Below, piece after piece: positions 1 to 64,000 of a stretch of 64,000 bases of DNA; positions within the stretch are counted from its first letter, which is position 1; each line of letters begins with the position of its first letter. The translations under genes and the position numbers were made by a program. The stretch is taken from positions 992,001-1,056,000 of the forward strand of contig NC_012669.1 of assembly GCF_000023105.1 (NCBI RefSeq), given 5' to 3'. The notes beneath the pieces are model-generated. The model searched no databases. It had not been told where the DNA came from and saw nothing but the letters and a program-made list of their open reading frames with translations. This stretch comes from Beutenbergia cavernae DSM 12333 (lineage in GTDB: Bacteria > Actinomycetota > Actinomycetes > Actinomycetales > Beutenbergiaceae).

Positions 1-797
1 TGCTCGGCGAGGAGTACACGCTCGTCGTCGACCAGACCGACGGACGCCCCGAGCGGGAGCGGGACGTCGTGTTCCACCGCGGGCGCGCCGGGCTCTTCGA
101 CGGCCTGATCCTCAACCCGCTCCAGCTGGGCGCGGACGAGCTCGCCCGCCGGGGACCCGGTACGCCGCTCGTCCTCATCGGCGAGCAGGTCACGTCCGAG
201 CTGTTCGACCACGTCGTCATCGACAACGTGGAGGCCGCCCGGGAGGCCGTGCGCCACCTCACGTCCCAGGGGCGGCGACGGATCGCCGTCGTCGGCGGCG
301 AGCGCGAGTCCTGGACGCACACGACGATGCTGCGTGCCCAGGGCTACCGGGAGGCCCTGGAGGAGGCCGGGCTGCCGTACCGGGACGGGCTCGACGCGCG
401 GACCGGGGCGCTCCACCGCGCCGACGGCGCCCGCGCGATGGCGCACCTGCTGAGCTCGGGCGAGCGGCCGGACGCCGTGTTCTGCCTCAACGACCTCGTC
501 GCGCTCGGCGCGTTGCGCACGCTGGCGACCGCGGGCGTGCGGGTGCCCGACGACGTCGCCGTGGTCGGGTTCGACGACGTCGAGGACGGCCGGTTCAGCA
601 CGCCGACGCTCACCACCGTCGCTCCGGACAAGGCGCAGATCGCACGCCTCGCGGTCGAGCGGCTCCGGCTGCGGATGGCGGGCGACACCTCGCCCGGCGC
701 CACGATCGTCGCCGACCATCGGCTCGTCGTCCGGGAGAGCACGGCCGGCCCGGCACGGGCGGAGCAGGAACGACGACGGCGCCCGCCACCCTCGTGA
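1..797 (+). CDS. LacI/GalR-family transcriptional repressor, 5' truncated by the window edge
   Basis: This is the effector-binding part of a LacI-type repressor. The reading frame is open from base 3 (264 codons seen), so the N-terminal helix-turn-helix lies to the left and its operator preference cannot be read. Family signatures are visible: RRRIAVVGG in the middle, PDAVFCLNDLVALGAL, and the classic VPDDVAVVGFDD segment followed by STPTLTTV near the C-terminus. Such proteins bind a sugar or related metabolite and release DNA. The gene converges on the ugp-like operon, ending 35 bases from its last gene, so regulation of that operon is possible but not shown. The stop codon lies inside a strong hairpin. 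Confidence 0.93.
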   Translation, partial: LGEEYTLVVDQTDGRPERERDVVFHRGRAGLFDGLILNPLQLGADELARRGPGTPLVLIGEQVTSELFDHVVIDNVEAAREAVRHLTSQGRRRIAVVGGERESWTHTTMLRAQGYREALEEAGLPYRDGLDARTGALHRADGARAMAHLLSSGERPDAVFCLNDLVALGALRTLATAGVRVPDDVAVVGFDDVEDGRFSTPTLTTVAPDKAQIARLAVERLRLRMAGDTSPGATIVADHRLVVRESTAGPARAEQERRRRPPPS

Positions 798-817
798 GGT
801 GACGGGCGCCGTCGTCG
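771..817. terminator. Bidirectional hairpin terminator between convergent lacI and GDPD genes
   Basis: A 15-bp perfect stem (771-785 with 803-817) is extended by an inner CACC/GGTG pair (787-790 with 798-801) after one mismatch. It contains the lacI stop codon and lies just before the end of the convergent GDPD gene. There is no U-tract, which is usual for high-GC actinobacterial terminators. Confidence 0.8.
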
Positions 818-831
818 TCGTTCGAGCGCGC

Positions 832-1569
832 TCAGCCCTGCGCGCTGAGCCAGCCGGCGAGCCGGTCCGGCCGGTCGGTGATGATGCCGTCCACGCCGAT
901 CTCGAGGAGCTGCGCCCACTCGTGCGGCTCGTTCGGCGTCCACACCATGCACTGCATGCCGGCTGCCCGGATCTTCCCCGGCAGCTCCGGACGCTCGAGC
1001 ACGAGCGGGAACTGCGGGTTGAGGGCAGTGACGCCGAGCTCGGCCGCGAGGGCGAGCACCTCGTCGTCGATCCTCTGCACGAGGAAGCCGCGCGGCTCGT
1101 TCGGGACGATCTCACCGAGCATCCGCAGGATGTCCGGGTAGAACGTCTGGGCGAGCACCCGGTCCGCGATGCCCGCCTCGGCGACCTGCGTGAGCAGGCG
1201 CTCCAGCGGCTCGCGGTCCCACGGCGCCTTGATCTCCAGCAGCATCCCCACCTCGGGGTGGCTGACGAAGAAGTCCACCGTCTCGGCCCACATCGGCATG
1301 CGCGTCCCGGCGAACGACGCGTCGAACCACGCCCCGGCGTCGATCCGGCCGATCTCCTCCGTGTCCAGGTCAGCGACCAGACCCTGCGCGTTGCTCGTCC
1401 GGTCGACGGTGGTGTCGTGGACGAGCACACCCTCGCCGTCCGCGGTCATCCGGACGTCGACCTCGATCATGGCGACCTCGGCTCGCGCGGCCGCCGCGTA
1501 GGCGACGAGCGTGTTCTCCGGCGCGACCGACGAGTTCCCGCGGTGCGCGATGACGAGCGGAGCACTCAC
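832..1569 (-). CDS. ugpQ: Glycerophosphodiester phosphodiesterase (GDPD/UgpQ-like)
   Basis: A cytoplasmic TIM-barrel phosphodiesterase (245 aa) that would split glycerophosphodiesters into sn-glycerol-3-phosphate and an alcohol. The family motifs are present: IAHRG with the catalytic His near the N-terminus, APENT with its Glu, EVDVRMTADG carrying the metal-binding Glu/Asp pair, VLVHD with the second His, and a C-terminal DGIITDRP. A longer frame exists upstream, but the GTG at 1569 overlaps the binding-protein stop by 4 bases (GTGA), so coupled translation from this start is most likely. As the last gene of the operon it supplies the cell with phosphate and carbon from deacylated phospholipids brought in by the upstream transporter. 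Confidence 0.92.
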   Translation of the reverse strand: MSAPLVIAHRGNSSVAPENTLVAYAAAARAEVAMIEVDVRMTADGEGVLVHDTTVDRTSNAQGLVADLDTEEIGRIDAGAWFDASFAGTRMPMWAETVDFFVSHPEVGMLLEIKAPWDREPLERLLTQVAEAGIADRVLAQTFYPDILRMLGEIVPNEPRGFLVQRIDDEVLALAAELGVTALNPQFPLVLERPELPGKIRAAGMQCMVWTPNEPHEWAQLLEIGVDGIITDRPDRLAGWLSAQG

Positions 1570-2978
1570 AGGTACGGCTCGATGTTCTCGGAGTACGCCC
1601 GCTCGAGCTTCGTCGTGACGTCCGGCCACACGTCCTCGGCGTTCGCGCCGTTGAGGACGAGCTGCTCGATGCCGTCGGTGATGATCTGGTCACCGCCCGG
1701 CGTGAACACGCGCACCCAGTCCTGCGTCCGCGTCTTCTCCTGCAGCTGGTCGACAGACGTGCGGAACTGCGGCGTCTCCTCGTAGAGGGCACCCATGACG
1801 TCGCCGTCGATGGCGGAGGTCCGCACCGGCATGTACCCAGTCGCCGAGGAGAACTCGGCGGTGCGGTCGGTGTCGGACAGGAACGCCAGGAACATCGCCG
1901 CCGCGAGCTGCTGCTCCGGGGTGCGGTCCTTAGCGATCGCGACGCCGGTGCCACCGGTCGGCACGTTCGGGCCGGCGACCGGACCGTCCGGCAGGTACGC
2001 CGTGCCGAGCTCGAACTGCGCGAGCTCGAGGTGCCCGGTCAGCGAGCCGGTCGACCCGATGAGCGAGGCGAAGATGCCCGCCTGGAAGTCCGCGTTGGTG
2101 TCCGTCCCGAAGCCGGCGAACGCGTTCTCGCCGTGGTACATCTCCGCGACGAAGTTGCCGGCCGCGAGCGACTCCTCCGAGTCCAGCGTGACCGTCCACT
2201 CGTCGCTCATCTGGGCGCCGAGGCCCCAGCTGATGTTCGAGTACCACCAGCCGGACCAGGACGGACCGATGCTCAGGCCGAGCGGGGCGCCGTCGGCCGG
2301 GATGTGCGCCCGGATCGCGGGGCCCCACTCCTGCAGCTCCTCCCACGTCTCCGGACCGCGGTCGGGCAGGCCGGCCGCAGCCCAGACGTCCTTGTTGTAG
2401 TAGAAGAGCGGCGTCGACCGGGCGTAGGGCGCGGCGTAGTGCAGGCCCTCGTACTCGTAGTCGCTGTAGAGCGTCTCCACGAAGTCGGACGTGTCCACCT
2501 CGAGGAACTCGAAGACGTCGTCGACGGGGATGATCTGGCCGTTGACGAAGTAGCGGAACCACCACACGTCGCTGGCGCCCACGAGGTCAGGGATCTCGTC
2601 GGTGCCCGCGGCGGCCTGGAACCGCTGCGCGATCTCGTCGTAGTTCGCACCCGCGGTGACGAGCTCGACCTCGATGTCCGGGTGCTCCTCGTTGAACGCA
2701 GCGATGAAGGACTCCTCGAGCTCCTTCGTGTTCCCGGGGTGGTTGCTCCACCACGTGATCTTCGAGGCGGGCTCGACGCTCGACCAGTCGGTCGCGTCCG
2801 ACGTCGCGGTCCCGTCGTCGCCGCCGACGCTCGGCCCGCCGCACGCCGCGACGAGGCCGCCGGCAGCGCCGACACCCCCGATGCGGAGCACGTCACGGCG
2901 GGAGGGGGTCCAGGTCGCCCGCGCTCCACGGGACGGCGTCCACAGCCCGGACGGGCGGCGGGAGGTGGGGGACGGCAT
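1566..2978 (-). CDS. ugpB: Extracellular solute-binding protein, family 1, UgpB-like lipoprotein
   Basis: The capture protein of the ABC importer (470 aa). The N-terminus has a Tat-like SRRDVLRIG (residues 26-34), a hydrophobic stretch and a lipobox LVAAC with Cys46, so it is probably exported folded and lipid-anchored. The mature part has the UgpB-like segment APYARSTPLFYYNKD and a tryptophan-rich site around PSWSGWWYSN. An AAGGAG ribosome site lies 7 bases before the ATG. It follows the two permeases and is translationally coupled to the GDPD gene, which supports sn-glycerol-3-phosphate or a glycerophosphodiester as substrate. The ligand is inferred from this context; a sugar ligand cannot be excluded. 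Confidence 0.88.
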   Translation of the reverse strand: MPSPTSRRPSGLWTPSRGARATWTPSRRDVLRIGGVGAAGGLVAACGGPSVGGDDGTATSDATDWSSVEPASKITWWSNHPGNTKELEESFIAAFNEEHPDIEVELVTAGANYDEIAQRFQAAAGTDEIPDLVGASDVWWFRYFVNGQIIPVDDVFEFLEVDTSDFVETLYSDYEYEGLHYAAPYARSTPLFYYNKDVWAAAGLPDRGPETWEELQEWGPAIRAHIPADGAPLGLSIGPSWSGWWYSNISWGLGAQMSDEWTVTLDSEESLAAGNFVAEMYHGENAFAGFGTDTNADFQAGIFASLIGSTGSLTGHLELAQFELGTAYLPDGPVAGPNVPTGGTGVAIAKDRTPEQQLAAAMFLAFLSDTDRTAEFSSATGYMPVRTSAIDGDVMGALYEETPQFRTSVDQLQEKTRTQDWVRVFTPGGDQIITDGIEQLVLNGANAEDVWPDVTTKLERAYSENIEPYL

Positions 2979-3015
2979 GGTGGTGCTCCTTCGGTGTGGG
3001 TGAGGTCGTTCGGGG

Positions 3016-3918
3016 TCAGCCGGTGACGGCGCCGGCGGTGAGACCGGCGACGAGACGGCGCTGCAGGATGAGGAAGATGAGGAGGATCGGGACGGTCACG
3101 AGTGCGCTCGCCGCCATCAGCACGCCCCAGTTCTGCTGCCCGTCGAGGCTCTGCAGCAGGGTGAGACCGACGGGCAGCGTCATCGTCCGCGTGTTGTCGG
3201 TGACGAGCATCGGCCAGAGGTACTCGTTCCATTCCGCGACGATCGACACGAGGCTCACGGCGGCGATCGTCGGCACGGACATCGGGACGACGAACCGCCA
3301 CAGACGGCGCCAGTGGCCAGCGCCGTCGACCTCTGCGGCCTCCATCACGGAGATCGGGAGCGACAGGAAGTGCTGGCGGAACAGGAACGTGCCGAACGCG
3401 CTGGCCAGGCCCGGCACGAGGATGCCCTGGTAGGTGTTGAGCCAGCCGAGATCCGCGATGAGCGTGTAGTTCGGGATGATCGTGATCTGGCCCGGGATCA
3501 GGAGAGCGAAGAGGACGAGGTAGAAGACCGTCTTCTTGAACGGCACATCGATGAAGACGATGGCGTAGGCGCACGCCAGGCCGAGGATCACCTTGAGGCC
3601 GGCGCCGAGGATCGTGATCATGACGCTGTTGAGGAACATCCGCCCGATCGGGATGCTCGACGCGACCTGGGCGAAGTTCGAGAAGTCGAACGACTCCGGG
3701 AGCCACTGGAGCGGGATCTGCGCGAACTCGGGGAGCTCCTTGAAGCTCGCGAGGAACATCCAGATGAGCGGCACGGACATCACGAGGATCGCCAGGATCA
3801 TCGTCAGGTACAGGGCGCCGTCGATCGGGAGCCGGGTCAGGAGCCGCCGCTGCCGACGGCGTCCGGGCGGCGTGGCCACCGGCGTCGGGGTGGGCGTGCG
3901 TTCGAGGGTCGTGCTCAC
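3016..3918 (-). CDS. ugpE: ABC transporter permease, MalG/UgpE type
   Basis: Inner-membrane permease (300 aa) with about six transmembrane segments and the cytoplasmic coupling loop MEAAEVDGAGHWRRLWRFVVP, the EAA motif that docks the ATPase. It starts with GTG at 3918, sharing GTGA with the stop of the upstream permease, so the two subunits are made in equal amounts. It is followed after 37 bases by the binding protein. It forms a heterodimer with the neighbouring MalF-type subunit. The name is given by operon context (GDPD and UgpB-like protein); by sequence alone it is a generic CUT1-family permease. Confidence 0.9.
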   Translation of the reverse strand: MSTTLERTPTPTPVATPPGRRRQRRLLTRLPIDGALYLTMILAILVMSVPLIWMFLASFKELPEFAQIPLQWLPESFDFSNFAQVASSIPIGRMFLNSVMITILGAGLKVILGLACAYAIVFIDVPFKKTVFYLVLFALLIPGQITIIPNYTLIADLGWLNTYQGILVPGLASAFGTFLFRQHFLSLPISVMEAAEVDGAGHWRRLWRFVVPMSVPTIAAVSLVSIVAEWNEYLWPMLVTDNTRTMTLPVGLTLLQSLDGQQNWGVLMAASALVTVPILLIFLILQRRLVAGLTAGAVTG

Positions 3919-4859
3919 GAGTAGTGCACCTTCCGCTCCAGGACCTTGAGCTGCAGGCCCGTGATCGCGAGGAGGATGATGAAGAGGACAGTGGCGCTCG
4001 CCGACGCGTAGCCCGCCCGGCCGGTCTGGAAGCCTTCGACGTAGATCTGGTACATGAGCGTCGTCGTCGAGCCGAGCGGCCCGCCGTCGGTCATGGCGCG
4101 GATGAGGTCGAACGACTGCAGCGAGCTGAGCATCGTGGTGATGAGCAGGAAGAACGTCACCGGGCCGAGCAGCGGGAAGACCACGGAGCGGAACGTCCGG
4201 GAGCGGCCGGCGCCGTCGAGCGCCGCCGCGTCACGCAGGTCCTGCGGGACTGCCTGGAGGCCGGCCAGGTAGATGAGCGCCACGTACCCGATGTGCTTCC
4301 AGAGGTACACGATGATGATCATGATCAGCGCCCACGGGCTGGTCGTGTACCACTGGGGCGAGCCCACGCCGAACCAGCCGAGCGCCACGGAGAGCAGCCC
4401 GTTGCGCGGGTCGAAGATGTAGAGCCAGAGCATCCCGACGGCGATGCCGGAGAGCACGTACGGCGCGAACGCGAACGTGCGGGCGATCCCGCGGCCGACC
4501 AGCTTCTGGTTCAGCAGCAGCGCCAGGGCGAGCCCGATCAGGAGCCCGCCGCCGACGGTCGTCACGGCGAAGATCGCCGTGGTCAGGAGGACCTGGGGCG
4601 TGTCGGGGTTCGTGAACCACTCGACGTAGTTGCCGAACCCGACGAACCGCGCGATGTTCGAGCCGAGGTTCCACTGGAGCATCGAGTAGTAGAAGCTCAG
4701 CACCAGCGGGCGGTACACGAACAGCAGCAGCAGCGCCACGTTGGGGCCGGCGAGAAGCAGGAACAGCAGGAGGTTGCGGGGGCGCACTCGTCGTCGGGAG
4801 CGCGAGCGGGGGGCTGAGGCCGTCGCGGAGGCGGCGGCGGAGGGGGTGAACGCGGTCAT
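3915..4859 (-). CDS. ugpA: ABC transporter permease, MalF/UgpA type
   Basis: First gene of the four-gene operon (314 aa). It has a basic N-terminus, then roughly six membrane segments beginning at NLLLFLLLAGPNVALLLLFVY, and the coupling loop DAAALDGAGRSRTFRSVVFP. No clear Shine-Dalgarno sequence precedes the ATG at 4859. A TAGCCT box about 40 bases upstream may be its -10 element. No ATPase (UgpC) gene is present in the operon or elsewhere in the window, so the complex presumably uses a shared MsiK-type ATPase, as is known for many actinobacterial CUT1 importers. Confidence 0.9.
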   Translation of the reverse strand: MTAFTPSAAASATASAPRSRSRRRVRPRNLLLFLLLAGPNVALLLLFVYRPLVLSFYYSMLQWNLGSNIARFVGFGNYVEWFTNPDTPQVLLTTAIFAVTTVGGGLLIGLALALLLNQKLVGRGIARTFAFAPYVLSGIAVGMLWLYIFDPRNGLLSVALGWFGVGSPQWYTTSPWALIMIIIVYLWKHIGYVALIYLAGLQAVPQDLRDAAALDGAGRSRTFRSVVFPLLGPVTFFLLITTMLSSLQSFDLIRAMTDGGPLGSTTTLMYQIYVEGFQTGRAGYASASATVLFIILLAITGLQLKVLERKVHYS

Positions 4860-5237
4860 CGTGCGCTGAGGGTCCGATCGTCAGGGTGGGTCCGATTGGC
4901 GAGGCTAGCGCCGCCGGAGAGCCTCCGTTGCCGCTTTGCACGAATACCCGGCGCGGGGGTAATCGCTTGCACGGATGTGCCGCACGCCACATACGGTCGA
5001 ACCGCCGCGGGCACACGGCTCGGCCCCGGGGACGGTGGCCTGAGACGGCGCCGGCGAACGCGCTGGTCAGGGCGATTCGGCGGGTGTCGCGGGCCGTGCC
5101 CGCGGGCCTCGGAGCTCCGCGCCCGACCGACCCGCAGAGACGCGATGCGACCGGCCGGCGCCGGGTCCGCGCGCCCGCGCGTCACCCGAGGTTGGCCGAA
5201 CGTTCGAGCAGTCGCGGCCGGGCGTTCCCGCGGCGTC
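4860..5237. other. 378-base intergenic region upstream of the ugp-like operon
   Basis: No supported gene lies here. It should hold the promoter of the ugp-like operon and the end of the MFS transcript, both read leftwards. Seen in it: a LacI-type half-palindrome at 4959-4970, a second GTGCAAAGCG-like sequence on the minus strand near 4931-4942, a TAGCCT box near 4900 on the minus strand, and a 10-bp palindrome CGAACGTTCG at 5197-5206. No convincing intrinsic terminator was found. Confidence 0.6.
4959..4970 (-). promoter_or_regulatory. Candidate LacI-family operator upstream of the ugp-like operon
   Basis: Minus-strand GCAAGCGATTAC matches the common LacI-family pattern GCAAnCGnTTGC at nine of the ten fixed positions. 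It lies about 100 bases upstream of the first permease. The cognate repressor may be the truncated LacI at the left edge, but its DNA-binding domain is not in view. Confidence 0.35.
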
Positions 5238-6581
5238 TCAGCTCTCGAGAGCCGCCCCGGCGCGTTCGGGCAGGGCGGTGGTGGCCGCCGCGGCGACGGC
5301 GAACGCGGCCGCGAACACGGCGAAGAGCAGCCCGACGCCCCGGGGCTGCAGCCACGCCACGAGGAACGGCGCGAGGATCGACGCGACGCGTCCGGCGCCG
5401 GCCGCCCAGCCGGCACCCGTGCCGCGCAGCGCCGTCGGGTACACCTCGGGTGTCACGGCGTACAGCGCACCCCACGCGCCGAGGTTGAAGAACGACAGGA
5501 GCGAACCGAACACGAGGATCGCCGTCGTCGAGCCGGCCGTCCCGAAGCCGACGGCCGCGAGCGCCGAGCCCACGAGGAAGACCGCCAGGGTCCGACGTCG
5601 TCCCCACCGCTCGATCAGCCAGGCCGCGACGGCGTACCCGGGCAGCTGGGCCAGCGTGATGATCAGCGTGTACTCGAACGACTTCGTGAGCGTGTGTCCG
5701 GCGGCGACGAGCAGGGTCGGGATCCAGATGAACGCGCCGTAGTACGACAGGTTGACGAAGAACCACACCGTCCAGAGCCCGCCGGTGGCGCGGCGCAGCC
5801 GGGGACGCCACAGCGACCGGACGCCCTGCCACGCGCTGCCGCGCTCCCGCGCCCCGGGCGGTTCATCGGCCGGCAGCGGCCCGACCGTCTCGACGCCTGA
5901 CGCGCGCTCGAACCGGCGGACCGTCAGCTCGGCCTCCCGATGGCGTCCGCGCAGCTCGAGGAAGCGCACGGACTCGGGCAGGCCGAGGCGGACGACGATC
6001 GCGTAGACGGCCGGGACGGCGCCGATCGCGAGCGCCCAGCGCCACCCGTCGTCGCCGCGGGGGACGACGAGGAAGCCGACCACGGCGGCGAGCAGCCAGC
6101 CGAGCGCCCAGAACGACTCGAGCCACACGACGGCGCGGCCGCGCACGCGCCGCGGGGCGAACTCGCTGACGAGCGTCGACGCCACGGGCAGCTCGGCACC
6201 GAGCCCGAGACCGACGACGACGCGCAGTGCCGCGAGAGCCGCGACGGACCAGGCCAGGGCGGAGACGCCGGTCGCGACCCCGTAGACCAGCAGCGTCAGG
6301 GCGAAGACCGTGCGCCGGCCGACGCGGTCCGCGAGCAGACCTCCGAGCGCGGCGCCGACGGCCATCCCGACGAAGCCCAGCGAGGCGATCCACGACAGCT
6401 CGCCCGGGCTCGCCTGCCACGTCACGGCGAGCTGCGCGAGCACGAACGAGATGAGCCCGACGTCGAACGCGTCCAGCGCCCACCCGATCCCCGAGCCCCA
6501 CACCAGCCGGACGTGCTCGCGGGAGACCGGCAGGTCGTCGAGGCGTTCGGTGCGGCTGCTGCGGACGGCGGACGTGCTCAT
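5238..6581 (-). CDS. Major facilitator superfamily transporter (sugar/organic-acid symporter type)
   Basis: A 447-residue, roughly 12-helix inner-membrane secondary transporter. It shows the MFS loop motif GGLLADRVGRRTVF after helix 2, the RVVVGLGLGAELPVASTLVSEFAP segment of helices 4-5 (shared with AAHS and SV2-like members), and the repeat loop ERWGRRRTL in the second half. The ATG at 6581 is chosen because GAGGTC lies just upstream; a longer frame to 6665 would begin inside the terminator of the upstream gene. The substrate cannot be read; members of this subgroup carry aromatic acids, niacin-like acids or sugars. It appears monocistronic, with no regulator beside it. Confidence 0.85.
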   Translation of the reverse strand: MSTSAVRSSRTERLDDLPVSREHVRLVWGSGIGWALDAFDVGLISFVLAQLAVTWQASPGELSWIASLGFVGMAVGAALGGLLADRVGRRTVFALTLLVYGVATGVSALAWSVAALAALRVVVGLGLGAELPVASTLVSEFAPRRVRGRAVVWLESFWALGWLLAAVVGFLVVPRGDDGWRWALAIGAVPAVYAIVVRLGLPESVRFLELRGRHREAELTVRRFERASGVETVGPLPADEPPGARERGSAWQGVRSLWRPRLRRATGGLWTVWFFVNLSYYGAFIWIPTLLVAAGHTLTKSFEYTLIITLAQLPGYAVAAWLIERWGRRRTLAVFLVGSALAAVGFGTAGSTTAILVFGSLLSFFNLGAWGALYAVTPEVYPTALRGTGAGWAAGAGRVASILAPFLVAWLQPRGVGLLFAVFAAAFAVAAAATTALPERAGAALES

Positions 6582-6634
6582 GCTGACCTCACGGCACCAT
6601 CGTCCCGCGGACCGGCCACAGGGTCGATCGCCGA

Positions 6635-6677
6635 GACGACGACGGGGCGGTGACCAGCAGGTCACCGCCCCGTCGTC
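6635..6677. terminator. Intrinsic-type terminator after the subtilisin gene
   Basis: A 17-bp perfect stem (6635-6651-type arm pairing with 6661-6677) encloses a six-base loop, immediately downstream of the protease gene and before the MFS start. Confidence 0.8.
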
Positions 6678-6691
6678 ACCTCACCTCGGCG

Positions 6692-9600
6692 TCAGCTGAT
6701 CGACCACGAGCCGCGCTGGCACGTGATGCCCTCGTAGGCGACGTCGTAGACGCTCTCGCGCACCTCGCCGTCGACGGTCGCCGTCCCCGTCACCGTGACG
6801 GTGCCCGGGGCGATCGACCGCTGGAACGTCGTGACGACGTCGTAGACGGACCGGTCCGGACGCACCCGCGGGTACGTCACGTCCAGGAACGGCGTGTCGA
6901 TGCTCACCCGCGCCGTGACCTCGTCCGTGTTCGTGACCTTCACGAGCACGTACGCGAAGCCGGCGAGGCAGCCCGGCCGCGTCGTCGTCTCCAGGCTCAC
7001 GCCCGCGGGCGGCTCCGGCTCCGTCACCTGCTCGACCGGGATGACCTGGAACTGGGCGCCGACGGCGTTGTGCAGGTTGAGCAGGAGCACCGAGTCGTCG
7101 GTGGGCGTGACGTCGGACGCCGCCGCCGGGAACGGCGGTGCGTCCGGGTTGCCCGGACGGCTCACCGTGATCCCGGTGTCGGGCTGCGCCACGTACAGCG
7201 GTGACGTGCCGTCCCCGAACTCCAGCGTGTCGGCCGCGTCGTACGACAGGCCCTCGATCGTGTCCAGGACGAGGCCCTGGTCCTCGCTCGGCGGCTCCGC
7301 GTACCAGGAGAGGCCGCTCACGGAGTAGGAGAACGCGACCTCGTCCGCGGCGACCTGCTCGGGCGTGAACCCGAGCGCCGCCAGCTCCACCGGCAGGTAC
7401 GCGACCGACGTGTCGAACGTGTTGGTGTCCGTGTCCCCGAGCACGTTGTTCAGGAACTCGAGGCCGGTGTTGGTGCCGGCCGCGTCGAACACCGCGACGA
7501 TCGTGATGTCGTGCGGGTCGCCCACGGAGTCCGTGAGCTTCTGCACCTCGACGGTGTACGGGCCGGCGTTGTCGCCCGTGTCGACCTCCACGGCGAACGA
7601 CGTGGCGCGACCGAGCGTCGTCCACGGCGCGTGCGTCGCGATGCCGAAGCCGACGTAGCCGTGGTCGACGCCACCCGAGTCGGTGAACGTAAACGGAGCC
7701 GTGCCGACGGCCGCGAGGTCCGCCCCGGCCGCTGACGGGTTCTGCAGCTCGTCCGCCGGGATCTGCTCCGACGTCGCAGCCAGCTCGAGCGGGACGACCG
7801 CCGAGGTGTACCCGTCCTGGGCGAGGCCACGACCCGTGAGCGGCAGCGTCGTCGTCGTGGCGGCCTCGTCACCGAAGACCACGTCACCGCCGGCGATGTC
7901 CGCCACCGGCTTCACGGCCGCCGAGACCGAGACCCGCAGCGGGCCCTCGACGTTCGGCGCACCGGTCAGCTCGAGCCACCCGGTCGCCGTCGAGAGGAAC
8001 TCCCGCGGGAGCCCGTACGTGGCGTCGACGGCGCTCACCGTCGGGTCGATGTCCTTCGCGAGCGCTGCCGGGTCGGCCACGGTGAGCGTGACGTCGACGG
8101 ACGCGGTGCCGCCGGCCGGCACGCTCACCTCGGACGCGGAGAGCGTGTACTCGACGCCGGCCACCGGCGACTGCGGCCGGTAGGAGGCACCGAGCGTCAC
8201 GTCGGCCGTGCCGTGGTTGGCGACCTCGACGGTGCGGGTGAGGGACACGGCGTCCGCGCCGACCTCGACCACGCCGAAGTTCGCCGAGACGCCGAGCGGG
8301 TTCTCCGCGTCGTACGCGAGCACGGTGTCGAGCGTGGCCTGCAGGGCGTCGACACGGCCCGTGCCGACCCGCTGCGGGCCGAACGGGGTCTCGCCCAGCC
8401 GCACGTCGTGGTTGGCGGTGTTGATGACAGCCGTCTTGACCTGCAGGGCGCTCCAGTCGGGGTGCGCCTGCACGGTCAGGGCAGCGATGCCGGCGACGTG
8501 CGGCGACGCCATCGACGTCCCCGACTTCACCGACGCGCCGTTGCCCGTGCCGACGGCGACCGACGAGATCGACGTGCCTGGTGCGGCCACGTCGGGCTTG
8601 ACGATGCCGCGGGAGCCGTGGACGCCGCGCGAGGACGACGCGTTGAGCGTGTCCGCGACGGACGGCGCAGGCGCCGTGACCGACAGGCTCGGGTCGAACC
8701 GGACGCTCAGCGTCTCCGACAGGATGTCGACGACGCCGGTGGCCGGGTCGAACGCGAACAGCTCGTCCGTCGCCGGGCCGGTCAGCTGGATGCCCGGGAT
8801 GACCGCGTTGCCGGCGATCCCGGCCTCGAAGGCCTCGTCGGTGCTGGTCAGCACGACGCCCGCGGCGCCCGCGTTGGACGCGTTGGTGAAGCGGGCGGCC
8901 GAGCCGCACGGCAGGGCGACGGAGTTGTCCCACGCCAGGGTGACGACCTTGCCGGCCACGCGCGCGGCGTCGTCGGCGGTGAACGGCTCACAGCCCGAGT
9001 TGTACGGCAGCGTGCCCGGGGTCAGCGTGACGACCTCGATCGGGTCCGGCGGGTAGGTGCCCGTGAAGTTCACCGAGTACTGGCCCGGGAGGACGAGCGG
9101 CTCGGTCGCGCCGTCCACGTACGCCTCGACGCCCTCGAACAGGAACGTGTTGCCCAGGGAGTTCGCGACGGCGAGGGAGCCGTTCGCGTTCCCGGGCGAA
9201 CCGCCGACGTCGTACACGTCGCCCGAGTTGCCGGCGGACGTGACGACGACGATGCCCGCCGCGACGAGCGCGTCGATGAGCAGGTTCTCGGGGTCGTCCA
9301 CCAGCGAGAACTCCGAGCCGACGGAGAGGTTGACGACGTCGACCTCCGGCGCGTCCGGCGCGAGCAGCCAGTCGAGCGCGGCGCCGACGTACGCCGTCGA
9401 CCCTGCGCAGCCGAAGACCTTGAGCGCGACGAGGTCCGCCTCCGGTGCCGAGCCGGGGCCCACCTGGAACGTGTTCAGCTCGTCGTCGGTGAGGGCCGCG
9501 TAGTCGCCGGCGAACGTCTCGCCCTCGGCGTCGACGCCGTAGCCGGCCGCGGTGCCCGCGACGTGCGAGCCGTGCCCGCTGCCCGGCGGCACACCCTCCG

Positions 9601-10396
9601 GGGGCGTGCACAGAGCCGCGCTCTCGTCGATCGGGTTGGAGTCCGGCACCGCCGGGTCGTCCGAGTACCCGCCGTTGTAGGCGTGGCCCACGAAGTCCCA
9701 GCCGTCCGTGATCTTGCCCTGCGGCCACGCGACGTCGTCGTCGAAGCCGTCCGCGGACGTCGGGTACGTGAGGGCGGAGTCGCCGAACGACGCATGCGTG
9801 TAGTCGATGCCGGTGTCGATGACGGCGATCGTCGTGTCCTCGCCGGTCACGCCCGCGAACTCCCACGAGTCGGCGGCGCCGGTGAAGATGTCGGTGCCCG
9901 AGTTCGACGCCGGAGTCTTCGGGACGATCGGAAGGATCGCGACGACGTCGTCGCGGGCGGCCAGATCGCGCAACGCCTCGGCGTCGGCACGCACGGCGAC
10001 GCCGGCCACGCCGTTCGTCGTCGTGTAGAGGACGTCGGCGTCGCCGAGGGCGGCGACGACGGTGTCGGCGTCCGCCTCGACCTGCGCAGCCGCGTCCGCA
10101 GCCACGTCGTCCTGGGCCTGCGCGGATCTCGCGCCGGAGGCGTCGAGCGCCTCGAGGACGGGTGTGCTCGCCAGCTGGACGAACACCTCGGTCGGGCCCT
10201 CGAGCCCGACGAGCCCAGAGACATCAACGCCGCCACCACGTCCGGTGGCGGCGGCGAAGGAATCGGCGGAGGGAAGGTCGGCCGCTGTGCCGGCCGGTTC
10301 CGCATGGGCTGCTGTGACGAAGCCTGTGGTCGCAAGCGCACCGGTGAGCGCGCCGGCCATCAGGGCTCGCGTGACGCGCGAGCGGACGTGGGACAT
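6692..10396 (-). CDS. Secreted subtilisin-like serine protease (S8) with PA and C-terminal beta-sandwich domains
   Basis: A large exported protease (1234 aa). Order: signal peptide ending near AHA-EPA; inhibitor I9-like propeptide (about residues 55-160, with VFVQLASTPVLEAL and DDVVAILPIV); catalytic domain with Asp194 (VIDTGID), His275 (GHGSHVAGT) and Ser628 (SGTSMASPH). A PA domain (about 480-590, GAAGVVLTST) is inserted before the serine, and long Fn3-like beta domains follow to the end. This architecture is typical of actinobacterial lactocepin-like S8 proteases that digest extracellular protein. The ATG at 10396 has a GGGAG site just upstream and begins the signal peptide. The gene has its own terminator and is divergent from the helicase-like gene. 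Confidence 0.95.
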   Translation of the reverse strand: MSHVRSRVTRALMAGALTGALATTGFVTAAHAEPAGTAADLPSADSFAAATGRGGGVDVSGLVGLEGPTEVFVQLASTPVLEALDASGARSAQAQDDVAADAAAQVEADADTVVAALGDADVLYTTTNGVAGVAVRADAEALRDLAARDDVVAILPIVPKTPASNSGTDIFTGAADSWEFAGVTGEDTTIAVIDTGIDYTHASFGDSALTYPTSADGFDDDVAWPQGKITDGWDFVGHAYNGGYSDDPAVPDSNPIDESAALCTPPEGVPPGSGHGSHVAGTAAGYGVDAEGETFAGDYAALTDDELNTFQVGPGSAPEADLVALKVFGCAGSTAYVGAALDWLLAPDAPEVDVVNLSVGSEFSLVDDPENLLIDALVAAGIVVVTSAGNSGDVYDVGGSPGNANGSLAVANSLGNTFLFEGVEAYVDGATEPLVLPGQYSVNFTGTYPPDPIEVVTLTPGTLPYNSGCEPFTADDAARVAGKVVTLAWDNSVALPCGSAARFTNASNAGAAGVVLTSTDEAFEAGIAGNAVIPGIQLTGPATDELFAFDPATGVVDILSETLSVRFDPSLSVTAPAPSVADTLNASSSRGVHGSRGIVKPDVAAPGTSISSVAVGTGNGASVKSGTSMASPHVAGIAALTVQAHPDWSALQVKTAVINTANHDVRLGETPFGPQRVGTGRVDALQATLDTVLAYDAENPLGVSANFGVVEVGADAVSLTRTVEVANHGTADVTLGASYRPQSPVAGVEYTLSASEVSVPAGGTASVDVTLTVADPAALAKDIDPTVSAVDATYGLPREFLSTATGWLELTGAPNVEGPLRVSVSAAVKPVADIAGGDVVFGDEAATTTTLPLTGRGLAQDGYTSAVVPLELAATSEQIPADELQNPSAAGADLAAVGTAPFTFTDSGGVDHGYVGFGIATHAPWTTLGRATSFAVEVDTGDNAGPYTVEVQKLTDSVGDPHDITIVAVFDAAGTNTGLEFLNNVLGDTDTNTFDTSVAYLPVELAALGFTPEQVAADEVAFSYSVSGLSWYAEPPSEDQGLVLDTIEGLSYDAADTLEFGDGTSPLYVAQPDTGITVSRPGNPDAPPFPAAASDVTPTDDSVLLLNLHNAVGAQFQVIPVEQVTEPEPPAGVSLETTTRPGCLAGFAYVLVKVTNTDEVTARVSIDTPFLDVTYPRVRPDRSVYDVVTTFQRSIAPGTVTVTGTATVDGEVRESVYDVAYEGITCQRGSWSIS

Positions 10397-10664
10397 GGTG
10401 GACTCCCGTGTTCTCCATGGGCGGTGAGGAGGGTTCACCGCACGGCAACCCTCGCAAACTAGTGCTTGCGGGCCGTTGACAACACCCCCCACCGAGGCCG
10501 AGACCCGGAAGTTGTGTGCTCAACCGGTCGAGGTGCATACTGGATTTCGACGATGCGCGCCGCCTGCCCCCTGCGCGGTGCGCATCGTCTTTTTCGTGCC
10601 CGCACGCCCGCGTCCGACCCGTGCGAGCCGGGCGCGTCTGCCCGACGATGGAGCGCAGGATCGT

Positions 10665-10676
10665 TAGCGTGGCAGG
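10665..10676 (+). promoter_or_regulatory. -10 box TAGCGT placing transcription at the start codon (leaderless)
   Basis: TAGCGT (10665-10670) is followed by 6 bases and then GTG at 10677, with no Shine-Dalgarno sequence. Confidence 0.55.
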
Positions 10677-13600
10677 GTGAGTGCTGCCATCCACGCCGGT
10701 CCGGGCGGGACAACGGCGCACGAGGAGGTTCCGACGTCGATGACGGGTGAGGCGGGCGAACCCACCGAGCCGGGTGCCGGCCGGGACCACGAGGCCGAGG
10801 CGGCCACGCGAGCGGCGGCGGTCTCGGACGCCGTGGCGCGCTGGCGCGAGGCGCTGACCGCCCTCGGTGGGGACAGTGCACTGGCCGACATCGACGCCCT
10901 GGGCGACGCCGGCCTCGACCTGTCCGCCGCCCACCCCGGCGGCATCGCGCAGCTGTTCGCGGGCCGCCCGACCCGGCTGTCCAACCTCGTCCGCGAGCCG
11001 GGTGCGCTGGGGACCGCCCGCCGTCGGGCGCGTCTCGTGCTGGCCCGGTCCGACGAGCTGGCGCAGCGTTACGGACTGGCCGCCACCTCCGTCGCGCTCG
11101 GCGTGGCGACGTGGACGCCGGCGGACCCGGAAGGTCGGGCGGCGTCGGAGGGCGAGGGCGAGCTCGCCGCCGCAGGGTCGGAGCCCTGGCGGGCGCCGGT
11201 GCTGCTGCGGCCCGTCCACCTCTCGGTGCCTGCGCACGGCACCGACGCCGAGGTGGAGCTGGCGCTGTCGCCCCGCATCGAGATCAACCCGGTGCTCGCG
11301 CGGGCGCTCGGTGGCGGCGCCGGCCGGCTCGAGCGGCTCGTCGTCGAGCGGACGCAGCGCGGCGCCCTCGACCTGCGGGCGCTGCTCGCCGAGGTCGACG
11401 AGATCCTCGCGACGGCACTTCCCGGAGTCCGCGTCGACGAGCGGGTGGTGCTCGGCTCGTTCGCCCACCCGGGGCAGCTCCTCGCGGAGGACCTGGACGC
11501 GGAGCGGCTCGCCGGGCACGACGTCGTCGCGGCGCTCGCGGGCGACGACGAGGCGGCCGCGGCACTCGAGTCGGCGCTCCCGCCCGCCGCCGACGGCGAC
11601 CGTGATCCCGCCCAGGAACGGGGCGTCGGTGACCTCGACGCCGGCCAGCGTCGGGTGCTCGACGCCGTGGCGATGGGTGGGCACCTGTTCGTGGACGCGC
11701 CGCCGGGCGCCGACGTCGTCGGCACCATCACGGCGATCATCGCCGACGCCGCCGCGTCCGGGCGGTCCGTGCTGCACGTGCCGGGCACGCGTCGGGCCGG
11801 TGCGGCGCTCGCCGAGACCGTCGCCGCCGTCGGCATCGGCGAGCTCGTGCTCGACCTCACGTCCGACGCCGACCGCTCCCGCGTGGCCGCGGAGGCCTTC
11901 GGCGCACGGATGGCGGCACCGGTCCCCGAGGTGGACGACGACGCCGTCGCCGCGCTGCGTCTCGAGCTGGGGCAGGTGCACCGGAGCCTCGTCGCCCACG
12001 TGCGCGCCCTGCACGAGGTCCGGAGCAGGTGGGGCGTCTCCGCCTACGACGCGCTCCAAGCGCTCGCCGCGCTGACGGCCCAGCGACCGGGGCCACGCAC
12101 CGAGGTGCGGCTCGACGCCGCGATCCTCGAACGACTCGACGCGCCGGCCCGGAAGCAGGCCGGCGAGGAGCTCGCGCGAGCCGGTGCGCTCGGCGCGTTC
12201 CAGCTGCGGAGGGCCGACAGCCCCTGGTACGGCGTCCGTCTCGCCAGCGCCGAGGAGGCCACCCGCGCCGTCGAGACGGTCAACCGTCTCGCGGCCCGCA
12301 CGCTGCCCGGTCTGAGGCGCCAGATCGCGGCGGCCGCCGCGCAGACGGGGCTCGCTCCGGCGTCCAGCCTCGCGCAGTGGCGCGAGCAGCTGACGATGCT
12401 CGAGGGTGTGCGGCGCGCGCTCGACGTGTTCCAGCCGATGGTCTTCGAACGTTCCGCTGCTGACCTCGTCGCGGCGACAGCCCCACGGGCGGAGCGGGCG
12501 CAGCACGGTGCGCCGCTGCCCTGGCGCACGCGCCGCCGCCTGCGCCGCCAGGCGAAGGACCTGCTGCGACCGGGGCGGCACGTCACCGACCTGCACGCAG
12601 AGCTCGTGCACGTCCAGGCGCAGCGGGACGTCTGGCGCCTGCACTGCCCCGCGGGCGGATGGCCGCGGCTGCCGGAGTCGCTCGACGCGCTGGAGACGGC
12701 CACGCAGGACGTGAGCGACGCCGTCGCGTCGGTCGAGGAGGTCCTCGCGCCCACGCTGCCCGCGGGAGACGGGGCGACCTCGCTCGTCACCCTGCCCCTC
12801 GCCGGGCTGGAGGACCACCTCCTCGCGCTCGCGGCCGACGAGTCGGTCGCCCGCGCCCTGCCCGAGCGGACGGCCGCGCTCGCCCGCCTCATCGACGTCG
12901 GACTCGGTGACCTCGTCGACGACCTGGCGGACCGCCGGGTGCCGACGTCGTTGGTGGGTGCCGAGCTCGACCTCGCGTGGTGGGCGAGCGTGCTCGACGT
13001 CGTGCTCGCCTCCGACTCCGCGCTGGCGAATGCCGGTGGCGAGGACTTCCTCGCCCTCACCGACCGCTGGCGTGCGCTCGACCGGGGCCAGGTCGCGAGC
13101 CTGGTCGGCCCGGTCCGCCGTGCCACCGTGCGGCACCTGCGGGGCGTCATGCGCGAGCACGAGGAGCAGGCGCAGGGTCTGTACGCGCTGGCCCGGGAGG
13201 CTCGCCGCGGGAGCGGTGACACGTTCGACCTGCGGGAGATGGCGCGCGTGTTCGCCCCGGTGGCCGGGGCCGTCGTGCCGTGCTGGAGCGTGCCGCCGAT
13301 GCTCGTGCCGCAGGTGCTCGAGCCGGGTGCGCGCGTCGATCTGCTCGTGCTCGACAACGTGCAGAACCTGCCCACCGAACAGGCCGTCGCGGCCATCGGC
13401 CGGGCCCGTCAGGTCGTCGTGCTGGGCGACTCCCGGCGTGCCGGTGGCGGCGTCGTCGACGCCCTCGCCCCGCTGCTGCCGCGGCTCACGCTGCCCACCG
13501 ACCGGGGCGAGGAGGACGAGCACCTGACGGCGTTCCTGGTCCGCCACGGCTACGCCGAGGTGCTCGTCCCGGTCCCCGCACCGCCGGGGCCGAGCCGGAT

Positions 13601-14978
13601 CCGGCTCGACCTCGTCGACGGCCGCGGCCTCGCCGCCCCGGGCGCTGACGCCGTCGAGAGCGTGGCCGAGGAGGTCGCACGGGTGGTCGACGTGGTCGTG
13701 GACCACGCGCTCACGCGCCCGGAGGAGTCCCTCGCCGTCGTCGCCCTCAACGCCCGCCACGCCGATCGCGTCCGCGAGGCGGTCGCCGGCACCGTGGCCC
13801 ACAGTCCTGCGGTGGCCGAGTTCTTCGACGCCGCCCGGCCCGAGCCGTTCACCGTGGTGGACGTGGAGGCGGCGTCCGGGCTGCGCCGCGACGCCGTCGT
13901 GCTCACGCTCGGGTTCGGCAAGACGCCGCACGGGAGGGTGCTGCACCGGTTCGGTGCCGTGAGCGGCCCGCGTGGCGCGTCGCTGCTCGTGGAGGCGATC
14001 GCCGCGAGCCGCAGCAGGCTCGTCGTCGTCAGCTGCATCGCGCCGGACGAGTTCGACCGCGGGCGCCTGCGCTCCGAGGGTCCGCTGCTGCTCCACGACC
14101 TGCTCGAGTTCGCCGCGCTGGACGGCGCGTTGCCCCCGTCCACCGACGACGCGCCCCCCGACCCCCTGCTGGTCGACCTGGCCGAGCGGCTCTGGCGGAT
14201 GGGGCTCACGGTCGTGCCGCAGTACGGACCGGCGGGCGGGGTCCGCGTCCCGCTCGCGATCGGCCACCCGGAGCTTCCGGGGCGGCTGCTGCTCGCCGTC
14301 CTCACCGACGACGCGGAGTACGTGGCCTCGCCGAGCCTGCGCACCCGGGACAGACACCGCATCGAGCGGCTCGAGCGTCGCGGCTGGACGGTGCGGATGC
14401 TCCCGTCGACCGCCGTGTTCATGGACCCGCAGGGTGAGGCTCAACGCATCTGCGACCTGGTCACCGAGCTGGTCCGGTCCCGCCGCACGACCGGTTCCGT
14501 GCACGTTCCGGTCGTCGGGCCGCCGGAGCGGCTCGACGACGAGGAAGGCCCCGACGAGGACGTGCCCGACGTCGCCGACCCCGCCCAGACCGGGACGTCG
14601 GCGGCGCCCGCCCGGCCGGACCTCGAGGCCGGCCTGCCGATCGGCGCCTACACCGACGACCAGCTCGACGAGCTGCTCCGGTGGCTCGACGAGGGTGAGC
14701 CACGCGAGGACGAGGACCTGCTCGCCGCCGTGCGCACCGAGCTCGGCATCGCCCGCCGCGGTGGGCGGGTGGACGCCGTGCTCGGAGCAGCGCTCGCGCG
14801 CTTGCGCACGGGCGAGCGCCGCCGTCCGACGACGCCCGCGGCTCCTGCGACGCCGGCATCCACGGAGCCGCCGGTCATCCCGGACCGCGCCTGGGAGGAC
14901 GTCGACCGGGCTTGGGGAGACGACGACGCGGACGACGACGACCGGTTGCGCCGCGAGCGCCCACCGCACTGGGGCTGA
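10677..14978 (+). CDS. Giant superfamily-1 helicase/nuclease homologue with degenerate catalytic motifs (predicted pseudoenzyme)
   Basis: A 1433-residue protein built like the DUF4011/AAA helicases fused to a C-terminal Vsr-like nuclease, but each catalytic motif is altered. Walker A, normally GPPGTGKT, reads APPGADVV (341-348), without the Lys. Walker B reads LLVLDNVQ (889-896), so Asp893 is followed by Asn, not Glu. Motif III GDxxQ is GDSRRA (917-922). The late SF1 motif, usually LNVAITRAR, is LVEAIAASRS. The nuclease segment GVRVPLAI (about 1188-1195) has Pro1192 at the usual Asp position, and LAVLTDD (1206-1212) has Leu at the usual Glu. The frame is intact and long, so this is not simple decay. 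The GTG start is leaderless-like; an ATG at 10740 behind GAGGAGG is an alternative. It stands alone and is divergent from the protease. The role is unknown, perhaps scaffold or regulator. Confidence 0.8.
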   Translation: MSAAIHAGPGGTTAHEEVPTSMTGEAGEPTEPGAGRDHEAEAATRAAAVSDAVARWREALTALGGDSALADIDALGDAGLDLSAAHPGGIAQLFAGRPTRLSNLVREPGALGTARRRARLVLARSDELAQRYGLAATSVALGVATWTPADPEGRAASEGEGELAAAGSEPWRAPVLLRPVHLSVPAHGTDAEVELALSPRIEINPVLARALGGGAGRLERLVVERTQRGALDLRALLAEVDEILATALPGVRVDERVVLGSFAHPGQLLAEDLDAERLAGHDVVAALAGDDEAAAALESALPPAADGDRDPAQERGVGDLDAGQRRVLDAVAMGGHLFVDAPPGADVVGTITAIIADAAASGRSVLHVPGTRRAGAALAETVAAVGIGELVLDLTSDADRSRVAAEAFGARMAAPVPEVDDDAVAALRLELGQVHRSLVAHVRALHEVRSRWGVSAYDALQALAALTAQRPGPRTEVRLDAAILERLDAPARKQAGEELARAGALGAFQLRRADSPWYGVRLASAEEATRAVETVNRLAARTLPGLRRQIAAAAAQTGLAPASSLAQWREQLTMLEGVRRALDVFQPMVFERSAADLVAATAPRAERAQHGAPLPWRTRRRLRRQAKDLLRPGRHVTDLHAELVHVQAQRDVWRLHCPAGGWPRLPESLDALETATQDVSDAVASVEEVLAPTLPAGDGATSLVTLPLAGLEDHLLALAADESVARALPERTAALARLIDVGLGDLVDDLADRRVPTSLVGAELDLAWWASVLDVVLASDSALANAGGEDFLALTDRWRALDRGQVASLVGPVRRATVRHLRGVMREHEEQAQGLYALAREARRGSGDTFDLREMARVFAPVAGAVVPCWSVPPMLVPQVLEPGARVDLLVLDNVQNLPTEQAVAAIGRARQVVVLGDSRRAGGGVVDALAPLLPRLTLPTDRGEEDEHLTAFLVRHGYAEVLVPVPAPPGPSRIRLDLVDGRGLAAPGADAVESVAEEVARVVDVVVDHALTRPEESLAVVALNARHADRVREAVAGTVAHSPAVAEFFDAARPEPFTVVDVEAASGLRRDAVVLTLGFGKTPHGRVLHRFGAVSGPRGASLLVEAIAASRSRLVVVSCIAPDEFDRGRLRSEGPLLLHDLLEFAALDGALPPSTDDAPPDPLLVDLAERLWRMGLTVVPQYGPAGGVRVPLAIGHPELPGRLLLAVLTDDAEYVASPSLRTRDRHRIERLERRGWTVRMLPSTAVFMDPQGEAQRICDLVTELVRSRRTTGSVHVPVVGPPERLDDEEGPDEDVPDVADPAQTGTSAAPARPDLEAGLPIGAYTDDQLDELLRWLDEGEPREDEDLLAAVRTELGIARRGGRVDAVLGAALARLRTGERRRPTTPAAPATPASTEPPVIPDRAWEDVDRAWGDDDADDDDRLRRERPPHWG

Positions 14979-14990
14979 CGCCGGGCAGCG

Positions 14991-15005
14991 CCTGCGGCGC
15001 GCAGG
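14991..15005. terminator. Short hairpin between convergent helicase-like gene and mscL
   Basis: CCTGCG (14991-14996) pairs with CGCAGG (15000-15005) across a 3-base loop, directly between the two stop codons. Confidence 0.5.
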
Positions 15006-15575
15006 TCAGACCGAGCCGGGCCCGCTGGGCGGCTGCGGCGGGTACGACGGTGCGGACGGTGCTGCGCCGCCGCCACCGGCCGGACCGCCGGCCGGAGCCT
15101 GGCGCGCGAGCAGGTCGCGGATCTCGGTGAGCAGCTGGATGTCCTCCGCGGGGATCGCCGGCTCCGGTTCCTGCCCGGTAGCCCGGCGGCGCGCCAGGGC
15201 GTTGAGCGGCGCGACGACGAGGAAGTAGATCGCTGCCGCGACGAGCACGAAGTTGACGAGAGCGGTCAGCACCATGCCGACCTTCATCTCGGACGGCGGG
15301 ATGCCCGCGGCGGGATCACCCTCGTTGAGCGTCCACACCCAGATGTTGTCGAGGTTGGGCTGGCCGAAGATGCCGCCGATGAGCGGGTTGAGGACACCCT
15401 CGACCACCGCCGTGATGACGGCGGTGAACGCCGCGCCGATGACGATCCCGACCGCCAGCTCGACGGCATTCCCGCGGGCGATGAACTCCTTGAAGCCGCT
15501 GAGCATGCCGCCGGCCTTCGCGGCGGCGGCCCTTCGTTGCGCCGCGGCTCCTGCGGCCGGTCCTTGCTGCGACAT
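15006..15575 (-). CDS. mscL: Large-conductance mechanosensitive channel MscL
   Basis: A membrane channel that opens under osmotic down-shock to release solutes (189 aa). The family signature FKEFIARGNAVELAVGIVIGAAF forms the N-terminal amphipathic helix and first membrane span. The second span (VLTALVNFVLVAAAIYFLVV) is followed by the charged helix PAEDIQLLTEIRDLL. The proline/glycine-rich tail (last 30 residues or so) makes it longer than the E. coli protein (136 aa), as is common in actinobacteria. A GAGGAGA site lies 7 bases before the ATG. It follows the SAF gene by 21 bases, probably in one transcript. Confidence 0.96.
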   Translation of the reverse strand: MSQQGPAAGAAAQRRAAAAKAGGMLSGFKEFIARGNAVELAVGIVIGAAFTAVITAVVEGVLNPLIGGIFGQPNLDNIWVWTLNEGDPAAGIPPSEMKVGMVLTALVNFVLVAAAIYFLVVAPLNALARRRATGQEPEPAIPAEDIQLLTEIRDLLARQAPAGGPAGGGGAAPSAPSYPPQPPSGPGSV

Positions 15576-15596
15576 GCGTGTCTCCTCGGGTCGGCG

Positions 15597-16277
15597 TCAG
15601 GGCGAGGGCACGAGGACCACCGTGAGCGTGCCGCGGGCGCTCGCCTCGACGACGAGCGTAGCCACGTCGGGGCGAACCGCGACCAGGAGCAGAGGTGCGT
15701 CGGGGGCCGACGACGTGAGTCCGCCGATGCCGCCGCCCGCCTCGCCATCCACTCGCGCGAGCACGACGGCGTCCGTCGCCAGGACGTGGGCTCCCGCCTC
15801 CTGGTCGCCGGCGGCGACCAGGTCGACGGTCGCGCCCGGCTCGAGCACCGACGTCAGGAGGGGGTCGGCGAACCGCACGGGCACCACCGTCGTGCCTCGC
15901 GGCGCGCCGTCGGCGAGTCCGGGACCGAGCACCATGCCCGGCCCGAGCGGGTATCCGGCCGGGAGGGCGTGCGCCAGCTGCCGACCGACGACGTCGTCGG
16001 CCGCGTCCAGCGCGTCGGGCGGGACGGCGTCGGCGGGCAGCGCCACGACCCGGACGTCGGCCGGGACGATCTCCTGTGCGGCGGCGATGTCGTGCGCGGC
16101 GACCAGGACGTCGACGCTCGGGGGATCGGGTGGTCGCAGCGTCGCGAGCGCCATCGTCGCAGCCACGGCGAGGGCGAGCGCCGCCACGACGTGCCGAGCG
16201 CGCCAGAGCGCGACGCGCACATGCCGTGACGTCCGGGACGGCGCCCGGGGAGGACTGTCGCTGGGGAGGCGTGCCAT
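15597..16277 (-). CDS. SAF-domain membrane-anchored protein (CpaB/RcpC-like)
   Basis: A 226-residue protein with a basic N-terminus, one membrane span (about residues 27-47, HVVAALALAVAATMALATL) and an extracytoplasmic SAF domain (VLVAAHDIAAAQEIVPADVRVVALP) followed by a CpaB-like beta domain (GTTVVPVRF, ATVDLVAAGD). CpaB proteins belong to Flp pilus assembly, but actinobacterial copies next to mscL and fmdB occur without pilus genes, as here, and have no known role. The ATG at 16277 follows a TAGCGT box by 7 bases and has no ribosome site, so a leaderless start is preferred over the upstream ATG at 16310. Confidence 0.8.
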   Translation of the reverse strand: MARLPSDSPPRAPSRTSRHVRVALWRARHVVAALALAVAATMALATLRPPDPPSVDVLVAAHDIAAAQEIVPADVRVVALPADAVPPDALDAADDVVGRQLAHALPAGYPLGPGMVLGPGLADGAPRGTTVVPVRFADPLLTSVLEPGATVDLVAAGDQEAGAHVLATDAVVLARVDGEAGGGIGGLTSSAPDAPLLLVAVRPDVATLVVEASARGTLTVVLVPSP

Positions 16278-16284
16278 CCCACGG

Positions 16285-16290
16285 ACGCTA
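16285..16290 (-). promoter_or_regulatory. -10 box TAGCGT of the SAF gene (leaderless)
   Basis: Minus-strand TAGCGT is followed by 7 bases and then ATG at 16277; no Shine-Dalgarno sequence is present. Confidence 0.55.
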
Positions 16291-16344
16291 GGTCCGGCGC
16301 CCGCGACCACGGGCCCGCCCCTGGGGACGCACGGGCCGAGGCGG

Positions 16345-16363
16345 CCCCGGTCTCACACCGGGG
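16345..16363 (-). terminator. Hairpin after the FmdB gene
   Basis: CCCCGGT (16345-16351) pairs with ACCGGGG (16357-16363) over a 5-base loop, 12 bases downstream of the FmdB stop. Confidence 0.5.
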
Positions 16364-16375
16364 ACAACCGGCGGC

Positions 16376-16711
16376 TCAGGATGCCGCGGCGGCCGCGGGC
16401 TTCGTCGCCGTGGTGGTCGAGGACGTGCCGGACGAGGTGCTCGAGCTCGACGTGGAGTCGGACCCGGACGACGTGGACGGCGTCGACGCGCTCTCCGTGC
16501 CGCCGCCGGACGCCGTCGCCGCGCCCGCCGTGCCGCCCCGGGCGTCGTTCCGGTAGAACCCGGAGCCCTTGAAGACGACGCCGACGGCGGAGAACACCTT
16601 GCGGAGCGAGCCGCCGCACTCGGGGCACTCGGTCAGGGCGTCGTCGGAGAACGACTGGTGCACGTCGAACGCGTGCTGGCACGCGGTGCACCGGTAGGCG
16701 TAGGTCGGCAC
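16376..16711 (-). CDS. FmdB-family zinc-ribbon protein
   Basis: A small regulatory-type protein (111 aa) with an N-terminal zinc ribbon: Cys8 and Cys11 (YRCTAC), then Cys29 and Cys32 (ECPECGG), followed by VFKGSGFYRND, the family hallmark. The rest is a low-complexity Ser/Thr/Ala tail rich in acidic residues. The GTG at 16711 is chosen because it begins the conserved VPTYAYRC and sits 4 bases after GAGGAGG; a longer frame to 16762 adds an unconserved extension. FmdB proteins often neighbour 5-formyl-THF cyclo-ligase and mscL in actinobacteria, as here; their function is not established. Confidence 0.88.
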   Translation of the reverse strand: MPTYAYRCTACQHAFDVHQSFSDDALTECPECGGSLRKVFSAVGVVFKGSGFYRNDARGGTAGAATASGGGTESASTPSTSSGSDSTSSSSTSSGTSSTTTATKPAAAAAS

Positions 16712-16847
16712 GGATCCTCCTCGGCGACGGATGCGGATGACGCCGCCGCTAGCACTTGTCACTACCGAGTGCCAACTCTACTGCCCTTCTCGTCGGCCCC
16801 GATCCTGCCCGCTGGCGCCGCCTCCGGAGTCCTCGCTCGGGGACGGA

Positions 16848-16853
16848 TACGCT
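16848..16853 (+). promoter_or_regulatory. -10 box TACGCT of the acylase gene (leaderless)
   Basis: TACGCT is followed by 7 bases and then GTG at 16861, without a ribosome-binding site. Confidence 0.55.
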
Positions 16854-16860
16854 CGAGCCC

Positions 16861-19455
16861 GTGTCAGCCTCGCTCGTCCGCCGCGTCGTCACCGCCGTGG
16901 CCGTCGTCCTCGTCGTGGTGCTCGCGGCGTCGACCGTCACAGCCGCGATCGTCATCCGCCGGCCCCTGCCGACCACGTCCGGCGAGACCCGGATCCCGGG
17001 TCTCGGCAACGACGTCGACGTGGTCCGCGACGATCTCGGCATCCCGCAGATCTACGCCGACGACCCGCACGACCTGTTCTTCGCGCAGGGCTATGTCCAC
17101 GCGCAGGACCGCTTCTTCGAGATGGACTATCGGCGCCACGTCACCTCCGGCCGGGTCGCGGAGCTGGTGGGCGACCAGGAGGCGGCGATCCAGGCCGACT
17201 CCGTGATCCGCACGTTCGGGTGGCGGCGGGTCGCCGAGCAGGAGTGGGACCTGCTGAGTCAGCAGACCCGCGACCACCTCACGGCGTACGCCGACGGCGT
17301 GAACGCCTATCTCGACCGGCGGACGCCCAGCGCCGCGGCCATCGAGTACACGGTGCTCGGCACGCAGGTCAGCGTCGAGGCGATCGAGCCCTGGGACCCC
17401 ATCGACTCCGTCGCGTGGCTCAAGGCGATGGCCTGGGACCTGCGGGGGAACTACGACGACGAGCTGCTGCGCGCGGCCGCGTACGGCAGCACCCAGGACA
17501 CCTCGCTCGTCGGCGACCTCTTCCCGCCGTACCCCGCCGAGACGAACCCGCCCATCATCACGGACGGGACGCCGTCGTCGCCGCCCCCCGACCCCGGCAC
17601 GCCCGACGTCGACGACGCCTCGCTGCCGGCGGGCAGCGAGGACGCGCTCGCGGGGGTCGTCGAGGCGCTCGGGGCAGTCCCGCACCTGCTCGGCGAGGGC
17701 GACGGCATCGGCTCGAACTCGTGGGTCGTCGGCGGCGAGCACACCGCCTCGGGGGATCCCCTCCTCGCGAACGACCCCCACCTCGGGATCACGGCGCCGG
17801 GCCTGTGGTACCAGGCCGGCCTCCACTGCCGCGACGTCGGCGACGAGTGCCCGTTCGACGTCGCCGGGTACACGTTCGCGGGGTTCCCGGGCGTGATCAT
17901 CGGGCACAACGACGCACTGGCCTGGGGCCTCACGAACCTCGGCGCCGACGTCACCGACTTCTACCTCGAACGACTCTTCACCGACGGGACGTACCTGCGG
18001 GACGGTGAGCGCGTCCCCGTGGTCGAACGCACCGAGACCATCGAGGTCAACGGGGCCGACCCGATCCAGCTGACGGTGCGGTCGACGGAGCACGGGCCGC
18101 TCGTCGACGAAGTGCTGCCCGATCTCGAGCTCGCCACCGAGGCGCCGCTGCCGGAGGGGTCGCCGCGGCCGGCCCGGGAGGGGTACGGCGTCGCGCTCGC
18201 GTGGACGGCGCTGGAGCCCGGCCGCTCGGCCGACGCGGTGTTCGCGATGAACCTGGCGCAGGACGCGGACGACGTCGCCGCGGCGGCCGCGCTCTTCGAG
18301 GTTCCCTCACAGAACATCGTGTTCGCCACGACGGACGGCACGATCGGCTACCAGGCGCCGGGCCGGATCCCGGTGCGCGCCGTCGTGTCCGGGGGCACGC
18401 CGTCGAACGGGACCTGGCCGCAGCCGGGCTGGGACTCCCGGTACGACTGGCAGGGCACGGTGCCGGCCGAGGAGATGCCGGCCGAGACCGACCCCGAGGA
18501 GGGCTTCATCGTCGCGGCGAACCAGGCCGTGACCGAGCCCGGTGTCGGTCCGTTCCTCACGAACGACTGGGACTACGGGTTCCGGTCCGCGCGGATCCGC
18601 GCGCTGCTGCAGGCGGAGATCGACGCCGGGCGCCCGATCACGGCCGAGACGATGTCCCGGATCCAGAACGACACGCTCGACCCTGCCGCCGACGTCCTCC
18701 TGCCCTCGCTGCTCGACCTCGAGGTCGACGACTTCACCGGCGAGGCGAGCGCGCTGCTCGCCGACTGGGACCAGCGCACCGACCCCGACTCGGCGGGGGC
18801 CGTGCTCTTCGCCACCGTGTGGGCGAACGTGCTCCGCCGCACGTTCGCCGACCAGCTCCCGGAGGCCGTCGCGCCGTCGGGCGGTGCGCAGTGGATCGAG
18901 GTCGTCCGCCGCCTCCTCGAGGAGCCCGAGAACCTGTGGTGGGACGACGCCACGACCGTCGCGCTCGTGGAGACGAGGGACGAGGTGCTGCACGACGCGC
19001 TGGTCGACGCCCGCCGGCAGCTGACGGCGGCGCTCGGCGCCGACCCGACCCGGTGGCGGTGGGGGAACCTGCACCGGGCCGCGCCGGAGCACGCGGTGCT
19101 CGGGGGCGACGGCGTGCCCGGCCCGGTGCGCCGTCTCATGAACCCGAGCGCGATCGAGGTCGGCGGCGGGTCGTCGATCGTCGACGCGACGGGCTGGGAT
19201 GCGACGCAGTGGGGCGAGGCGGCGCCGGACTTCACCGTGACGGCGATCCCGTCGATGCGGATGGTGGTCGACCTGGGCGACCTCGACGCGTCCACCTGGG
19301 TGAACTTCACCGGGAACTCCGGGCACCCGGCGTCCCCGCACTACACCGACCAGCTGCGGGCGTGGGCCGAGGGTGACACGTACCCGTGGCCGTTCACGCG
19401 CGACGCCGTGGCCGCCGCCGAGGAGGAGACGCTGCGGCTGCTCGCCCCCGGCTGA
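16861..19455 (+). CDS. Penicillin acylase-family Ntn-hydrolase (peptidase S45)
   Basis: An exported or membrane-anchored amidohydrolase precursor (864 aa) that would self-cleave into two chains. It has an N-terminal hydrophobic anchor (about residues 3-35), the alpha-chain motif DDLGIPQIYADDPHDLFFAQG with QDRFFEMDYRRH, a Pro/Asp-rich linker, and then GIGSNSW, where Ser285 would become the new N-terminal nucleophile of the beta chain. ANDPHLG and GFPGVIIGHND follow, as in family members. Substrates of the family include beta-lactam side chains and acyl-homoserine lactones; which applies here is unknown. The GTG at 16861 fits the leaderless promoter better than an upstream ATG at 16756, which would start before that box. 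Confidence 0.9.
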   Translation: MSASLVRRVVTAVAVVLVVVLAASTVTAAIVIRRPLPTTSGETRIPGLGNDVDVVRDDLGIPQIYADDPHDLFFAQGYVHAQDRFFEMDYRRHVTSGRVAELVGDQEAAIQADSVIRTFGWRRVAEQEWDLLSQQTRDHLTAYADGVNAYLDRRTPSAAAIEYTVLGTQVSVEAIEPWDPIDSVAWLKAMAWDLRGNYDDELLRAAAYGSTQDTSLVGDLFPPYPAETNPPIITDGTPSSPPPDPGTPDVDDASLPAGSEDALAGVVEALGAVPHLLGEGDGIGSNSWVVGGEHTASGDPLLANDPHLGITAPGLWYQAGLHCRDVGDECPFDVAGYTFAGFPGVIIGHNDALAWGLTNLGADVTDFYLERLFTDGTYLRDGERVPVVERTETIEVNGADPIQLTVRSTEHGPLVDEVLPDLELATEAPLPEGSPRPAREGYGVALAWTALEPGRSADAVFAMNLAQDADDVAAAAALFEVPSQNIVFATTDGTIGYQAPGRIPVRAVVSGGTPSNGTWPQPGWDSRYDWQGTVPAEEMPAETDPEEGFIVAANQAVTEPGVGPFLTNDWDYGFRSARIRALLQAEIDAGRPITAETMSRIQNDTLDPAADVLLPSLLDLEVDDFTGEASALLADWDQRTDPDSAGAVLFATVWANVLRRTFADQLPEAVAPSGGAQWIEVVRRLLEEPENLWWDDATTVALVETRDEVLHDALVDARRQLTAALGADPTRWRWGNLHRAAPEHAVLGGDGVPGPVRRLMNPSAIEVGGGSSIVDATGWDATQWGEAAPDFTVTAIPSMRMVVDLGDLDASTWVNFTGNSGHPASPHYTDQLRAWAEGDTYPWPFTRDAVAAAEEETLRLLAPG

Positions 19456-19472
19456 GGCGGGCGGGACGTTCG

Positions 19473-20099
19473 TCAGCGGGGCACGAGCCACCACGACGAC
19501 GGCGTCAGCACCGCGTGGACGGGGACGTCGTGCTCCTCGCGGGGCAGCGCGTCGTCGTGCACCTCGTCGTCGAACACGACCGCCACGACGAGCGCGTCCG
19601 GAGCGGCGTGGTGGAGCGCCCGGTCGTACCAGCCGCCGCCCTGGCCGAGGCGGATGCCGGCGTCGTCGACGCCCAGAGCCGGCGCGAAGACCACCGCCGC
19701 CGCACCGAGCGCCTCCGCCTCCGACGCCGGCCCAGACGGTTCCGGCGGTCGGCCCGGCGCGCGGACCGCCAGGTCGTCGGCGTCCGCGTACTCCGCCCAC
19801 CCGCGGGCGAGCCCCGGCCCGAGGACCGGCAGCAGCACGCGCACGCCGCGCTGGTCGAGCAGGTCGAGGAGGGGCGCCGTCCCCGGTTCGGCGGGACGGG
19901 AGGCGTACGCGGCGACGCACGTGACTCCGTCGGCACGCGCCTCGAGCAGCTCGGCAGCACGATCGGCGATCCCGGCGGCGGCACTCACGCGGGCCTTGGA
20001 CGATCGGCCGGTGCGCCTGGCCCTTGCCTCCACCCGGAGCTGGTCCTTCGTCCGCTCCGCGCCGTGCGGACCCGCCGTGAAGTTCGCCGCTGAACTCAT
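19473..20099 (-). CDS. 5-formyltetrahydrofolate cyclo-ligase
   Basis: Folate enzyme (208 aa) that uses ATP to convert 5-formyl-THF to 5,10-methenyl-THF in the cytoplasm. Family features: basic N-terminal KDQLRVEARARR, VAAYASRPAEPGT, VFAPALGVDDAGIRLGQGGGWYDRAL with the conserved GQGGGxYDR signature, and a C-terminal VPVHAVLTP. The ATG at 20099 has no ribosome site; CAGAGT ending 6 bases upstream may be a leaderless -10 box. It is divergent from the Glp/MoeA gene, and its closeness to FmdB, SAF and mscL matches the usual actinobacterial gene neighbourhood, interrupted here by the acylase gene. Confidence 0.9.
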   Translation of the reverse strand: MSSAANFTAGPHGAERTKDQLRVEARARRTGRSSKARVSAAAGIADRAAELLEARADGVTCVAAYASRPAEPGTAPLLDLLDQRGVRVLLPVLGPGLARGWAEYADADDLAVRAPGRPPEPSGPASEAEALGAAAVVFAPALGVDDAGIRLGQGGGWYDRALHHAAPDALVVAVVFDDEVHDDALPREEHDVPVHAVLTPSSWWLVPR

Positions 20100-20237
20100 G
20101 CGTCCACTCTGGCACACCTGGGATGGCGCGTGGGACGACCCGGCCGCGTCGTCGCGACTCCGCCGTCGACATCGGGCGGCGGCGCGGAACGCGCGGACAC
20201 CCCGGTGCCCAGCCCGCCCGAGCGGCCGCGCGCTGGG

Positions 20238-20243
20238 TAGTGT
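20238..20243 (+). promoter_or_regulatory. -10 box TAGTGT driving the leader ORF and moeA/glp
   Basis: TAGTGT is followed by 7 bases and then the ATG at 20251, with no ribosome site, so the transcript should begin at that ATG. Confidence 0.55.
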
Positions 20244-20250
20244 TCCGACC

Positions 20251-20286
20251 ATGTCCTGCACCGGCGACGGCGTGGCCCCCGCGTGA
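20251..20286 (+). CDS. Eleven-codon leader peptide overlapping the moeA/glp start
   Basis: The frame ATG to TGA encodes MSCTGDGVAPA. It begins 7 bases after a TANNNT box, as leaderless genes here do, and its TGA overlaps the GTG of the next gene (GTGA, 4 bases). The next gene has no Shine-Dalgarno sequence, so ribosomes finishing the peptide would re-initiate on it. This is therefore probably a translational coupling or control element. No homologue is known to me, and no mass-spectrometric evidence can be cited. Confidence 0.5.
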   Translation: MSCTGDGVAPA

Positions 20287-21497
20287 GATCCGTCTCGGAC
20301 CAGCTGGCGGCCGTGCTCGGCGCCGTCGGGCCGCTGCCCCCTCTCGAGGTCGTCCTGCACGACGCCGCCGGCTGCGTCCTCGCCGAGGACGTGCGCGCCG
20401 GGGCGGACCTGCCCCAGGCCGACCTCGCGGCCCTCGACGGCTACGCGGTGCGGGCGTCCGACGTCGTCACCGCGGCGCCGGACGGTGACCTCACGCTGCG
20501 GGTCAGCGACGACGTCCGCGCCGGAGCGCCGGACGCGCCGACGCTCGTGGTCGGGGCGGCCGCACGGATCGCGAGCGGCGCGCCGATGCCCGGCGGGGCC
20601 GACGCCGTCGTCCCGCTCGCCCGCACCGATGCCGGCGACGCGCGGGTCCGCATCCGGGCTGCCGTCCGGGCGGGCGACGGTGTGCGGGCCCGGGCCGTCG
20701 ACGTGCGCTCGGGGGAGATCGCGCTCGCGCGCGGAACCCGGGTCGGCGCCGCCCAGATCGCGCTGCTCGCGGCGCTCGGCCGGCCGCGCGCGCGGGTGCA
20801 CCCGAAGCCGCGCGTCGTCGTCGTCTCCGTGGGGGACGAGCTCGTGGAGCCCGGCAAGCCCGTGCACGTCGGCCAGGCCTACGACGCGAACGGCCACGCG
20901 CTCGCGAGCGCCGTCCACGACGCGGGCGGCACGACGTTCCGCGCGGGCGCCGTGCCGGACGACCACTCCCGCCTGCGCGAGCTGCTCGAGGACCAGCTCG
21001 TGCGCGCCGACCTCGTCATCACGACCGGCGGCCTCAGCTACGGCGCCGGCGACACCGTGCGCGACGTCCTCGCCGGCGTCGGGACCGTGCGCTTCGACGC
21101 CCTCGCGATGTGGCCCACCCGGCAGATGGGACTGGGCGAGATCGGCGACGGCGTCCCGATCCTCGCGCTGCCCGGCGACCCGGTGGCGGCGCTCGTCGCG
21201 TTCGAGGTGTTCGTGCGCCCGGCGCTGCTGGCGATGGCCGGGTACGCGGACGTGCACCGTCCCACGATCCGGGCACGCACCACGAGCGAGCTCGCCTCCC
21301 ACAGCGGCTTCCGCGAGTTCGTCCGCGGCCGGCTCGTGGGGTCACCGGCCCACGGCTACACGTTCTCGCCGGTGGGTTCGCCCGACGCGCTCCAGCTGAG
21401 CGCGTTCGCCCGGGCGAACGCGCTCGCCGTCGTCGGCGAGGAGGACGACAGCGTGGCCGCCGGCACCGAGCTGCCGTGCCTCGTGCTGGAGGACTGA
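20283..21497 (+). CDS. MoeA-family protein: gephyrin-like Glp or molybdopterin molybdenumtransferase
   Basis: A 404-residue MoeA-fold protein. It has the N-terminal ALDGYAV segment, GAPMPGGADAVV, the MoCF/MogA-like domain with VVSVGDEL and TTGGLSYGAGDTVRDVL (the GGxSxGxxD motif is intact), LPGDPVAALVAFEVFV, and a C-terminal beta domain. Classical MoeA inserts molybdate into adenylated molybdopterin. However, the context of RimJ-like GNAT and a GlpR-like membrane protein, without other moa/mog genes in view, matches the Glp-GlpR locus described in Corynebacterium, where Glp binds FtsZ and joins the divisome. Start: GTG coupled to the leader ORF. Both roles remain open. Confidence 0.85.
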   Translation: MRSVSDQLAAVLGAVGPLPPLEVVLHDAAGCVLAEDVRAGADLPQADLAALDGYAVRASDVVTAAPDGDLTLRVSDDVRAGAPDAPTLVVGAAARIASGAPMPGGADAVVPLARTDAGDARVRIRAAVRAGDGVRARAVDVRSGEIALARGTRVGAAQIALLAALGRPRARVHPKPRVVVVSVGDELVEPGKPVHVGQAYDANGHALASAVHDAGGTTFRAGAVPDDHSRLRELLEDQLVRADLVITTGGLSYGAGDTVRDVLAGVGTVRFDALAMWPTRQMGLGEIGDGVPILALPGDPVAALVAFEVFVRPALLAMAGYADVHRPTIRARTTSELASHSGFREFVRGRLVGSPAHGYTFSPVGSPDALQLSAFARANALAVVGEEDDSVAAGTELPCLVLED

Positions 21498-22090
21498 TGT
21501 GGCCCGTGCGGCTCACCGAGGGTGAGGTCGTGCTTCGGCCCCTCCGGCACCGCGACTCGGCGGAGTGGGCGCGGCTGCGTGCCGCCAACGGCGCCTGGCT
21601 GGCACCGTGGGAGGCGACGTCGCCGCGCCCGTGGGTGTCCCGACCGCCGACGTTCCCGGAGTACGTGCGTGACCTGAACCGGCAGGCGAGGTCGGGCTCG
21701 GCGCTGCCGTTCGCGATCACGTGGCGGGGTGCGATCGTCGGGCAGCTGACGGTCTCCGGGATCGTGCTGGGGTCGCTCTGCTCGGCGTCCGTCGGCTACT
21801 GGGTGGGGCGCGACGCCGCCGGCCGGGGCATCACGCCGCTCGCCGTCGCGATGGCGAGCGACTACTGCTGGTTCGTGCTCGGGCTGCACCGGATCGAGGT
21901 CAACATCCGGCCCGAGAACGCCGCCAGCCTGCGGGTGGTCGAGAAGCTCGGGTTCCGGGACGAGGGGGTGCGCGTGCGGTACCTGCACATCCAAGGCGAC
22001 TGGGCTGACCACCGCACGTTCGCGTTGACCGTCGAGGAGGTGCCTGGCGGGCTGCTTCCGCGCGCCCGTCAGCTGCCGTCCCGGCTCTGA
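21497..22090 (+). CDS. rimJ: GNAT acetyltransferase, RimJ/RimL type
   Basis: A 197-residue N-acyltransferase. Family features: VVLRPLRHRDSAEWARLR at the N-terminus, the acetyl-CoA loop region SVGYWVGRDAAGRGITPLAVAMA, then HRIEVNIRPENAASLRVVEKLGFRDEGVRVRYL, the hallmark RimJ/L ending. RimJ-type enzymes acetylate protein N-termini; the target here is unknown. The ATG overlaps the previous TGA by one base (TGATG) and GGAGGA lies just upstream, so it is co-transcribed with the MoeA/Glp gene. A C-terminal tail of about 15 residues follows the domain. Confidence 0.9.
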   Translation: MWPVRLTEGEVVLRPLRHRDSAEWARLRAANGAWLAPWEATSPRPWVSRPPTFPEYVRDLNRQARSGSALPFAITWRGAIVGQLTVSGIVLGSLCSASVGYWVGRDAAGRGITPLAVAMASDYCWFVLGLHRIEVNIRPENAASLRVVEKLGFRDEGVRVRYLHIQGDWADHRTFALTVEEVPGGLLPRARQLPSRL

Positions 22091-22129
22091 CCCGGGACGG
22101 AGCTCGGTCCGCCACTCCGGTGCGCCGAG

Positions 22130-22170
22130 TGCGGAGGTTCGGTTGCCGGTGCGGCAACTGACCTTCCGCA
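22130..22170 (+). terminator. Two-tier hairpin after the GNAT gene
   Basis: The inner stem GTTGCCG/CGGCAAC (22142-22148 with 22152-22158) is enclosed by an outer stem TGCGGAGGT pairing with ACCTTCCGCA (22130-22138 with 22161-22170, one bulge). Confidence 0.7.
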
Positions 22171-22216
22171 CCGCGACACGCCCGCCCGCCTCACGGCCCG
22201 CCCGGCGGGTCGCGCC

Positions 22217-22222
22217 TACCGT
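22217..22222 (+). promoter_or_regulatory. -10 box TACCGT of the GlpR-like gene (leaderless)
   Basis: TACCGT is followed by 6 bases and then GTG at 22229; no ribosome site is present. Confidence 0.5.
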
Positions 22223-22228
22223 CGTCGT

Positions 22229-23269
22229 GTGAGCCCCGCCGGATATGTGCTGTTGGCGGTGTTCCTGCTGTGTTTCGTGTACTTGGTCCCGGCGCTCGTC
22301 CGCCGTCGGCAGGTCGCACTCGACTCCCGGGTCGACGACCGGTTCTCGACGGACCTGCGCCTCGTCGCCACCGCCGGGCAGGGCGCCCGCCCGGCGACCC
22401 GGCACCCGCGCGCGGCGCCGTCCGCACCAGCACTGCACACGAGGCGAGCGATCGCCGCCGGATCGACCCGAGGAGAGTCCGTCGTGAACCGACCCGCCGG
22501 GATGACGGAGCGCCTCGTCGCGGTCGAGGCCCGACGCGTCGCCGCCACCAGGGCAGCCGCCGCTGCCGCTCGCGCCGAGCGTGCCGCCGCGGCCCGCCGC
22601 CGACTCGTGCTGACCCTCGCGCTGATCGTGACCGGCGCCGTCGCCTGGAGCGCCGTCGCGATCGCCGACTTCTCCTACCTGCTCGCCCTGGTGCCGACGG
22701 TGATCCTCGCCGTCGTGCTCGTGCTCGGTCGGCGGGCGGCAGCGGCATCGTCGAGGGCCGATGCGCGGGACGCCGCCCGCGAGCTGTCGATGTCGAGGAA
22801 CCGGGATCGCCGCACCGCTCCGGCGAACTCCGCTGCCCAGCTCCGGGCCCGGCTCGGTGACGGTGGCGCCGTCGCCGAGAAGGAGTCCGCGGCCGCCCGG
22901 GAGGCCGTGCCCGGCCTGGGCATGCGCTGGGACGCCGTGGGCGCCGACACCTCCGACGGCGGCCCTGTGGACCGACCCGCCGGGCGGCAGCGCCCGGAGA
23001 GCCGGATCGAGGACGACGGCGCCGGGTGGACGCCCGTCCCCGTGCCCGTCCCGACCTACACGCTCAAGCCGACGGCGCCGCGGCGCCAGCCCGAGCCGTG
23101 GGCCGCTCCGGCAGCGGCGACGGGTGCGGACGCCGCCGAGGCACGTGCGGCCGAGACCCCCGACCCGCTCGCCGCGGAGACTCGCGCGGGCGAGCCCGAG
23201 CCCGTGAGCCCGGGCGCGGGGATCGACCTCAGCGCCGTCCTGGCTCGCCGCCGCGCGGCAGGGCAGTAG
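22229..23269 (+). CDS. GlpR-like membrane protein (putative Glp receptor)
   Basis: A 346-residue membrane protein: N-terminal span (about residues 6-24, YVLLAVFLLCFVYLVPALV), a basic segment RRRQVALDSRVDDRFSTDLRL, an Ala/Arg-rich helical stretch that may form a coiled coil (about 95-125), two close spans (about 126-146 and 149-167), then a long low-complexity cytoplasmic-type tail rich in Ala, Arg and Pro. This layout, directly after the MoeA-like and RimJ-like genes, resembles GlpR, the membrane receptor of gephyrin-like Glp in Corynebacterium cell division. The identification rests mainly on context and topology; no enzymatic motif is seen. Leaderless-type GTG start. Confidence 0.65.
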   Translation: MSPAGYVLLAVFLLCFVYLVPALVRRRQVALDSRVDDRFSTDLRLVATAGQGARPATRHPRAAPSAPALHTRRAIAAGSTRGESVVNRPAGMTERLVAVEARRVAATRAAAAAARAERAAAARRRLVLTLALIVTGAVAWSAVAIADFSYLLALVPTVILAVVLVLGRRAAAASSRADARDAARELSMSRNRDRRTAPANSAAQLRARLGDGGAVAEKESAAAREAVPGLGMRWDAVGADTSDGGPVDRPAGRQRPESRIEDDGAGWTPVPVPVPTYTLKPTAPRRQPEPWAAPAAATGADAAEARAAETPDPLAAETRAGEPEPVSPGAGIDLSAVLARRRAAGQ

Positions 23270-23285
23270 CAGCCCGTCAGCCGCC

Positions 23286-23304
23286 CGGTGCGTGGCACGC
23301 ACCG
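23286..23304 (+). terminator. Hairpin after the GlpR-like gene
   Basis: CGGTGCGT (23286-23293) pairs perfectly with ACGCACCG (23297-23304) over a 3-base loop, 17 bases after the stop codon. Confidence 0.55.
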
Positions 23305-23336
23305 ACATACCGCTTTCTCTCCGAACGCCTCAACCC

Positions 23337-23387
23337 TTGACAGCACTCCGGGTACGGGGGCACACTGCGGTGCGAAAGCGGTTTCGC
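23337..23387 (+). promoter_or_regulatory. Promoter with near-palindromic LacI operator (locus A, site 1)
   Basis: TTGACA (23337-23342), 18 bases, CACACT (23361-23366), then GCGAAAGCGGTTTCGC (23372-23387), an almost perfect palindrome of the LacI type GAAAnCGnTTTC. The operator lies over the expected transcription start, so a bound repressor would block initiation. Confidence 0.65.
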
Positions 23388-23424
23388 TTCGCGTGGCTGA
23401 GAGACGACGACGTCGGAGGTTCGT

Positions 23425-24369
23425 GTGACGGATGGGTTCGCGGGCGCGATCAACGGCGCCGGCCGCCTCCCACTGCCGCGTCACGTCCTCGTGACGGGCG
23501 CGGACGGCAGGATCGGGCGCTCCGTCGTGGACGTCCTCGCCGGCGCCGGCGTGACGACCACGGGTCTCTCACCCGGGTGGGAGGCGGCGAGCCGCGCGAC
23601 GCGGATCGTCACGGGCGACGCCACGTCCGAGGCCGACGTCGCCGACGCGCTCGAGGGCGTGGACGCCGTGGTCCACCTGGCGGCGATCGCGCACCGGGAC
23701 CTGGGGCGGCCGTACGACGTCTATCGGACGAACACGGACGCGACGTTCAACGTGCTCGCCCAGGCCGGCGAGCGCGGCATCGGCCGGGCGGTCATCGCCT
23801 CGAGCATCAACGCGTTCGGCGTACCCATGAACCATCACGACCTCCTCCCGGCGTACTTCCCGATCGACGAGGACATCCCCGAGCACCTCGACGACTGGTA
23901 CTCGCTGTCCAAGCGCAGCGACGAGCTGACGGCCGAGATGGTGGCGAGCCACTGGGGCATGACCGTCGTGGCGGTGCGGTTTCCGCACGTCAGCACGTGG
24001 GAAGCGCTGCGCTCCCACGCGGCGCGCGTGGCCGGTGCGCCGGGCGGTGGGCAGGAGGTCAGGGAGGGGTGGTCCTACCTCGACCTGCGTGACGCCGCAG
24101 CATTCGTCCTCGCGGCGCTCACCGCTCCCATCTCCGGCGCCCACGTCGTCGGCGCGTCTGCGCCGGACACGCTCCTCGCCGTCGACTCCGCCGAGCTGCT
24201 CGACGCGCACGCCCCCTCCGTGCCGCGCCGCCGTCCGATCGTGGGCCGCGAGAGCCTCGTCGACGTGGCCCGGGCGCGCACCCTCCTCGGGTTCGAAGCC
24301 CGCTACTCCCTGCACGAACCCGCGCACGACCCGAACCGGGCACCAACCACCGCCGGAGTGATCCCGTGA
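23425..24369 (+). CDS. NAD-dependent epimerase/dehydratase (extended SDR), possibly uronate dehydrogenase
   Basis: A 314-residue Rossmann-fold oxidoreductase. The nucleotide motif GADGRIG (residues 25-31) and the catalytic pair Tyr159/Lys163 (YSLSK) are intact, as is the VVHLAAIAH strand. The short extended-SDR form with an aldonate-type partner next door recalls NAD-dependent uronate dehydrogenases, which oxidise D-glucuronate or D-galacturonate to the aldarolactone; sugar epimerases are the alternative. The GTG start has GGAGG 5 bases upstream. It is first in a two-gene operon, overlapping the next gene by 4 bases, under the GAAAGCGGTT operator. The substrate is inferred from context only. 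Confidence 0.8.
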   Translation: MTDGFAGAINGAGRLPLPRHVLVTGADGRIGRSVVDVLAGAGVTTTGLSPGWEAASRATRIVTGDATSEADVADALEGVDAVVHLAAIAHRDLGRPYDVYRTNTDATFNVLAQAGERGIGRAVIASSINAFGVPMNHHDLLPAYFPIDEDIPEHLDDWYSLSKRSDELTAEMVASHWGMTVVAVRFPHVSTWEALRSHAARVAGAPGGGQEVREGWSYLDLRDAAAFVLAALTAPISGAHVVGASAPDTLLAVDSAELLDAHAPSVPRRRPIVGRESLVDVARARTLLGFEARYSLHEPAHDPNRAPTTAGVIP

Positions 24370-25667
24370 GCATCAGCACCGTCACCCCCGAGCTCGACCG
24401 CGACCGCGCGGCGGTCCCCGAGCTCGCCCAGCCCTGGTCCGCACCGAGTGACGTCCGGATCACGGGCGTCCGCGCGATCGTCACGGCGCCCGAGGGCATC
24501 CCGCTCGTCGTCGTCCGCGTCGACACGTCCGACGACGGGCTGTACGGCCTGGGCTGCGCGACGTTCACGCAGCGGTGGAAGGCCGTGGTCACGTTCGTCG
24601 AGGAGCACCTGGCGCGGCTCGTCGTCGGGCGCTACCCCGGTGACATCGAGGACCTCACCCGGCTCGCCCGCTTCTCGGCGTACTGGCGCGAGGGGCCGGT
24701 CGGGAACAACGCGATCTCGGGTCTCGACCAGGCGCTGTGGGACATCGCCGGCAAGCGCGCCGGCCGGCCCGTGCACGAGCTGCTCGGCGGGCGGGTCCGG
24801 GCCGCAGCTGACACGTACATCCACGCCGGTGGGGCCGACGTCGCCGAGACGCTCGACCGCGCGGAGGAGTTCGTCGGACGCGGCTGGCGGCACGTCCGGC
24901 TGCAGGTGGCGCAGCCCGGGCTCGGCTCCTACGGCGCGCCGCGACTCGACGGCGAGACGGTACCCGGGGCGCCCTTCCCGCGCGGGTGGCGGGTGGGGGA
25001 GTACCTCACGCGCACGTCGGCCCTGTTCGAGGCGGCGCGGGACCGCCTGGGGGAGGACGTCGAGCTCCTCCACGACGTCCACTCGCGACTGACGCCGAAG
25101 CAGGCGGTGGTGCTCGCGCGATCGCTCGAGCCGTACCGACTGTTCTTCCTCGAGGACGTCCTGCCGCCCGAGCACTGGGACGCGCTGCCGGGCGTGCGCG
25201 CCGCGTCGCCCGTGCCGATCGCCGTCGGCGAGCTGACGACGTCGATGACCGACGCGGCACGCCTCGTGCTGGGGGGCGGCGTCGACCTCATCCGCTCCCA
25301 CATCTCGGCGATCGGCGGGCTCACGCCGGCGAGGAAGCTCGCGGCCGCCGCCGAGCTGGTCGGCGTCCGCACGGCCTGGCACGCCCCCGGCGACACGTCG
25401 CCCGTGGGTGCCGCGGCGAACGTCGCGCTCGATGTGACGTCACCCGCGTTCGGGATCCAGGAGGGGCACGTCTACTCCGAGGCCGTGCACGAGGTGTTCC
25501 CGGGCACGCTCCGGATCGCCGACGGGTGGCTCACGCCGAACGAGGCACCGGGCTGGGGGATCGACATCGACGAGCGTGCCGCGGCCCGGCATCCCGCCGG
25601 ACTCTCCGGGCACGATGCGTGGGCCGCCGGTGTCCGCGGGATCGACGGGGGGCTGATCGCCCCATGA
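24366..25667 (+). CDS. Enolase-superfamily sugar-acid dehydratase (ManD/RspA, mannonate dehydratase-like)
   Basis: A 433-residue mandelate racemase/muconate lactonizing-type enzyme. The N-terminal capping domain includes GPVGNNAISGLDQALWDIAGKRAGRPVHELLGG. The barrel carries metal ligands in LLHDVHSRL (Asp), LFFLEDVLPPE (Glu) and AVGELTTS (Glu), and WHAPGDTSPVGAAANVALD near the end, as in the D-mannonate dehydratase subgroup. Such enzymes remove water from aldonic acids to give 2-keto-3-deoxy sugars. Some ManD-like members act poorly or on D-gluconate, so the true substrate is open. The GTG start overlaps the SDR stop (GTGA). Together the pair could oxidise and dehydrate a uronic-acid derivative. 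Confidence 0.82.
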   Translation: MSISTVTPELDRDRAAVPELAQPWSAPSDVRITGVRAIVTAPEGIPLVVVRVDTSDDGLYGLGCATFTQRWKAVVTFVEEHLARLVVGRYPGDIEDLTRLARFSAYWREGPVGNNAISGLDQALWDIAGKRAGRPVHELLGGRVRAAADTYIHAGGADVAETLDRAEEFVGRGWRHVRLQVAQPGLGSYGAPRLDGETVPGAPFPRGWRVGEYLTRTSALFEAARDRLGEDVELLHDVHSRLTPKQAVVLARSLEPYRLFFLEDVLPPEHWDALPGVRAASPVPIAVGELTTSMTDAARLVLGGGVDLIRSHISAIGGLTPARKLAAAAELVGVRTAWHAPGDTSPVGAAANVALDVTSPAFGIQEGHVYSEAVHEVFPGTLRIADGWLTPNEAPGWGIDIDERAAARHPAGLSGHDAWAAGVRGIDGGLIAP

Positions 25668-25707
25668 CCTGCGTGAACAGGAATCTGCGGCCGAGGATCG
25701 ACGTTGT

Positions 25708-25723
25708 GCCGAAGCGGTTTCGC
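25708..25723 (+). promoter_or_regulatory. LacI operator upstream of the binding-protein gene (locus A, site 2)
   Basis: GCCGAAGCGGTTTCGC differs from site 1 at two positions and keeps the core AAGCGGTTTCG. It lies 113 bases upstream of the binding-protein ATG and just after the ManD-like gene. No confident -35/-10 pair could be assigned. Confidence 0.6.
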
Positions 25724-25835
25724 CTCATCTGGACAGGAGGTGAACACGGGGGTGAATACACTCCCGGAATGCCCTGACAGCACGATCATGAAATCGCCCG
25801 GATACCGACGCCCGGGCTCGATCGAAGGAGTTTCA

Positions 25836-27236
25836 ATGACGAGACGCATTCTGCGGCGATCCGCACCCGGCGCGGTGACGCTCGTCGCCGCCCTGACGTT
25901 GACCCTGGCTGCGTGCAGCAGTGGGAGCGACCCCGAGGCCGGCGGTACCGAACCGGCCGAGATCGATACGGACGCCCCCGTGACCATCAGCGTCGGTGGC
26001 AAGCCGACCACCGAGAATCCCGAGCAGCTCGCGGACTTCGAGCGACAGGTCGAGGACTTCACCGCCGCCTACCCGAACATCACGATCGAGGCCGAGGAGA
26101 CTGAGTGGGAAGCGGACACGTTCCAGGCCATGCTCGCGGGTGGCACGATGCCGACCACGATGAACGTCCCGTTCACCGAGATCGGCGCTCTCATCGAGCG
26201 TGGTCAGGTCGCTGACGTCACCGACTACCTCGCCGGGAGCGAGGTGCTCGAGCAGCTCAACCCGACGGTGATGGACGTCGTCACGGACGACGAGGAGCGC
26301 GTCTGGGGCGTACCCATCGCCGCGTACACCATGGGGCTGCTGTACAACCGGGCCCTCTTCGAGCAGGCGGGGCTCGATCCCGACGACCCGCCTCAGACAT
26401 GGGACGACGTGCGGTCCGCTGCCCAAGCGATCGACGAGGCGACCGATGCGCAGGGCTTCGCAACCATGACGCTCGACAACACCGGCGGCTGGGTCCTGAC
26501 GACGACCTCCTACGGCTTCGGCAGCACGATCCAGAGCGACGACGGGGCCACCGCGACGCTCGACAACCCGGCCACGGCGGAAGTGCTCGAGCTCTACCGC
26601 ACGCTGCGGTGGGAGGACAACACGATGGGGTCGAACTTCCTGCTCAACTACGACGACGCCGTCAACGCGTTCGCGTCCGGGCAGATCGGGATGTTCATCC
26701 AGGGCGCGGACAACTACGGGAACATGGTCACGAACCGCGGGATGGCGCCTGAGGACTTCGGCGTGGCGCCACTTCCGCAGACTGAGGACGGGATCGGCAC
26801 CCTCGGAGGCGGGACGATCTCGATCGTCAACCCGGAGGCGACACCCGAGGAGATCGCCGCCGCGCTCGCGTGGATCGAGTTCAAGAGCTTCCGGCAGTAC
26901 ACCGACGAGGAGATCGCCGTCGCGAACGCGGAGGCTCGTGTGGCGGACGGGCTCCCGGTCGGTGCACCAGGCCTCCGGGTGGTGAACGAAGAGGTCTACG
27001 AGCAGTACAGCGAGTGGGTCACGCCGTTGATCAACGTGCCTCGGGAGAACTGGGAGCTGTATCTCTCCACGGTGGAGGAGATCCCGCTCATCCCCGAGCC
27101 CGCGACGAAGGCCCAGGAGCTGTACGCGCTCCTCGACCCAGTGGTCCAGGCGGTGCTCACGCGGGAGGACGCCGACATCGAGCAGCTGCTCGCCGACGCG
27201 CAGGGCTCGGCTCAAGCGGCCATCGACGCCGGTTGA
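25836..27236 (+). CDS. Extracellular solute-binding lipoprotein of an ABC sugar importer (locus A)
   Basis: Family-1 binding protein (466 aa) with a signal peptide and lipobox LTLAAC, lipid-anchored at Cys27. The mature part begins TISVGGKPTTENPEQLADFERQ and contains the family segment WGVPIAAYTMGLLYNRALFEQAGL and a C-terminal linker region. The ATG at 25836 sits 5 bases after GAAGGAG; a frame extending to 25704 lacks any signal peptide at its start and is rejected. It captures an oligosaccharide or sugar acid for the two permeases that follow. The ligand cannot be read from the sequence. A strong hairpin separates it from the permease genes. Confidence 0.92.
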   Translation: MTRRILRRSAPGAVTLVAALTLTLAACSSGSDPEAGGTEPAEIDTDAPVTISVGGKPTTENPEQLADFERQVEDFTAAYPNITIEAEETEWEADTFQAMLAGGTMPTTMNVPFTEIGALIERGQVADVTDYLAGSEVLEQLNPTVMDVVTDDEERVWGVPIAAYTMGLLYNRALFEQAGLDPDDPPQTWDDVRSAAQAIDEATDAQGFATMTLDNTGGWVLTTTSYGFGSTIQSDDGATATLDNPATAEVLELYRTLRWEDNTMGSNFLLNYDDAVNAFASGQIGMFIQGADNYGNMVTNRGMAPEDFGVAPLPQTEDGIGTLGGGTISIVNPEATPEEIAAALAWIEFKSFRQYTDEEIAVANAEARVADGLPVGAPGLRVVNEEVYEQYSEWVTPLINVPRENWELYLSTVEEIPLIPEPATKAQELYALLDPVVQAVLTREDADIEQLLADAQGSAQAAIDAG

Positions 27237-27243
27237 CATCCCC

Positions 27244-27276
27244 GGTGGTGCGGCCGGGGAGCCCGGCCGCACCACC
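27244..27276 (+). promoter_or_regulatory. Intercistronic hairpin between binding protein and permease genes
   Basis: A 15-bp perfect stem (27244-27258 with 27262-27276) with a 3-base loop starts 7 bases after the binding-protein stop and ends 29 bases before the permease start. It can act as a partial terminator or 3' stabiliser that keeps the binding protein in excess over the permeases. Confidence 0.7.
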
Positions 27277-27305
27277 GCCGATCGCGAAGGAGCGAAGGAA
27301 CGCGC

Positions 27306-28253
27306 ATGGTTGCACTCGACACCGAATCCCGGCCTGTCGCCCGCGCACCCGGGACCCGCCGGAGAGGGAGTCGCACCCCGGCCTCATGGGTCAGGCGCGG
27401 CGGTCTGACGACCCTGATCTTCTTTGTCCCACTACTCCTGAGCTTCTCGTACTTCTCGTGGTGGCCGATCCTCCGCAGCGTCGTCCTGAGTCTGCAGCAG
27501 ACGAACTTCATCGTCACGGAGTGGGTCGGACTGGCCAACTTCCAGCGAGTCCTGGCCGATCCGCTCCTCGCCACCGCGGTGTGGAACACGACCTACTTCA
27601 CGTTGCTCGCGCTCCTGATCGGCTTCCCCGTCCCGATCCTCATGGCTGTCGTCGTCGCGGAGATGCGTCGCACGCGTGGCCTCGCGTCCGTGCTCGCGTA
27701 CCTGCCCGTGATCATCCCTCCCGTCGTCGCAGTTCTGCTCTGGAAGACGTTCTACCGACCCGACGAGGCTGGTCTCTTCAACACCGTCCTCGGGTGGTTC
27801 GGCCTCGGGCCGTTCCAGTGGCTCAACGACCCGAGCATGGTGATCCCCGCGATCGTCGTTCAGGCGACGTGGGCAAGCTTCGGCACCGCCGTCATCATCT
27901 ACCTCGCCACCCTCATGACGATCCGTACCGAGCTGTACGAGGCGGCGGAGATCGACGGGGCAAAGATCCTGCGTCGGTTCTGGCACGTGACGTTGCCCCA
28001 GATGCGCGGGATCCTCCTGATCATGCTGCTCCTCCAGGTGATCGGGACGTTCCAGGTATTCACGGAGCCATACATCATGACGGGTGGCGGACCGGAGAAC
28101 CACAGCGTCACGATCCTCATGCTCATCTACCGCTATGCATTCATCTCGGGCGACTACGGGCGCGCCACGGCGCTCAGCCTGATCCTCGCGGTCGCACTCT
28201 CCGCGCTGTCCGCGATCTACCTCTGGGCGACCCGGCGTTGGAGCACCTCATGA
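27306..28253 (+). CDS. ABC transporter permease, MalF type (locus A)
   Basis: First membrane subunit (315 aa) with about six spans starting at LTTLIFFVPLLLSFSYFSWW. The coupling loop is YEAAEIDGAKILRRFWHVTLPQ (EAA motif), and TGGGPENHSVT precedes the last spans, as in CUT1 permeases. GAAGGAGCGAAGGAA precedes the ATG and supplies the ribosome site. The following gene overlaps by 4 bases (ATGA). It forms the channel with the MalG-type partner; the ATPase is not encoded nearby. Confidence 0.92.
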   Translation: MVALDTESRPVARAPGTRRRGSRTPASWVRRGGLTTLIFFVPLLLSFSYFSWWPILRSVVLSLQQTNFIVTEWVGLANFQRVLADPLLATAVWNTTYFTLLALLIGFPVPILMAVVVAEMRRTRGLASVLAYLPVIIPPVVAVLLWKTFYRPDEAGLFNTVLGWFGLGPFQWLNDPSMVIPAIVVQATWASFGTAVIIYLATLMTIRTELYEAAEIDGAKILRRFWHVTLPQMRGILLIMLLLQVIGTFQVFTEPYIMTGGGPENHSVTILMLIYRYAFISGDYGRATALSLILAVALSALSAIYLWATRRWSTS

Positions 28254-29215
28254 GCGCACAGCTCGGCGCGCAGGGCGCGCCTCTCGCACCGACATCGGGT
28301 CCGCAGCGGAACCGTCGTCGCCGTCGCTCTGACGCGGACGGAGAGCGGAGCATCATCTCGACGATGGACCAGAAGTCGCCGTTCGTGCGCGGCGCCGTCC
28401 TGGTCGCTGGCCTAATCGTCCTGGTCGCCCTCGTTGTGACGTGCGCCGGCCCGTTGTTCTGGCTCTTCAAGGCCGCGACGTCGACGTCGACGGAGACGCT
28501 CGCCCAGCCGTTCGCGCTCTGGCCGAGCGGACTCCACTGGGAGAACCTCGTGGAGGCGTGGAGCTCCGTGCGGTTCGGTACGTACCTGCGGAACACGCTG
28601 GTCGTGTGCGTCGGCACCTGGTTCTTCGGGCTCCTCGTGGCGACCACGGGCGGCTACGGACTGGCGGTGCTCCGTCCCGCGTACGCGAAGGTCGTGTCGG
28701 CCGCTGTGCTCGCCACGCTCTTCATTCCCGGCGTCATCTCGCTGGTGTCGCTTTACCTGACCGTTGTCAACGTGCCGTTGTTCAACGTGAACCTGCTGAA
28801 CACGTTCTGGGCCGTGTGGCTCCCGGCGTCCGCGAGCGCGTTCAACGTCCTGCTCATGTCGCGCTTCTTCCAGGCGATTCCACGCGATCTGTTCGACGCC
28901 GCTCGGATCGACGGTGCGGGCGCCTACCGGGTGTTCTGGAGCCTGGTCCTGCCGCTCGCCCGACCCATCCTCGGCGTCGTCTCGCTGCTGACACTCATCG
29001 GGGCGTACAAGGACTTCCTGTGGCCTCTCCTGGTGCTCCCCAACCCGGACCTGCAGCCGATCTCCGTGGCACTGCCGCGTGTGGAGTCGTCGACGGATCT
29101 CGGAGTCTTCATGGCCGCGTTGTTCATCTCCGTCGTGATACCGGTGCTGCTGTTCCTCGCGTTCCAGCGCCAGTTCCTCCGCGCAGCCGGAAGTGCGGGA
29201 GCGATCAAGGAGTAG
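28250..29215 (+). CDS. ABC transporter permease, MalG type (locus A)
   Basis: Second membrane subunit (321 aa). A basic cytoplasmic N-terminus of about 40 residues (RNRRRRRSD) precedes six spans starting near FVRGAVLVAGLIVLVALVV. The coupling loop reads FDAARIDGAGAYRVFWSLVLPLA. The ATG at 28250 overlaps the previous stop (ATGA) and is the only sensible start in a much longer open frame. The stop lies 7 bases from the end of the convergent lacI gene, leaving no room for a separate terminator. Confidence 0.92.
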   Translation: MSAQLGAQGAPLAPTSGPQRNRRRRRSDADGERSIISTMDQKSPFVRGAVLVAGLIVLVALVVTCAGPLFWLFKAATSTSTETLAQPFALWPSGLHWENLVEAWSSVRFGTYLRNTLVVCVGTWFFGLLVATTGGYGLAVLRPAYAKVVSAAVLATLFIPGVISLVSLYLTVVNVPLFNVNLLNTFWAVWLPASASAFNVLLMSRFFQAIPRDLFDAARIDGAGAYRVFWSLVLPLARPILGVVSLLTLIGAYKDFLWPLLVLPNPDLQPISVALPRVESSTDLGVFMAALFISVVIPVLLFLAFQRQFLRAAGSAGAIKE

Positions 29216-29222
29216 GCCGTGC

Positions 29223-30230
29223 TCAGGACGCCGTTGAACGGCCGACGAAGAGGGTCGGTCGCTGGCGGCGCTGCCCCGGCGCAAGGTCGCCGGCGACGAC
29301 GTGCGCAGCGGCAGCCTCGCCCATCCCAGCGAGACCGACGTCGATCGTCGTGAGATGCCGCGCCGCGGTGCTCTGGTCGACGATCAGCCCCTCCCAGTTG
29401 TCGACGCCTACGAGCGCGACATCCTCCGGCACGCGTCGTCCGGCCCTCGTGAGCACGTCCTCGACGCCGCGCGCGATGTGGTCATTGCCGCAGAAGACGG
29501 CGTCGATGTCCCGACCCTCTGCCAGCATGCGCTCGGCGGCCTCGCGCCCCCACTGCTCGACCCACGTCCCGTGGAGCGTCTCGCCAGCCTGCTCGAGACC
29601 CGCGGCGTCCAGAGCTTCTCGCAAGCCGTCGAGACGGAGAAGCGCCGCGATGTCGTCGGACCCTGCCGTGATGCACGCGATGCGGCGGCGGCCCCGGTCG
29701 ACGAGGTGTTCGCCGGCGAGTCGCCCGATGCCCACGTTGTCGGGGACGAACATGGTGTCCGTCGGGTCGTCCGAGAGCGTGAAGGCGTACGACACCGGGA
29801 CCGCGAACTCGGAGGTGACCGACCGGGTGCGGTGGGACAGGCCGTCGCCGATCACGACGACGCCGTCGATCCGCCGTGCGTTGAGCTGACGGATGCTCTC
29901 CGCAATGTCGTGCCGCCCCATGCGTGCGTCGTAGAGGAGGACCGCCTGTTCGTGGGAGCCGAGGTAGGTCGCAGCCGCGATGATCACCGGTCGGGCGAAC
30001 GTGCTCTCGGCCCGGTCGGTGAGGATCGCGACGGTCCGGCTCCGCCCGAGAGCGAAGGACTGGGCGAGGGCGTTCGGCCGGAAGTCCAGGCGACGAGCCG
30101 CCTCCTCGATGCGTGCCCGCGTCTCGGCGGAGATGCGTCCTCCGCCGTTGAGCGCCTTCGACGCGGTCGAGAGGGACACTCCGGCGACGGCGGCGACGTC
30201 GCTGAGCGTCACGTTCTTCTTCGCAGCCAT
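29223..30230 (-). CDS. LacI-family repressor of locus A
   Basis: A 335-residue repressor with an intact N-terminal helix-turn-helix (VTLSDVAAVAGVSLSTASKALNG, residues 7-29) and hinge helix RPNALAQSFALGRSRTVAIL, then the sugar-binding core (VFCGNDHIARGVEDVL, VPEDVALVGVDN). It lies between the ABC operon and the divergent secreted hydrolase, and three GAAAGCGGTT-type sites occur only around this locus, so it is the likely binder. TACGAT ends 6 bases before the ATG, suggesting a leaderless mRNA. The operator at 30316-30329 is about 90 bases upstream and could also affect its own promoter region. Confidence 0.93.
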   Translation of the reverse strand: MAAKKNVTLSDVAAVAGVSLSTASKALNGGGRISAETRARIEEAARRLDFRPNALAQSFALGRSRTVAILTDRAESTFARPVIIAAATYLGSHEQAVLLYDARMGRHDIAESIRQLNARRIDGVVVIGDGLSHRTRSVTSEFAVPVSYAFTLSDDPTDTMFVPDNVGIGRLAGEHLVDRGRRRIACITAGSDDIAALLRLDGLREALDAAGLEQAGETLHGTWVEQWGREAAERMLAEGRDIDAVFCGNDHIARGVEDVLTRAGRRVPEDVALVGVDNWEGLIVDQSTAARHLTTIDVGLAGMGEAAAAHVVAGDLAPGQRRQRPTLFVGRSTAS

Positions 30231-30236
30231 GTGGTG

Positions 30237-30242
30237 ATCGTA
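30237..30242 (-). promoter_or_regulatory. -10 box TACGAT of the locus A lacI gene (leaderless)
   Basis: Minus-strand TACGAT is followed by 6 bases and then ATG at 30230; no Shine-Dalgarno sequence is present. Confidence 0.55.
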
Positions 30243-30274
30243 GTGCGTGGCTCGTAAAGGGGTCGCGATGGGGG

Positions 30275-30329
30275 TTGACAGTCACGCGTCGACCCGACCA
30301 GACTCGAGCACGGTTGCGAAAGCGGTTGC
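30275..30329 (+). promoter_or_regulatory. Promoter with LacI operator of the secreted hydrolase (locus A, site 3)
   Basis: TTGACA (30275-30280), 18 bases, CAGACT (30299-30304), then GCGAAAGCGGTTGC (30316-30329). The layout and -10 sequence closely match the promoter at 23337, and the first ten operator bases are identical to site 1. Confidence 0.65.
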
Positions 30330-30364
30330 TCACTATGTCGATGAGGACGCGCAAGGAGCTCAGC

Positions 30365-33300
30365 ATGTCGCCCAGAACCTCATTCCCTCTCCGCATGCTC
30401 GCCGCAGCCGTGGGGGTTTTCGTCATTGCGGGGGCCTTCGTCCCGCCCGCGACGGCCGACCCACCGCTCGAGGACTTCGTGCTCGGAGACTTCGAGTCAC
30501 CGTCCGAAGGGTGGTCGGTCGTGCCGGCGGCGGGTGGCGCCGGCTCGTACGAGATCGTCACAGGAGATGCCCGCGCGGGCGACGCCTCGGCGCAGGTCCA
30601 GGTCGACCTCAGCAACGGGGGCTACGTCGAGTTCCGGCGTCATCTCGACGAGATCGATGTGCTCTCGTTCCAGTTCTCCGTTCGCACGGCCGACGTCAAC
30701 GAGCTCTCAGTTCGTCTCACCGATGCGACTGGCCAGTCGTTCCAGCAGCGCGTCACCGTCGCCGCCGACAGTGCGTGGCAGGACATCGTCGTCGCTGACC
30801 TCGACGGCGGGACGTTCCCGGAGCACTGGGGTGGTGCGAACGACGGCGTCTGGCGGGGGCCGGCCACGGAGATCGCCATCATCGTCAACCACTGGCAGAT
30901 CGTCGCCGGAACCGAGGCGACCCTCGACGTCGACGCCGTGTCAGCGCACCTCGCGCCGCCGGCTCTCGATCTTCAGCTGGCGACGCTCGGCAACGTGTTC
31001 GTGACGCCCGCCGCACCCGAGGTGAACTTCACCGGCGCCGCCGGCTCCACGGTGGAGTACCGGGTGTACGACGTCGGCAACAACCAGGTCACCACTGGCG
31101 CCGTCACCAACACCGAAGGCGCGGGGACGATCGAGATCGGGGCGCTGCCCGAGGGCTACTACCGTCTGCAGGCCACCCAGACGATCGACGGGCAACCGGC
31201 CTCGTCGTCCGCCACGACCCTCGCCGTCGTCGGCCCGCATCCGGATCCCGCGAGCTCACCGTTCGCCGCCGCCGTCTCGCACCGCCAGCTCCCCGCGGGG
31301 AGTGCCCCGCTGGCCGCGCTGGCGGGCGACTCGTACTACCGACCGTCGTTGGACTGGACGGCCATGGAGCGCACCGCCGGCGTTTACACGTTCAACGCGT
31401 CGTGGCAGAACCAGACCATCGAGGCGCGCGACGCGGGCCTGACGCCGCTGCCGATCTGCGCGTACACGAACCCGCTGTACGACAACAACGCGACACCGCA
31501 TACGGACGCCGGCCGCGATGCGTTCGCCAACTACTGTGCCGCACTGGTCCAGGGCTACGCCGACATCGGCAACCCGGCCCCCGCCGTCGAGGTCTACAAC
31601 GAGTTCAACGCGAGGTTCGGCGACCTGGGAGACGGGCCGGCCAACTCCACCCCGGAGTACTACTACCCGCTGCTCCAGGCCACCTACGAGGCGGTCAAGG
31701 CGGCCAACCCGGAGACCCTCGTCGTCGGACCCGCGGTGAGCTGGCCGGACCTGGGCTGGCTGGAGACGCTCTTCGCCCTGGGAGCCCTGGAGTACATGGA
31801 CGTCGTGTCCGTGCACTACCCCGGCGACCCGCCGGAGGCGGCGATCGCGAACCTCGAGGCCGTGGACGCGTTGGTCCGCGAGTACAACGACGGTCAGAGC
31901 AAGCCGATCTACGTCACCGAGTGGGGCTGGTCGAGCCGCACCGGAAGCGTCGACGAGCACACCCAGGCCTCCTACGCTGCGCGTTCGGGCATCATCGGCC
32001 TGAGTCAGGGTGTGGAGCGGAACTTCTGGTACGACTTCAACAACGACGGGCTCGACCCGGCGGACCACGAGAGCAACTTCGGTCTGCTGCGCAACGCGGC
32101 CGACCCGCTCGGCGCTCTCACCCCGAAGCCGTCCTATGCATCGCACGCCACGATGAGCCGACTGCTCACCGGTACGACGTTCGCCGGCTCGCGGGAGGTC
32201 GCCGAGGGGGTGACCCTGTACAGGTTCCACGAGGCCGGCGCCACGACAGCCGCGCTGTGGTCCACAGCCGGCGCGCGGACCGTCAGCATCACGACACCGG
32301 AGCCGGTGACCGTCGTCGAGATGACGGGCCGATCCCGCATCCTCGAGCCGTACGGAGGCAGGGTCGAGCTGACGGTCACCGGCGACCCCGTCTACGTGAT
32401 CGGGCAGACCGGCACGTACAGCGTGGCCGACGGCGGTCGGTTCACCCTGACCGCAGCCAGCCCGTCGCTCGCCGGCGACGACATCCAGCTGAGCCTGGAC
32501 GTCGACAAGGTCGGCCCGGCGACGGACCTGGCCATCACCGTCAACGGGATCACCGTCCCGGTGCAGGTCCGCGCGGGGCGGGCGGCGGCGCAGATCCCCA
32601 TCACCGTCCCTGACACCGGTCTGCTCGGTACCCGCAACCTCGTCGGCATCATCACCTCGAACGGGACCCCGGTCGCGCGGCTGAGCGCCGACGTCGAGGT
32701 CCTGTCCACACCGGTCACGGTCAGCGCCGTCCACGCGTTGCGGGAGGACGCTGACGTGCTGTCTGTGGAAGTTGCCAACGAGGTCGCCACGGACCAGCCG
32801 GTCGGGGATCTGACTTGGCAGCTCGGTGGGAGCAGCGGAACGGAGACGATCGGGACGGTGCCCGCCGGCCAGACCGTCACGCTCGACGTTCCGACCACCG
32901 GACTCGCCGCCCCGGGCACGCATCCGTGGTCCGTCGAGCTGGCCATGCCGGACGGGGAGGCGATTGCCGCCAGCGGGAGGTTGGTCCTGGTCGATCCCGC
33001 CGCAGTGAGCGCATTGCACCAGCAGACGATCACCGTGGACGGCGTCCCCGATGATCTGAGCGGGATCACGCCGATCGACCTGGATGTCGACGGTGAGGTG
33101 AGGCAGATCCCCGACTGGGGTGGCGCCGCGGACCTGGGTGGCGACGTCTGGTGGACCTGGGACGACGAGAACCTCTACCTGACGGCGGCGATCACGGACA
33201 ACGTGCACGCCCAGCCGGGTCTCAACGACACGATCTGGACCGGTGACAGCATCCAGTTCTCCGCCGTGGCCGGCACACCAGGAGAGGACCTGACCGGCTA

Positions 33301-33625
33301 CTACGAGTACGGCCTCGCGCTCACGAGTCAAGGCCCGCAGGTCTTCCGATGGAACGGCGGCGGCGGCATCCTGCCTAACGGACCGGTCGCCGCCGTCGAC
33401 CTCGCGGCCAGCCGTGACGAGGCCACGCAGACCACGGTCTACGAGATGGCGATGCCGTGGAGCGAGCTGGCTCCGTTCGACCCTGCCGATCGGCTGCTTG
33501 CGCTGTCGTTCCTCGTCAACGAGAACGACGGCGCCATCCGCCGGGGGTGGGTGGAGTGGGGGTCCGGGATCGGGTCGGGCAAGAACCCCGCTCTCTACCA
33601 GAGCACCAGGCTCGACCCCCAGTAG
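30365..33625 (+). CDS. Secreted multidomain glycoside hydrolase (GH39-like clan A) with CBM-like modules
   Basis: An exported enzyme of 1086 aa. Order: signal peptide (cleavage near ATA-DPP, residue 31); beta-sandwich binding module (about 35-190, FVLGDFESPSEGW); a beta domain; TIM barrel (about 310-600) with general acid Glu413 (EVYNEFN) and nucleophile Glu519 (VTEWGWSS); beta domains; and a C-terminal CBM9/DOMON-like module (about 880-1086, ITVDGVPDDLSG to GDSIQFSAVAG). The acid/nucleophile spacing fits clan GH-A, nearest to GH39 by eye; the substrate is unknown. The ATG at 30365 has AAGGAG 7-8 bases upstream and begins the signal peptide. It would release sugars for the locus A importer, under the same operator. 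Confidence 0.82.
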   Translation: MSPRTSFPLRMLAAAVGVFVIAGAFVPPATADPPLEDFVLGDFESPSEGWSVVPAAGGAGSYEIVTGDARAGDASAQVQVDLSNGGYVEFRRHLDEIDVLSFQFSVRTADVNELSVRLTDATGQSFQQRVTVAADSAWQDIVVADLDGGTFPEHWGGANDGVWRGPATEIAIIVNHWQIVAGTEATLDVDAVSAHLAPPALDLQLATLGNVFVTPAAPEVNFTGAAGSTVEYRVYDVGNNQVTTGAVTNTEGAGTIEIGALPEGYYRLQATQTIDGQPASSSATTLAVVGPHPDPASSPFAAAVSHRQLPAGSAPLAALAGDSYYRPSLDWTAMERTAGVYTFNASWQNQTIEARDAGLTPLPICAYTNPLYDNNATPHTDAGRDAFANYCAALVQGYADIGNPAPAVEVYNEFNARFGDLGDGPANSTPEYYYPLLQATYEAVKAANPETLVVGPAVSWPDLGWLETLFALGALEYMDVVSVHYPGDPPEAAIANLEAVDALVREYNDGQSKPIYVTEWGWSSRTGSVDEHTQASYAARSGIIGLSQGVERNFWYDFNNDGLDPADHESNFGLLRNAADPLGALTPKPSYASHATMSRLLTGTTFAGSREVAEGVTLYRFHEAGATTAALWSTAGARTVSITTPEPVTVVEMTGRSRILEPYGGRVELTVTGDPVYVIGQTGTYSVADGGRFTLTAASPSLAGDDIQLSLDVDKVGPATDLAITVNGITVPVQVRAGRAAAQIPITVPDTGLLGTRNLVGIITSNGTPVARLSADVEVLSTPVTVSAVHALREDADVLSVEVANEVATDQPVGDLTWQLGGSSGTETIGTVPAGQTVTLDVPTTGLAAPGTHPWSVELAMPDGEAIAASGRLVLVDPAAVSALHQQTITVDGVPDDLSGITPIDLDVDGEVRQIPDWGGAADLGGDVWWTWDDENLYLTAAITDNVHAQPGLNDTIWTGDSIQFSAVAGTPGEDLTGYYEYGLALTSQGPQVFRWNGGGGILPNGPVAAVDLAASRDEATQTTVYEMAMPWSELAPFDPADRLLALSFLVNENDGAIRRGWVEWGSGIGSGKNPALYQSTRLDPQ

Positions 33626-33682
33626 CCGTATCGGGCCGGATGGAGGTCACTCAGCGGGCTGGGAACGGCCCGACCCACGACG

Positions 33683-33720
33683 GCGAGGGGCCCGGGACTG
33701 CAACCACCCGGGCCCCTCGC
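33683..33720 (+). terminator. Strong terminator after the secreted hydrolase
   Basis: A 14-bp perfect stem (33683-33696 with 33707-33720) with a 10-base loop, between the hydrolase stop and the tRNA gene. Confidence 0.8.
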
Positions 33721-33792
33721 TCCCCGGTTGGATCGGTGTGATCACACGCCGCACGAGGTGTTAATCTGGTCCCCGCTCTTCCAGAACATCCT

Positions 33793-33865
33793 GGGGCTGT
33801 GGCGCAATTGGTAGCGCACCTCGGTCGCATCGAGGGGGTTAGGGGTTCGAGTCCCCTCAGCTCCA
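33793..33865 (+). tRNA. tRNA-Ala (anticodon CGC)
   Basis: A complete 73-base cloverleaf: acceptor GGGGCTG with CAGCTCC plus discriminator A, including the G3-U70 wobble pair that marks alanine tRNAs; D-arm GCGC/GCGC with AATTGGTA; anticodon stem CCTCG/CGAGG with loop GTCGCAT (CGC anticodon, reads GCG); T-arm AGGGG/CCCCT with TTCGAGT. The 3' CCA is not encoded. It stands alone between the two carbohydrate loci, flanked by terminators. Confidence 0.95.
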
Positions 33866-33871
33866 CAGACG

Positions 33872-33903
33872 GAAGGCCCTGGTCCACACGGACCAGGGCC
33901 TTC
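33872..33903. terminator. Terminator after tRNA-Ala, also facing locus B
   Basis: A 14-bp perfect stem (33872-33885 with 33890-33903) with a 4-base loop directly follows the tRNA and lies 58 bases from the end of the convergent locus B operon. Confidence 0.85.
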
Positions 33904-33961
33904 GTCATGTTCGGGAGCGCCGCGAGCGGTGCGGCTCGCGATCCGGGTGGGTCCTTGCGAG

Positions 33962-36196
33962 CTACGGCGAAGCGCTGGGCCGTACCTGCACCTCATCGAC
34001 GACCGAGACCGCGATCTCACCAGGCGAGAGGGCGCCCGACTCAGATCCGGATACGAGCGGGCTTCCGGCCGAGGGCGCCCGCACGCGCGACGTCCCGAGG
34101 TTGGCTGCGATGAAGTACCTCCGCCCGTCGGCGCCTGTCACCCAGATTGCTCGGACGCCCTCAGAACGCACCTCTGTATCCTCCTTCGCAGCGCCGGCGA
34201 CGGCCGCCGTCTCCGACGCGTCGGCGTCGGACACCACGATCCAGCCGATGTCGAGCAGGTCAGAGCCGGGCGTCGCTCGGAATGGTCCGTGACGCAGCGG
34301 GAAGGCCACTTCGTCCACGTGGAGCGATCCGAAGCGGCCGCCGAGTCGACCCCGATGGCGGACCAGCTGCAGCTCGGGAGCCCCGTAGACCCCGACGAGG
34401 CCGAGCACTCCGTCAATGCATGCCCACTGCCCGAGCGAGCGGACATCGTCCTCTCCGGCTGAGGCCGCCCACATTCCTTGGGCCGTGCTGATCTGACGGG
34501 TCGAGGGCGAGAAGATGTCGTTCGGGACCCCCAGATGAAGCCCCTGCAGCTCCGCGACGATCGGGCTCCACGTGCCGACCGTGCAGCGATGGAATCCGAC
34601 GACCGTGCGCTCGTCCGGCAGCGCGACGAACGCGAGGCGAGACAGCGCGGCATGCTCTCCGGTCCAGCTCTCGTCGAGCGCGAGAGATCGGCCTTCGACA
34701 ACCTCACCGCTCGTGGCGAACCCGCCGTCGAACTCCTGCGTCCGGTAGGCGACGAGTTCTCGCGACAGTCTTCCGTCTGGTGCGGAGTCGCCGGCGAACC
34801 TCACCCGCCCGCCGAGATTCTGATCCCACTCCGCGAGGTCACCGCGCCCAGGTGGGAGGGCGAGCCCAGCGGCGAGCCCGTGCGCGCGCCAGGCGAACGA
34901 CGTGAACCGACGGGGCGAGCGGTGGAGCACGACGCCGTGGTCGGGCTCGCTCCAGCTTCCCCCCACCGCCTCTTCAAGGGTCTCCGCCGGGCGCTCGATG
35001 GGCGCGAGCACAGGAAGGTGGACGGCGACCAGGCTGAGCGCATTCGCCCGGTCGCCCTCGAGCCGTGTCGAGTAGTACGGGTTGCGCATTGCGAGCCCAG
35101 CGAGCCGTTCACCGAAGAAGCTCCCGTTCTCACTGGCGTCTTGATCGCGCTGCAGCGTCGCGAGCATCCGATCGAGGACAGGGATCGCGTGGGGGTCGCC
35201 GAACTCGCCCGCGGCGTACATCAGCGCCGGTGCGAGATACTCCTGGCAGTACGTATACCGCGTCCGGCTGTCGCCGCCGACTCGCGCGAGGCGGCCGTCG
35301 CCGAAGATCATCCGGCGCAGAACAGCCCAGAGGCCGCGCTGCCCATGGACGAGCAGCGGTGGCGCCGACCAGCCCTCGACGTTCGCATCGAGCTGCGCGA
35401 TCGCGGCGTTGCTCACGCAGATCGCCATGTAGCCCACGTTCAGGTAGCCGTGGTGATCGAACGCGAAGTGCGGGAAGAAGTTCGCGCCCCGATGGCGTGT
35501 CCGGATCTCGGGGTCCGCGGTCTCCAGGTCACTGGCTCGGCTGACGCCGTTGGCAAGGAACGTGAGGCTCGTGTCCCTCCAGCGGGCGGCGTGCGGGTGC
35601 TGCGGATAGCGCTCGGCCGTTCGCCAGAGGAACGCACCGTTCCAGATGTTCGACTCGGCGTGATTGCGCGCGGAGGCGTCCCACAGGTCGGCCACGATCC
35701 CGACGACGGCACCCCGTTGATAATCGCTGGAGAGCCAGTCCGCCTCCGCGCACATCACCGCGTGCAGGGCGGCGTGGTCCTCGTCCGTCAGGTGGGGGCG
35801 GAGGCTGGCGATTCCGTGCATCATCCGCTCGAGCCCGAGGACGCTGATCCAGGTCAGACCCCATGGCTTCCCGTCGGCACACACACCTCCCCGCGCGACA
35901 TGGCTGTCGAGCCCCGCACGCAGGCTGCCGAGCGCGCGGTCGAGCGCCCACTCGCGGTCGACGCCGGCCGGGGTCCGGGCGTGGGTCGCCAGCGTAGCCA
36001 TCGCCGCCGTGTACTTCTGATTGGTCTGGACTCCCCACACGGTGTACCCGCTGCCGAACCATCCGGTGCCCGGCCGGGGCGCGGGGATCCACGCGGACTC
36101 GGACCACGACGCCCATCGTGCGAGCGAGTCGAGAGCCGCGTCGACGATCTCGTCGGTCGTTCGTGGTGACGCGACTGCTGGTGCGAGACCGTTCAC
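33962..36196 (-). CDS. Cytoplasmic alpha/alpha-toroid protein, possibly heparinase II/III-like polysaccharide lyase
   Basis: A 744-residue protein with an all-helical N-terminal two thirds and a beta-rich C-terminal part, the layout of heparinase II/III-type and related polysaccharide lyases. Conserved-looking motifs are RNHAESNIWNGAFLWRTAE, FFPHFAFDHHGYLNVGYMA (His and Tyr candidates) and GDSRTRYTYCQEYLAPAL. No signal peptide is present, so it would act on imported oligosaccharides. The GTG at 36196 overlaps the upstream stop (GTGA) and makes it the last gene of a three-gene operon. I do not recognise the exact family: the toroid fold is a reasonable reading, the lyase activity a guess. Confidence 0.6.
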   Translation of the reverse strand: MNGLAPAVASPRTTDEIVDAALDSLARWASWSESAWIPAPRPGTGWFGSGYTVWGVQTNQKYTAAMATLATHARTPAGVDREWALDRALGSLRAGLDSHVARGGVCADGKPWGLTWISVLGLERMMHGIASLRPHLTDEDHAALHAVMCAEADWLSSDYQRGAVVGIVADLWDASARNHAESNIWNGAFLWRTAERYPQHPHAARWRDTSLTFLANGVSRASDLETADPEIRTRHRGANFFPHFAFDHHGYLNVGYMAICVSNAAIAQLDANVEGWSAPPLLVHGQRGLWAVLRRMIFGDGRLARVGGDSRTRYTYCQEYLAPALMYAAGEFGDPHAIPVLDRMLATLQRDQDASENGSFFGERLAGLAMRNPYYSTRLEGDRANALSLVAVHLPVLAPIERPAETLEEAVGGSWSEPDHGVVLHRSPRRFTSFAWRAHGLAAGLALPPGRGDLAEWDQNLGGRVRFAGDSAPDGRLSRELVAYRTQEFDGGFATSGEVVEGRSLALDESWTGEHAALSRLAFVALPDERTVVGFHRCTVGTWSPIVAELQGLHLGVPNDIFSPSTRQISTAQGMWAASAGEDDVRSLGQWACIDGVLGLVGVYGAPELQLVRHRGRLGGRFGSLHVDEVAFPLRHGPFRATPGSDLLDIGWIVVSDADASETAAVAGAAKEDTEVRSEGVRAIWVTGADGRRYFIAANLGTSRVRAPSAGSPLVSGSESGALSPGEIAVSVVDEVQVRPSASP

Positions 36197-36987
36197 GAGA
36201 GCCACGCTCTCATCCCGGAAGCTGCTCGTTCCAGTGGCGAGAGCTCGGAGTGCCAGCGGCGTTCCCACTCGAGGACGACGAGGGTGTCGGCGTCCAGCGC
36301 GCTGCAGCACTCCCCGATGGGGAACGACCCGGCTCCCAGGGCAACGGGTGCCGGGTCCGAGATTCTCCGGACGTCCTTCACCTGCACCCAGGCCAGCCAT
36401 CCCGCTAGCCCCGCTCGTGTGGCGCCAAAGCCTTCTCCCGCTGCCCAGCTGTGGACCGCGTCCCAGATCACACCGACGCGTCGGCGGCCTACCGGAGACT
36501 CCAACGCGTCGAGAATCCGCCTGACGCGGGCCGCCGTCGGATGGCTGTCGTGGGTCTCCAGCAGCAGATCCACGCCCGCGTGATCGGCCGACTCGGCCCC
36601 GCCGTCGAGAAGCCGCACGCTGCGCCGCTCGCCGGGACTCAAGCCGCCGCCGTCGTACGGTTCGTCGCCGACGAAGAGTCTCACGCCCCCGGCGCCGACA
36701 TCGTGTGCGAGCTGGATGCTCGCCTCGAGATCGACCATGAGATCGGGACGGGTTGAGCTCGTCGCGAGATAGGTGTTGACCGAGAGGATCCGCACCCCCG
36801 CGCCATCGAAGGCGTCCCGCCACTGCGCGCGCTCGGCGGTGCTCGAATGCAAGCCGATCTGCTCATCGTCACCGATCCGGAGCTCCACCGCATCGAACCC
36901 GACGCGCGTCGCGAGCGCCACGATGTCGCCGGCGGACGCCCCCGGAACACCGAGCGTCGAGAAGCCCAGCGGGCGACGGACGCTCAC
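36193..36987 (-). CDS. TIM-barrel sugar-phosphate isomerase/epimerase (xylose isomerase-like, AP endonuclease 2 family)
   Basis: A 264-residue cytoplasmic enzyme. Metal-site motifs of the family are seen in order: VDLLLETHDSHPT (Glu), GVIWDAVHSW (Asp/His), WVQVKDVR (Lys/Asp), TLVVLEWERRW (Glu). N-terminal FDAVELRIGDDEQIGLHSS is also typical. Such enzymes isomerise or epimerise keto sugars, myo-inositol derivatives or sugar acids. GTG at 36987 shares GTGA with the upstream stop, and its own stop overlaps the next gene, so the operon is tightly coupled. A longer frame upstream only overlaps the dehydrogenase. Substrate unknown. Confidence 0.82.
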   Translation of the reverse strand: MSVRRPLGFSTLGVPGASAGDIVALATRVGFDAVELRIGDDEQIGLHSSTAERAQWRDAFDGAGVRILSVNTYLATSSTRPDLMVDLEASIQLAHDVGAGGVRLFVGDEPYDGGGLSPGERRSVRLLDGGAESADHAGVDLLLETHDSHPTAARVRRILDALESPVGRRRVGVIWDAVHSWAAGEGFGATRAGLAGWLAWVQVKDVRRISDPAPVALGAGSFPIGECCSALDADTLVVLEWERRWHSELSPLERAASGMRAWLS

Positions 36988-38021
36988 GCGGAGACCTCCA
37001 GTCGCCCCGGATCCACGAGCCCCACGAGCGGCATCCCTGCGCAGTAGCGCTCGAGCTCGTCGGCGACGAAGTGGCCGATGAGCTCCGCATCGGCTCCGTT
37101 CGCGCCGGCGATATGCGGCGTCACGAGCACGTTGGGCATCCTCAGCAGCGGATGCTCGGGCGGAAGGGGCTCCGGGTCCGTGACGTCGAGAACGGCGTCG
37201 ATGCGGCCGGTCGCGCACTCCGCAGTGAGGGCATCCGTGTCGATCAGCCTGCCACGCGCGGTGTTGATGACGATCGAGCCGTCCGCAAGGAGGGCTAGAC
37301 GCCGGGCATCGAGGAGGCGGTGGGTGCTGGGCAGGCTCGGCGCGTGGACCGTGACGATGTCGGAGCGTCGGCACAGATCATCGATGCCGACCGACGTCGC
37401 ACCGAGGCGTCCCGCCTCGGCCGGCTCGAGGAGCGGGTCATACACGAGGACCTCCAGTCCCAGCTCAGTGAGTTCACGGATGACATCGCGCCCGATCCTC
37501 GATGCGCCGACGACGCCGACTGTGCGGTCGAAGACGCTCGAGCCGATCTTTTCCCTCCGTGTGCCGAAGCCGTGCTCAGAATATTGCCGCGCGAGCGGAA
37601 GGGCGCGCTTCGCTGCGAGGATGATCGCCGCGACCGTGAACTTGCTCACCGGCGAGTTGACGATCGTGGCCGCGGAACTCACCCGGATGCCTCGCTCCCA
37701 GACGTCGATCGCGAGATGATCCTTGACCGTCCCTGCGGCGTGGACCACGAGCTCCAGGTTCGGCATGGAATCCAGCAGTTCGACGTCGACGGGCGGCGAG
37801 CCCCAGCCCGTGATGAGGACCGCGACTCCGCCGAGCCGCGGATGCGGTGGCCACTCCGCGGCGATCGGAACCGGACCCACGAGTTCGACCAGGCCCGCGA
37901 TGCGTTCGCGAGCCCCGGCGGTGATCACTTCGTCGAACGCCTCCGCCCGCATGGCAAGCATGGCGAGTGGGCGCTGTGGGAGCACGGCCCCGCTCGGGGC
38001 TGTAAGACTTACGCAAGACAT
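36984..38021 (-). CDS. D-isomer-specific 2-hydroxyacid dehydrogenase
   Basis: An NAD(P)-dependent dehydrogenase (345 aa from the first ATG). The dinucleotide motif VGVVGASRIGRDVI and the catalytic trio are present: Arg in IVINTARGR, Glu in VTDPEPLPPEHPL, His in VLVTPHIAG. The family reduces 2-keto acids or oxidises 2-hydroxy acids, here plausibly a sugar-derived acid. Start: ATG at 38021 lies 5 bases after a TACTCT box (leaderless-like), but the operator GTAAGTCTTAC would then fall in codons 4-7. ATGs at 37961 or 37952, nearer the usual family start, are alternatives. It heads the locus B catabolic operon. Confidence 0.88.
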   Translation of the reverse strand: MSCVSLTAPSGAVLPQRPLAMLAMRAEAFDEVITAGARERIAGLVELVGPVPIAAEWPPHPRLGGVAVLITGWGSPPVDVELLDSMPNLELVVHAAGTVKDHLAIDVWERGIRVSSAATIVNSPVSKFTVAAIILAAKRALPLARQYSEHGFGTRREKIGSSVFDRTVGVVGASRIGRDVIRELTELGLEVLVYDPLLEPAEAGRLGATSVGIDDLCRRSDIVTVHAPSLPSTHRLLDARRLALLADGSIVINTARGRLIDTDALTAECATGRIDAVLDVTDPEPLPPEHPLLRMPNVLVTPHIAGANGADAELIGHFVADELERYCAGMPLVGLVDPGRLEVSA

Positions 38022-38056
38022 ACCGGAGAGTAGGCACCGCTGACCGTCGGGCGCAA
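38002..38056 (-). promoter_or_regulatory. Promoter and LacI operator of the locus B catabolic operon
   Basis: Minus strand: TTGCGC (38051-38056), 18 bases, TACTCT (38027-38032), then the perfect 11-base palindrome GTAAGnCTTAC (38002-38012) just after the expected transcription start. The palindrome recurs in degenerate form before the locus B ABC operon. Confidence 0.6.
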
Positions 38057-38120
38057 GCCACCGGCTCTCGACGGCCGCCGCACCTCCGACGCGGGTCGGC
38101 GTGTGGGAGTGCCCCGAGCG

Positions 38121-39170
38121 TCAGAGCTGGGCGACCGAGTCCCGGACGACCAGGTGCGTGCCGAGCACGACGCGCTCGAACCCCGAGCCACGCCCTGGGC
38201 GTCGCGTCGCCAGACGCACGGCCTCGGTTCCGAGCTCCTCGTGCGGGAGGTGCACACTCGTCAGCGACGGGCTCAGTGCGACCGCCAACGGGCTGTCGTC
38301 GTAACCGACGAGCGACACGTCGTCGGGAACCCGCAGGCCCGCACCCCGAAGGACCGTCAGCGCGCCGGCCGCCATCTCGTCGTTGCCCGCGAAGACGGCG
38401 GTGAAGTCGTGACCGCGCGCGAGCAGCTCGCGGACCGCGCCATTGCCCCCCGCGCGATCCTGACCGGCGCTCCAGACGATCAGCTGCTCGTCGATCTCGA
38501 CGCCCGCCGCGGCCATCGCCTTCCGGTATCCCGAGAGACGCTGTTCGCCCGTCGTCATCCCGGGCATGCCGGGGAGCAGTGCGATACGCCGGTGACCGCG
38601 CGAGATGAGGTGACTCGTCGCGGAGTACGCGCCGCCCTCGTTCTCGTACTCGACGACGAGCTGTGGTACCGACTCGTCGATCGGCGGGCGTCCGGCGAAG
38701 ACCAGGACACCTCCACGGTTCGTCAGAAGTCTCTCGACGTCCACCATGCGGCGGGCGTACTCGGCGGTGGGGCGGACTCCTCCGACCACGATCACGGCCC
38801 CGATGTCCTGGCGGTTCGCGAGCATGGAGAGAATCTCGATCTCGCGCTCTGCGGAGTACGACGTCGTGCAGACGACCGTGAGGAGCTCGGACGCGGTCGC
38901 GGTCCGCTCTGCGCCACGGATGACATCCACCAGCAGGCCGCTGCCGAGATCGTTCACCACGACGGCGATCAGGTCCGAGTCGGTGTGATCGGGGCTCTTC
39001 GGCGGCCGATAGCCGGTGTCGGCCACGGCCCGCAGGACGCGGGCCTCGACCTCCGGCGAGACGTAGCCACTGCCGCGCAGCACCCGAGACACGGATGCGG
39101 AGGACACCCCAGCGGCACCGGCGACGTCCTGCAGAGTCACGTCCCGCCGCTTGGGCCTCGTCCTTGCCAT
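38121..39170 (-). CDS. LacI-family repressor of locus B
   Basis: A 349-residue repressor with an N-terminal helix-turn-helix (VTLQDVAGAAGVSSASVSRVLRG, residues 11-33), hinge region and sugar-binding core (VVVNDLGSGLLVDVIRGAE, FTAVFAGNDEMAAGAL, VPDDVSLVGYDDSPLAVALSPSLTSV). It lies between the divergent ABC operon and the downstream catabolic operon and is the natural candidate for the GTAnGnCTTAC sites beside both. No strong ribosome site is seen before the ATG at 39170. Its recognition helix (SSASVSRV) differs from the locus A repressor (SLSTASKA), in keeping with the different operators. Confidence 0.93.
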   Translation of the reverse strand: MARTRPKRRDVTLQDVAGAAGVSSASVSRVLRGSGYVSPEVEARVLRAVADTGYRPPKSPDHTDSDLIAVVVNDLGSGLLVDVIRGAERTATASELLTVVCTTSYSAEREIEILSMLANRQDIGAVIVVGGVRPTAEYARRMVDVERLLTNRGGVLVFAGRPPIDESVPQLVVEYENEGGAYSATSHLISRGHRRIALLPGMPGMTTGEQRLSGYRKAMAAAGVEIDEQLIVWSAGQDRAGGNGAVRELLARGHDFTAVFAGNDEMAAGALTVLRGAGLRVPDDVSLVGYDDSPLAVALSPSLTSVHLPHEELGTEAVRLATRRPGRGSGFERVVLGTHLVVRDSVAQL

Positions 39171-39281
39171 GGTCGTCCGATCATCCCGGCGTCGGTCGGT
39201 TCACGCCGCGCGAGGACCGAACCTAGCACGCGGTGTTCGCGGGCCTTCCGGTGCTCGGGGCGATGGCGTGCGGGCTGGGGA

Positions 39282-39334
39282 TTGACTCGAAGCGCCCGCC
39301 TGGCTACCGTGTGTATGGCTTACGTACGGCTTAC
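39282..39334 (+). promoter_or_regulatory. Promoter with tandem 11-base LacI operators (locus B ABC operon)
   Basis: TTGACT (39282-39287), 17 bases, TACCGT (39305-39310), then two adjoining copies GTATGGCTTAC (39313-39323) and GTACGGCTTAC (39324-39334). Each differs by one base from the perfect palindrome GTAAGnCTTAC upstream of the catabolic operon. They cover the transcription start. Confidence 0.65.
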
Positions 39335-39380
39335 TCGCCGTGGCGACGGACCACTTCGTTCTACTCGATGAGGAGCACTC

Positions 39381-40706
39381 ATGAACGACACCCGACGAGT
39401 TGGTCGCTCGACGACAGCCGCCTTCGCGGCGATCGCCGTGAGCGCTGCGCTCGCGGCTTGCGGAGGGACCGCTCCCGAAGCCGCCCCGACAGTCGGGCCC
39501 GTGCCCGATGCGGAACTGCGCATCGTCTGGTGGGGGGCGGAGGACCGGGCCGACGCGATCAACGCGGCGCTCGACGTGGTCACCGAGCGGGAGCCCGGCC
39601 TGACGTTCGTCAGCGAGTACAGCGGCTTCGACGGCTACTTCCCGAAGCTCACGACGCAGATCGCCGGCGGCAATGCCCCCGACATCGCTGCCGTGAACTT
39701 CGTCCCGGAACGCGTGGACTACGCGCAACGGGGCGCACTCCTGGACCTGACTCCGTACGTCGAGTCCGGGGCGCTGGATCTGTCCGGCTACGACGACGCG
39801 ACGATCGACTACGGCCGCACCGGTGACGGGCTCTACGGCTTGCCAACCTCGATCTCGACCCAGGCGGTGCTCGTCAACACAGATGTCTTCGACGAATATG
39901 GGCTCGAGGTACCCGCGGACGACTGGACGTGGGACGAGTTCATCGCGTTGAGCAACGGGGTCACCGAGGCGACAGGCGGGGCCGTCCATGGCACGGAAGA
40001 CGTCTCCGCGCTTCACTGGGTGTACGAGACCTGGTACTTCGGCAAGACGGGGGATCTCATCTACGAGGACGACTCGGGCGCCCGCACCGACGACGTCGAG
40101 GATGTCACCGAGTGGTTCGAGATGTGGGCCGATCTGCGTGAGAGCGGCGGAACCGTCCCCGCTGACGTCCAGGCAGCACACACGATCGGCGACTACCCGA
40201 CGAGCCCGCTGGTGACGGGCGATGCGGCGATGAGCTTCCAGTTCACCTCCGCGGCATCCAGCTTCCGCCCACTGTCGCCGAGCCCGCTCGCCCTCGTCGC
40301 GCAGCCGTCCGCCGGCGACAACCCGCACCAGTACATCCGCCCGTCGACGATGTGGGCGATCACCGCTGACACCGCTCACCCGGACAGCGCGGTCGCGGCA
40401 GTGAACGTCCTCGTCAACGACGAGGACGCGCTCCTCGCCGTCGGGCTCAGCACAGGCATGCCTGCGTCGGCGAGGGCGCGGGAGGTGCTCGAGCCGACGC
40501 TCGCCCCGGAGGACGCCGAGGTCATCGACTTCGTGAGCCGCATCTCGGAGCTGCCGACGACCGCGGCGCCGTCCATCGTCCCCGGCGGTGCCCGTGACGT
40601 CGAGGACCTCTTCATCCGCATCGCTCAGGAGGTTTCGTTCGGGCAGCTCACGCCGGCGGAAGGCGCTCAGGCGTTCTTCGACGAGGCTGAGGGGCTCCTC
40701 GGCTGA
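39381..40706 (+). CDS. Extracellular solute-binding lipoprotein of an ABC sugar importer (locus B)
   Basis: Family-1 binding protein (441 aa). Signal peptide and lipobox ALAAC place the lipid-anchored Cys at residue 27. The mature part starts AELRIVWWGAEDRADAINAAL and includes ITTQIAGGNAPDIAAVN-like text (TTQIAGGNAPDIAAVNF) and GLYGLPTSISTQAVLVNTDVFDEYGL, both usual in CUT1 binding proteins. GAGGAG lies 6 bases before the ATG. It is first of a three-gene operon and overlaps the permease gene by one base. The ligand is unknown; the co-regulated enzymes suggest an oligosaccharide with acidic sugars. Confidence 0.92.
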   Translation: MNDTRRVGRSTTAAFAAIAVSAALAACGGTAPEAAPTVGPVPDAELRIVWWGAEDRADAINAALDVVTEREPGLTFVSEYSGFDGYFPKLTTQIAGGNAPDIAAVNFVPERVDYAQRGALLDLTPYVESGALDLSGYDDATIDYGRTGDGLYGLPTSISTQAVLVNTDVFDEYGLEVPADDWTWDEFIALSNGVTEATGGAVHGTEDVSALHWVYETWYFGKTGDLIYEDDSGARTDDVEDVTEWFEMWADLRESGGTVPADVQAAHTIGDYPTSPLVTGDAAMSFQFTSAASSFRPLSPSPLALVAQPSAGDNPHQYIRPSTMWAITADTAHPDSAVAAVNVLVNDEDALLAVGLSTGMPASARAREVLEPTLAPEDAEVIDFVSRISELPTTAAPSIVPGGARDVEDLFIRIAQEVSFGQLTPAEGAQAFFDEAEGLLG

Positions 40707-41665
40707 TGGTGTCGCTCTCGTCTGCCGCCCTGAGCGCACGGCTCGGAAGGCGAGGCGGACGCGTCCCGGCCGGCCGTCGTGTGGGACGGCATCCGGGAGC
40801 GGCGTTCACGCTCCTCTCGCCATGGCTGATCGGCATCGTGGGTCTCACGCTGGGGCCGATGATCGCCAGCCTCGTCCTCTCGTTCACCGACTACGACCTG
40901 CTCTCGGCCCCCACGTTCGTCGGAGGCGCGAACTATGCGCGGATGCTCGACGATCCGCGTCTCGCTCAGAGCCTGGGGGTCACGTCCACCTACGTCGCGA
41001 TCGCCGTACCGCTGAAGACGACCTGCGCGTTGCTCATCGCCGTCGTGCTCGCCCGAGGCGTGCGGTTGATCGGCGTCTATCGTGCCGCGTTCTACCTGCC
41101 GTCCCTCCTCGGCGCGAGCGTCGCCATCGCGATCTTGTGGCGCTTGGTCTTCGGATCGGACGGGATCTTCAACGCCTTCCTGGGGATGTTCGGCGTCGAG
41201 GGCCAGAGCTGGGTCTCGACGCCGGACACCGCGCTCTTCACGCTCATCGCCCTGTCGGTGTGGCAGTTCGGAGGACCGATGGTGATCTTCCTGGCGGCCC
41301 TGCTGCAGGTGCCGGCGGAGCTGCAGGAGGCGGCAGCCATCGACGGCGCCGGTCCGGTCCGTCGCTTCGCGCGGATCACGGTGCCCCTCATCACACCGGT
41401 CATCTTCTTCAATCTCGTCCTTGAGATGATCAACTCGTTCCAGACCTTTACCCCGTCCTACATCATCAGCGGTGGCACGGGCGGACCCGCGGACTCGACC
41501 CTCCTGTATTCGCTCTACCTCTACCTGGAGGCGTTCACAAAGTTCCGGATGGGCTATGCGTCCGCGATGGCCTGGGTTCTGTTGCTCATCATCGGGCTCG
41601 TCACGGCGCTGCTGTTCTGGACGTCCAGGCGCTGGGTCTTCTATGCCGACTCGGGGGAGCGATGA
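40706..41665 (+). CDS. ABC transporter permease, MalF type (locus B)
   Basis: Membrane subunit of 319 aa with about six spans beginning at FTLLSPWLIGIVGLTLGPMI. The coupling loop reads LQEAAAIDGAGPVRRFARITVPL. The ATG overlaps the binding-protein stop (TGATG), and its own stop overlaps the next gene by 4 bases, so all three proteins are translated from one message. No ATPase gene follows. Confidence 0.92.
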   Translation: MVSLSSAALSARLGRRGGRVPAGRRVGRHPGAAFTLLSPWLIGIVGLTLGPMIASLVLSFTDYDLLSAPTFVGGANYARMLDDPRLAQSLGVTSTYVAIAVPLKTTCALLIAVVLARGVRLIGVYRAAFYLPSLLGASVAIAILWRLVFGSDGIFNAFLGMFGVEGQSWVSTPDTALFTLIALSVWQFGGPMVIFLAALLQVPAELQEAAAIDGAGPVRRFARITVPLITPVIFFNLVLEMINSFQTFTPSYIISGGTGGPADSTLLYSLYLYLEAFTKFRMGYASAMAWVLLLIIGLVTALLFWTSRRWVFYADSGER

Positions 41666-42516
41666 CCGACGCCAGCCCGTTGTACCGACCGACGGCTTGG
41701 CGGTGGATGCGCTATGTCGTACTGACCGCAGCTGCCCTGCTGCTGCTGTACCCGGTGCTGTGGATGGTCATGGCGAGCCTCAAGCCCGAGGACGAGATCT
41801 TCTCCCAGCCGGCGGCGCTGCCCGGATCGCTCGACTGGGCGAACTACGTCGAGGGGTGGACCGGCACCGGCCGATCGTTCGGCGTCTACCTGCTCAACTC
41901 GGCCCTCGTGTCCACGCTGTCCGTGGTGGGCAACGTGCTCGCCTGCTCGATGGCCGCGTACGTGTTCGCTCGACTTGACTTCCCGTTCAGACGCACACTC
42001 TTCGCCGTCATGCTCGTGACCATCATGCTGCCGTTCCAGGTCACGCTCATTCCGCAATACACCCTGTTCCGCGAGCTCGGGTGGTTGGACACGTACCTGC
42101 CCCTCGTGGTCCCGAAGTTCCTCGCGGTCGATGCGTTCTTCATCTTCCTCATGGTCCAGTTCATTCGAGGTATTCCACGCGAGCTCGACGAGGCGGCCCG
42201 CATCGACGGATGCGGGCCGATTCGCACGTTCCGGCGAGTGATTTTTCCCTTGTTGACGCCCGCCCTCGTCACGACGGCGATCTTCACGTTCATCTGGACC
42301 TTCGACGACTTCTTCGGTCAGCTCGTGTACATCAGCTCCCCCAGTCTGTTCACGGTGCCTCTGGGCCTGCGGGTCTTCATCGACACGACGGGACAGTCAG
42401 CATACGGACCGATGCTCGCGATGGCGGTGCTCGCCCTCATTCCGGTCGTCGTGTTCTTCCTGTTCTTCCAGAAGCGACTGGTCTCCGGGTTGGCCACCTC
42501 GGGGCTCAAGGGGTAG
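41662..42516 (+). CDS. ABC transporter permease, MalG type (locus B)
   Basis: Second membrane subunit (284 aa), six spans starting at YVVLTAAALLLLYPVLWMVMA. Its coupling loop is LDEAARIDGCGPIRTFRRVIFPLL. ATG overlaps the previous stop (ATGA). It ends the locus B ABC operon; only a short GGACG/CGTCC hairpin-like sequence follows, with no strong terminator before the regulator gene about 150 bases on. Confidence 0.92.
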   Translation: MTDASPLYRPTAWRWMRYVVLTAAALLLLYPVLWMVMASLKPEDEIFSQPAALPGSLDWANYVEGWTGTGRSFGVYLLNSALVSTLSVVGNVLACSMAAYVFARLDFPFRRTLFAVMLVTIMLPFQVTLIPQYTLFRELGWLDTYLPLVVPKFLAVDAFFIFLMVQFIRGIPRELDEAARIDGCGPIRTFRRVIFPLLTPALVTTAIFTFIWTFDDFFGQLVYISSPSLFTVPLGLRVFIDTTGQSAYGPMLAMAVLALIPVVVFFLFFQKRLVSGLATSGLKG

Positions 42517-42662
42517 CCGGACGAGCGTCCGTGCGGCGACGGATCGCCTCCGGCGGAGCCGTGCTCAGTGCCGAGAGGCGGTCGTTCACCTGCTGCGTTG
42601 TTGGTTCCTCCGGCGTGGCCTCGTCCTTGCGGCCCATGGTGCCCGCGCGGATGATGGACGTC

Positions 42663-43772
42663 ATGTCACGGCGCAGTGTCGCGCGCGGCGGACTGCAGGA
42701 GCGGGTGCGCCGCGTGTGCGTGCGGGCGCAGGAGCCCCTCGAGCTGCTCGAGAATGTCGCTTCGGAGGTCCACGCCGAGATCCCCTACGACGCCTCGGGC
42801 TGGATGATCGTCGACCCCGACACGATGCTCATCACCGGGATCTACGCCGAGAACGTCGAGCGTGAGCGCAATCTCGCGCTGGTCGAGTGCGAGCTGGCCG
42901 AGGACGACGTGAACAAGTTCTGGGAGATCGCGAGTCGCGAGTCGCCCGCGGCATCCCTGAGCTCGTCGACCGACGGTGACCTGCGGCGCAGCGTCCGGTG
43001 GCGGCGATGCTACGAGCCCGCCGGATACGGCGACGAGCTGCGTGCGGTATTCGCCTCGGCCGGCGCGGTATGGGGCAACGTCTGCATCAGCCGCCTGTCG
43101 GAGCGACAGGACTTCTCGCCGGACGAGGTCGATGTGGTAGCCCGGCTTGCCCCGCACATCGGCTCCGGGATTCGGGCGTGCATCCTCCTGGCAGAGACGG
43201 CCGACAGGCATCGCCCGGCGGGCGGGGGGACCGAGTCACAGCCCGGGCTCATGGTTGTGGCCGACGACGGCAGCGTTGAATCGATGACGCCGGAGGCCGC
43301 TCGCTGGGTCGGCTCGGTCGAGGACGAGGCGCTCGACACGTCCATCGTTCTGCACGAGGTCGTCCACCGCGCCAGGGCGCTGGCGGACGATGGAGACGCC
43401 GGGCCGCCGGCGTGCGCCCATGTGCGGGCGCGCTCCGGTGAGTGGATCGTCGTCCGCGGCGCCCGGCTCGCCGACCGGCCGGCCGGGAGGGGAGGGACCG
43501 CCCTCGTCCTCGAGCCGGCCAGGAGGTCCGACATCGCACCGATGCTGCTCCGGCTTCACCAGCTCACGCGGCGGGAGCAGGAGGTCACCCAGCTGCTGCT
43601 GCTGGGGATGGCGACCGGGGAGATCGCGCACCGGCTGTGGATCACTCCGGAGACGCTGCGCGGTCACGTGAAGGCGGTCTTCGCGAAGCTCGGGGTCGGC
43701 AGTCGGCCCGAGCTCGCCGCGCTGCTGTCCGCGCAGCCGGTGGTACGCGTTCCCGCGGCTGTGAGGCGGTGA
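42663..43772 (+). CDS. LuxR-type transcriptional regulator with N-terminal GAF-like domain
   Basis: A 369-residue one-component regulator. Residues to about 170 resemble a GAF sensor (PYDASGWMIVDPDTMLITGIYAENVE, SRLSERQDFSPDEVDVVARLAPHIGSGIR). A PAS-like or linker part follows, and the C-terminus is a LuxR/GerE helix-turn-helix (LTRREQEVTQLLLLGMATGEIAHRLWITPETLRGHVKAVFAKLGV). Start choice is uncertain: ATGs at 42651, 42654 and 42663 are all in frame; 42663 is preferred since GATGAT ends 7 bases before it. It converges on the flavoprotein gene with 3 bases between the stops; its targets are unknown. Confidence 0.85.
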   Translation: MSRRSVARGGLQERVRRVCVRAQEPLELLENVASEVHAEIPYDASGWMIVDPDTMLITGIYAENVERERNLALVECELAEDDVNKFWEIASRESPAASLSSSTDGDLRRSVRWRRCYEPAGYGDELRAVFASAGAVWGNVCISRLSERQDFSPDEVDVVARLAPHIGSGIRACILLAETADRHRPAGGGTESQPGLMVVADDGSVESMTPEAARWVGSVEDEALDTSIVLHEVVHRARALADDGDAGPPACAHVRARSGEWIVVRGARLADRPAGRGGTALVLEPARRSDIAPMLLRLHQLTRREQEVTQLLLLGMATGEIAHRLWITPETLRGHVKAVFAKLGVGSRPELAALLSAQPVVRVPAAVRR

Positions 43773-43775
43773 CGC

Positions 43776-44975
43776 TCACGCCACCGGCCGATCGTGCTCC
43801 GGGTCCAGCGGCGCGGTCCGGCGCGGCGGGGCGGACGTGGTGCCCCGGGCGATTCCCCGTGCGACACGTCGCGCCATCCGGCCGACGTACCCGGTGAGCC
43901 CGGGTCGGTAGACGTAGCCCACGAATCGCAGGCCCGGCGCGACCTCGGCGCCGGTTCGGTCGAGTGGCATCCCGTCAGGGTCGAGGACCCCCAGATGGCC
44001 GACGAGGTCGTCCAGCCCCGTGCGGTAGCCGGTCGCCAGGACGACTGCGGACACCCGGTGGTGCGACCCATCCGCAAGCTGCGCGCCGTCGGGTGTCAGT
44101 GAGCGGACAGCAGGGACCACCCGGACAGCACCCTGGCGGATCGCCTCCAGCGCCTCGTCGTCGACGATCGCCGTGCCGACCCCGCGGCGGCGAAGCTGCG
44201 TCATGGGTCCCTCGTCCGGGAGGGGAAGCCCGTACGGTGCGAGGTCGCCGATGACCCGGCGCCGCATCGCGAGCAGCAGCCGGTCGACCGGGGCCGCAGG
44301 TAGATGGAGAAAGAGCGGGACGGGGAGGTCGCCGGGGAGCCCGCCCATCTCGCGCAGCAGGAGGTTCGGCGGCGTGCGCACCGAGAGGAGTACGGCGCCG
44401 GCACCGGCGTGTGCGAGCTCATACGCGATTTCCAAGCCCGTCGACCCGGTGCCGACGACGAGGACCGGTCGTTCGGTGAGCTCGGCGGCGTTCCGGTACG
44501 CAGACGAGTGCAGCACAGGTCCCTCGAAGGGTGGCGACGTCGCCCACGCCGGGATCGCCGGCACGTTGAAGACTCCTGTGGCGACGACCACCTGGCGAGC
44601 CCGCCGAGCACCGTCGCCGGTTTCGAGGACCCAGCCGCCGCCGTCGTCGGTGTCGATGCTGCTCACGAGGCACCCGGTCTCCACCCGGATCCCCGCCGCT
44701 GCGGCGTAGGTCCGCAGGTATTCGACGTACTGGTCCCGTGAGGGGAACTGGCCGAACGAGCGCGGGAACGGCCTCCCGGGGAGGGCTGAGTAGCGGCGGC
44801 TCGTGTTGAATCGCAGCCCGTCGTACCGCGCAGCCCAGGCGGCCCCGATCACCGGACCGCGCTCGAGGACCGTGACCGCGACCCCGCGAGCGGCGAGGTG
44901 CGCCGCCGTGGCCAGTCCCGCCGGTCCGCTGCCGATCACCATGACGGTGTCGGAGTCCACGTCGTGCCCGCTCAC
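43776..44975 (-). CDS. FAD/NADPH-dependent flavoprotein monooxygenase (FMO/YUCCA-like)
   Basis: A 399-residue class B-type flavoprotein. FAD site VIGSGPAGLATAAHLAARG near the N-terminus, NADPH site VLVVGTGSTGLEIAYEL in the middle, and the late VLATGYRTG motif are all present. The Baeyer-Villiger/FMO fingerprint is only loosely matched, so oxygenation at N, S or C cannot be chosen. The GTG at 44975 is preferred because GGGAGGG lies 4 bases upstream; an ATG at 45005 adds ten residues. It appears monocistronic. Confidence 0.82.
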   Translation of the reverse strand: MSGHDVDSDTVMVIGSGPAGLATAAHLAARGVAVTVLERGPVIGAAWAARYDGLRFNTSRRYSALPGRPFPRSFGQFPSRDQYVEYLRTYAAAAGIRVETGCLVSSIDTDDGGGWVLETGDGARRARQVVVATGVFNVPAIPAWATSPPFEGPVLHSSAYRNAAELTERPVLVVGTGSTGLEIAYELAHAGAGAVLLSVRTPPNLLLREMGGLPGDLPVPLFLHLPAAPVDRLLLAMRRRVIGDLAPYGLPLPDEGPMTQLRRRGVGTAIVDDEALEAIRQGAVRVVPAVRSLTPDGAQLADGSHHRVSAVVLATGYRTGLDDLVGHLGVLDPDGMPLDRTGAEVAPGLRFVGYVYRPGLTGYVGRMARRVARGIARGTTSAPPRRTAPLDPEHDRPVA

Positions 44976-45036
44976 GGTCCCTCCCGGTGTCGTCGCATCC
45001 AGCACCGAGCGTCGCGCCGGTGCTCCGCCGTCACCA

Positions 45037-45052
45037 CCCCCCGATCGGGGGG
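45037..45052 (-). terminator. Hairpin after the dioxygenase-like gene
   Basis: CCCCCC and GGGGGG flank a GATC loop (16-base palindrome), about 50 bases downstream of the minus-strand dioxygenase-like stop. Confidence 0.5.
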
Positions 45053-45098
45053 TCTTCGCGGCGAGCAGGGACGGCCGGCCGAGCGGTTGGGCTCGCTC

Positions 45099-46055
45099 CT
45101 AGCGTCCGCCTGGCCCGCCCGACGGCGGCTCGCCGCCGGGTCCGCCGCCGGCCGGGGCGCTACCGCCGGTCGGCTGCGTCGTCGTGTCGACGCCGACAGT
45201 GAGGGCGACCGCGTAGCCACCGCTCACGTCGCCGGTGACGCTCGCGAGCTGGCTCGAGCCGCCGTCGTCGCCGAACACGTTGTCGCTGGTGAGCGTGACC
45301 TGCGCCAGGTTCGCCACCGACCGGTCGTAGCCGCTGGTCGCGTAGACCGCCTCGCACACGTCCTGGGGGAGGGCCACCTGCGAGGTGGCGACGGCCGAGG
45401 CCGAGTCGGTGATGCTCGCCTGGTCGGGGTAGACCTCGAAGTGAATGTGCGGCCAGCGTCCGGAGTAGCAGGCGGGGAAGATGCTCGTGAACCGCACGAC
45501 GCCGTCGTCGTCGGCGATCTGCACCCCGCGCAGGTAGTTCTCCCCGGTGATGCCGTCCGTGTACATCGAGTAGCCGCCTTCGCGTGTGCAGTGCCACACG
45601 TACACCGCCACGCCGGCGAACGGCACGCCGCCACCGGCCAGGTCGACGACCGTGAGCTGGAGGTCCATCGGCACGCCCTCGGCCGTGCCGCTCGCTGTCC
45701 CGAAGCTGGACCGGATGTCGCTGCGCACGATGCCGCTCTGCTCGAGGACGTCGGGGCCGTTGGAGCCGTCGCCGGGGTAGGGGCCGGCGGTCTCGTCCGG
45801 GACCTCGGTGAGGGTGGAGGAGGCGCTCGGCGACGGCGTCCCGGACGAGGTCGGCGAGGCGGGGCTCTCAGGGTCGACGCCGCACGCCGCGAGCCCGAGG
45901 CCAGCTGCTCCGACCCCGAGGATCGACAGCATGCCGCGCCGCGTCAGGAGCGTGCCGATGTCGAAGCCGAGCCCCTGATCGACGACCTCCTCGTCCGGTC
46001 TCGGAAGTCGTCGGCCCTCGAAGACGGGTTCGAGGTCGCGGTGCTCCTGCTGCAT
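45099..46055 (-). CDS. Exported intradiol ring-cleavage dioxygenase-like lipoprotein
   Basis: A 318-residue member of the protocatechuate 3,4-dioxygenase fold family. A twin-arginine signal (TRRGMLSILG, residues 38-47) and lipobox LGLAAC (Cys58) send it out of the cell as a lipoprotein, unlike classical cytoplasmic catechol dioxygenases. The non-heme iron ligands appear intact: Tyr162 (GGYS), Tyr197 (CYSGR), His203 and His205 (WPHIHFE). A Ser/Thr/Pro linker (about 60-82) and a Gly/Pro tail flank the domain. GGGAGGA precedes the ATG. It could open aromatic rings from lignin-type compounds outside the membrane; the substrate is unknown. Confidence 0.85.
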   Translation of the reverse strand: MQQEHRDLEPVFEGRRLPRPDEEVVDQGLGFDIGTLLTRRGMLSILGVGAAGLGLAACGVDPESPASPTSSGTPSPSASSTLTEVPDETAGPYPGDGSNGPDVLEQSGIVRSDIRSSFGTASGTAEGVPMDLQLTVVDLAGGGVPFAGVAVYVWHCTREGGYSMYTDGITGENYLRGVQIADDDGVVRFTSIFPACYSGRWPHIHFEVYPDQASITDSASAVATSQVALPQDVCEAVYATSGYDRSVANLAQVTLTSDNVFGDDGGSSQLASVTGDVSGGYAVALTVGVDTTTQPTGGSAPAGGGPGGEPPSGGPGGR

Positions 46056-46148
46056 GGGTGTCCTCCCGGGCGTGCTCCAGATGTACGACGGGAGGTTCGC
46101 CGACGCCGCTGGGCGCCGGACGAACGAGCGCTGGACGTTTCCTGATCT

Positions 46149-48011
46149 CTACCGTGCCAGGGGCTCGTGATCGAGGGAAGTGCCCGCCGCAGGGAGATCT
46201 CGCTGCGACCAGGTGGCGTCGTCGATCAGGAGCGGATCGCTCACGGGCGGTGCCGGCAGAGCCACGCCGGCGCCGGGGCGCGACGGGACCTCCGCATCGC
46301 GGCGTCGTCCATGCCGGCGTTCGACGGCGCCGAGCACCCGGCCGTCGGCGTCGCCGTAGAAGTACCCGAGCCAGGCGACGGCGGTGGCCAGCGCCGCTGC
46401 ACCGAGCGCGGGCCACCAGAGGGCGTGGACGGCGAACACCACCGCCCAGGTGAGCTGGTACGCCGCGAAGAATGCCTCGGCGAGGACGTACGGCGCGTGG
46501 ATGCGCACCGGCGACCTGCGCGCGGTGGCCGGCCCGCCGGCCTCGCCGCCGACCGACGCCGTCTTCGGCGTCCGCTCGAACTCGCTGTGCAAGGGACCGA
46601 GCCAGCCCTCGACGAACGCGCTGAACTGGTGCGGGAGCATCGCCGTCGCGATGCCCGCGTACGGAACCGCCCGAGCGAGCCGCCGGACCACGGCCCGCGC
46701 GTGGGGCGTCCCGCCGTCGCCGTCGCGGGTCTCGACGGACGCGAGGACGGCGCACGTCACCAGCCACACCGTGGGCGGCAGCAGGTAGCCGATCACGCCG
46801 TGCGGAACGCCGAGGACGCCGACCCACAGGTCCAGGTGGATGAGGACGGGCAGCATCAGCACCCACGTCGCCCACGCGGGCCACTGCCACGGGATGAGCA
46901 TGTGGTAGACGAGGTGGAGGTGCCGGGCGGGCGTCGTCCGGAACGTTGTGACCAACGTCCGGAGGTGGAGCCGCTGGACCTGCGCCCAGCCCTGGGTCCA
47001 CCTCTTCTGCTGGGCCTTGTACGCCGTGAACGTGGCCGGCAGCTCCGCCGGAGCGACCACCTCCTTGACGAACGTCGTGCGGTACCCGGCGAAGAGGTGC
47101 CGGAAGCTCAGCTCGCAGTCCTCGACGAGACTCGCCGCGCGCCAGCCGCCGACCGCCTCGATGCTCGATGCGCGCCACACCCCCGCGGTCCCCGTGAAGT
47201 TGACGAACTGCCACCTGGCGGACCGCCACGACATCTGGAGCACGTGGTGGTCGTCGACCCACAGCGACTGCGCCCGCGTGAGCGCCGACTCGTCGTCGTT
47301 GAGGTGCCCCCAGCGCGCCTGGACGAGGGCCAGCCCGTCGTCCGGTTCCCCGGACGGGCGGTAGAAGTGCTCCACGGTGCGCCGGAGGAAGTCGCCTGGC
47401 GGGACGAAGTCGGCGTCGAAGATCGCCAGCAGCTCGGCGCCCGTCCGCGCGCGTCCCTCCTCGAGCGCGCCCGCCTTGTACCCGTGTCTCTCCGCCCGGC
47501 GCAGTACGGTGCACGTCACGCCGGACGCGGCGACGTCGGCGCACGCCTGGTCGACGACCGCCCGCGCGTCGGGGTCCGTCGAGTCGTCGAGGACCTGGAT
47601 CTCCAGGCGGTCGGCTGGCCAGTCCAGCGCCGCGGCCGCAAGGATCGCGCGCCGTGCCACCGCGAGCTCGTTGAACATCGGCAGCTGTACGCAGACGCTC
47701 GGCAGCAGGTCGGGGAGCCGACCGGCACGCCGCGGTGCGCGACCCGCCCGGAGGTAGCCGAGGCGTTCGACCATCCCGCCCGCGAGGAAGAGCACGATGA
47801 CTCCGAACGGCAGGTGGCCCAGCGTCCCGAGCGCCCACCACGCCGCACTCCCGGGCTCCGGTGCGACGAGAACACCCCCGAGAGCCAGGGCGGACGCCGT
47901 GAGGAACACCGCCCCGGTGGCCAGGCAGACGCTCCACCACGGCGGACGCCACCCGGAACCGGCGCGAGCGGTGGGTGCGTCGCTGGCGCGGGTGCTCCGG
48001 GTGCTCGTCAC
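46149..48011 (-). CDS. Membrane glycosyltransferase family 2, CslA-like (processive beta-glycan synthase type)
   Basis: A 620-residue membrane enzyme. Two N-terminal spans (about 27-49 and 64-80), a GT-A catalytic domain with LDDSTD (142-146), FDAD (198-201), VEDCE (296-300) and QQKRW (334-338), then several C-terminal spans. The D, DxD, ED, QxxRW set marks processive synthases such as CslA mannan/glucan or cellulose synthases; the overall form is closest to CslA. It would extend a beta-linked polysaccharide from a nucleotide sugar across the membrane. TAGCGT followed by 7 bases and GTG marks a leaderless start. No partner genes such as bcsB are nearby. Confidence 0.87.
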   Translation of the reverse strand: MTSTRSTRASDAPTARAGSGWRPPWWSVCLATGAVFLTASALALGGVLVAPEPGSAAWWALGTLGHLPFGVIVLFLAGGMVERLGYLRAGRAPRRAGRLPDLLPSVCVQLPMFNELAVARRAILAAAALDWPADRLEIQVLDDSTDPDARAVVDQACADVAASGVTCTVLRRAERHGYKAGALEEGRARTGAELLAIFDADFVPPGDFLRRTVEHFYRPSGEPDDGLALVQARWGHLNDDESALTRAQSLWVDDHHVLQMSWRSARWQFVNFTGTAGVWRASSIEAVGGWRAASLVEDCELSFRHLFAGYRTTFVKEVVAPAELPATFTAYKAQQKRWTQGWAQVQRLHLRTLVTTFRTTPARHLHLVYHMLIPWQWPAWATWVLMLPVLIHLDLWVGVLGVPHGVIGYLLPPTVWLVTCAVLASVETRDGDGGTPHARAVVRRLARAVPYAGIATAMLPHQFSAFVEGWLGPLHSEFERTPKTASVGGEAGGPATARRSPVRIHAPYVLAEAFFAAYQLTWAVVFAVHALWWPALGAAALATAVAWLGYFYGDADGRVLGAVERRHGRRRDAEVPSRPGAGVALPAPPVSDPLLIDDATWSQRDLPAAGTSLDHEPLAR

Positions 48012-48018
48012 GTCGGCG

Positions 48019-48024
48019 ACGCTA
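48019..48024 (-). promoter_or_regulatory. -10 box TAGCGT of the glycosyltransferase gene (leaderless)
   Basis: Minus-strand TAGCGT is followed by 7 bases and then GTG at 48011. Confidence 0.55.
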
Positions 48025-48050
48025 GGTCGAGCCGATGAACCGGGGATGAC

Positions 48051-48079
48051 GCCGGGATGAGAGTCCTCTCATGCCCGGC
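48051..48079 (-). terminator. Hairpin after the LLM-BBE oxidoreductase gene
   Basis: GCCGGGATGAGAG (48051-48063) pairs with CTCTCAT-GCCCGGC (48066-48079) with one bulge and a very short loop, 22 bases downstream of the stop. Confidence 0.6.
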
Positions 48080-48100
48080 GCACGACAGACGCCCTCGTGC

Positions 48101-50395
48101 TCAGGCGGCGTCGTCGTCGGAGATGGCGAGCGGCGGGATCGGGAAGTTGGTGCCGAACACCTCGTCCGGGTCGACGTGGGCCTTGAGGCGGCGCAGCCGG
48201 GTCAGGGTGGGCTCCGGGAACGCGGCGGCCAGCACCTCCGGTCCGGTGCCGGTCTCGAAGCTCAGGTACATGCCGTCGAACGCCGTCGCGACCTCGGCCC
48301 AGTGCTCCCGGGCGCGCCCGACGAGGGCAGGCGACAGGGTCGCGTTCAGCGAGAACGCGGCCGAGCGGTGCGCATACGCGGTCGCGTCGGGGGCGACGTC
48401 GGCGACGGCGCCTCCGACGGCGCGCAGCTGCACGAAGAACGCCTCGCCGGCAGCGAGCATGGCCGCGAGCCGCTCGGCGGTGGTCGCATCGACCGTCGGG
48501 AGGAACCCGCTCCGCATCTCCGCCGAGCTCGAGCCCTGATGGTGGTGCTCCCGCGCGGCCGGGACGAGCGCCGCGTACGGCGCGACCTGTGCACGCCGGT
48601 CGAGCACCGGCGCGAGGTCGAGGAAGGGTGCGAGCGCCGCCTGGGCGGCATCGACGTCGTCGTCCGCCCACACCACCATCGCGAGCGCCATCGGCGGCTG
48701 GCCGGCGCGCCCCGGGAACAGGGTGAGGAAGCTGGTGAGCTCACGCGGGGCGTTCTCGACGGCGGAGCCCCAGCCCTCCAGGAGCGGCGCGGCGTCCGAG
48801 GCGTCGAACAGGAACTGGCCGAGGACGACGTCGCCCACCTCGTCGGCGACGAACTCGAACCTCGTCACGATGCCGAAGTTCGCGCCGGCGCCGCGGATGC
48901 CCCAGAACAGCTCAGGGTCGTGCGTGGCGTCGACGTGCCGGACGGTGCCGTCGGCCAGCACGACCTCCGCGGCGACCAGGTGGTCGATGGTCAGGCCGTG
49001 CGCCCGCCCGAGGAATCCGATCCCACCGGTCGTCGCGAGCCCGCCCACGCCGACGTCGCCCGAGTCGCCCGAGCTCAGCGCGAGGCCGTGCGGCGTGAGC
49101 TCCGCGGCGACGTCGCCCCAGCGGGCGCCCGGCTCGACCAGCACGCGTCGCGTCGCGCGGTCGAGCAGCTCCACCCCGTTCATCGCTCCGAGGTCGACGA
49201 CGATCCCGCCGTCGTTCGTCGAGCGGCCGCTGATGCCGTGCCCGCCGCTGCGCACGGCGATCGGCACGTCCTGGCGACGGGCGTACGCGACGGCTGCGAC
49301 GACGTCGTCGGTCGTTCGCGGCCGCAGCACGAGGCCCGGCGCGCCGGAGTGCACGTAGGTGTGACGGACGCTGCCGTACGCGCGATCACCGGGCTCGACG
49401 GCGTCGGGCGCCAGGGCTACCGGCACGCCGTCGTAGTCGATCCCCGGGCGGCGGAGCTCGAGCGCGCGCGGGGGGCGGACGCGGCCGGTCGCCGTCCCGG
49501 CGGTGCGGCGCTCGGCCGCGACGGCCTCGCGCAGCGCCGGAGCGACCTCCTGTCCGAACCGCGCGAACGTCTCGGGGTCGTCGCCACCGAGGATGAACGC
49601 GCTGAAGCCGTGCTCGAGGACGTACGGGAGCAGGTCGTCCACCCACTGCTCGGCCGGACCCTCGAGGAAGCCACGGCCCAGCGTCGCGAACCGGCCGCCG
49701 AACAGGTTGAGGAGCCGGCGGATCTCGCGCGGATCGCGCCCGGCCTCCGCGGCGGCGTCGTCGATCGTGGCGTTGGCGGGGGCGATGCCCTGCTCGGTCA
49801 GGTAGCTGAGCGACGGGAGCCAGCCGTCCGCCTGCCGGCCGACGAGTCGCAGCATCCGCGGCTTGAGAGCCCCGACCCAGATCGGGATGTCGTGGGCGGG
49901 CGCCGGGCCGCGCTTCGCGCCCTCGACGCGATGGAACTCACCGGGCACGCGCGCGCCACCCCGGGTGTCGGCGTCCCATAGCTTACGGATGATCTCGATG
50001 GCCTCGCCGAGGGCGTCGACGCTCTGGCCAGGCGTCAGGCGGTCGCCGCCCATCGCGACGATCGGGTCCCAGAAGCCGCCCGCGCCGAGCGCCAGGTCGA
50101 CCCGCCCCCCGGAGAGCCGGTCGAGGCTCGCAGCGGCGCGCGCGAGCACCGCCGGCTGGCGCAAGGGCACGTTGAGCACGTTGCCGGCGACCCGCAGCGT
50201 CGTCGTCCGTGCCGCGACCCAGCTCAGCAGCGTCCAGGTGTCGAGGAACTGCGGGTTGTACGGGTGGTCCTGGAACGTGGCGAGATCCAGCCCCGCCGAC
50301 TCGGTCAGCTCCGCGAGCTGCACGACCCGCTCGGGGTCGTCCGCCGTCGGCGTGATGAACGTGCCGAACAGCAGATCGTGGCCGTAGTCGGGCAT
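48101..50395 (-). CDS. Fusion oxidoreductase: luciferase-like (LLM) domain plus BBE-type FAD-binding domain
   Basis: One 764-residue chain with two flavoenzyme modules. Residues 1-300 form an LLM (F420/FMN) barrel: FGTFITPTADDPERVVQLAELTESAGLD, FQDHPYNPQFLDTW, GRVDLALGAGGFWDPI. Residues about 330-764 form a PCMH-type FAD domain with berberine-bridge C-terminus: SGGHGISGR with His386 as the expected covalent FAD site, GVGGLATTGGIGFLGRAHGLTIDHL, and a final VFGTNFPIPP. The cysteine used for bicovalent FAD in some relatives is not seen at the SGDSGDVGVGG loop. GAGGAG lies 6 bases before the ATG. It is divergent from a MarR gene that probably controls it. Substrate unknown. Confidence 0.88.
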   Translation of the reverse strand: MPDYGHDLLFGTFITPTADDPERVVQLAELTESAGLDLATFQDHPYNPQFLDTWTLLSWVAARTTTLRVAGNVLNVPLRQPAVLARAAASLDRLSGGRVDLALGAGGFWDPIVAMGGDRLTPGQSVDALGEAIEIIRKLWDADTRGGARVPGEFHRVEGAKRGPAPAHDIPIWVGALKPRMLRLVGRQADGWLPSLSYLTEQGIAPANATIDDAAAEAGRDPREIRRLLNLFGGRFATLGRGFLEGPAEQWVDDLLPYVLEHGFSAFILGGDDPETFARFGQEVAPALREAVAAERRTAGTATGRVRPPRALELRRPGIDYDGVPVALAPDAVEPGDRAYGSVRHTYVHSGAPGLVLRPRTTDDVVAAVAYARRQDVPIAVRSGGHGISGRSTNDGGIVVDLGAMNGVELLDRATRRVLVEPGARWGDVAAELTPHGLALSSGDSGDVGVGGLATTGGIGFLGRAHGLTIDHLVAAEVVLADGTVRHVDATHDPELFWGIRGAGANFGIVTRFEFVADEVGDVVLGQFLFDASDAAPLLEGWGSAVENAPRELTSFLTLFPGRAGQPPMALAMVVWADDDVDAAQAALAPFLDLAPVLDRRAQVAPYAALVPAAREHHHQGSSSAEMRSGFLPTVDATTAERLAAMLAAGEAFFVQLRAVGGAVADVAPDATAYAHRSAAFSLNATLSPALVGRAREHWAEVATAFDGMYLSFETGTGPEVLAAAFPEPTLTRLRRLKAHVDPDEVFGTNFPIPPLAISDDDAA

Positions 50396-50429
50396 CAGGG
50401 GCTCCTCGCCAGAGTGGGTACGCAGATAG

Positions 50430-50447
50430 TATGCATGACAACTCATA
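50430..50447. promoter_or_regulatory. Candidate MarR operator between the fusion oxidoreductase and marR
   Basis: Imperfect palindrome with TATG and CATA ends in the 85-base divergent intergenic region. It overlaps a minus-strand -10 box TACTAT (50426-50431) for the oxidoreductase, so MarR binding would block that promoter. Confidence 0.45.
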
Positions 50448-50468
50448 TTGGGCGCCGACGATTCCGGG

Positions 50469-50474
50469 TAGAGT
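50469..50474 (+). promoter_or_regulatory. -10 box TAGAGT of the marR gene (leaderless)
   Basis: TAGAGT is followed by 6 bases and then ATG at 50481. Confidence 0.5.
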
Positions 50475-50480
50475 GGGTCG

Positions 50481-51011
50481 ATGACCGCAACCCCGCCCCT
50501 CGCCTCGGCGTCAGGCGCCTCGGCGACGACGCCGCCGGCCGAGCCGGTGAACCTCGGATGGTCGCTGGCGATGGTTCTGCGCAGCTGGCAGGAGCACGCG
50601 GATCACGCCGTCGCCGACGTCCCCCACGGCACCCGCGGCTTCCACGTGCTGTGCGTGGTCACGAGCGGCGAACCGCCCACCCAGGTCGCCCTCGCCGCGG
50701 CGCTCGCCATCGACCGCACGGTCATGACCTACCTCCTCGACGACCTGGAGTCCGCCGGGCTCGTCGAACGGCGCGCCGACCCGCGTGACCGACGGGCGCG
50801 CCGCATCGCGCCGACCGCCCACGGGCGCCGCGTGCTGGCCGCCGCGCGCCGACGTGTGCAGGCCGCCGAGGAGGTCGTGCTCGGCGGGATCTCCCCGGCG
50901 GACCGGGCCGCCCTGCGCGAGGCCCTCGGCGCCGCATCGCTGGCGATCCGTGCCGCCGCGCCGGGCACCGAGCCGTGCCTCGCCGTCGAGAGCGTGCTGC
51001 CGTCCCGGTGA
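50481..51011 (+). CDS. MarR-family transcriptional regulator
   Basis: A 176-residue winged-helix regulator. The wHTH core is PTQVALAAALAIDRTVMTYLLDDLESAGLVERRADPRDRRARRIAPTAHGRRVL (about residues 56-110), with the DPRDRRAR wing typical of MarR. It is divergent from the LLM-BBE fusion gene with a shared 85-base promoter region, the usual arrangement for a MarR repressor relieved by a small aromatic or toxic ligand. Its stop lies 4 bases from that of the convergent TetR gene. Leaderless-type start. Confidence 0.92.
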   Translation: MTATPPLASASGASATTPPAEPVNLGWSLAMVLRSWQEHADHAVADVPHGTRGFHVLCVVTSGEPPTQVALAAALAIDRTVMTYLLDDLESAGLVERRADPRDRRARRIAPTAHGRRVLAAARRRVQAAEEVVLGGISPADRAALREALGAASLAIRAAAPGTEPCLAVESVLPSR

Positions 51012-51015
51012 GGGC

Positions 51016-51585
51016 TCAGCTCTCCTGGGCGGCAGCGCCGTCCAGGAACAGCGCCGTGGTCGTGGCGCTCGCGTCCTCGACGCCGAGGCCCTGCTCCAGG
51101 ACGAGGCGGAGGCCCAGCTCGAGCATGCCGGTGAAGAGAGTGACCACGGCCTGCGCCGGCAGGTCTCGCCTGAGCGTGCCGTCGGCGACGCCGCGTTCGA
51201 GGAGGGCGCGGACGGGCGTCACGACACGAGTCTCCAGGTCGACGGGGTCCTTCCAGTCCTCGCGGCCGATGCGGGCGAGCGCCGCCCAGGTGGCCCCAGC
51301 GGTGACGAAGGCTCGGACGGTGCGCGCGACGGCCTCCCGGACCGGGACCTGGTCGAGAGCGGCCGCGTCGATCCTGCCCGCGAGGTCGTCGATCGCCGCC
51401 GAGCTGAGACCGCGGACCAGCGCCTCCCGGGTAGGGAAGTAGCGGTACAGCGTGGCGCGACCGACTCCGGCCGACGCCGCGATCTGGGCCATGCTCGCGG
51501 AGTCGCCCTCCTCCGCGAGCAGCGTGGCAGCAGCGTCGAGGATGCTCGCGCTCACGCGGTCGCGCATCATCGGGCTTCTGGCCAT
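51016..51585 (-). CDS. TetR-family transcriptional regulator
   Basis: A 189-residue repressor with the N-terminal helix-turn-helix MAQIAASAGVGRATLYRYFPTREALVRGL (about 32-60) and an all-helical ligand domain. It is divergent from the aldo/keto reductase gene, and a perfect TGAGAC-N6-GTCTCA palindrome lies between them, so it probably represses that gene. TACCAT ends 6 bases before its ATG, indicating a leaderless transcript. The inducer is unknown. Confidence 0.92.
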   Translation of the reverse strand: MARSPMMRDRVSASILDAAATLLAEEGDSASMAQIAASAGVGRATLYRYFPTREALVRGLSSAAIDDLAGRIDAAALDQVPVREAVARTVRAFVTAGATWAALARIGREDWKDPVDLETRVVTPVRALLERGVADGTLRRDLPAQAVVTLFTGMLELGLRLVLEQGLGVEDASATTTALFLDGAAAQES

Positions 51586-51591
51586 CGCTCG

Positions 51592-51597
51592 ATGGTA
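51592..51597 (-). promoter_or_regulatory. -10 box TACCAT of the tetR gene (leaderless)
   Basis: Minus-strand TACCAT is followed by 6 bases and then ATG at 51585. Confidence 0.5.
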
Positions 51598-51632
51598 CGC
51601 GATGCCCCAAGGCTAGACATGGACGCCTTGAT

Positions 51633-51650
51633 TTGAGACTGTGATGTCTC
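51633..51650. promoter_or_regulatory. Probable TetR operator
   Basis: Perfect inverted repeat TGAGAC (51633-51638) and GTCTCA (51645-51650) with a 6-base spacer, inside the 87-base divergent region between tetR and the aldo/keto reductase. It overlaps a possible TTGATT -35 box (51627-51632) of the reductase. Confidence 0.6.
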
Positions 51651-51672
51651 ACATCGGCGACAGGGAGGCATC

Positions 51673-52677
51673 ATGCGGTCACGACCACTCGGATCGACCT
51701 CGACGGAGATCAGCCCCATCGGGCTCGGCTGCATGCAGTTCGCGGGCCCGGGGATGAGCACGGGCTTCTACCAGCCGCTCGCGCAGGAGACCGTCACATC
51801 CATCGTCAGGACGTCGCTCGAGGGCGGCGTCACGTGGTTCGACACGGCGGAGATGTACGGCCGCGGACACTCCGAGCGGGCCCTGTCGACCGCGCTGCAC
51901 TCTCTCGACGTGGCGCCGGGCGACGTCGTCGTCGCCTCCAAGTGGACACCGATCGGACGTCCGGCGTCGAGCATCGTCCGCACGATCGGGGCGCGGCGCG
52001 CATCGCTGGCGCCGTATCCGCTCGACCTGCACCAGATCCACATGGCCCACGGCTCCCTGTCGACCCAGCGCCGGCAGGTCGAGGCCATGGCGGCTCTGCA
52101 GACGGCGGGCCGGATCGGCGCCGTCGGCGTCAGCGGCTTCTCGGCGGCCCAGATGGAGCGGGCCGACGCCGTGCTGCGTGGCCACGGTCTGCGGCTCGCC
52201 TCGAACCAGGTCGAGATCAGCCTGCTGCGGCGTTCGATCGAGACGAACGGCGTGCTGGCGGCGGCCCGGCGGCTCGGTGTCACGCTGATCGCGTTCTCGC
52301 CGCTGAAGAGCGGCTTCCTGACGGGCAAGTTCCACGACGACCCCGCCAGGGCCGCCTCGCTGCCCTGGCCGCGCCGCACGCTCGGTCGCTTCACTCGGGC
52401 GAACCTCGACCGCACTCGTCCGCTGATCGACGAGCAGAGGGCGATCGGCCGCGCTCACGGGGTGGGTGCGGCCCAGGTGGCACTGTCCTGGCTCATCCGG
52501 TTCTACGGCGACACGGTCGTCGCGATCCCCGGCGCGTCGAGACCCAGGCATGCCGCGGAGAGTGTCGAGGCGATGCACGTCCAGCTGACGGACCGAGAGC
52601 TGGAACGGCTCGACGCTGTGTCGCGGCCGTTCGCACGCGGTGCCCGATCGCCTGACGCGACCGCAGCACTTCGGTGA
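51673..52677 (+). CDS. Aldo/keto reductase
   Basis: An NADPH-dependent TIM-barrel reductase (334 aa). The catalytic tetrad is visible: Asp57 (WFDTAEMYG), Tyr62, Lys90 (VVASKW) and His123 (DLHQIHMAH). GRIGAVGVSGFS, a family strand, and the C-terminal cofactor region VVAIPGASRPRHAAES are present. GGGAGG lies just before the ATG at 51673. It is probably repressed by the divergent TetR protein and induced by its unknown ligand, perhaps a reactive carbonyl. Followed by a hairpin terminator. Confidence 0.93.
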   Translation: MRSRPLGSTSTEISPIGLGCMQFAGPGMSTGFYQPLAQETVTSIVRTSLEGGVTWFDTAEMYGRGHSERALSTALHSLDVAPGDVVVASKWTPIGRPASSIVRTIGARRASLAPYPLDLHQIHMAHGSLSTQRRQVEAMAALQTAGRIGAVGVSGFSAAQMERADAVLRGHGLRLASNQVEISLLRRSIETNGVLAAARRLGVTLIAFSPLKSGFLTGKFHDDPARAASLPWPRRTLGRFTRANLDRTRPLIDEQRAIGRAHGVGAAQVALSWLIRFYGDTVVAIPGASRPRHAAESVEAMHVQLTDRELERLDAVSRPFARGARSPDATAALR

Positions 52678-52703
52678 CGGCGCCGTCGGCGGCAGGCGCC
52701 GTC
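52676..52703 (+). terminator. Hairpin after the aldo/keto reductase
   Basis: GACGGCGCC pairs with GGCGCCGTC (9 bp, 10-base loop), starting at the stop codon. Confidence 0.6.
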
Positions 52704-52764
52704 GTCGTCCGTCCTCCTCCGGTTCGCTAGCGTGGGACTCCCCGGAGGAGAGCGAGCTCGAGCC

Positions 52765-53151
52765 ATGGTCCTGTCGCGGCGCGTCGCCGAGCTCAACAAG
52801 AAGGCGCTCAACCGGGTCATGGTGCACGTGGCGCCGCGACTGCCCGGCTTCGCCGTCCTGCACCACCGGGGGCGGACATCCGGAGCGCGCTACGACCTGC
52901 CGATCAACGTGTTCGTGCGCGGCGACCGGTACGTCTTCGCGCTCACCTACGGGTCCGACACCGACTGGCTGAAGAACGTGCTCGCCCAGGGCGGCGCCGC
53001 GATCACCACGCGCGGCCGCGTCGTGGCACTCACCAGGCCTCGTGTGTACACGGACGTCGAGCGGCGTGACGTCCCCGCGGTACCACGCTGGATCCTCGGC
53101 CGGGTGGGAGTGACCGAGTTCCTCGAGATGTGGCGGGTCCCGACGGCCTGA
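52765..53151 (+). CDS. Nitroreductase-family deazaflavin (F420)-dependent oxidoreductase (DDN-like)
   Basis: A 128-residue split-barrel protein of the Ddn family: LNRVMVHVAPRLPGFAVLHHRGRTSGARYDLPINVFVRGDRYVF is the usual N-terminal core, and SDTDWLKNVLAQGGAAITTRGR the central motif. Family members use cofactor F420 to reduce quinones or nitro compounds. TAGCGT at 52728-52733 gives a likely -10 box. The ATG at 52765 is preferred since an upstream GTG at 52732 falls inside that box, though GGAGGAG lies a long 14 bases upstream. It follows the reductase gene after its terminator. Confidence 0.82.
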   Translation: MVLSRRVAELNKKALNRVMVHVAPRLPGFAVLHHRGRTSGARYDLPINVFVRGDRYVFALTYGSDTDWLKNVLAQGGAAITTRGRVVALTRPRVYTDVERRDVPAVPRWILGRVGVTEFLEMWRVPTA

Positions 53152-53181
53152 GCCGGTCGGGCGCCCGCCAGCGACCACTCC

Positions 53182-53187
53182 TACGAT
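53182..53187 (+). promoter_or_regulatory. -10 box TACGAT (leaderless) of the membrane protein pair
   Basis: TACGAT is followed by 6 bases and then GTG at 53194. Confidence 0.5.
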
Positions 53188-53193
53188 GACGGG

Positions 53194-53853
53194 GTGGAGG
53201 GTCCGGCCGCCGTCGGGTCCGGCCCGCGACCGCGCCGCCGGGCGGACCACCGCGCGCGAGGTACCGGCGGCTCGGCGACCCGCGTCGCGACCGGGGTGTG
53301 CCTCGGCATCCTGGTGACCATCGCGCTCACGCAGGTGCTGCGGCCCTCCCCGCGCGACGCCGCGCTCTTCGCCGTCGTGGCCGCCGTGCTCGTGGTGGAC
53401 CGCATCCGCCCCGTCCGCCTGGCCGTGCTGCCGTTCCCACGGGCCGCCGTCGTCGTCGTGCTGGGTCTGGCGATCTGGCCGGCGCTCGCGCTCGGCGAGC
53501 GGTACGGGGCCGTGGACGTGGTGCTGCTGTCCGCCGTCGGGATCGCCGCGTTCCTCGTGACGTGGCGCCGCGAGGACGACCTCGACGCCGCGATCCTCCG
53601 CCTCCCCGACGCGCGCCGCGCCGCGGTGGGCCGGGCCGCGCGCGGGTGGGCCGCCGTCGTCGTCTGCCTCGGGCTGTGGGAGCTGACGGCCTTCACCGTC
53701 ATCCGCCGCTCGGCGCCCGGCGGCGACGTGCCGCCGTCGATCAGCGACGTGCTCTCCCCGGTGTTCGACTCCGCGGCCGGGCGTGCCGTGCTCGTGGGTG
53801 CGTGGCTGCTCGCCGGCTACGCGCTGCTGCGCCGAGCGGGGGAGCGTCGATGA
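53194..53853 (+). CDS. Predicted multi-pass membrane protein, function unknown
   Basis: A 219-residue protein with a basic N-terminus (PRPRRRADHRARG) and about six hydrophobic segments (VCLGILVTIALTQVL, AALFAVVAAVLVV, AAVVVVLGLAIWPALAL, VVLLSAVGIAAFLV, AAVVVCLGLWELTAF, AVLVGAWLLAGYALL). No enzymatic or transport signature is recognised. The last codons overlap the next small membrane-protein gene by 4 bases (ATGA), so the two are coupled and may form a complex. Leaderless-type GTG start. Confidence 0.75.
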   Translation: MEGPAAVGSGPRPRRRADHRARGTGGSATRVATGVCLGILVTIALTQVLRPSPRDAALFAVVAAVLVVDRIRPVRLAVLPFPRAAVVVVLGLAIWPALALGERYGAVDVVLLSAVGIAAFLVTWRREDDLDAAILRLPDARRAAVGRAARGWAAVVVCLGLWELTAFTVIRRSAPGGDVPPSISDVLSPVFDSAAGRAVLVGAWLLAGYALLRRAGERR

Positions 53854-54080
53854 GCGCGGGCGCCGGCGTGCTCGTGGCCGGGTACGCCGTGCTGGCGGCA
53901 GCAGCCGTGGTGCTGGCGTGGGTGGGACGACGGCGCCCGGACCGTGTCGCGCCGGCCGGTGAGCTGCTCGACGTGCTCCTCGCCAGCCGGGCGGCGCGCG
54001 TGCTGCTCGTCGTGTTCTGGTGGTGGCTCGGCTGGCACTTCCTCGTGGGGCCGACGCTCGACACCCGGATCACCTCCTAG
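53850..54080 (+). CDS. Small two-span membrane protein (DUF6186-like)
   Basis: A 76-residue protein with two hydrophobic spans (GVLVAGYAVLAAAAVVLAWVG and RVLLVVFWWWLGWHFLVG) joined by a short basic loop. The tryptophan-rich WWWLGWHF of the second span resembles small actinobacterial membrane proteins of unknown function. It overlaps the preceding membrane-protein gene (ATGA) and ends 10 bases before the aminotransferase, whose own -10 box lies at its end. Function unknown. Confidence 0.72.
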   Translation: MSAGAGVLVAGYAVLAAAAVVLAWVGRRRPDRVAPAGELLDVLLASRAARVLLVVFWWWLGWHFLVGPTLDTRITS

Positions 54081-54083
54081 TCT
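54078..54083 (+). promoter_or_regulatory. -10 box TAGTCT of the aminotransferase gene (leaderless)
   Basis: TAGTCT overlaps the preceding stop codon and is followed by 7 bases and then GTG at 54091. Confidence 0.5.
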
Positions 54084-54090
54084 CGGACCC

Positions 54091-55146
54091 GTGACGAGCT
54101 GGCCCTGGGCGCGGGAGTTCGCCCCCGAGACGACCTACCTCAACACCGCATCGATGGGGCTGCCGCCGGCCCGGACGACGGCGGCGCTCTCCGAGTCGCT
54201 CGAACGCTGGCGGCTCGGGCGTGCGCAGGCGGCCGACTACGACGCCGTCGTCGAGGAGTGTCGACGCGCCTACGCCACGCTGCTCGGCGTCGACGCCCGC
54301 ACCGTCGCGATCGGCAGCCAGGCCTCGGCGATGGCCGGGCTCGTCGCGGCCTCGCTGCCCGGCTCGGCGCGCGTGCTCGTGGCGGCCGGCGACTTCACGT
54401 CCGTCACGTTCCCGTTCTTCGCCCAGGCGCCCCGCGGGATCGACGTGCGCGAGGTGCCCCTCGACCGGCTGGCTGACGCCGTCGAACCGGGCGTCGCGCT
54501 CGTCGCCGTGTCGGCCGTCCAGTCGGCGGACGGCGCACTGCTGGACCTCGACCGCCTCCGCCGCGCGTGTCGCGCCGTGGGCGCGGAGATCCTGCTGGAC
54601 CTCACGCAGGCCGCCGGCTGGTGGCGCGGCGACGTCACCGATGTCGCCTACACGGTCTGCTCGGGATACAAGTGGCTCCTCGCGCCCCGGGGCACGGGGT
54701 ACCTGACCGTCCGCGCCGACCTGACGGACGCCGTCGTCCCGCACCAGGCAGGCTGGTTCGCCGGCGAGGACCGGTGGTCGTCGATCTACGGCGCGCCGTT
54801 GCGGCTCGCTGCCGATGCCCGCCGGTTCGACGTGTCGCCGGCGTGGCACTCGTGGGTCGGGGCCGCGGCGTCGCTGGAGGTGCTGGCGGAGATCGGCCCG
54901 GCGGCGCGGCACTCCCACGCGACCGGGCTCGCCGCGCGGTTCTGCGCCGGCCTGGGCGTGGCTCACGACGGGTCGGCGATCGTGTCGGTGACGGTGGACG
55001 ACGACGGCGTGGCGGCCCTCGCGGCGGCGGACGTCGTCGTCGCGGCACGAGCCGGACGGACCCGGTTCTCGTTCTACGTCAACAACACGGAGGCCGACGT
55101 CGACCGGGCTCTCGACGTCCTGGACGGCCACGTCCTCCCCGACTGA
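54091..55146 (+). CDS. Class V aminotransferase (cysteine desulfurase-like PLP enzyme)
   Basis: A 351-residue fold-type I PLP enzyme. N-terminal TYLNTASMGLPP is the usual start of class V members; the cofactor Asp is in EILLDLTQAAGWW, and the Schiff-base lysine in VCSGYKWLLAPRGTGYL. The active-site cysteine loop of true cysteine desulfurases is not seen, so a kynureninase-, isopenicillin epimerase-like or desulfurase-like role cannot be chosen. GTG at 54091 is taken from the leaderless promoter. The gene ends 3 bases before a perfect 78-base palindrome. Confidence 0.87.
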   Translation: MTSWPWAREFAPETTYLNTASMGLPPARTTAALSESLERWRLGRAQAADYDAVVEECRRAYATLLGVDARTVAIGSQASAMAGLVAASLPGSARVLVAAGDFTSVTFPFFAQAPRGIDVREVPLDRLADAVEPGVALVAVSAVQSADGALLDLDRLRRACRAVGAEILLDLTQAAGWWRGDVTDVAYTVCSGYKWLLAPRGTGYLTVRADLTDAVVPHQAGWFAGEDRWSSIYGAPLRLAADARRFDVSPAWHSWVGAAASLEVLAEIGPAARHSHATGLAARFCAGLGVAHDGSAIVSVTVDDDGVAALAAADVVVAARAGRTRFSFYVNNTEADVDRALDVLDGHVLPD

Positions 55147-55148
55147 CT

Positions 55149-55248
55149 CGCGAGAGGTTTTCTGCGCGACCGCGAGAGGATCTCTGCGCAGAGATCCTCT
55201 CGCGGTCGCGCAGAAAACCTCTCGCGGTCGCGCAGAAAACCTCTCGCG
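55149..55248. repeat. 78-bp perfect palindrome plus 22-bp tandem repeat
   Basis: Bases 55149-55226 form a perfect inverted repeat with two 39-base arms and no spacer (centre between 55187 and 55188, TGCGCA). It is built from a 22-base unit (CGCGAGAGG then TTTTCTGCGCGAC): one forward copy at 55149-55170, a central 34-base palindrome 55171-55204, and two reverse copies in tandem at 55205-55226 and 55227-55248. It lies between convergent genes, so it can end transcription in both directions, but its size and modular build go well beyond a normal terminator. Confidence 0.92.
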
Positions 55249-55266
55249 AAGGGGGAGTGGGGTCGG

Positions 55267-56307
55267 TCAGGGCGGGGGGAGGGGCGAGTGGTCGGGCGGC
55301 ACGCGCTCGGACTCCGGCGGCGGAGGCGGCGGCGTGCCGTCGCCGAACGGGCGCCCGCCGAGCTCCTCGCGGAAGTGCGGCAGCAGCCAGCTCGCGAGGT
55401 CCGGCCCGGCGGGGACGATCTGCGTCGGGTTGATGTCCTCGTGCACCACGTAGTAGTGCTCCTTGATCTGCGCGACGTCGATCGTGTCGCCGAACCCCGG
55501 CGTCGTGAACAGGTCGCGGGCGTACGCCCAGAGCACCGGCATCTCCGAGAGCTTCTCCCGGTTGCACTTGAAGTGGCCGTGGTACACGGCGTCGAACCGC
55601 GCAAGCGTCGTGAAGAGCCGCACGTCCGCCTCGGTGATCGTGTCGCCCACCAGGTAGCGCTGCTCCGCCAGGCGCTCCGAGAGCCAGTCGAGCGCGTCGA
55701 AGAGGCGCGCGTAGGCGCGGTCGTACGCCCGCTGCGACCCGGCGAACCCGCAGCGGTAGACGCCGTTGTTGACGTCGCGGAACACGCGGGCGTTCACGGC
55801 GTCGATCTCGTCGCGGAGTGCCTCGGGGTACAGCTCCGGGGCGCCCTCGCGGTGGAAGGCGGTCCACTCGAGCTCGAGGTCGAGCGTCATCTGGGCGTAG
55901 TCGTTCGTGACGACGGCGCCGCTCGGCACGTCCACGATCGCCGGCACGGTGATCCCGCGCGGGTAGCCCGGGAAGCGCCGGAAGTACGCCTCCTGGAGCC
56001 GCTCGATCCCGAGCACCGGGTCCCGCGCGCCGGGGTCGAGGTCGAAGGTCCAGCTGCGCGCGTCGTGCACCGGGCCGCACAGCCCGAGCGAGAGCGCGTC
56101 CTCGAGGCCGAGCAGCCGACGCACGATGACCACGCGGTTCGCCCACGGGCACGCCCTCGCCGCGACGAGCCGGTAGCGCCCCGCCTCGACGGGGAAGCCG
56201 TCCCGCCCGTCTGCGGTGATCCGCGTGGTGATGTAGGTGGTGTCGCGGCTGAACTCCTCGCCGGCCGTGACGTAGCTGCCCTGCGTCGAGTGCGCCTGCT
56301 CGGTCAT
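55267..56307 (-). CDS. Glutathionyl/mycothiol-hydroquinone reductase (Xi-class GST, YqjG/ECM4 family)
   Basis: A 346-residue thiol-dependent reductase. The thioredoxin-like N-terminal domain has the catalytic ACPWANR with Cys53 (CPW motif of the Xi class), and the helical C-terminal domain carries YLVGDTITEADVRLFTTLARFDAVYHGHFKCN, a family signature. Enzymes of this class strip the thiol from thiol-conjugated hydroquinones. Actinobacteria use mycothiol rather than glutathione, so a mycothiol adduct is the probable substrate. A proline-rich tail ends the protein. The gene is convergent with the aminotransferase across the palindrome. Confidence 0.9.
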   Translation of the reverse strand: MTEQAHSTQGSYVTAGEEFSRDTTYITTRITADGRDGFPVEAGRYRLVAARACPWANRVVIVRRLLGLEDALSLGLCGPVHDARSWTFDLDPGARDPVLGIERLQEAYFRRFPGYPRGITVPAIVDVPSGAVVTNDYAQMTLDLELEWTAFHREGAPELYPEALRDEIDAVNARVFRDVNNGVYRCGFAGSQRAYDRAYARLFDALDWLSERLAEQRYLVGDTITEADVRLFTTLARFDAVYHGHFKCNREKLSEMPVLWAYARDLFTTPGFGDTIDVAQIKEHYYVVHEDINPTQIVPAGPDLASWLLPHFREELGGRPFGDGTPPPPPPESERVPPDHSPLPPP

Positions 56308-56486
56308 CGGAGGCCTTCCTTGCCGCGTCGCGCGTGCGCACGCCCGCCAGGCGTGCTTCGTTCACCTTAGGTCTGCGCGCGGATGTGCGCGGATCGTCCA
56401 GGTGATGCGCTCCCGGTGCATGGTCGCGGCGCCGGGTCTGCCCCACAGTGGAGGCGAAGGTCCCACCGACGAGGGGAACGCCGACG

Positions 56487-57428
56487 ATGACGACGACGAG
56501 CGCCACGAACCCGACTGTCGAGCTGGTCGACTCCAGCCCGCTGCTCGGAGACCCCGCGGCTCTGCGCGAGCGGGCTGACGAGCACGGCTACCTGTTCTTC
56601 CGGGGGCTCCTGGACCGCGACCGCGTACTGGGGCTGCGCCGCCAGATGATGGACGTCATCGGCTCCTACGGGTGGCTCGCGGACGGGACGGACCCGATGG
56701 ACGGCATCGCTGATGTCGCCGCCTTCGAGAAGGTGCCACCGGCGGAGGCCGGCTTCTGCGGGACGGGGGTGCCGCTCGCCGCCTACCAGGACATCAACCG
56801 CCTGCAGGAGTTCCACTCGATCGGGCACGACCCCGCGCTCCTGGACCTGTACGCCGGGCTGCTCGGCGGCACGGTGATCCGGCACCCCATGTCGATCGCG
56901 CGGATCATGATCCCGAGCGCGCAGATGCCACCGACGCCGGCGCACCAGGACTTCATCCACATCCAGGGCAGCAAGAACGTGTGGACGGCATGGTTCCCGC
57001 TCGGCGACTGCCCCGTGGAGCTCGGCGGGCTGAGCGTGCTCGTGGGGTCGCAGGCGGACGGGCTGCTCACGTACCACGCCGCGGCCGGTCCGGGCGAGCT
57101 CGAGGCGTACATCTGCTCCTCCGGCTACCCGTGGGCGGTGACGGACTTCCGAGCCGGCGACGTCCTGACGTTCTCGAGCCTGACCGTGCACCGCGGGACC
57201 CGCAACGTCGACGGGGAGCGGGTCCGGCTGTCCCTCGACCTGCGGTATCAGCGCGTGGACGAGCCGATGACGCCGGGCAACCTCACGACCCACTGCAAGG
57301 TGCTGCCCTGGGAGGACGTGTACCGCGACTGGAAGGGCGACGAGCTGCAGTACTACTGGCGCGAGCACGAGCTGCTCATGACCGAGTGGTCCGAGGAGCT
57401 GCGCTGGCAGAAGCACAAGATCTGTTGA
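56487..57428 (+). CDS. Phytanoyl-CoA dioxygenase (PhyH)-family Fe(II)/2-oxoglutarate oxygenase
   Basis: A 313-residue non-heme iron oxygenase. Candidate iron ligands are the HxD in PAHQDFIHIQG and the distal His in SLTVHRGTRN; the 2-oxoglutarate-binding Arg is in RVRLSLDLRY. N-terminal LRERADEHGYLFFRGLLDRD is typical of the family. The ATG at 56487 has GAGGGGAA upstream; a GTG at 56448 would add 13 residues. It is followed after 11 bases by an AraC gene, probably in the same transcript. Substrates in the family are hydroxylated small molecules; none can be named here. Confidence 0.85.
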   Translation: MTTTSATNPTVELVDSSPLLGDPAALRERADEHGYLFFRGLLDRDRVLGLRRQMMDVIGSYGWLADGTDPMDGIADVAAFEKVPPAEAGFCGTGVPLAAYQDINRLQEFHSIGHDPALLDLYAGLLGGTVIRHPMSIARIMIPSAQMPPTPAHQDFIHIQGSKNVWTAWFPLGDCPVELGGLSVLVGSQADGLLTYHAAAGPGELEAYICSSGYPWAVTDFRAGDVLTFSSLTVHRGTRNVDGERVRLSLDLRYQRVDEPMTPGNLTTHCKVLPWEDVYRDWKGDELQYYWREHELLMTEWSEELRWQKHKIC

Positions 57429-57439
57429 CACGATGAGGT

Positions 57440-58309
57440 GTGGCCGACCTGGAGGACGCGACGGCGTTCCCGCTCGTCGCGTTCGCCTCGACGGTGCAGT
57501 TCGCGCCGGGTGAGCGTCCGGCGTTCCCGCGGGTCTCGTCCCGGATGATCCTGGCCTCCGCCGGCGGTGCCGGCCGGGTGGAGGTCGACGGGACGCTCCT
57601 GGACGTCGTCCCCGGCACGATCCTCGTCCTGCCCTGGAACCACGCGGTGCGGTACCTGCCCGACCCGGACGACCCGTACGTCGTGTACGGCGCGCACCTG
57701 ATCCCGCACCACGACGCCGACGTCCCGGTCGAGCTCGCCGTCCCTCACGACGGTGCCCACCCGTTGTCGGGGGCGTCCTGGCGGTCGGACGCCGTGCTCG
57801 GCATCGGGTCGGGTCTCGTGGTGACCGACGACGGCGCCCGGCCCGTCCTCATGACGCTCGCGAAGCTGGTGGCGCAGGTGTGGGACCGCGGCGAGCCGAG
57901 CGTCGACGTCGCGCGGGCGCTCGGCGTGCTGCTCGTGGCGGAGCTCGACGCCAGGGGCGTCCTGCCGCAGCACGACCGGGACCTGCCCCTGCGCCTGCGG
58001 CGTGCGCTGACCTGGATCACCGCCGACCTGAGCCGCGAGATCGGGCTCCCCGAGCTGGCCGCTGCCGCCGACTGCAGTCCGTCCACGGTCACGCGCCTCT
58101 TCCGCACCCACCTGGGCTGCTCGCCGATGTCGTGGGTGCTGGACCGGCGCATGGACGAGGCGCGCCGGCTGCTGTCCACGACGACGCTCCCGGTGCAGCA
58201 GGTGGCGCGGCGGGTGGGTGTGGCCGACGGGTTCTACTTCTCCCGGGTGTTCCACCAGCGGACCGGGCTCTCGCCCACGCAGTGGCGGGAGCGCCGGAGC
58301 GCGCCGTGA
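57440..58309 (+). CDS. AraC-family transcriptional regulator
   Basis: A 289-residue activator-type protein with an N-terminal cupin-like sensor (GTLLDVVPGTILVLPWNHAVRYL) and a C-terminal pair of helix-turn-helices: IGLPELAAAADCSPSTVTRLFRTHLGCSPMSWVLDRRMDEARRLL and VQQVARRVGVADGFYFSRVFHQRTGLSPTQWR. It is co-oriented with and 11 bases from the PhyH-type gene, so it may control that operon. It converges on the second AraC gene. Confidence 0.92.
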   Translation: MADLEDATAFPLVAFASTVQFAPGERPAFPRVSSRMILASAGGAGRVEVDGTLLDVVPGTILVLPWNHAVRYLPDPDDPYVVYGAHLIPHHDADVPVELAVPHDGAHPLSGASWRSDAVLGIGSGLVVTDDGARPVLMTLAKLVAQVWDRGEPSVDVARALGVLLVAELDARGVLPQHDRDLPLRLRRALTWITADLSREIGLPELAAAADCSPSTVTRLFRTHLGCSPMSWVLDRRMDEARRLLSTTTLPVQQVARRVGVADGFYFSRVFHQRTGLSPTQWRERRSAP

Positions 58310-58333
58310 CGGGGTCGCCGGCCGCGCGGCCGC

Positions 58334-59209
58334 TCAGAGGCCGTCGCGGTGGAACGCGCGCCGGTACTCGGTGGGGCTGACCCCGGCCACCCGCCGGAAC
58401 TGCCGGGAGAAGTAGAACGCATCCGGGTAGCCGACGGTCGTGGCGACCTCCGCCACCGTCCGGTCCGACGTGAGCAGGAGCTCGCGGGCGCGCGACATCC
58501 GCAGGCGCTTCACGTACTCGCTGACGCCGCTCCCGGTGGCCGCCCGGAAGAGCGCGGCGAAGTGCGACGTCGACAGCCCGGCGATCCGCGCCAGCTCGGG
58601 CACGCTCACCGGCAGGTGGAAGTGGAGGCGCAGGTACTCCTGGGCGGCACGCACGGGCTCCGCCTGGTCGGCGCCGCCGGACAGGTGGTCGGCCGTGAGC
58701 TGGGCGAGCACCGACCACGCCGCCCCGGCCGCCGTCACGAGGCTGGGCAGGGTCTCGTCCTGCTCCATCGCGCGGACGACGTCCTCGATGCCACCCGTGG
58801 CGCGGAACACGTCGTGCACCCCGACGACGCGCGCGGCGTTCGTGCAGACCATGGCCTCGAGGAAGGGCGTCACGTCCTCCCCGACGGCGTGGAACCACCA
58901 GATCGTCCAGGGCTGATGCATGTCGGCCCAGTACAGGTGCGGGAGGCCCGGCGGGATGACGAGCACCTGTCCGGCGCCGACCTCCGTGACGCGACCACCG
59001 GCCTCGCAGCGGCCGACGCCGTCGGTGCACAGGATGACGACGGCTTCCCGGGTGCCGCGCGTGCGCCGTCGTCCATGGTTCATTGCGTGCGGAAAGTACC
59101 CGGCGTCGGTGACGAGGAGCCGCGACGTCGGGGGTCGCCCCAGCGCGGTGTGCACGAGGGGACGCGGGAGCACTCGGAGACGCTGGCCGGGGAAGCCGTC
59201 AGGCAGCAT
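58334..59209 (-). CDS. AraC-family transcriptional regulator of the DUF5107 operon
   Basis: A 291-residue regulator: cupin sensor with VGAGQVLVIPPGLPHLYWAD, then helix-turn-helices VSVPELARIAGLSTSHFAALFRAATGSGVSEYVKRLRMSRARELL and VAEVATTVGYPDAFYFSRQFRRVAGVSPTEYRR. The ATG at 59209 follows CACGAT by 6 bases, leaderless-like. It is divergent from the DUF5107-cellulase-like operon (109-base gap), the usual place for a sugar-responsive activator of those genes. A much longer open frame in the same register is an artefact of GC bias. Confidence 0.9.
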   Translation of the reverse strand: MLPDGFPGQRLRVLPRPLVHTALGRPPTSRLLVTDAGYFPHAMNHGRRRTRGTREAVVILCTDGVGRCEAGGRVTEVGAGQVLVIPPGLPHLYWADMHQPWTIWWFHAVGEDVTPFLEAMVCTNAARVVGVHDVFRATGGIEDVVRAMEQDETLPSLVTAAGAAWSVLAQLTADHLSGGADQAEPVRAAQEYLRLHFHLPVSVPELARIAGLSTSHFAALFRAATGSGVSEYVKRLRMSRARELLLTSDRTVAEVATTVGYPDAFYFSRQFRRVAGVSPTEYRRAFHRDGL

Positions 59210-59304
59210 GCCGTCATCGTGGCACGGTGCCCGAGGCCCGTCGATCATCGAAATGTCCAGGCATATCGTCGATGTGCGCATTCCGTCGACCCGCGTCGGG
59301 CTCG

Positions 59305-59310
59305 TAGCGT
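59305..59310 (+). promoter_or_regulatory. -10 box TAGCGT of the DUF5107 operon (leaderless)
   Basis: TAGCGT is followed by 7 bases and then ATG at 59318; no ribosome site is present. Confidence 0.55.
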
Positions 59311-59317
59311 CGGGGCC

Positions 59318-62300
59318 ATGCTCGTCGAGGAGCCCCGGCTCGTCCTCCCGGAACGCCCGGCCGACCAGGTCGGCGCCGAGGTGGCCGTCTGGCGCGAACC
59401 GGTGGTCATGGCCACCTACCGGCCGGTGGTGCCGGACCCGTATCCCGCGTTCCTCGACGGGCGGGTGTACCAGGGCTCGTCGGGGCGTGTGTACCCGCTC
59501 CCGTTCCACGACCGGATCTCCGCGGAGCCGGAGCCCGTGGCCTGGGACGCGGTCCACCTCGAGAACCGCTGGCTGCGCCTCATGGTGCTGCCGGGCCTCG
59601 GCGGGCGGATCCACGTGGCGCAGGACCGCACGAACGGCTACGACTTCGTCTACCGCAACGACGTCATCAAGCCGGCGCTCGTGGGGCTCGCCGGCCCGTG
59701 GCTCGCGGGCGGCATCGAGCTCAACTGGCCCCAGCACCACCGGCCCGCGACGTTCCTGCCGACGGACGTCGAGATCACGCACGACGACGACGGCTCGGTC
59801 ACCGTGTGGTGCTCGGACCACGACCCGTTCACCCGGATGAAGGGGATGCACGGGGTGCGGCTCGCGCCGGACCGCGCCGTCGTCGAGCTGAGGGTCCGCC
59901 TGTACAACCGGCACGAGGAGCCGCAGTCGTTCCTGTGGTGGGCGAACGTCGCCGCCCGCGCGCACGACGACTACCAGGCGTTCTTCCCCACCGACGTCCA
60001 CGTCGTCGCCGATCACGCCCGGCGCGCCATCACCGCCTTCCCGGCCGCGGACCGGCCGTACTACGACATCGACTACCCGTCCCGCCGGGCCGAGGGGTTC
60101 GTCGCGGCGGACGGCACCGCCGTCGCCGGCGACCGTCTCGACTGGTACCGGAACATCCCGGTCCCGACGTCGTACATGGCGCTCGGGAGCCGCGAGGACT
60201 TCTTCGGCGGGTACGACCACCGGGCCGACGCCGGGTTCGTGCACGTCGCCGACCACCGGATCGCCGTCGGCAAGAAGCTGTGGACGTGGGGGAACGCCGA
60301 GTTCGGGCGTGCCTGGTGCCGGAACCTCGCCGACGACGGCGCCCAGTACGTCGAGCTCATGGCCGGCGTCTACTCGGACAACCAGCCGGACTTCGCGACG
60401 ATCATGCCCGGCGAGACGACGTCGTTCTCGCAGTACTGGTACCCGCTGCGGGGGAGCGGGCCGGTGCACGCCGCCACCACCGAGGCCGCGCTGCACGCGG
60501 ACGTCCGGGAGGCGAGCGACGGGACGACGACGGCGGAGCTCGCCGTCGTCGTCACGCGGGAGCGTGGCGCGGCGCGGGTCGAGCTGAGCGTCGACGGCGT
60601 GGCGTGGCGCGCCTGGGCTGTCGGCCTCGCGCCGGGCGCGGCGTGGCGGGAGTCGGTCGAGGTGCCGGCGGGTTCGACGTCCGTCGACGTGCGGGTCGTC
60701 GACGGTGACGAGGAGCTCGTGCGCCGCACCTGGACGCGGCCGGACCCGGCTGTCGCGGCGACCGGGGTCGCGGACGTCGCCGGGGCGTCGCCGGCCCGGG
60801 AGCCGGCCGACCCGGCCGAGATCGGCACCGTCGAGGAGCTCGCCCTCGTCGCGGCGCACCTCACGCAGTACCGGCACGCCACGCGGCGCCCGGAGCCGTA
60901 CTGGCGGGAGGCGCTCCGCCGCGACCCGGGGCACATCGCCTCCCTCGCGGGCCTCGCGGTGCAGCACTACCGGGCGGGTGAGTACCCGCGGAGCGAGGAG
61001 CTGCTGCGGGCGGCGCTGGGGCGCGCGACGACGTACGAGCCGCATCCGGTCGACGGCGCCCCCCACTACTACCTCGGGCTCGTGCTGGAGCGCACCGGGC
61101 GGTCCGACGAGGCCGACGCGGCGTTCGCGCAGGCCGCGTGGACGCGTGCCTGGCGCGGAGCGGCCGGCTACCGGCTCGCCCGGCTCGACGCGGCCGCGGG
61201 TCGCGACGCGCAGGCGCTGGCCCGCGTCGACGAGGCGCTGCGCGCGGAGCCGGAGCACCTGCAGGCGCACGCGCTGCGGGCGATCGTGCTCCGCCGCCTG
61301 GGCCGCGCCGCCGACGCCGAGGCCCAGCTCGCGGCCACGCTCGCGCTCGACCCGCTCCACGCGTGGGCACGGGACCTCGCCGGACGCCCGCTGGCCACCG
61401 ACGCCCAGACCTGGCTCGACGTCGGGCTCGAGCACGCGCGTGCCGGCGAGCATCGTGCCGCCGTCCGGGCGTACGGCGCCGCGTGGGACGCCGACGCCGC
61501 GCGCGACACCGGGGCGCCCGCGGCACGACCGCTCGCCGCCGCGCACGAGGCCCTCGCCCGGGCCGCGCTGGGCGACGCGGCCGGGGCCGACCGCGCCCGC
61601 GCACGCGCCGTGACGACCGACCGGGCGTGGTGCTTCCCCGGCCGGCTGGACGACCACGATGCCCTCGCCCGGCTCGCCGCCGAGCGCCCGGAGGCGGCCG
61701 CGCTCCTCGGCACGTGGCTGTACAGCCACGACCGGGCGCGCGACGCCGTCGTCGCCTGGTCGACGGCCGTGGCCGTCGACGCGCAGGACGCGGTGACGTG
61801 GCGCAACCTCGGCATCGCCGCGTACCGCGAGGACAACGACCTCGACGCCGCGCGCCGCGCCTACGACCGGGCGCTGGCGGCCGCGCCGCACGACACCCGC
61901 CTCGCCGTCGAGAGCGATGCGCTCGACCGTCGGCGGGCGGTGTCCCCCGCCGACCGGCTCGCCGCGCTCCTCGCCTCGGGTGCGGCGCGCGAGCGGGACG
62001 AGGCGGCCGTCGCCGTCGCCCACCTCCGCGTCACGCTCGACGACCCGGCCGCCGCGCTGGAGGAGCTCCGCGCGCGCTCGTTCCACCCGTGGGAGGGCGG
62101 CGAGGGGCAGGTGCTCGCCGCGTGGGAGCGAGCCTCGCTCGCCTCGGCCGCCCAGCTCGACGACGCGGCGGCGCTGGAGGTGCTGGACGGCGCGCTCCTC
62201 CCGCCCCAGAGCCTCGGCGAGGCGCGGCACCCGCTCGCGACGACGGCGCGGCTCGACCTCGCGCGCGGGGACGTGCTCGCCCGCCTCGGCCGCACCGAGG

Positions 62301-62773
62301 ACGCCGCGGCGGCATGGCGCTCCGCGGCTGCCGCGACGGCCGACTTCCTTCAGATGAGCGCCCAGCGCTTCGGCGCGGCCACCTACGTCTCGGTGCTGGC
62401 GCTGCACCGGCTCGGCCGCGCCGACGACGCCCAGGTCCTCACCGACGACCTCGCCGCGTACGGCGAGGAGCTGGAGCGGGCGCCGCTCGCCGTCGACTAC
62501 TTCGCGACGTCGCTGCCCGACCTGCTCCTGTTCGCCCCGGATCCCGAGACCGCGCGGCGGGTGCGCGTGGAGCTGCTGCGCGCGCAGGTCGACTCCCTGC
62601 GCGGGGCGTCGGACCGCGCCCGCGAGCGGCTGCGCGCCCTGCTCGCCGTCGAGCCGGACCATGCCGACGCCGTCGACCTCGAACGTGCGCTGGCACGCGG
62701 CGGACGCCTCGACGCCCGGGCGGACACCACCGACCGCGAGCCCCCCCGAGCAGCCGAGGAGAACCGACGATGA
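59318..62773 (+). CDS. DUF5107 domain protein with C-terminal tetratricopeptide-like repeats
   Basis: An 1151-residue cytoplasmic-type protein without signal peptide. Residues about 60-320 form the DUF5107 beta-sandwich, which resembles galactose-mutarotase folds: ENRWLRLMVLPGLGGRIHVAQDRTNGYDFVYRND, GGIELNWPQHHRP, RLYNRHEEPQSFLWWANVAA. From about 500 onward the protein is a series of Ala/Leu/Arg helix pairs with TPR character (EAALRRDPGHIASLAGLA-like text, PHYYLGLVLERTGRSDEADAAFAQAA). Proteins of this type accompany carbohydrate genes, but the reaction is not known. ATG at 59318 is leaderless. It overlaps the next gene by 4 bases, so the two act together. Confidence 0.82.
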   Translation: MLVEEPRLVLPERPADQVGAEVAVWREPVVMATYRPVVPDPYPAFLDGRVYQGSSGRVYPLPFHDRISAEPEPVAWDAVHLENRWLRLMVLPGLGGRIHVAQDRTNGYDFVYRNDVIKPALVGLAGPWLAGGIELNWPQHHRPATFLPTDVEITHDDDGSVTVWCSDHDPFTRMKGMHGVRLAPDRAVVELRVRLYNRHEEPQSFLWWANVAARAHDDYQAFFPTDVHVVADHARRAITAFPAADRPYYDIDYPSRRAEGFVAADGTAVAGDRLDWYRNIPVPTSYMALGSREDFFGGYDHRADAGFVHVADHRIAVGKKLWTWGNAEFGRAWCRNLADDGAQYVELMAGVYSDNQPDFATIMPGETTSFSQYWYPLRGSGPVHAATTEAALHADVREASDGTTTAELAVVVTRERGAARVELSVDGVAWRAWAVGLAPGAAWRESVEVPAGSTSVDVRVVDGDEELVRRTWTRPDPAVAATGVADVAGASPAREPADPAEIGTVEELALVAAHLTQYRHATRRPEPYWREALRRDPGHIASLAGLAVQHYRAGEYPRSEELLRAALGRATTYEPHPVDGAPHYYLGLVLERTGRSDEADAAFAQAAWTRAWRGAAGYRLARLDAAAGRDAQALARVDEALRAEPEHLQAHALRAIVLRRLGRAADAEAQLAATLALDPLHAWARDLAGRPLATDAQTWLDVGLEHARAGEHRAAVRAYGAAWDADAARDTGAPAARPLAAAHEALARAALGDAAGADRARARAVTTDRAWCFPGRLDDHDALARLAAERPEAAALLGTWLYSHDRARDAVVAWSTAVAVDAQDAVTWRNLGIAAYREDNDLDAARRAYDRALAAAPHDTRLAVESDALDRRRAVSPADRLAALLASGAARERDEAAVAVAHLRVTLDDPAAALEELRARSFHPWEGGEGQVLAAWERASLASAAQLDDAAALEVLDGALLPPQSLGEARHPLATTARLDLARGDVLARLGRTEDAAAAWRSAAAATADFLQMSAQRFGAATYVSVLALHRLGRADDAQVLTDDLAAYGEELERAPLAVDYFATSLPDLLLFAPDPETARRVRVELLRAQVDSLRGASDRARERLRALLAVEPDHADAVDLERALARGGRLDARADTTDREPPRAAEENRR

Positions 62774-64000
62774 GCCGCCTCGCCCCGCATCTCCCGAACG
62801 CCCTGACCATCACGCTCTGGGACTTCACGTGGTACACCCGCACCGGCCCGGGGGAGCCGTTCGAGGACCTCGACGCCGCGTTCGCCGCCGCCGTCGCGCG
62901 CGGCTACAACACGGTGCGGGTGTGCGCGATGCCGTTCCTCCTGTTCCGGTCCGGGGTCCCGACCGGGAGCCTGCGGCTGGGTCCGCTCGGCGGCGACGTC
63001 GGTCAGGGCATGCGCTGGTACGACGTCAAGGAGGAGACGACGATCGACGCGCGGGAGCACCTGCTGGAGCTGTTCCGCGCCGCCGACCGGCACGACTGCT
63101 ACGTCATCGCCTCGTCCTGGGAGTACCAGCAGAGCGCCTCGTTCGCCCTGGAGAAGGCGTGGTGGGAGGCGCTCGCGGCGGTCGATCCCGAGGAGCGTGC
63201 GGAGCTGCTGGCCGAGGCGCAGGCGGACCTCGTCGACCTGCTCGTCGCCGAGGGTCTCGACCACCGGCTGGCGTTCACGGAGCTCCACAACGAGGTGCAG
63301 GTCGGGTACCTGACGGACGGGTTGCCCGCCGCGCGAGGCGATGCCGCGGCGCGCGAGCTGCGGCCGCGGCTGGAGCGCGGCGTCGCCGCCTTCCGGGCCC
63401 GGCACCCCGAGCGGCCCGTCGGCATCTCCTACGGCGGGGTCCCGGCCGGGGCGATGAGCGGCATCCCGGAGGACCTCGACGTGCTCGTCGTCCACCCGTA
63501 CGTGTACGGGACGCTCGGTGAGCTCGTCGAGACGTACGGGCTCCGACGGCCGGTCGCCGAGTTCGACGAGGCGCTCGTCCGGCGGGACCTGCTCCGTCCG
63601 GGCGCGCCCGGGATCGGGAGCTGGGATCTCCCGGCCCAGGACGCGTGGCGGCTCGACGCCACGATCGTCCAGCGGGCGGAGATGTACGTGCACGACTGGG
63701 CGGACGCCGAGGCGTTCGACAGGTGGCTGTACGAGCACTACGGCGAGCACCGGCGCGCGATGGCGGACCGGCTCACGCTGTGGTGCGACGTCGCGGCGGA
63801 CTGGGCGCGAGCCCACGACGCCGCTCTCGTGCTCGGGGAGGGGTGGGTGGGATACACCCCGCTCGCGGGCACGTTCGAGGAAGGCCCCGTCGGGGCCGAG
63901 ATCTGCCGGGACGCGATCGCGACGGCGTCGCGGGTCGGCGCGTGGGGAACCGTCGTGTGCTCCAACGCGGCGCCCCACCATCCGATGTGGTCCGACGTCG
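62770..64000 (+). CDS. Cellulase-like TIM-barrel glycosidase, 3' truncated by the window edge
   Basis: The first 410 codons of a clan A-type glycoside hydrolase, probably of the cellulase-like group (PF12876-like by eye). N-terminal TLWDFTWYTRTGPGEPFEDLDAA, a likely acid/base Glu in LAFTELHNEVQ (strand 4), VVHPYVYG, and a later EFDEALVRRD and VLGEGWVGYTP that could hold the nucleophile. No signal peptide is seen, so it acts in the cytoplasm, like its partner. Its ATG overlaps the DUF5107 stop (ATGA). The frame is open to the window end. It is likely under the divergent AraC regulator; its substrate is unknown. Confidence 0.8.
   Translation, partial: MSRLAPHLPNALTITLWDFTWYTRTGPGEPFEDLDAAFAAAVARGYNTVRVCAMPFLLFRSGVPTGSLRLGPLGGDVGQGMRWYDVKEETTIDAREHLLELFRAADRHDCYVIASSWEYQQSASFALEKAWWEALAAVDPEERAELLAEAQADLVDLLVAEGLDHRLAFTELHNEVQVGYLTDGLPAARGDAAARELRPRLERGVAAFRARHPERPVGISYGGVPAGAMSGIPEDLDVLVVHPYVYGTLGELVETYGLRRPVAEFDEALVRRDLLRPGAPGIGSWDLPAQDAWRLDATIVQRAEMYVHDWADAEAFDRWLYEHYGEHRRAMADRLTLWCDVAADWARAHDAALVLGEGWVGYTPLAGTFEEGPVGAEICRDAIATASRVGAWGTVVCSNAAPHHPMWSDV

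Follow-up and report, generated by a model that had tools for sequence, protein, structure and literature searches.

The gene at positions 10677 to 14978 of the window, a stretch of 64,000 nucleotides of Beutenbergia cavernae DSM 12333 DNA, encodes a protein of 1433 aa in which a Upf1-like SF1 helicase is joined to a nuclease of the MTES_1575 (Vsr-like) type, and there is strong support that selection has preserved this gene although its catalytic sites are gone. Judged from the amino acid sequence, the catalytic inactivity of the protein is well supported, and ATP binding, ATP hydrolysis and cleavage would all be absent. The protein is now probably a non-enzymatic scaffold, because its catalytic residues have been lost and the gene has nevertheless been retained nearly throughout the order, next to or fused with a micro-protein ending in PPHW. 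The main reading, drawn by analogy with AddB and RecC and given a probability of about one half, is that of a domesticated, catalytically dead scaffold or sensor that would bind nucleic acid in partnership with this micro-protein.

Gene structure and predicted fold

The translation of the gene is a single unbroken frame, and the GC contents at the three codon positions (0.84/0.53/0.93) indicate that the + strand is coding. The start codon at 10677 is GTG, and this start is uncertain since the first 43 residues lack conservation and an alternative ATG is present at 10740. The domains of the protein and the recurrent neighbours of the gene are listed in Table 1. Membership of the nuclease domain in the MTES_1575 REase family PF18741 is given by a score of 51.4 bits against a gathering cut-off of 38.2. 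Within the DUF4011-like domain, residues 85-107 form the strongly conserved stretch AHPSGxAQLxAGRPTRLSxLxRE, and the large helical insert contains many residues common to active and inactive orthologues.

Table 1. Features of the helicase-nuclease gene and its neighbourhood (positions in the window).
Feature	Position	Strand	Basis
Whole gene: predicted inactive SF1 helicase, predicted inactive MTES_1575 nuclease and fused PPHW micro-protein, 1433 aa	10677..14978	+	
DUF4011-like N-terminal domain, residues ~44-205	10806..11292	+	DUF4011 (Pfam) at the same place in orthologues L052, L098 and L100; AF2; conservation
Walker A remnant APPGADVV with Val347 for Lys, residues 341-348	11697..11720	+	Alignment with orthologues
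Large helical insert between motifs I and II, residues ~375-865	11799..13270	+	AF2 and conservation
Walker B remnant DNVQ with Asn for Glu, residues 893-896	13353..13364	+	Alignment with orthologues
Motif III remnant GDSRRA without the Gln, residues 917-922	13425..13442	+	Alignment with orthologues
Motif V region ASGLRRDAVVLTLGFGKTPHGRVLHRFG, residues 1066-1093, kept in inactive orthologues	13872..13955	+	Column conservation
Motif VI remnant AASRS, residues 1109-1113	14001..14015	+	Alignment with orthologues
MTES_1575 REase domain, residues 1168-1260, with Pro1192 and Leu1209 in place of the catalytic Asp and Glu	14178..14456	+	Pfam PF18741, E=1.2e-13
Fused micro-protein tail PVIPDRAWEDVDRAWGDDDADDDDRLRRERPPHWG	14871..14975	+	Sole copy in genome
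mscL, conserved downstream neighbour	15006..15575	-	Pfam MscL; neighbour at 83/115 loci
SAF-domain protein, recurrent neighbour	15597..16310	-	
Penicillin acylase family gene, recurrent neighbour	16756..19455	+	

The fold of the catalytically dead protein is predicted to be intact, the AlphaFold (AF2) model having a pLDDT of 93.1 and a pTM of 0.83. The best Foldseek matches of this model in the PDB were Aquarius, Upf1, senataxin, IGHMBP2 and Dna2 (E ~1e-8 to 1e-5), which together with the model itself assigns the protein to the SF1B Upf1-like tandem RecA fold. The whole-chain, query-normalised TM-scores of the PDB matches were low (0.15-0.29), for which the large insert and the additional domains are a likely reason. 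A PDB sequence search with the window protein returned nothing relevant, only weak matches such as hydrogenases.

State of the catalytic sites

Orthologues L052, L098 and L100 possess intact motifs (GPPGTGKSQT, DEAS, GDERQLP, TRAR/TRSR/SRAK and the nuclease Asp and Glu), and alignment with them confirmed that the dead-site columns had been chosen correctly. The altered motifs APPGADVV, DNVQ, GDSRRA and AASRS as well as Pro1192 and Leu1209 had been reported in the initial annotation, and each of them was found in its place. Neither the GxxxxGK[ST], Walker B DE, motif III Gln and motif VI Arg of active SF1 helicases nor the Asp in IDLAV and the Glu in AVE.DG of active Vsr-like/MTES_1575 nucleases are present; the residues missing are the Walker A Lys, the Walker B Glu, the motif III Gln, the motif VI Arg and the nuclease Asp and Glu. 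A search throughout the chain for GxxxxGK[ST], DEAS/DEAQ and TRAR revealed no intact motif elsewhere, and the lone GKT (1081) is located in motif V, where active proteins share the same GxGKT. The claim that every catalytic motif had been lost is slightly too strong, as several elements persist: the first Asp (D893) in Walker B, G917-D918 in motif III, the second Arg (R1112) in motif VI, D1211 and R1224 in the nuclease, and motif V.

In the window's own orthologue group, the nuclease Asp is replaced by Pro in 74/74 and the Glu by Leu in 68/74 sequences, and the P-loop Lys column drifts (V, T, S, I, A and others). The fixed Pro and the absence of the Walker A Lys from 139 of the 149 orthologues ruled out chance or an oddity of a single genome, and a sequencing artefact was ruled out likewise, the losses being common to many relatives. 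Across both active and inactive forms 107 positions are conserved. The mean top-residue frequency is 0.79 in the motif V region vs 0.64 overall, with motif VI and the P-loop Lys drifting. This conservation suggests that the dead helicase may still bind nucleic acid.

Distribution and selection

An orthologue is present in 231 of the 233 good genomes of the host's order and in 85 of its 86 genera, mostly as a single copy; all 39 of 39 relatives have one, and the frames are intact even in genomes of 0.8-0.9 Mb. The dN/dS values ranged from 0.069 to 0.217 for 14 inactive pairs vs 0.133 to 0.260 for 3 active pairs, and were no higher in inactive than in active lineages. The proposal of the initial annotation that the gene is kept by selection rather than decaying is borne out by this near-universal, usually single-copy and intact presence. 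Orthologues with the same losses under purifying selection, which it had named as support, were found (dN/dS 0.07-0.22), and the orthologues are not pseudogenes, their frames being intact across nearly the whole order. Although all catalytic motifs are degraded, slow decay of a relic gene is hardly conceivable: dN/dS well below 1, near-universality down to genomes of 0.8 Mb and the intact fold modelled with high AF2 confidence already contradict this and rule out decay or a pseudogene.

Order and number of losses

Among the 149 orthologues, all sites were found in 10, only the nuclease pair in 11 and neither in 128, and no orthologue had the ATPase without the nuclease. This split shows a stepwise loss, the ATPase being lost first and the nuclease later, and it rules out the initial assumption that all sites were lost together. 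In the paralogue-rooted tree, with GKS used to score the P-loop, the ATPase was lost at least 4 times, a count derived from quick SH-aLRT trees in which some forks are open. The Lys of orthologue L135 in the P-loop column belongs to no P-loop (LDTPPGSEKFSTL).

PPHW micro-protein

The last ~35 residues of the B. cavernae protein are a fused micro-protein ending in PPHW. In most relatives the micro-protein is encoded by a separate gene directly downstream of the helicase gene, and its start codon often overlaps the helicase stop codon by 4 nt. Families f1, f6, f10, f15 and f17 have it fused to the helicase, and a change between the fused and the separate state has occurred at least 9 times. The fusion of this micro-protein to a helicase-nuclease is a new observation. 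The micro-protein had no match in Pfam or NCBIfam, and the AF2 model of one fused protein had a pLDDT of ~58-60 in the PPHW tail, too low to place this tail on the helicase. Within the class it is present in 99/146 genomes, often beside mscL without the helicase. The pairing with the helicase persists in families f6, f10 and f12, which no longer have mscL as a neighbour, and in family f20 the micro-protein is located elsewhere in the genome. This separation, and the presence of the micro-protein without the helicase in much of the class, indicate that the micro-protein does not depend on the partnership. The helicase and the micro-protein may be physical partners.

Proposed role and alternative explanations

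A putative molecular role and domestication history can be sketched for the dead helicase-nuclease. The ancestor would have been a Upf1-like SF1B helicase of full length that carried a Vsr-like nuclease at its C-terminus and was of the accessory anti-phage type, and its gene would have been fixed in the chromosome beside the micro-protein gene and mscL in the ancestor of the actinobacterial order. ATPase activity would then have been lost, and in the window's lineage nuclease activity as well, while the fold and the residues facing nucleic acid stayed under selection. The present protein may be a non-catalytic scaffold or sensor in which the former helicase track binds ssDNA or RNA. The PPHW micro-protein, co-translated with it or fused to it, would either be presented by this protein or regulate it. 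The complete history, i.e. domestication of a defence-type helicase-nuclease into an order-wide core gene, stepwise loss of catalysis with the ATPase lost at least 4 times, and a present function as scaffold with a class-wide micro-protein, is proposed somewhat more tentatively than the role itself.

The stop/start overlap, the repeated fusion and the old neighbourhood of mscL and the micro-protein would also fit a protein whose main task is to carry or regulate the micro-protein, e.g. by control of its stability, its localisation or a function related to MscL, and whose helicase fold binds protein only; this is rather improbable, as motif V and other segments facing nucleic acid in relatives are retained and many actinobacteria have micro-protein homologues without such a helicase. 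It is unlikely that the protein is still an anti-phage protein of the DUF4011/Hhe/ProA/PDC-S37 type that senses phage products, or acts as a decoy for them, without catalysis; a decoy or defence-related sensor had been among the initial suggestions. The closest described families are indeed anti-phage, the PADLOC profiles PDC-S37 and Hhe scoring 327 and 148 bits, and the active orthologue L052 clearly matches the DUF4011/Hhe/ProA/PDC-S37 families and domains. However, the scores of 304.4 bits for ProA (NF058533, NCBIfam) and 178.9 bits for Hhe (NF042953, NCBIfam) are far under the curated equivalog cut-offs of 1500 and 2000. Moreover, nearly all genomes of the order have the gene, at a fixed syntenic locus that is mostly beside mscL, and it is not patchy, mobile or distributed like a defence island; it evolves like a conserved core gene, and many genomes, the window's own included, have no active paralogue to regulate. 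Of the initial interpretation, selection without catalytic sites is thus supported, and simultaneous loss and the defence sensor or decoy are not. Enzymatic activity kept via unorthodox residues (ATP binding without the P-loop Lys, a relocated nuclease site) is less plausible still, despite the intact fold and the persisting D893, G917-D918, R1112, D1211 and R1224: the chain contains no alternative P-loop or DEAS/DEAQ, the Lys column drifts, the nuclease Asp/Glu have become Pro/Leu, and the progressively weaker motifs across lineages resemble erosion of one site rather than its replacement.

If the reading as a nucleic-acid-binding scaffold or sensor is correct, most of a large order would possess a 1200-1600-residue helicase descendant working without ATP or cleavage, and its retention even in 0.8 Mb genomes would make it a strong candidate for an unrecognised core function. 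The active, ATPase-dead and doubly dead forms would provide a natural intermediate series for studying the transition from enzyme to scaffold. Additionally, an uncharacterised micro-protein present across Actinomycetes has been brought to light, and caution is advised with defence-gene profiles such as PDC-S37, which match catalytically dead core genes in genomes of the order. A literature search, outside of which most subscription journals and preprints lay, retrieved nothing on the dead helicase-nuclease gene.

Comparison with known systems

The B. cavernae protein shares the domain order DUF4011, SF1 helicase and MTES_1575 REase with the DUF4011/Hhe/ProA/PDC-S37 helicase-nucleases, but it is shorter (1433 aa vs profiles of 1550-1911 positions), has lost the catalytic residues and shows no detectable DUF3320, and its gene is core and syntenic, with the PPHW micro-protein coupled or fused to it. 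MTES_1575 of Microbacterium testaceum, the namesake of PF18741, likewise combines an SF1 helicase with a Vsr-type REase; the additional HEPN (listed as active), transglutaminase and wHTH domains are its own (PMC3710099). The eukaryotic Utp25 belongs to the SSU processome and is likewise a conserved helicase homologue termed pseudohelicase, but it is a ribosome-assembly factor, and the available part of its description mentions no nuclease domain (PMC9539457).

AddB and RecC are UvrD-like SF1A proteins, whereas the B. cavernae protein belongs to the Upf1-like SF1B type and has DUF4011 at its N-terminus as well as a Vsr-like MTES_1575 domain. RecC also contains a dead nuclease-like part. AddB and RecC are subunits of DNA-end resection complexes with an active partner, whereas no such partner is known for the B. 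cavernae protein. The defining combination of an SF1 fold without catalytic motifs that is maintained by selection was found here as well. The common feature is a helicase fold without most catalytic motifs, which in AddB and RecC scans nucleic acid, their inactivated SF1 domains serving as Chi scanners (PMC4824097).

Gene and conservation

The helicase-nuclease gene lies in a single-contig genome of 4,669,183 bases as one open frame whose codon-position GC pattern fits a real gene (L-numbers and f-numbers below denote loci and families of relatives). The long open frame running opposite the entire gene resembles a GC-rich shadow ORF. A divergent subtilase gene is located directly upstream, and this neighbour appears to differ from locus to locus.

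Positions of the genes and frames discussed
Feature	Locus	Position	Strand	Remarks
Helicase-nuclease gene	window	10677-14978	+	1433 codons
Micro-protein tail	window	14871-14975		last 35 residues, outside the helicase family proper
Antisense frame	window	10224-14969	-	1581 codons
Subtilase gene	window	6692-10492	-	large; Peptidase_S8 with PA domain
Separate micro-protein genes (examples)	L050	1109-1342	-
	L052
	L053	5185-5418
	L027	9883-10119
Micro-protein beside mscL, no helicase nearby	L206-L208			family f37
	L213-L216, L219, L220, L224
Orthologue in two adjacent frames	L058	G022:C2:1184000-1190500		754 and 847 aa

The gene was found in 39/39 genomes of the first search and, across the order, in 243 of 248 genomes (231/233 of good quality; 85 of 86 genera). 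Elsewhere in the class only family f38 had more than rare full-length matches; f45 and f25 contributed one each. Pairwise dN/dS (Nei-Gojobori) was 0.069-0.149 for 12 dead-motif pairs; the f20 and f38 pairs gave 0.175 and 0.217, and the three active pairs 0.133-0.260. Two genomes of only 0.8-0.9 Mb still have the gene as an intact frame (1205 and 1221 aa) lacking the catalytic residues. This is a core gene of the order and under selection; the main inference of the initial annotation, selection without catalysis, is supported by the near-universal presence, the low dN/dS and the intact frames in these two small genomes. The two-frame orthologue at L058 reflects a natural split or else a frameshift. 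Some genomes of the order also have separate DUF4011 helicase paralogues (L061-L066) of approximately 2000 aa whose catalytic sites are intact; L061, the one examined for it, has DUF3320.

Fold and loss of activity

For residues 44-1243 AlphaFold2 gave a model with a mean pLDDT of 93.1 and a pTM of 0.83, and its best solved-structure matches were Aquarius, Upf1, senataxin, IGHMBP2 and Dna2; the predicted fold is therefore that of an intact Upf1-like SF1B helicase. In the B. cavernae protein the MTES_1575 nuclease domain was the sole Pfam match, while orthologues such as L052, L098 and L100 matched DUF4011, AAA_11, AAA_12 and MTES_1575, in that order. Alignment to such orthologues confirmed the proposed loss of catalytic motifs: the replacements fall exactly at Walker A, Walker B, motifs III and VI and the nuclease Asp and Glu, and no substitute catalytic motif was found elsewhere in the chain. 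Walker B Asp893, the motif III Gly-Asp, Arg1112, the motif V region, D1211 and R1224 remain.

Contrary to the initial annotation, the sites were not all lost together. Among 149 aligned orthologues, Walker A Lys, Walker B DE and the nuclease D..E were all present in 10 (families f5, f17 and f45), the nuclease pair alone was kept in 11, the ATPase without the nuclease in none, and neither set was complete in 128. A tree built without the motif columns and rooted with active DUF4011 paralogues required at least four losses of the Walker A Lys, including one basal to a clade of 31 rows that contains most of the order (SH-aLRT 100). What stands in its place depends on the family: f6 has Gln, f19 Gly, f38 Arg, f7 mostly Ala and the window's group of 74 orthologues mostly Val. 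In this group the nuclease Asp is Pro in 74/74 and the Glu is Leu in 68/74, a pattern of newly fixed residues and not of drift. Motif V, a nucleic-acid contact in SF1 helicases, is conserved there at 0.79 vs an average of 0.64, and active and inactive proteins share 107 conserved positions; these patterns favour retained nucleic-acid or partner binding by the dead helicase.

The micro-protein and the mscL locus

In most relatives the sequence of the C-terminal tail is the end of a separate gene of approximately 50-125 codons directly downstream of the helicase, often starting in a 4-base overlap with its stop codon. Members are recognised by an acidic stretch surrounding G-W-G-[DE] and by the C-terminal motif D-x-R-L-x-R-[ED]-x-P-P-H-W, the family ending in PPHW/PPHH; some members have an N-terminal basic patch. 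No Pfam or NCBIfam family matched, and the micro-protein was present, usually in single copy and often convergent with mscL, in 99 of 146 sampled genomes of the class Actinomycetes. It is an undescribed, class-wide family. Fused forms make up all of the f10 sample and part of f1, f6, f15 and f17, and the tree shows at least nine changes between fused and separate states; B. cavernae has no copy other than the fused one.

The mscL gene follows the helicase gene in 83 of 115 loci. In several families that lack the helicase the micro-protein adjoins mscL, which suggests that this arrangement predates the arrival of the helicase. In f6, f10 and f12 mscL is no longer adjacent and the micro-protein is still with the helicase; in f20 the micro-protein is elsewhere in the genome, away from the helicase. 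In the simplest history, the helicase gene would have joined a pre-existing micro-protein/mscL locus, co-translation of the pair would have come next, and fusion would have followed repeatedly.

Proposed role

A non-catalytic scaffold or sensor is the best-supported candidate role for the dead helicase-nuclease. A defence function, also suggested initially, would fit the PADLOC assignment to PDC-S37 (327 bits), yet this family resemblance is its sole basis and the locus is fixed and near-universal; a defence protein is thus not supported. Because this profile matches a catalytically dead core gene, the number of defence systems counted in Actinobacteria may be too high. The finding goes beyond what the initial annotation envisaged: a dead helicase-nuclease found throughout the order and, paired with it, an undescribed micro-protein spread across the class. 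Their physical partnership is putative; AlphaFold2 placed the tail of a fused homologue (L145) without confidence.

The scaffold or sensor role resembles the logic of AddB and RecC, whose SF1 domains have lost activity and search ssDNA for Chi (PMC4824097). However, the fold class is Upf1-like rather than UvrD-like and, unlike AddB and RecC, the protein has no known active partner, so the likeness is one of working principle and not of membership.

Follow-up and report, generated by a model that had tools for sequence, protein, structure and literature searches.

Iterons are short direct repeats that bind protein and are spaced by whole helical turns, and bacterial minisatellites (VNTRs) are tandem, head-to-tail units homogenised within an array. 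Terminators with a U tract look scarce in high-G+C actinobacteria. REPs lie between convergent and co-directional genes, near stop codons, and those of the CGTC type also occur without an associated transposase, according to the available part of one account (PMC3733652). SbcCD cleaves, in vitro, hairpins corresponding to palindromes longer than about 20–36 bp, as stated in the available part of another (PMC4245961). The palindrome described here, from the cave bacterium Beutenbergia cavernae DSM 12333, belongs to a family of dispersed 3′-end repeats that is REP-like in placement but without the structural and transposase hallmarks of REPs.

‘The window’ refers to the whole 64,000-nucleotide stretch of DNA analysed. 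Within it, two arms of 39 bp (55149–55187 and 55188–55226), 100% complementary and separated by a 0 bp spacer, form a perfect palindrome of 78 bp (55149–55226), recovered by repeat search and centred on 55187/55188 (TCTGC/GCAGA). A sequence-only reading of the same DNA had claimed such a palindrome, with its outer 22-bp unit repeated once more in tandem, and both claims hold: 39 of 39 arm positions pair around the centre, and the 22-mers at 55205–55226 and 55227–55248 are identical. The next-longest zero-spacer arm between positions 1 and 55120 is 14 bp, the maximum in simulated dinucleotide-Markov sequences of window size (n = 20) was 8–13 bp, and the number of 39-bp arms expected by chance is about 3 × 10⁻¹⁶. 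A chance origin is excluded.

The palindrome separates two convergent genes. To its left, on the plus strand, an aminotransferase class V family gene (54091–55146; codon-score gene call, Pfam PF00266, E 2.2e-18) ends in a TGA at 55144–55146; to its right, on the minus strand, a glutathione S-transferase (GST)-like gene (55267–56307; codon-score gene call and Pfam), presumably a glutathionyl-hydroquinone reductase, stops 19 bp from the array. Unit matching resolved two plus-strand units, at 55150–55167 (variable block TTTTC) and 55172–55189 (inner, ATCTC), and three on the minus strand: an inner one at 55186–55203 (ATCTC), which has its GCGC in common with its mirror unit, another at 55208–55225 (TTTTC), and an extra unit beyond the palindrome at 55230–55247 (TTTTC), the first after the right-hand gene's stop. 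This first minus-strand unit is preceded by the flank CCCTTC (55248–55253, minus strand), recognised from column counts of flanks. Rfam gave no match at the palindrome site and one tRNA elsewhere.

Aligned copies define the unit as GCGAGAGG-N5-TGCGC plus a 4-bp linker, with a period of 22, and column counts of first, interior and last units in this genome read GCGAGAGG-N5-TGCGC-NACC (for example CGCGAGAGG-ATCTC-TGCGCGAC). Positions 8–9 are mostly A or T, against 73% G+C in the genome stretches fetched, and in a second subfamily TGGCC replaces the TGCGC end. The earlier suggestion of a duplicated and inverted small repeat was borne out, and the unit is far from single-copy, with many dispersed relatives: the genome holds 164 matches at ≤2 mismatches, where the reversed pattern has 4; GCGAGAGGN5TGCGC occurs without mismatch 123 times (control 2), and CGAGAGG is paired at a distance of precisely 22 bp 181 times (control 0). 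A motif-based search of 48 stretches of the genome (598,547 bases) yielded 62 arrays with 262 units, a density that is not a genome average, the stretches having been picked around known motif matches. Spacing was exactly 22 in 183/187 neighbouring pairs. Most arrays are tandem and head-to-tail, with 2–11 units each in the one strain considered, and the single unit is not a palindrome. At the variable positions, units are more alike within arrays (0.83) than between them (0.54). Conservation of the core is overstated by ascertainment, since the core partly served as the array-search motif, except for the TCGCGAGG arrays of genome G005 and two arrays of G004, which were found by period alone.

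As to where such repeats might otherwise be found, phages and plasmids gave no match; the two-unit pattern was absent from viral contigs, and CGCGAGAGG at 22 bp occurred in nine of them, none array-like by eye. An origin of the arrays from phages or plasmids was rejected on these grounds. The CGAGAGG core of all units is identical to part of the sarcin-ricin loop in 23S rRNA (AGUACGAGAGGA), probably by coincidence; judged by eye, the flanks would not form that loop. In the openly licensed literature, no description of these 22-bp repeats was recognised at the level of titles and abstract openings, a weak negative.

Array placement was assessed with genes called by a simple home-made codon-score finder rather than from the published annotation. 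The gene-context counts exclude nine of the 62 arrays, which lie within a called ORF; the 53 that are intergenic occupy 23 convergent, 28 co-directional and 2 divergent gaps, compared with 76, 286 and 91 among 453 array-free neighbouring gene pairs from the same stretches. Convergent gaps are thus enriched (23/53 vs 76/453, Fisher p 2.6e-5) and divergent gaps depleted (2/53 vs 91/453, Fisher p 0.002). A flanking stop codon lies ≤20 bp away in 46/53 arrays, and the median distance from stop to array is about 7–8 bp (7 bp over the 51 arrays with a flanking stop). Orientation also follows the genes: in co-directional gaps the units face away from the stop in 18 arrays and towards it in 5, with 5 palindromic (binomial p 0.011 for 18:5), so that 5 of 23 single-direction arrays in such gaps run the wrong way. 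Conservation extends to the bases that precede the first unit (CC[CG]TTC or near): 85% of the 75 first units have T at −3, vs 21% of 112 interior units. The sequence past the last unit shows no conservation. The last unit of single-direction arrays ends in GCGG in 11/51 cases, compared with 2/112 interior units, and the idea that this GCGG closes a hairpin as a terminal compensation was dropped, because the frequency of G there (0.37) equals the genome's G fraction. A polar element linked to replication was likewise rejected, array orientation showing no association with replichore (22:19 and 19:15, Fisher p 1.0, if the origin lies near base 1 and the terminus at half length).

Palindromes correspond to the head-to-head minority of arrays (12/62), whose innermost cores lie 32 bp apart in six cases and 27 bp apart in three, the remaining distances being 52, 53 and 85 bp. 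At three of the loci, far apart at genome positions 1047150, 2936051 and 3146873, the palindrome is perfect and has zero spacer, with arm lengths of 39, 41 and 41 bp and with letters and flanks that differ between loci; at two further loci the arms are perfect over 24 and 21 bp. At all five, despite differing variable blocks, the zero-spacer centre falls after the same base of the unit, within the self-complementary GCGC. Spacers of 1–6 nt separate the arms of the remaining perfect inverted repeats in these stretches. The simplest explanation would be that perfect palindromes of this kind arise by snap-back synthesis, or a template switch, at the unit's GCGC. The right-hand array of the window, with three units and a canonical CCCTTC flank, would be the original, as the array of the minus-strand gene; the left-hand array, with two units and no such flank, is probably its mirror-image copy. 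Another genome of the order contains a 61-bp perfect inverted repeat of unrelated sequence (L218:9117–9177, arms 30, spacer 1).

The sequence-only reading had remarked that long spacerless palindromes are usually lost through cleavage by SbcCD-type nucleases. The remark is apt, since a search with the TIGR00619 profile, positive in 13/14 control genomes, did not detect SbcD in this genome; it does not, however, explain the arrays. SbcD exceeded the cut-off in 1/24 family genomes (G022), with weaker matches in five more; it was also positive in G260, and gave 0 matches in this genome (G000), G004, G005 and G006, where a profile miss is not proof of absence. Most family genomes lack both SbcD and CGAGAG arrays, and G260 has both. 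Lack of SbcD is thus no predictor of arrays, and its loss was rejected as their cause: many relatives without SbcD have none. What the absence of SbcD may do is let long palindromes persist, as perfect palindromes plausibly can where it is not detectable; such palindromes in this lineage offer a natural test of what excludes long palindromes from genomes.

Three CGAGAGG cores at 22 bp occur in 2/394 genomes of the class (G000 and G260), and three CGAGAG cores at 22 bp in 6/396 genomes of the order, the clear cases being G000 (107), G006 (72, control 0) and G004 (60, control 3); G613 and G695 have one each, and G667 has no more than its control. The two-unit pattern matched only a groundwater actinomycetote MAG (L071/G416) in genome_contigs, a collection described as covering 84,980 species, from which records near this genome may be left out. 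Pairs at 22 bp number 38 in G416 and 33 in G260. The CGAGAG core is common to the arrays of G000, G004, G006, G416 and G260, and the tails differ: the unit is CGCGAGAGG-AAGTC-CGTCCTTT in G006, CGCGAGAGG-ACCTGTACGTGTT in G416, GCCGAGAGG-TCACTGGCTGACC in G260 and CGCGAGAGG-ATTGCCGACCCTC or close in G004. A period search that used no motif found 22-bp (or 44/23-bp) arrays in G004 and G005, with cores CGAGAG or TCGCGAGG. Twenty stretches (382 kb, two with N runs) belonging to other genera in the order and class showed no 22-bp array. In G004 arrays (L226, L246 and L148, for example) the first unit past the gene end is often the variant CGAGAGCTTTG, and later ones are mostly CGAGAGG.

The GST-like gene to the right of the palindrome, selected blind to arrays elsewhere, has matches in 23/24 family genomes, its own included. 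The G004 orthologue is followed, 4 bp past its stop, by a 22-bp array of CGCGAGAGACTT... units, both tandem and inverted, and the G005 orthologue, also 4 bp past its stop, by a 22-bp array of GGGGGTACTT... units; the other family orthologues showed no 22-bp array in the downstream bases inspected by eye. A different inverted repeat, CGAGAACGGCC, lies 3′ of the GST-like gene in G006 (L138). One G006 gene has arrays on both sides, and its homologue in this genome (53% identity) is likewise flanked, with matching orientation; no resemblance between the remaining neighbours is seen within the compared stretches, and the contig of G006 stops in one of the arrays. The doubly flanked gene in this genome (L051:5820–6731, about 1939319–1940230) has a weak match to AbiEi_1 (22.8 bits, cut-off 22.2). 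Among 24 genes that end at arrays in G004, G005, G006 and G416, and beyond the two GST-like orthologues, three have homologues ending 42, 53 and 109 bp from arrays of this genome (53, 40 and 36% identity), a suggestive figure from a comparison that covered only the stretches around those arrays. A like layout written in other letters hints at an undescribed gene-end element.

The best explanation of these observations (unit structure, 22-bp period, copy number, 3′-end placement, head-to-head form and recurrence in relatives) is one that we hold tentatively, as possible if a little short of probable: the palindrome represents an array from a dispersed, lineage-specific 22-bp family that follows stop codons, made palindromic by snap-back, persisting where SbcD is not detectable, and serving as a set of putative DNA sites for a bound factor. 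The common core, the two-turn spacing and the post-stop position are fitted best by rows of DNA-binding sites. With its fixed spacing of two helical turns, the conserved core would then present a row of sites to a sequence-specific host factor, which is the least certain step, and this putative factor might mark or block the gap between transcription units, as a roadblock terminator or boundary element. Assembly error is scarcely credible as the source of the palindrome. Perfect palindromes are hard to assemble, but three of them, with 39–41-bp arms at distant loci and with different letters and flanks, make such an error unlikely, and the genome was published as completed, according to the available part of its report (PMC3035217). 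Mobilisation of the units by a transposase, as REP/BIMEs or MITEs, is largely refuted and very improbable, for all that the reported placement of REPs is that of the arrays (available part of PMC3733652). The sequence-only reading had offered a REP/MITE-like element and a search for a REP-associated transposase, and in the strict sense this did not stand up: the unit is neither palindromic nor a stem-loop, the arrays are mostly head-to-tail, and no Y1/REP transposase (PF01797) was found in the genome with a profile that was positive in 5/14 control genomes.

A role as RNA, in which transcribed arrays act as bidirectional terminators or stabilise mRNA 3′ ends, appears unlikely as a general account. 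The window array, folded as RNA, reaches −93 and −90 kcal/mol on the two strands (z −13.3 and −12.1), and the 18:5 sense bias in co-directional gaps is what such a role would favour; the bidirectional terminator of the earlier reading is possible for this copy, which would fold into a very stable hairpin on both strands, but is weakened by the lack of a U tract at the array and by the 50/62 arrays that are not head-to-head and hence non-palindromic. In four of the five genomes with several units, moreover, tandem units fold no better than shuffled ones (mean z +0.13 for 41 distinct units in G000, −0.02 for 8 in G004, +0.27 for 7 in G416 and +0.14 for 8 in G260). Strong hairpins are predicted for the units of G006 (mean z −2.62 over 4 distinct units) and for G613's single unit (z −1.82), which fits an RNA role there; beyond these two an RNA hairpin is unsupported as the common denominator, and RNA structure is not shared across genomes. 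A serious rival, although one we consider somewhat unlikely, is that the arrays are neutral or mildly selfish minisatellites, 22-bp units that spread and slip in 3′ gaps, where they are tolerated, and are purged by selection from promoters and genes. Plain slippage would give the homogeneity seen within arrays, depletion from divergent gaps could by itself produce the 3′ bias, and the tails vary freely among genomes. Against this stand the exact period and common core, which recur across genera in at least five genomes, the A or T at positions 8–9 in a genome of 73% G+C, the conserved CC[CG]TTC flank outside the repeat, and the retention of the G004 and G005 arrays at the same gene end. On the best reading the arrays are probably bound as DNA by a putative factor, and a protein-bound boundary or roadblock between transcription units is our preferred reading of its function, still unproven. 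More doubtful is a broader proposal, that the arrays form a new class of gene-end element, two-turn-spaced sites, read by a putative actinobacterial factor, that are kept at the same gene ends over genus-level time as the letters are replaced genome-wide in concert (site-factor co-evolution). If the arrays do act at gene ends, they would represent a transcription-boundary device of high-G+C actinobacteria and would illustrate how dispersed sites can evolve in concert where no transposase is visible.

Several known systems share part of this pattern. In convergent gaps, palindromic copies can fold on either strand into a long hairpin, as intrinsic (Rho-independent) terminators do, but the arrays are zero-loop, lack a U run and are mostly non-palindromic. 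With REP/BIMEs (GTAG- or CGTC-tagged) they share the form of small, dispersed, many-copy repeats, head-to-head pairs, and a position 3′ of genes that is rare in divergent gaps, as described in the available part of PMC3733652; they differ in that the unit is not a hairpin (mean z +0.13), where a REP is an imperfect palindrome with a 5–13 bp stem, in the GTAG or CGTC tag, none being noticed at unit ends, in the fixed 22-bp period with head-to-tail arrays dominant, and in the lack of a Y1 transposase (RAYT) in the genome. The short direct repeats at whole-turn spacing recall iteron-like rows, which differ in belonging to one origin, the arrays being dispersed at chromosomal gene ends. Their head-to-tail tandem units, alike within an array, resemble those of minisatellites or VNTRs, but here one core and one period recur at many loci in several genera, with an orientation tied to the genes.
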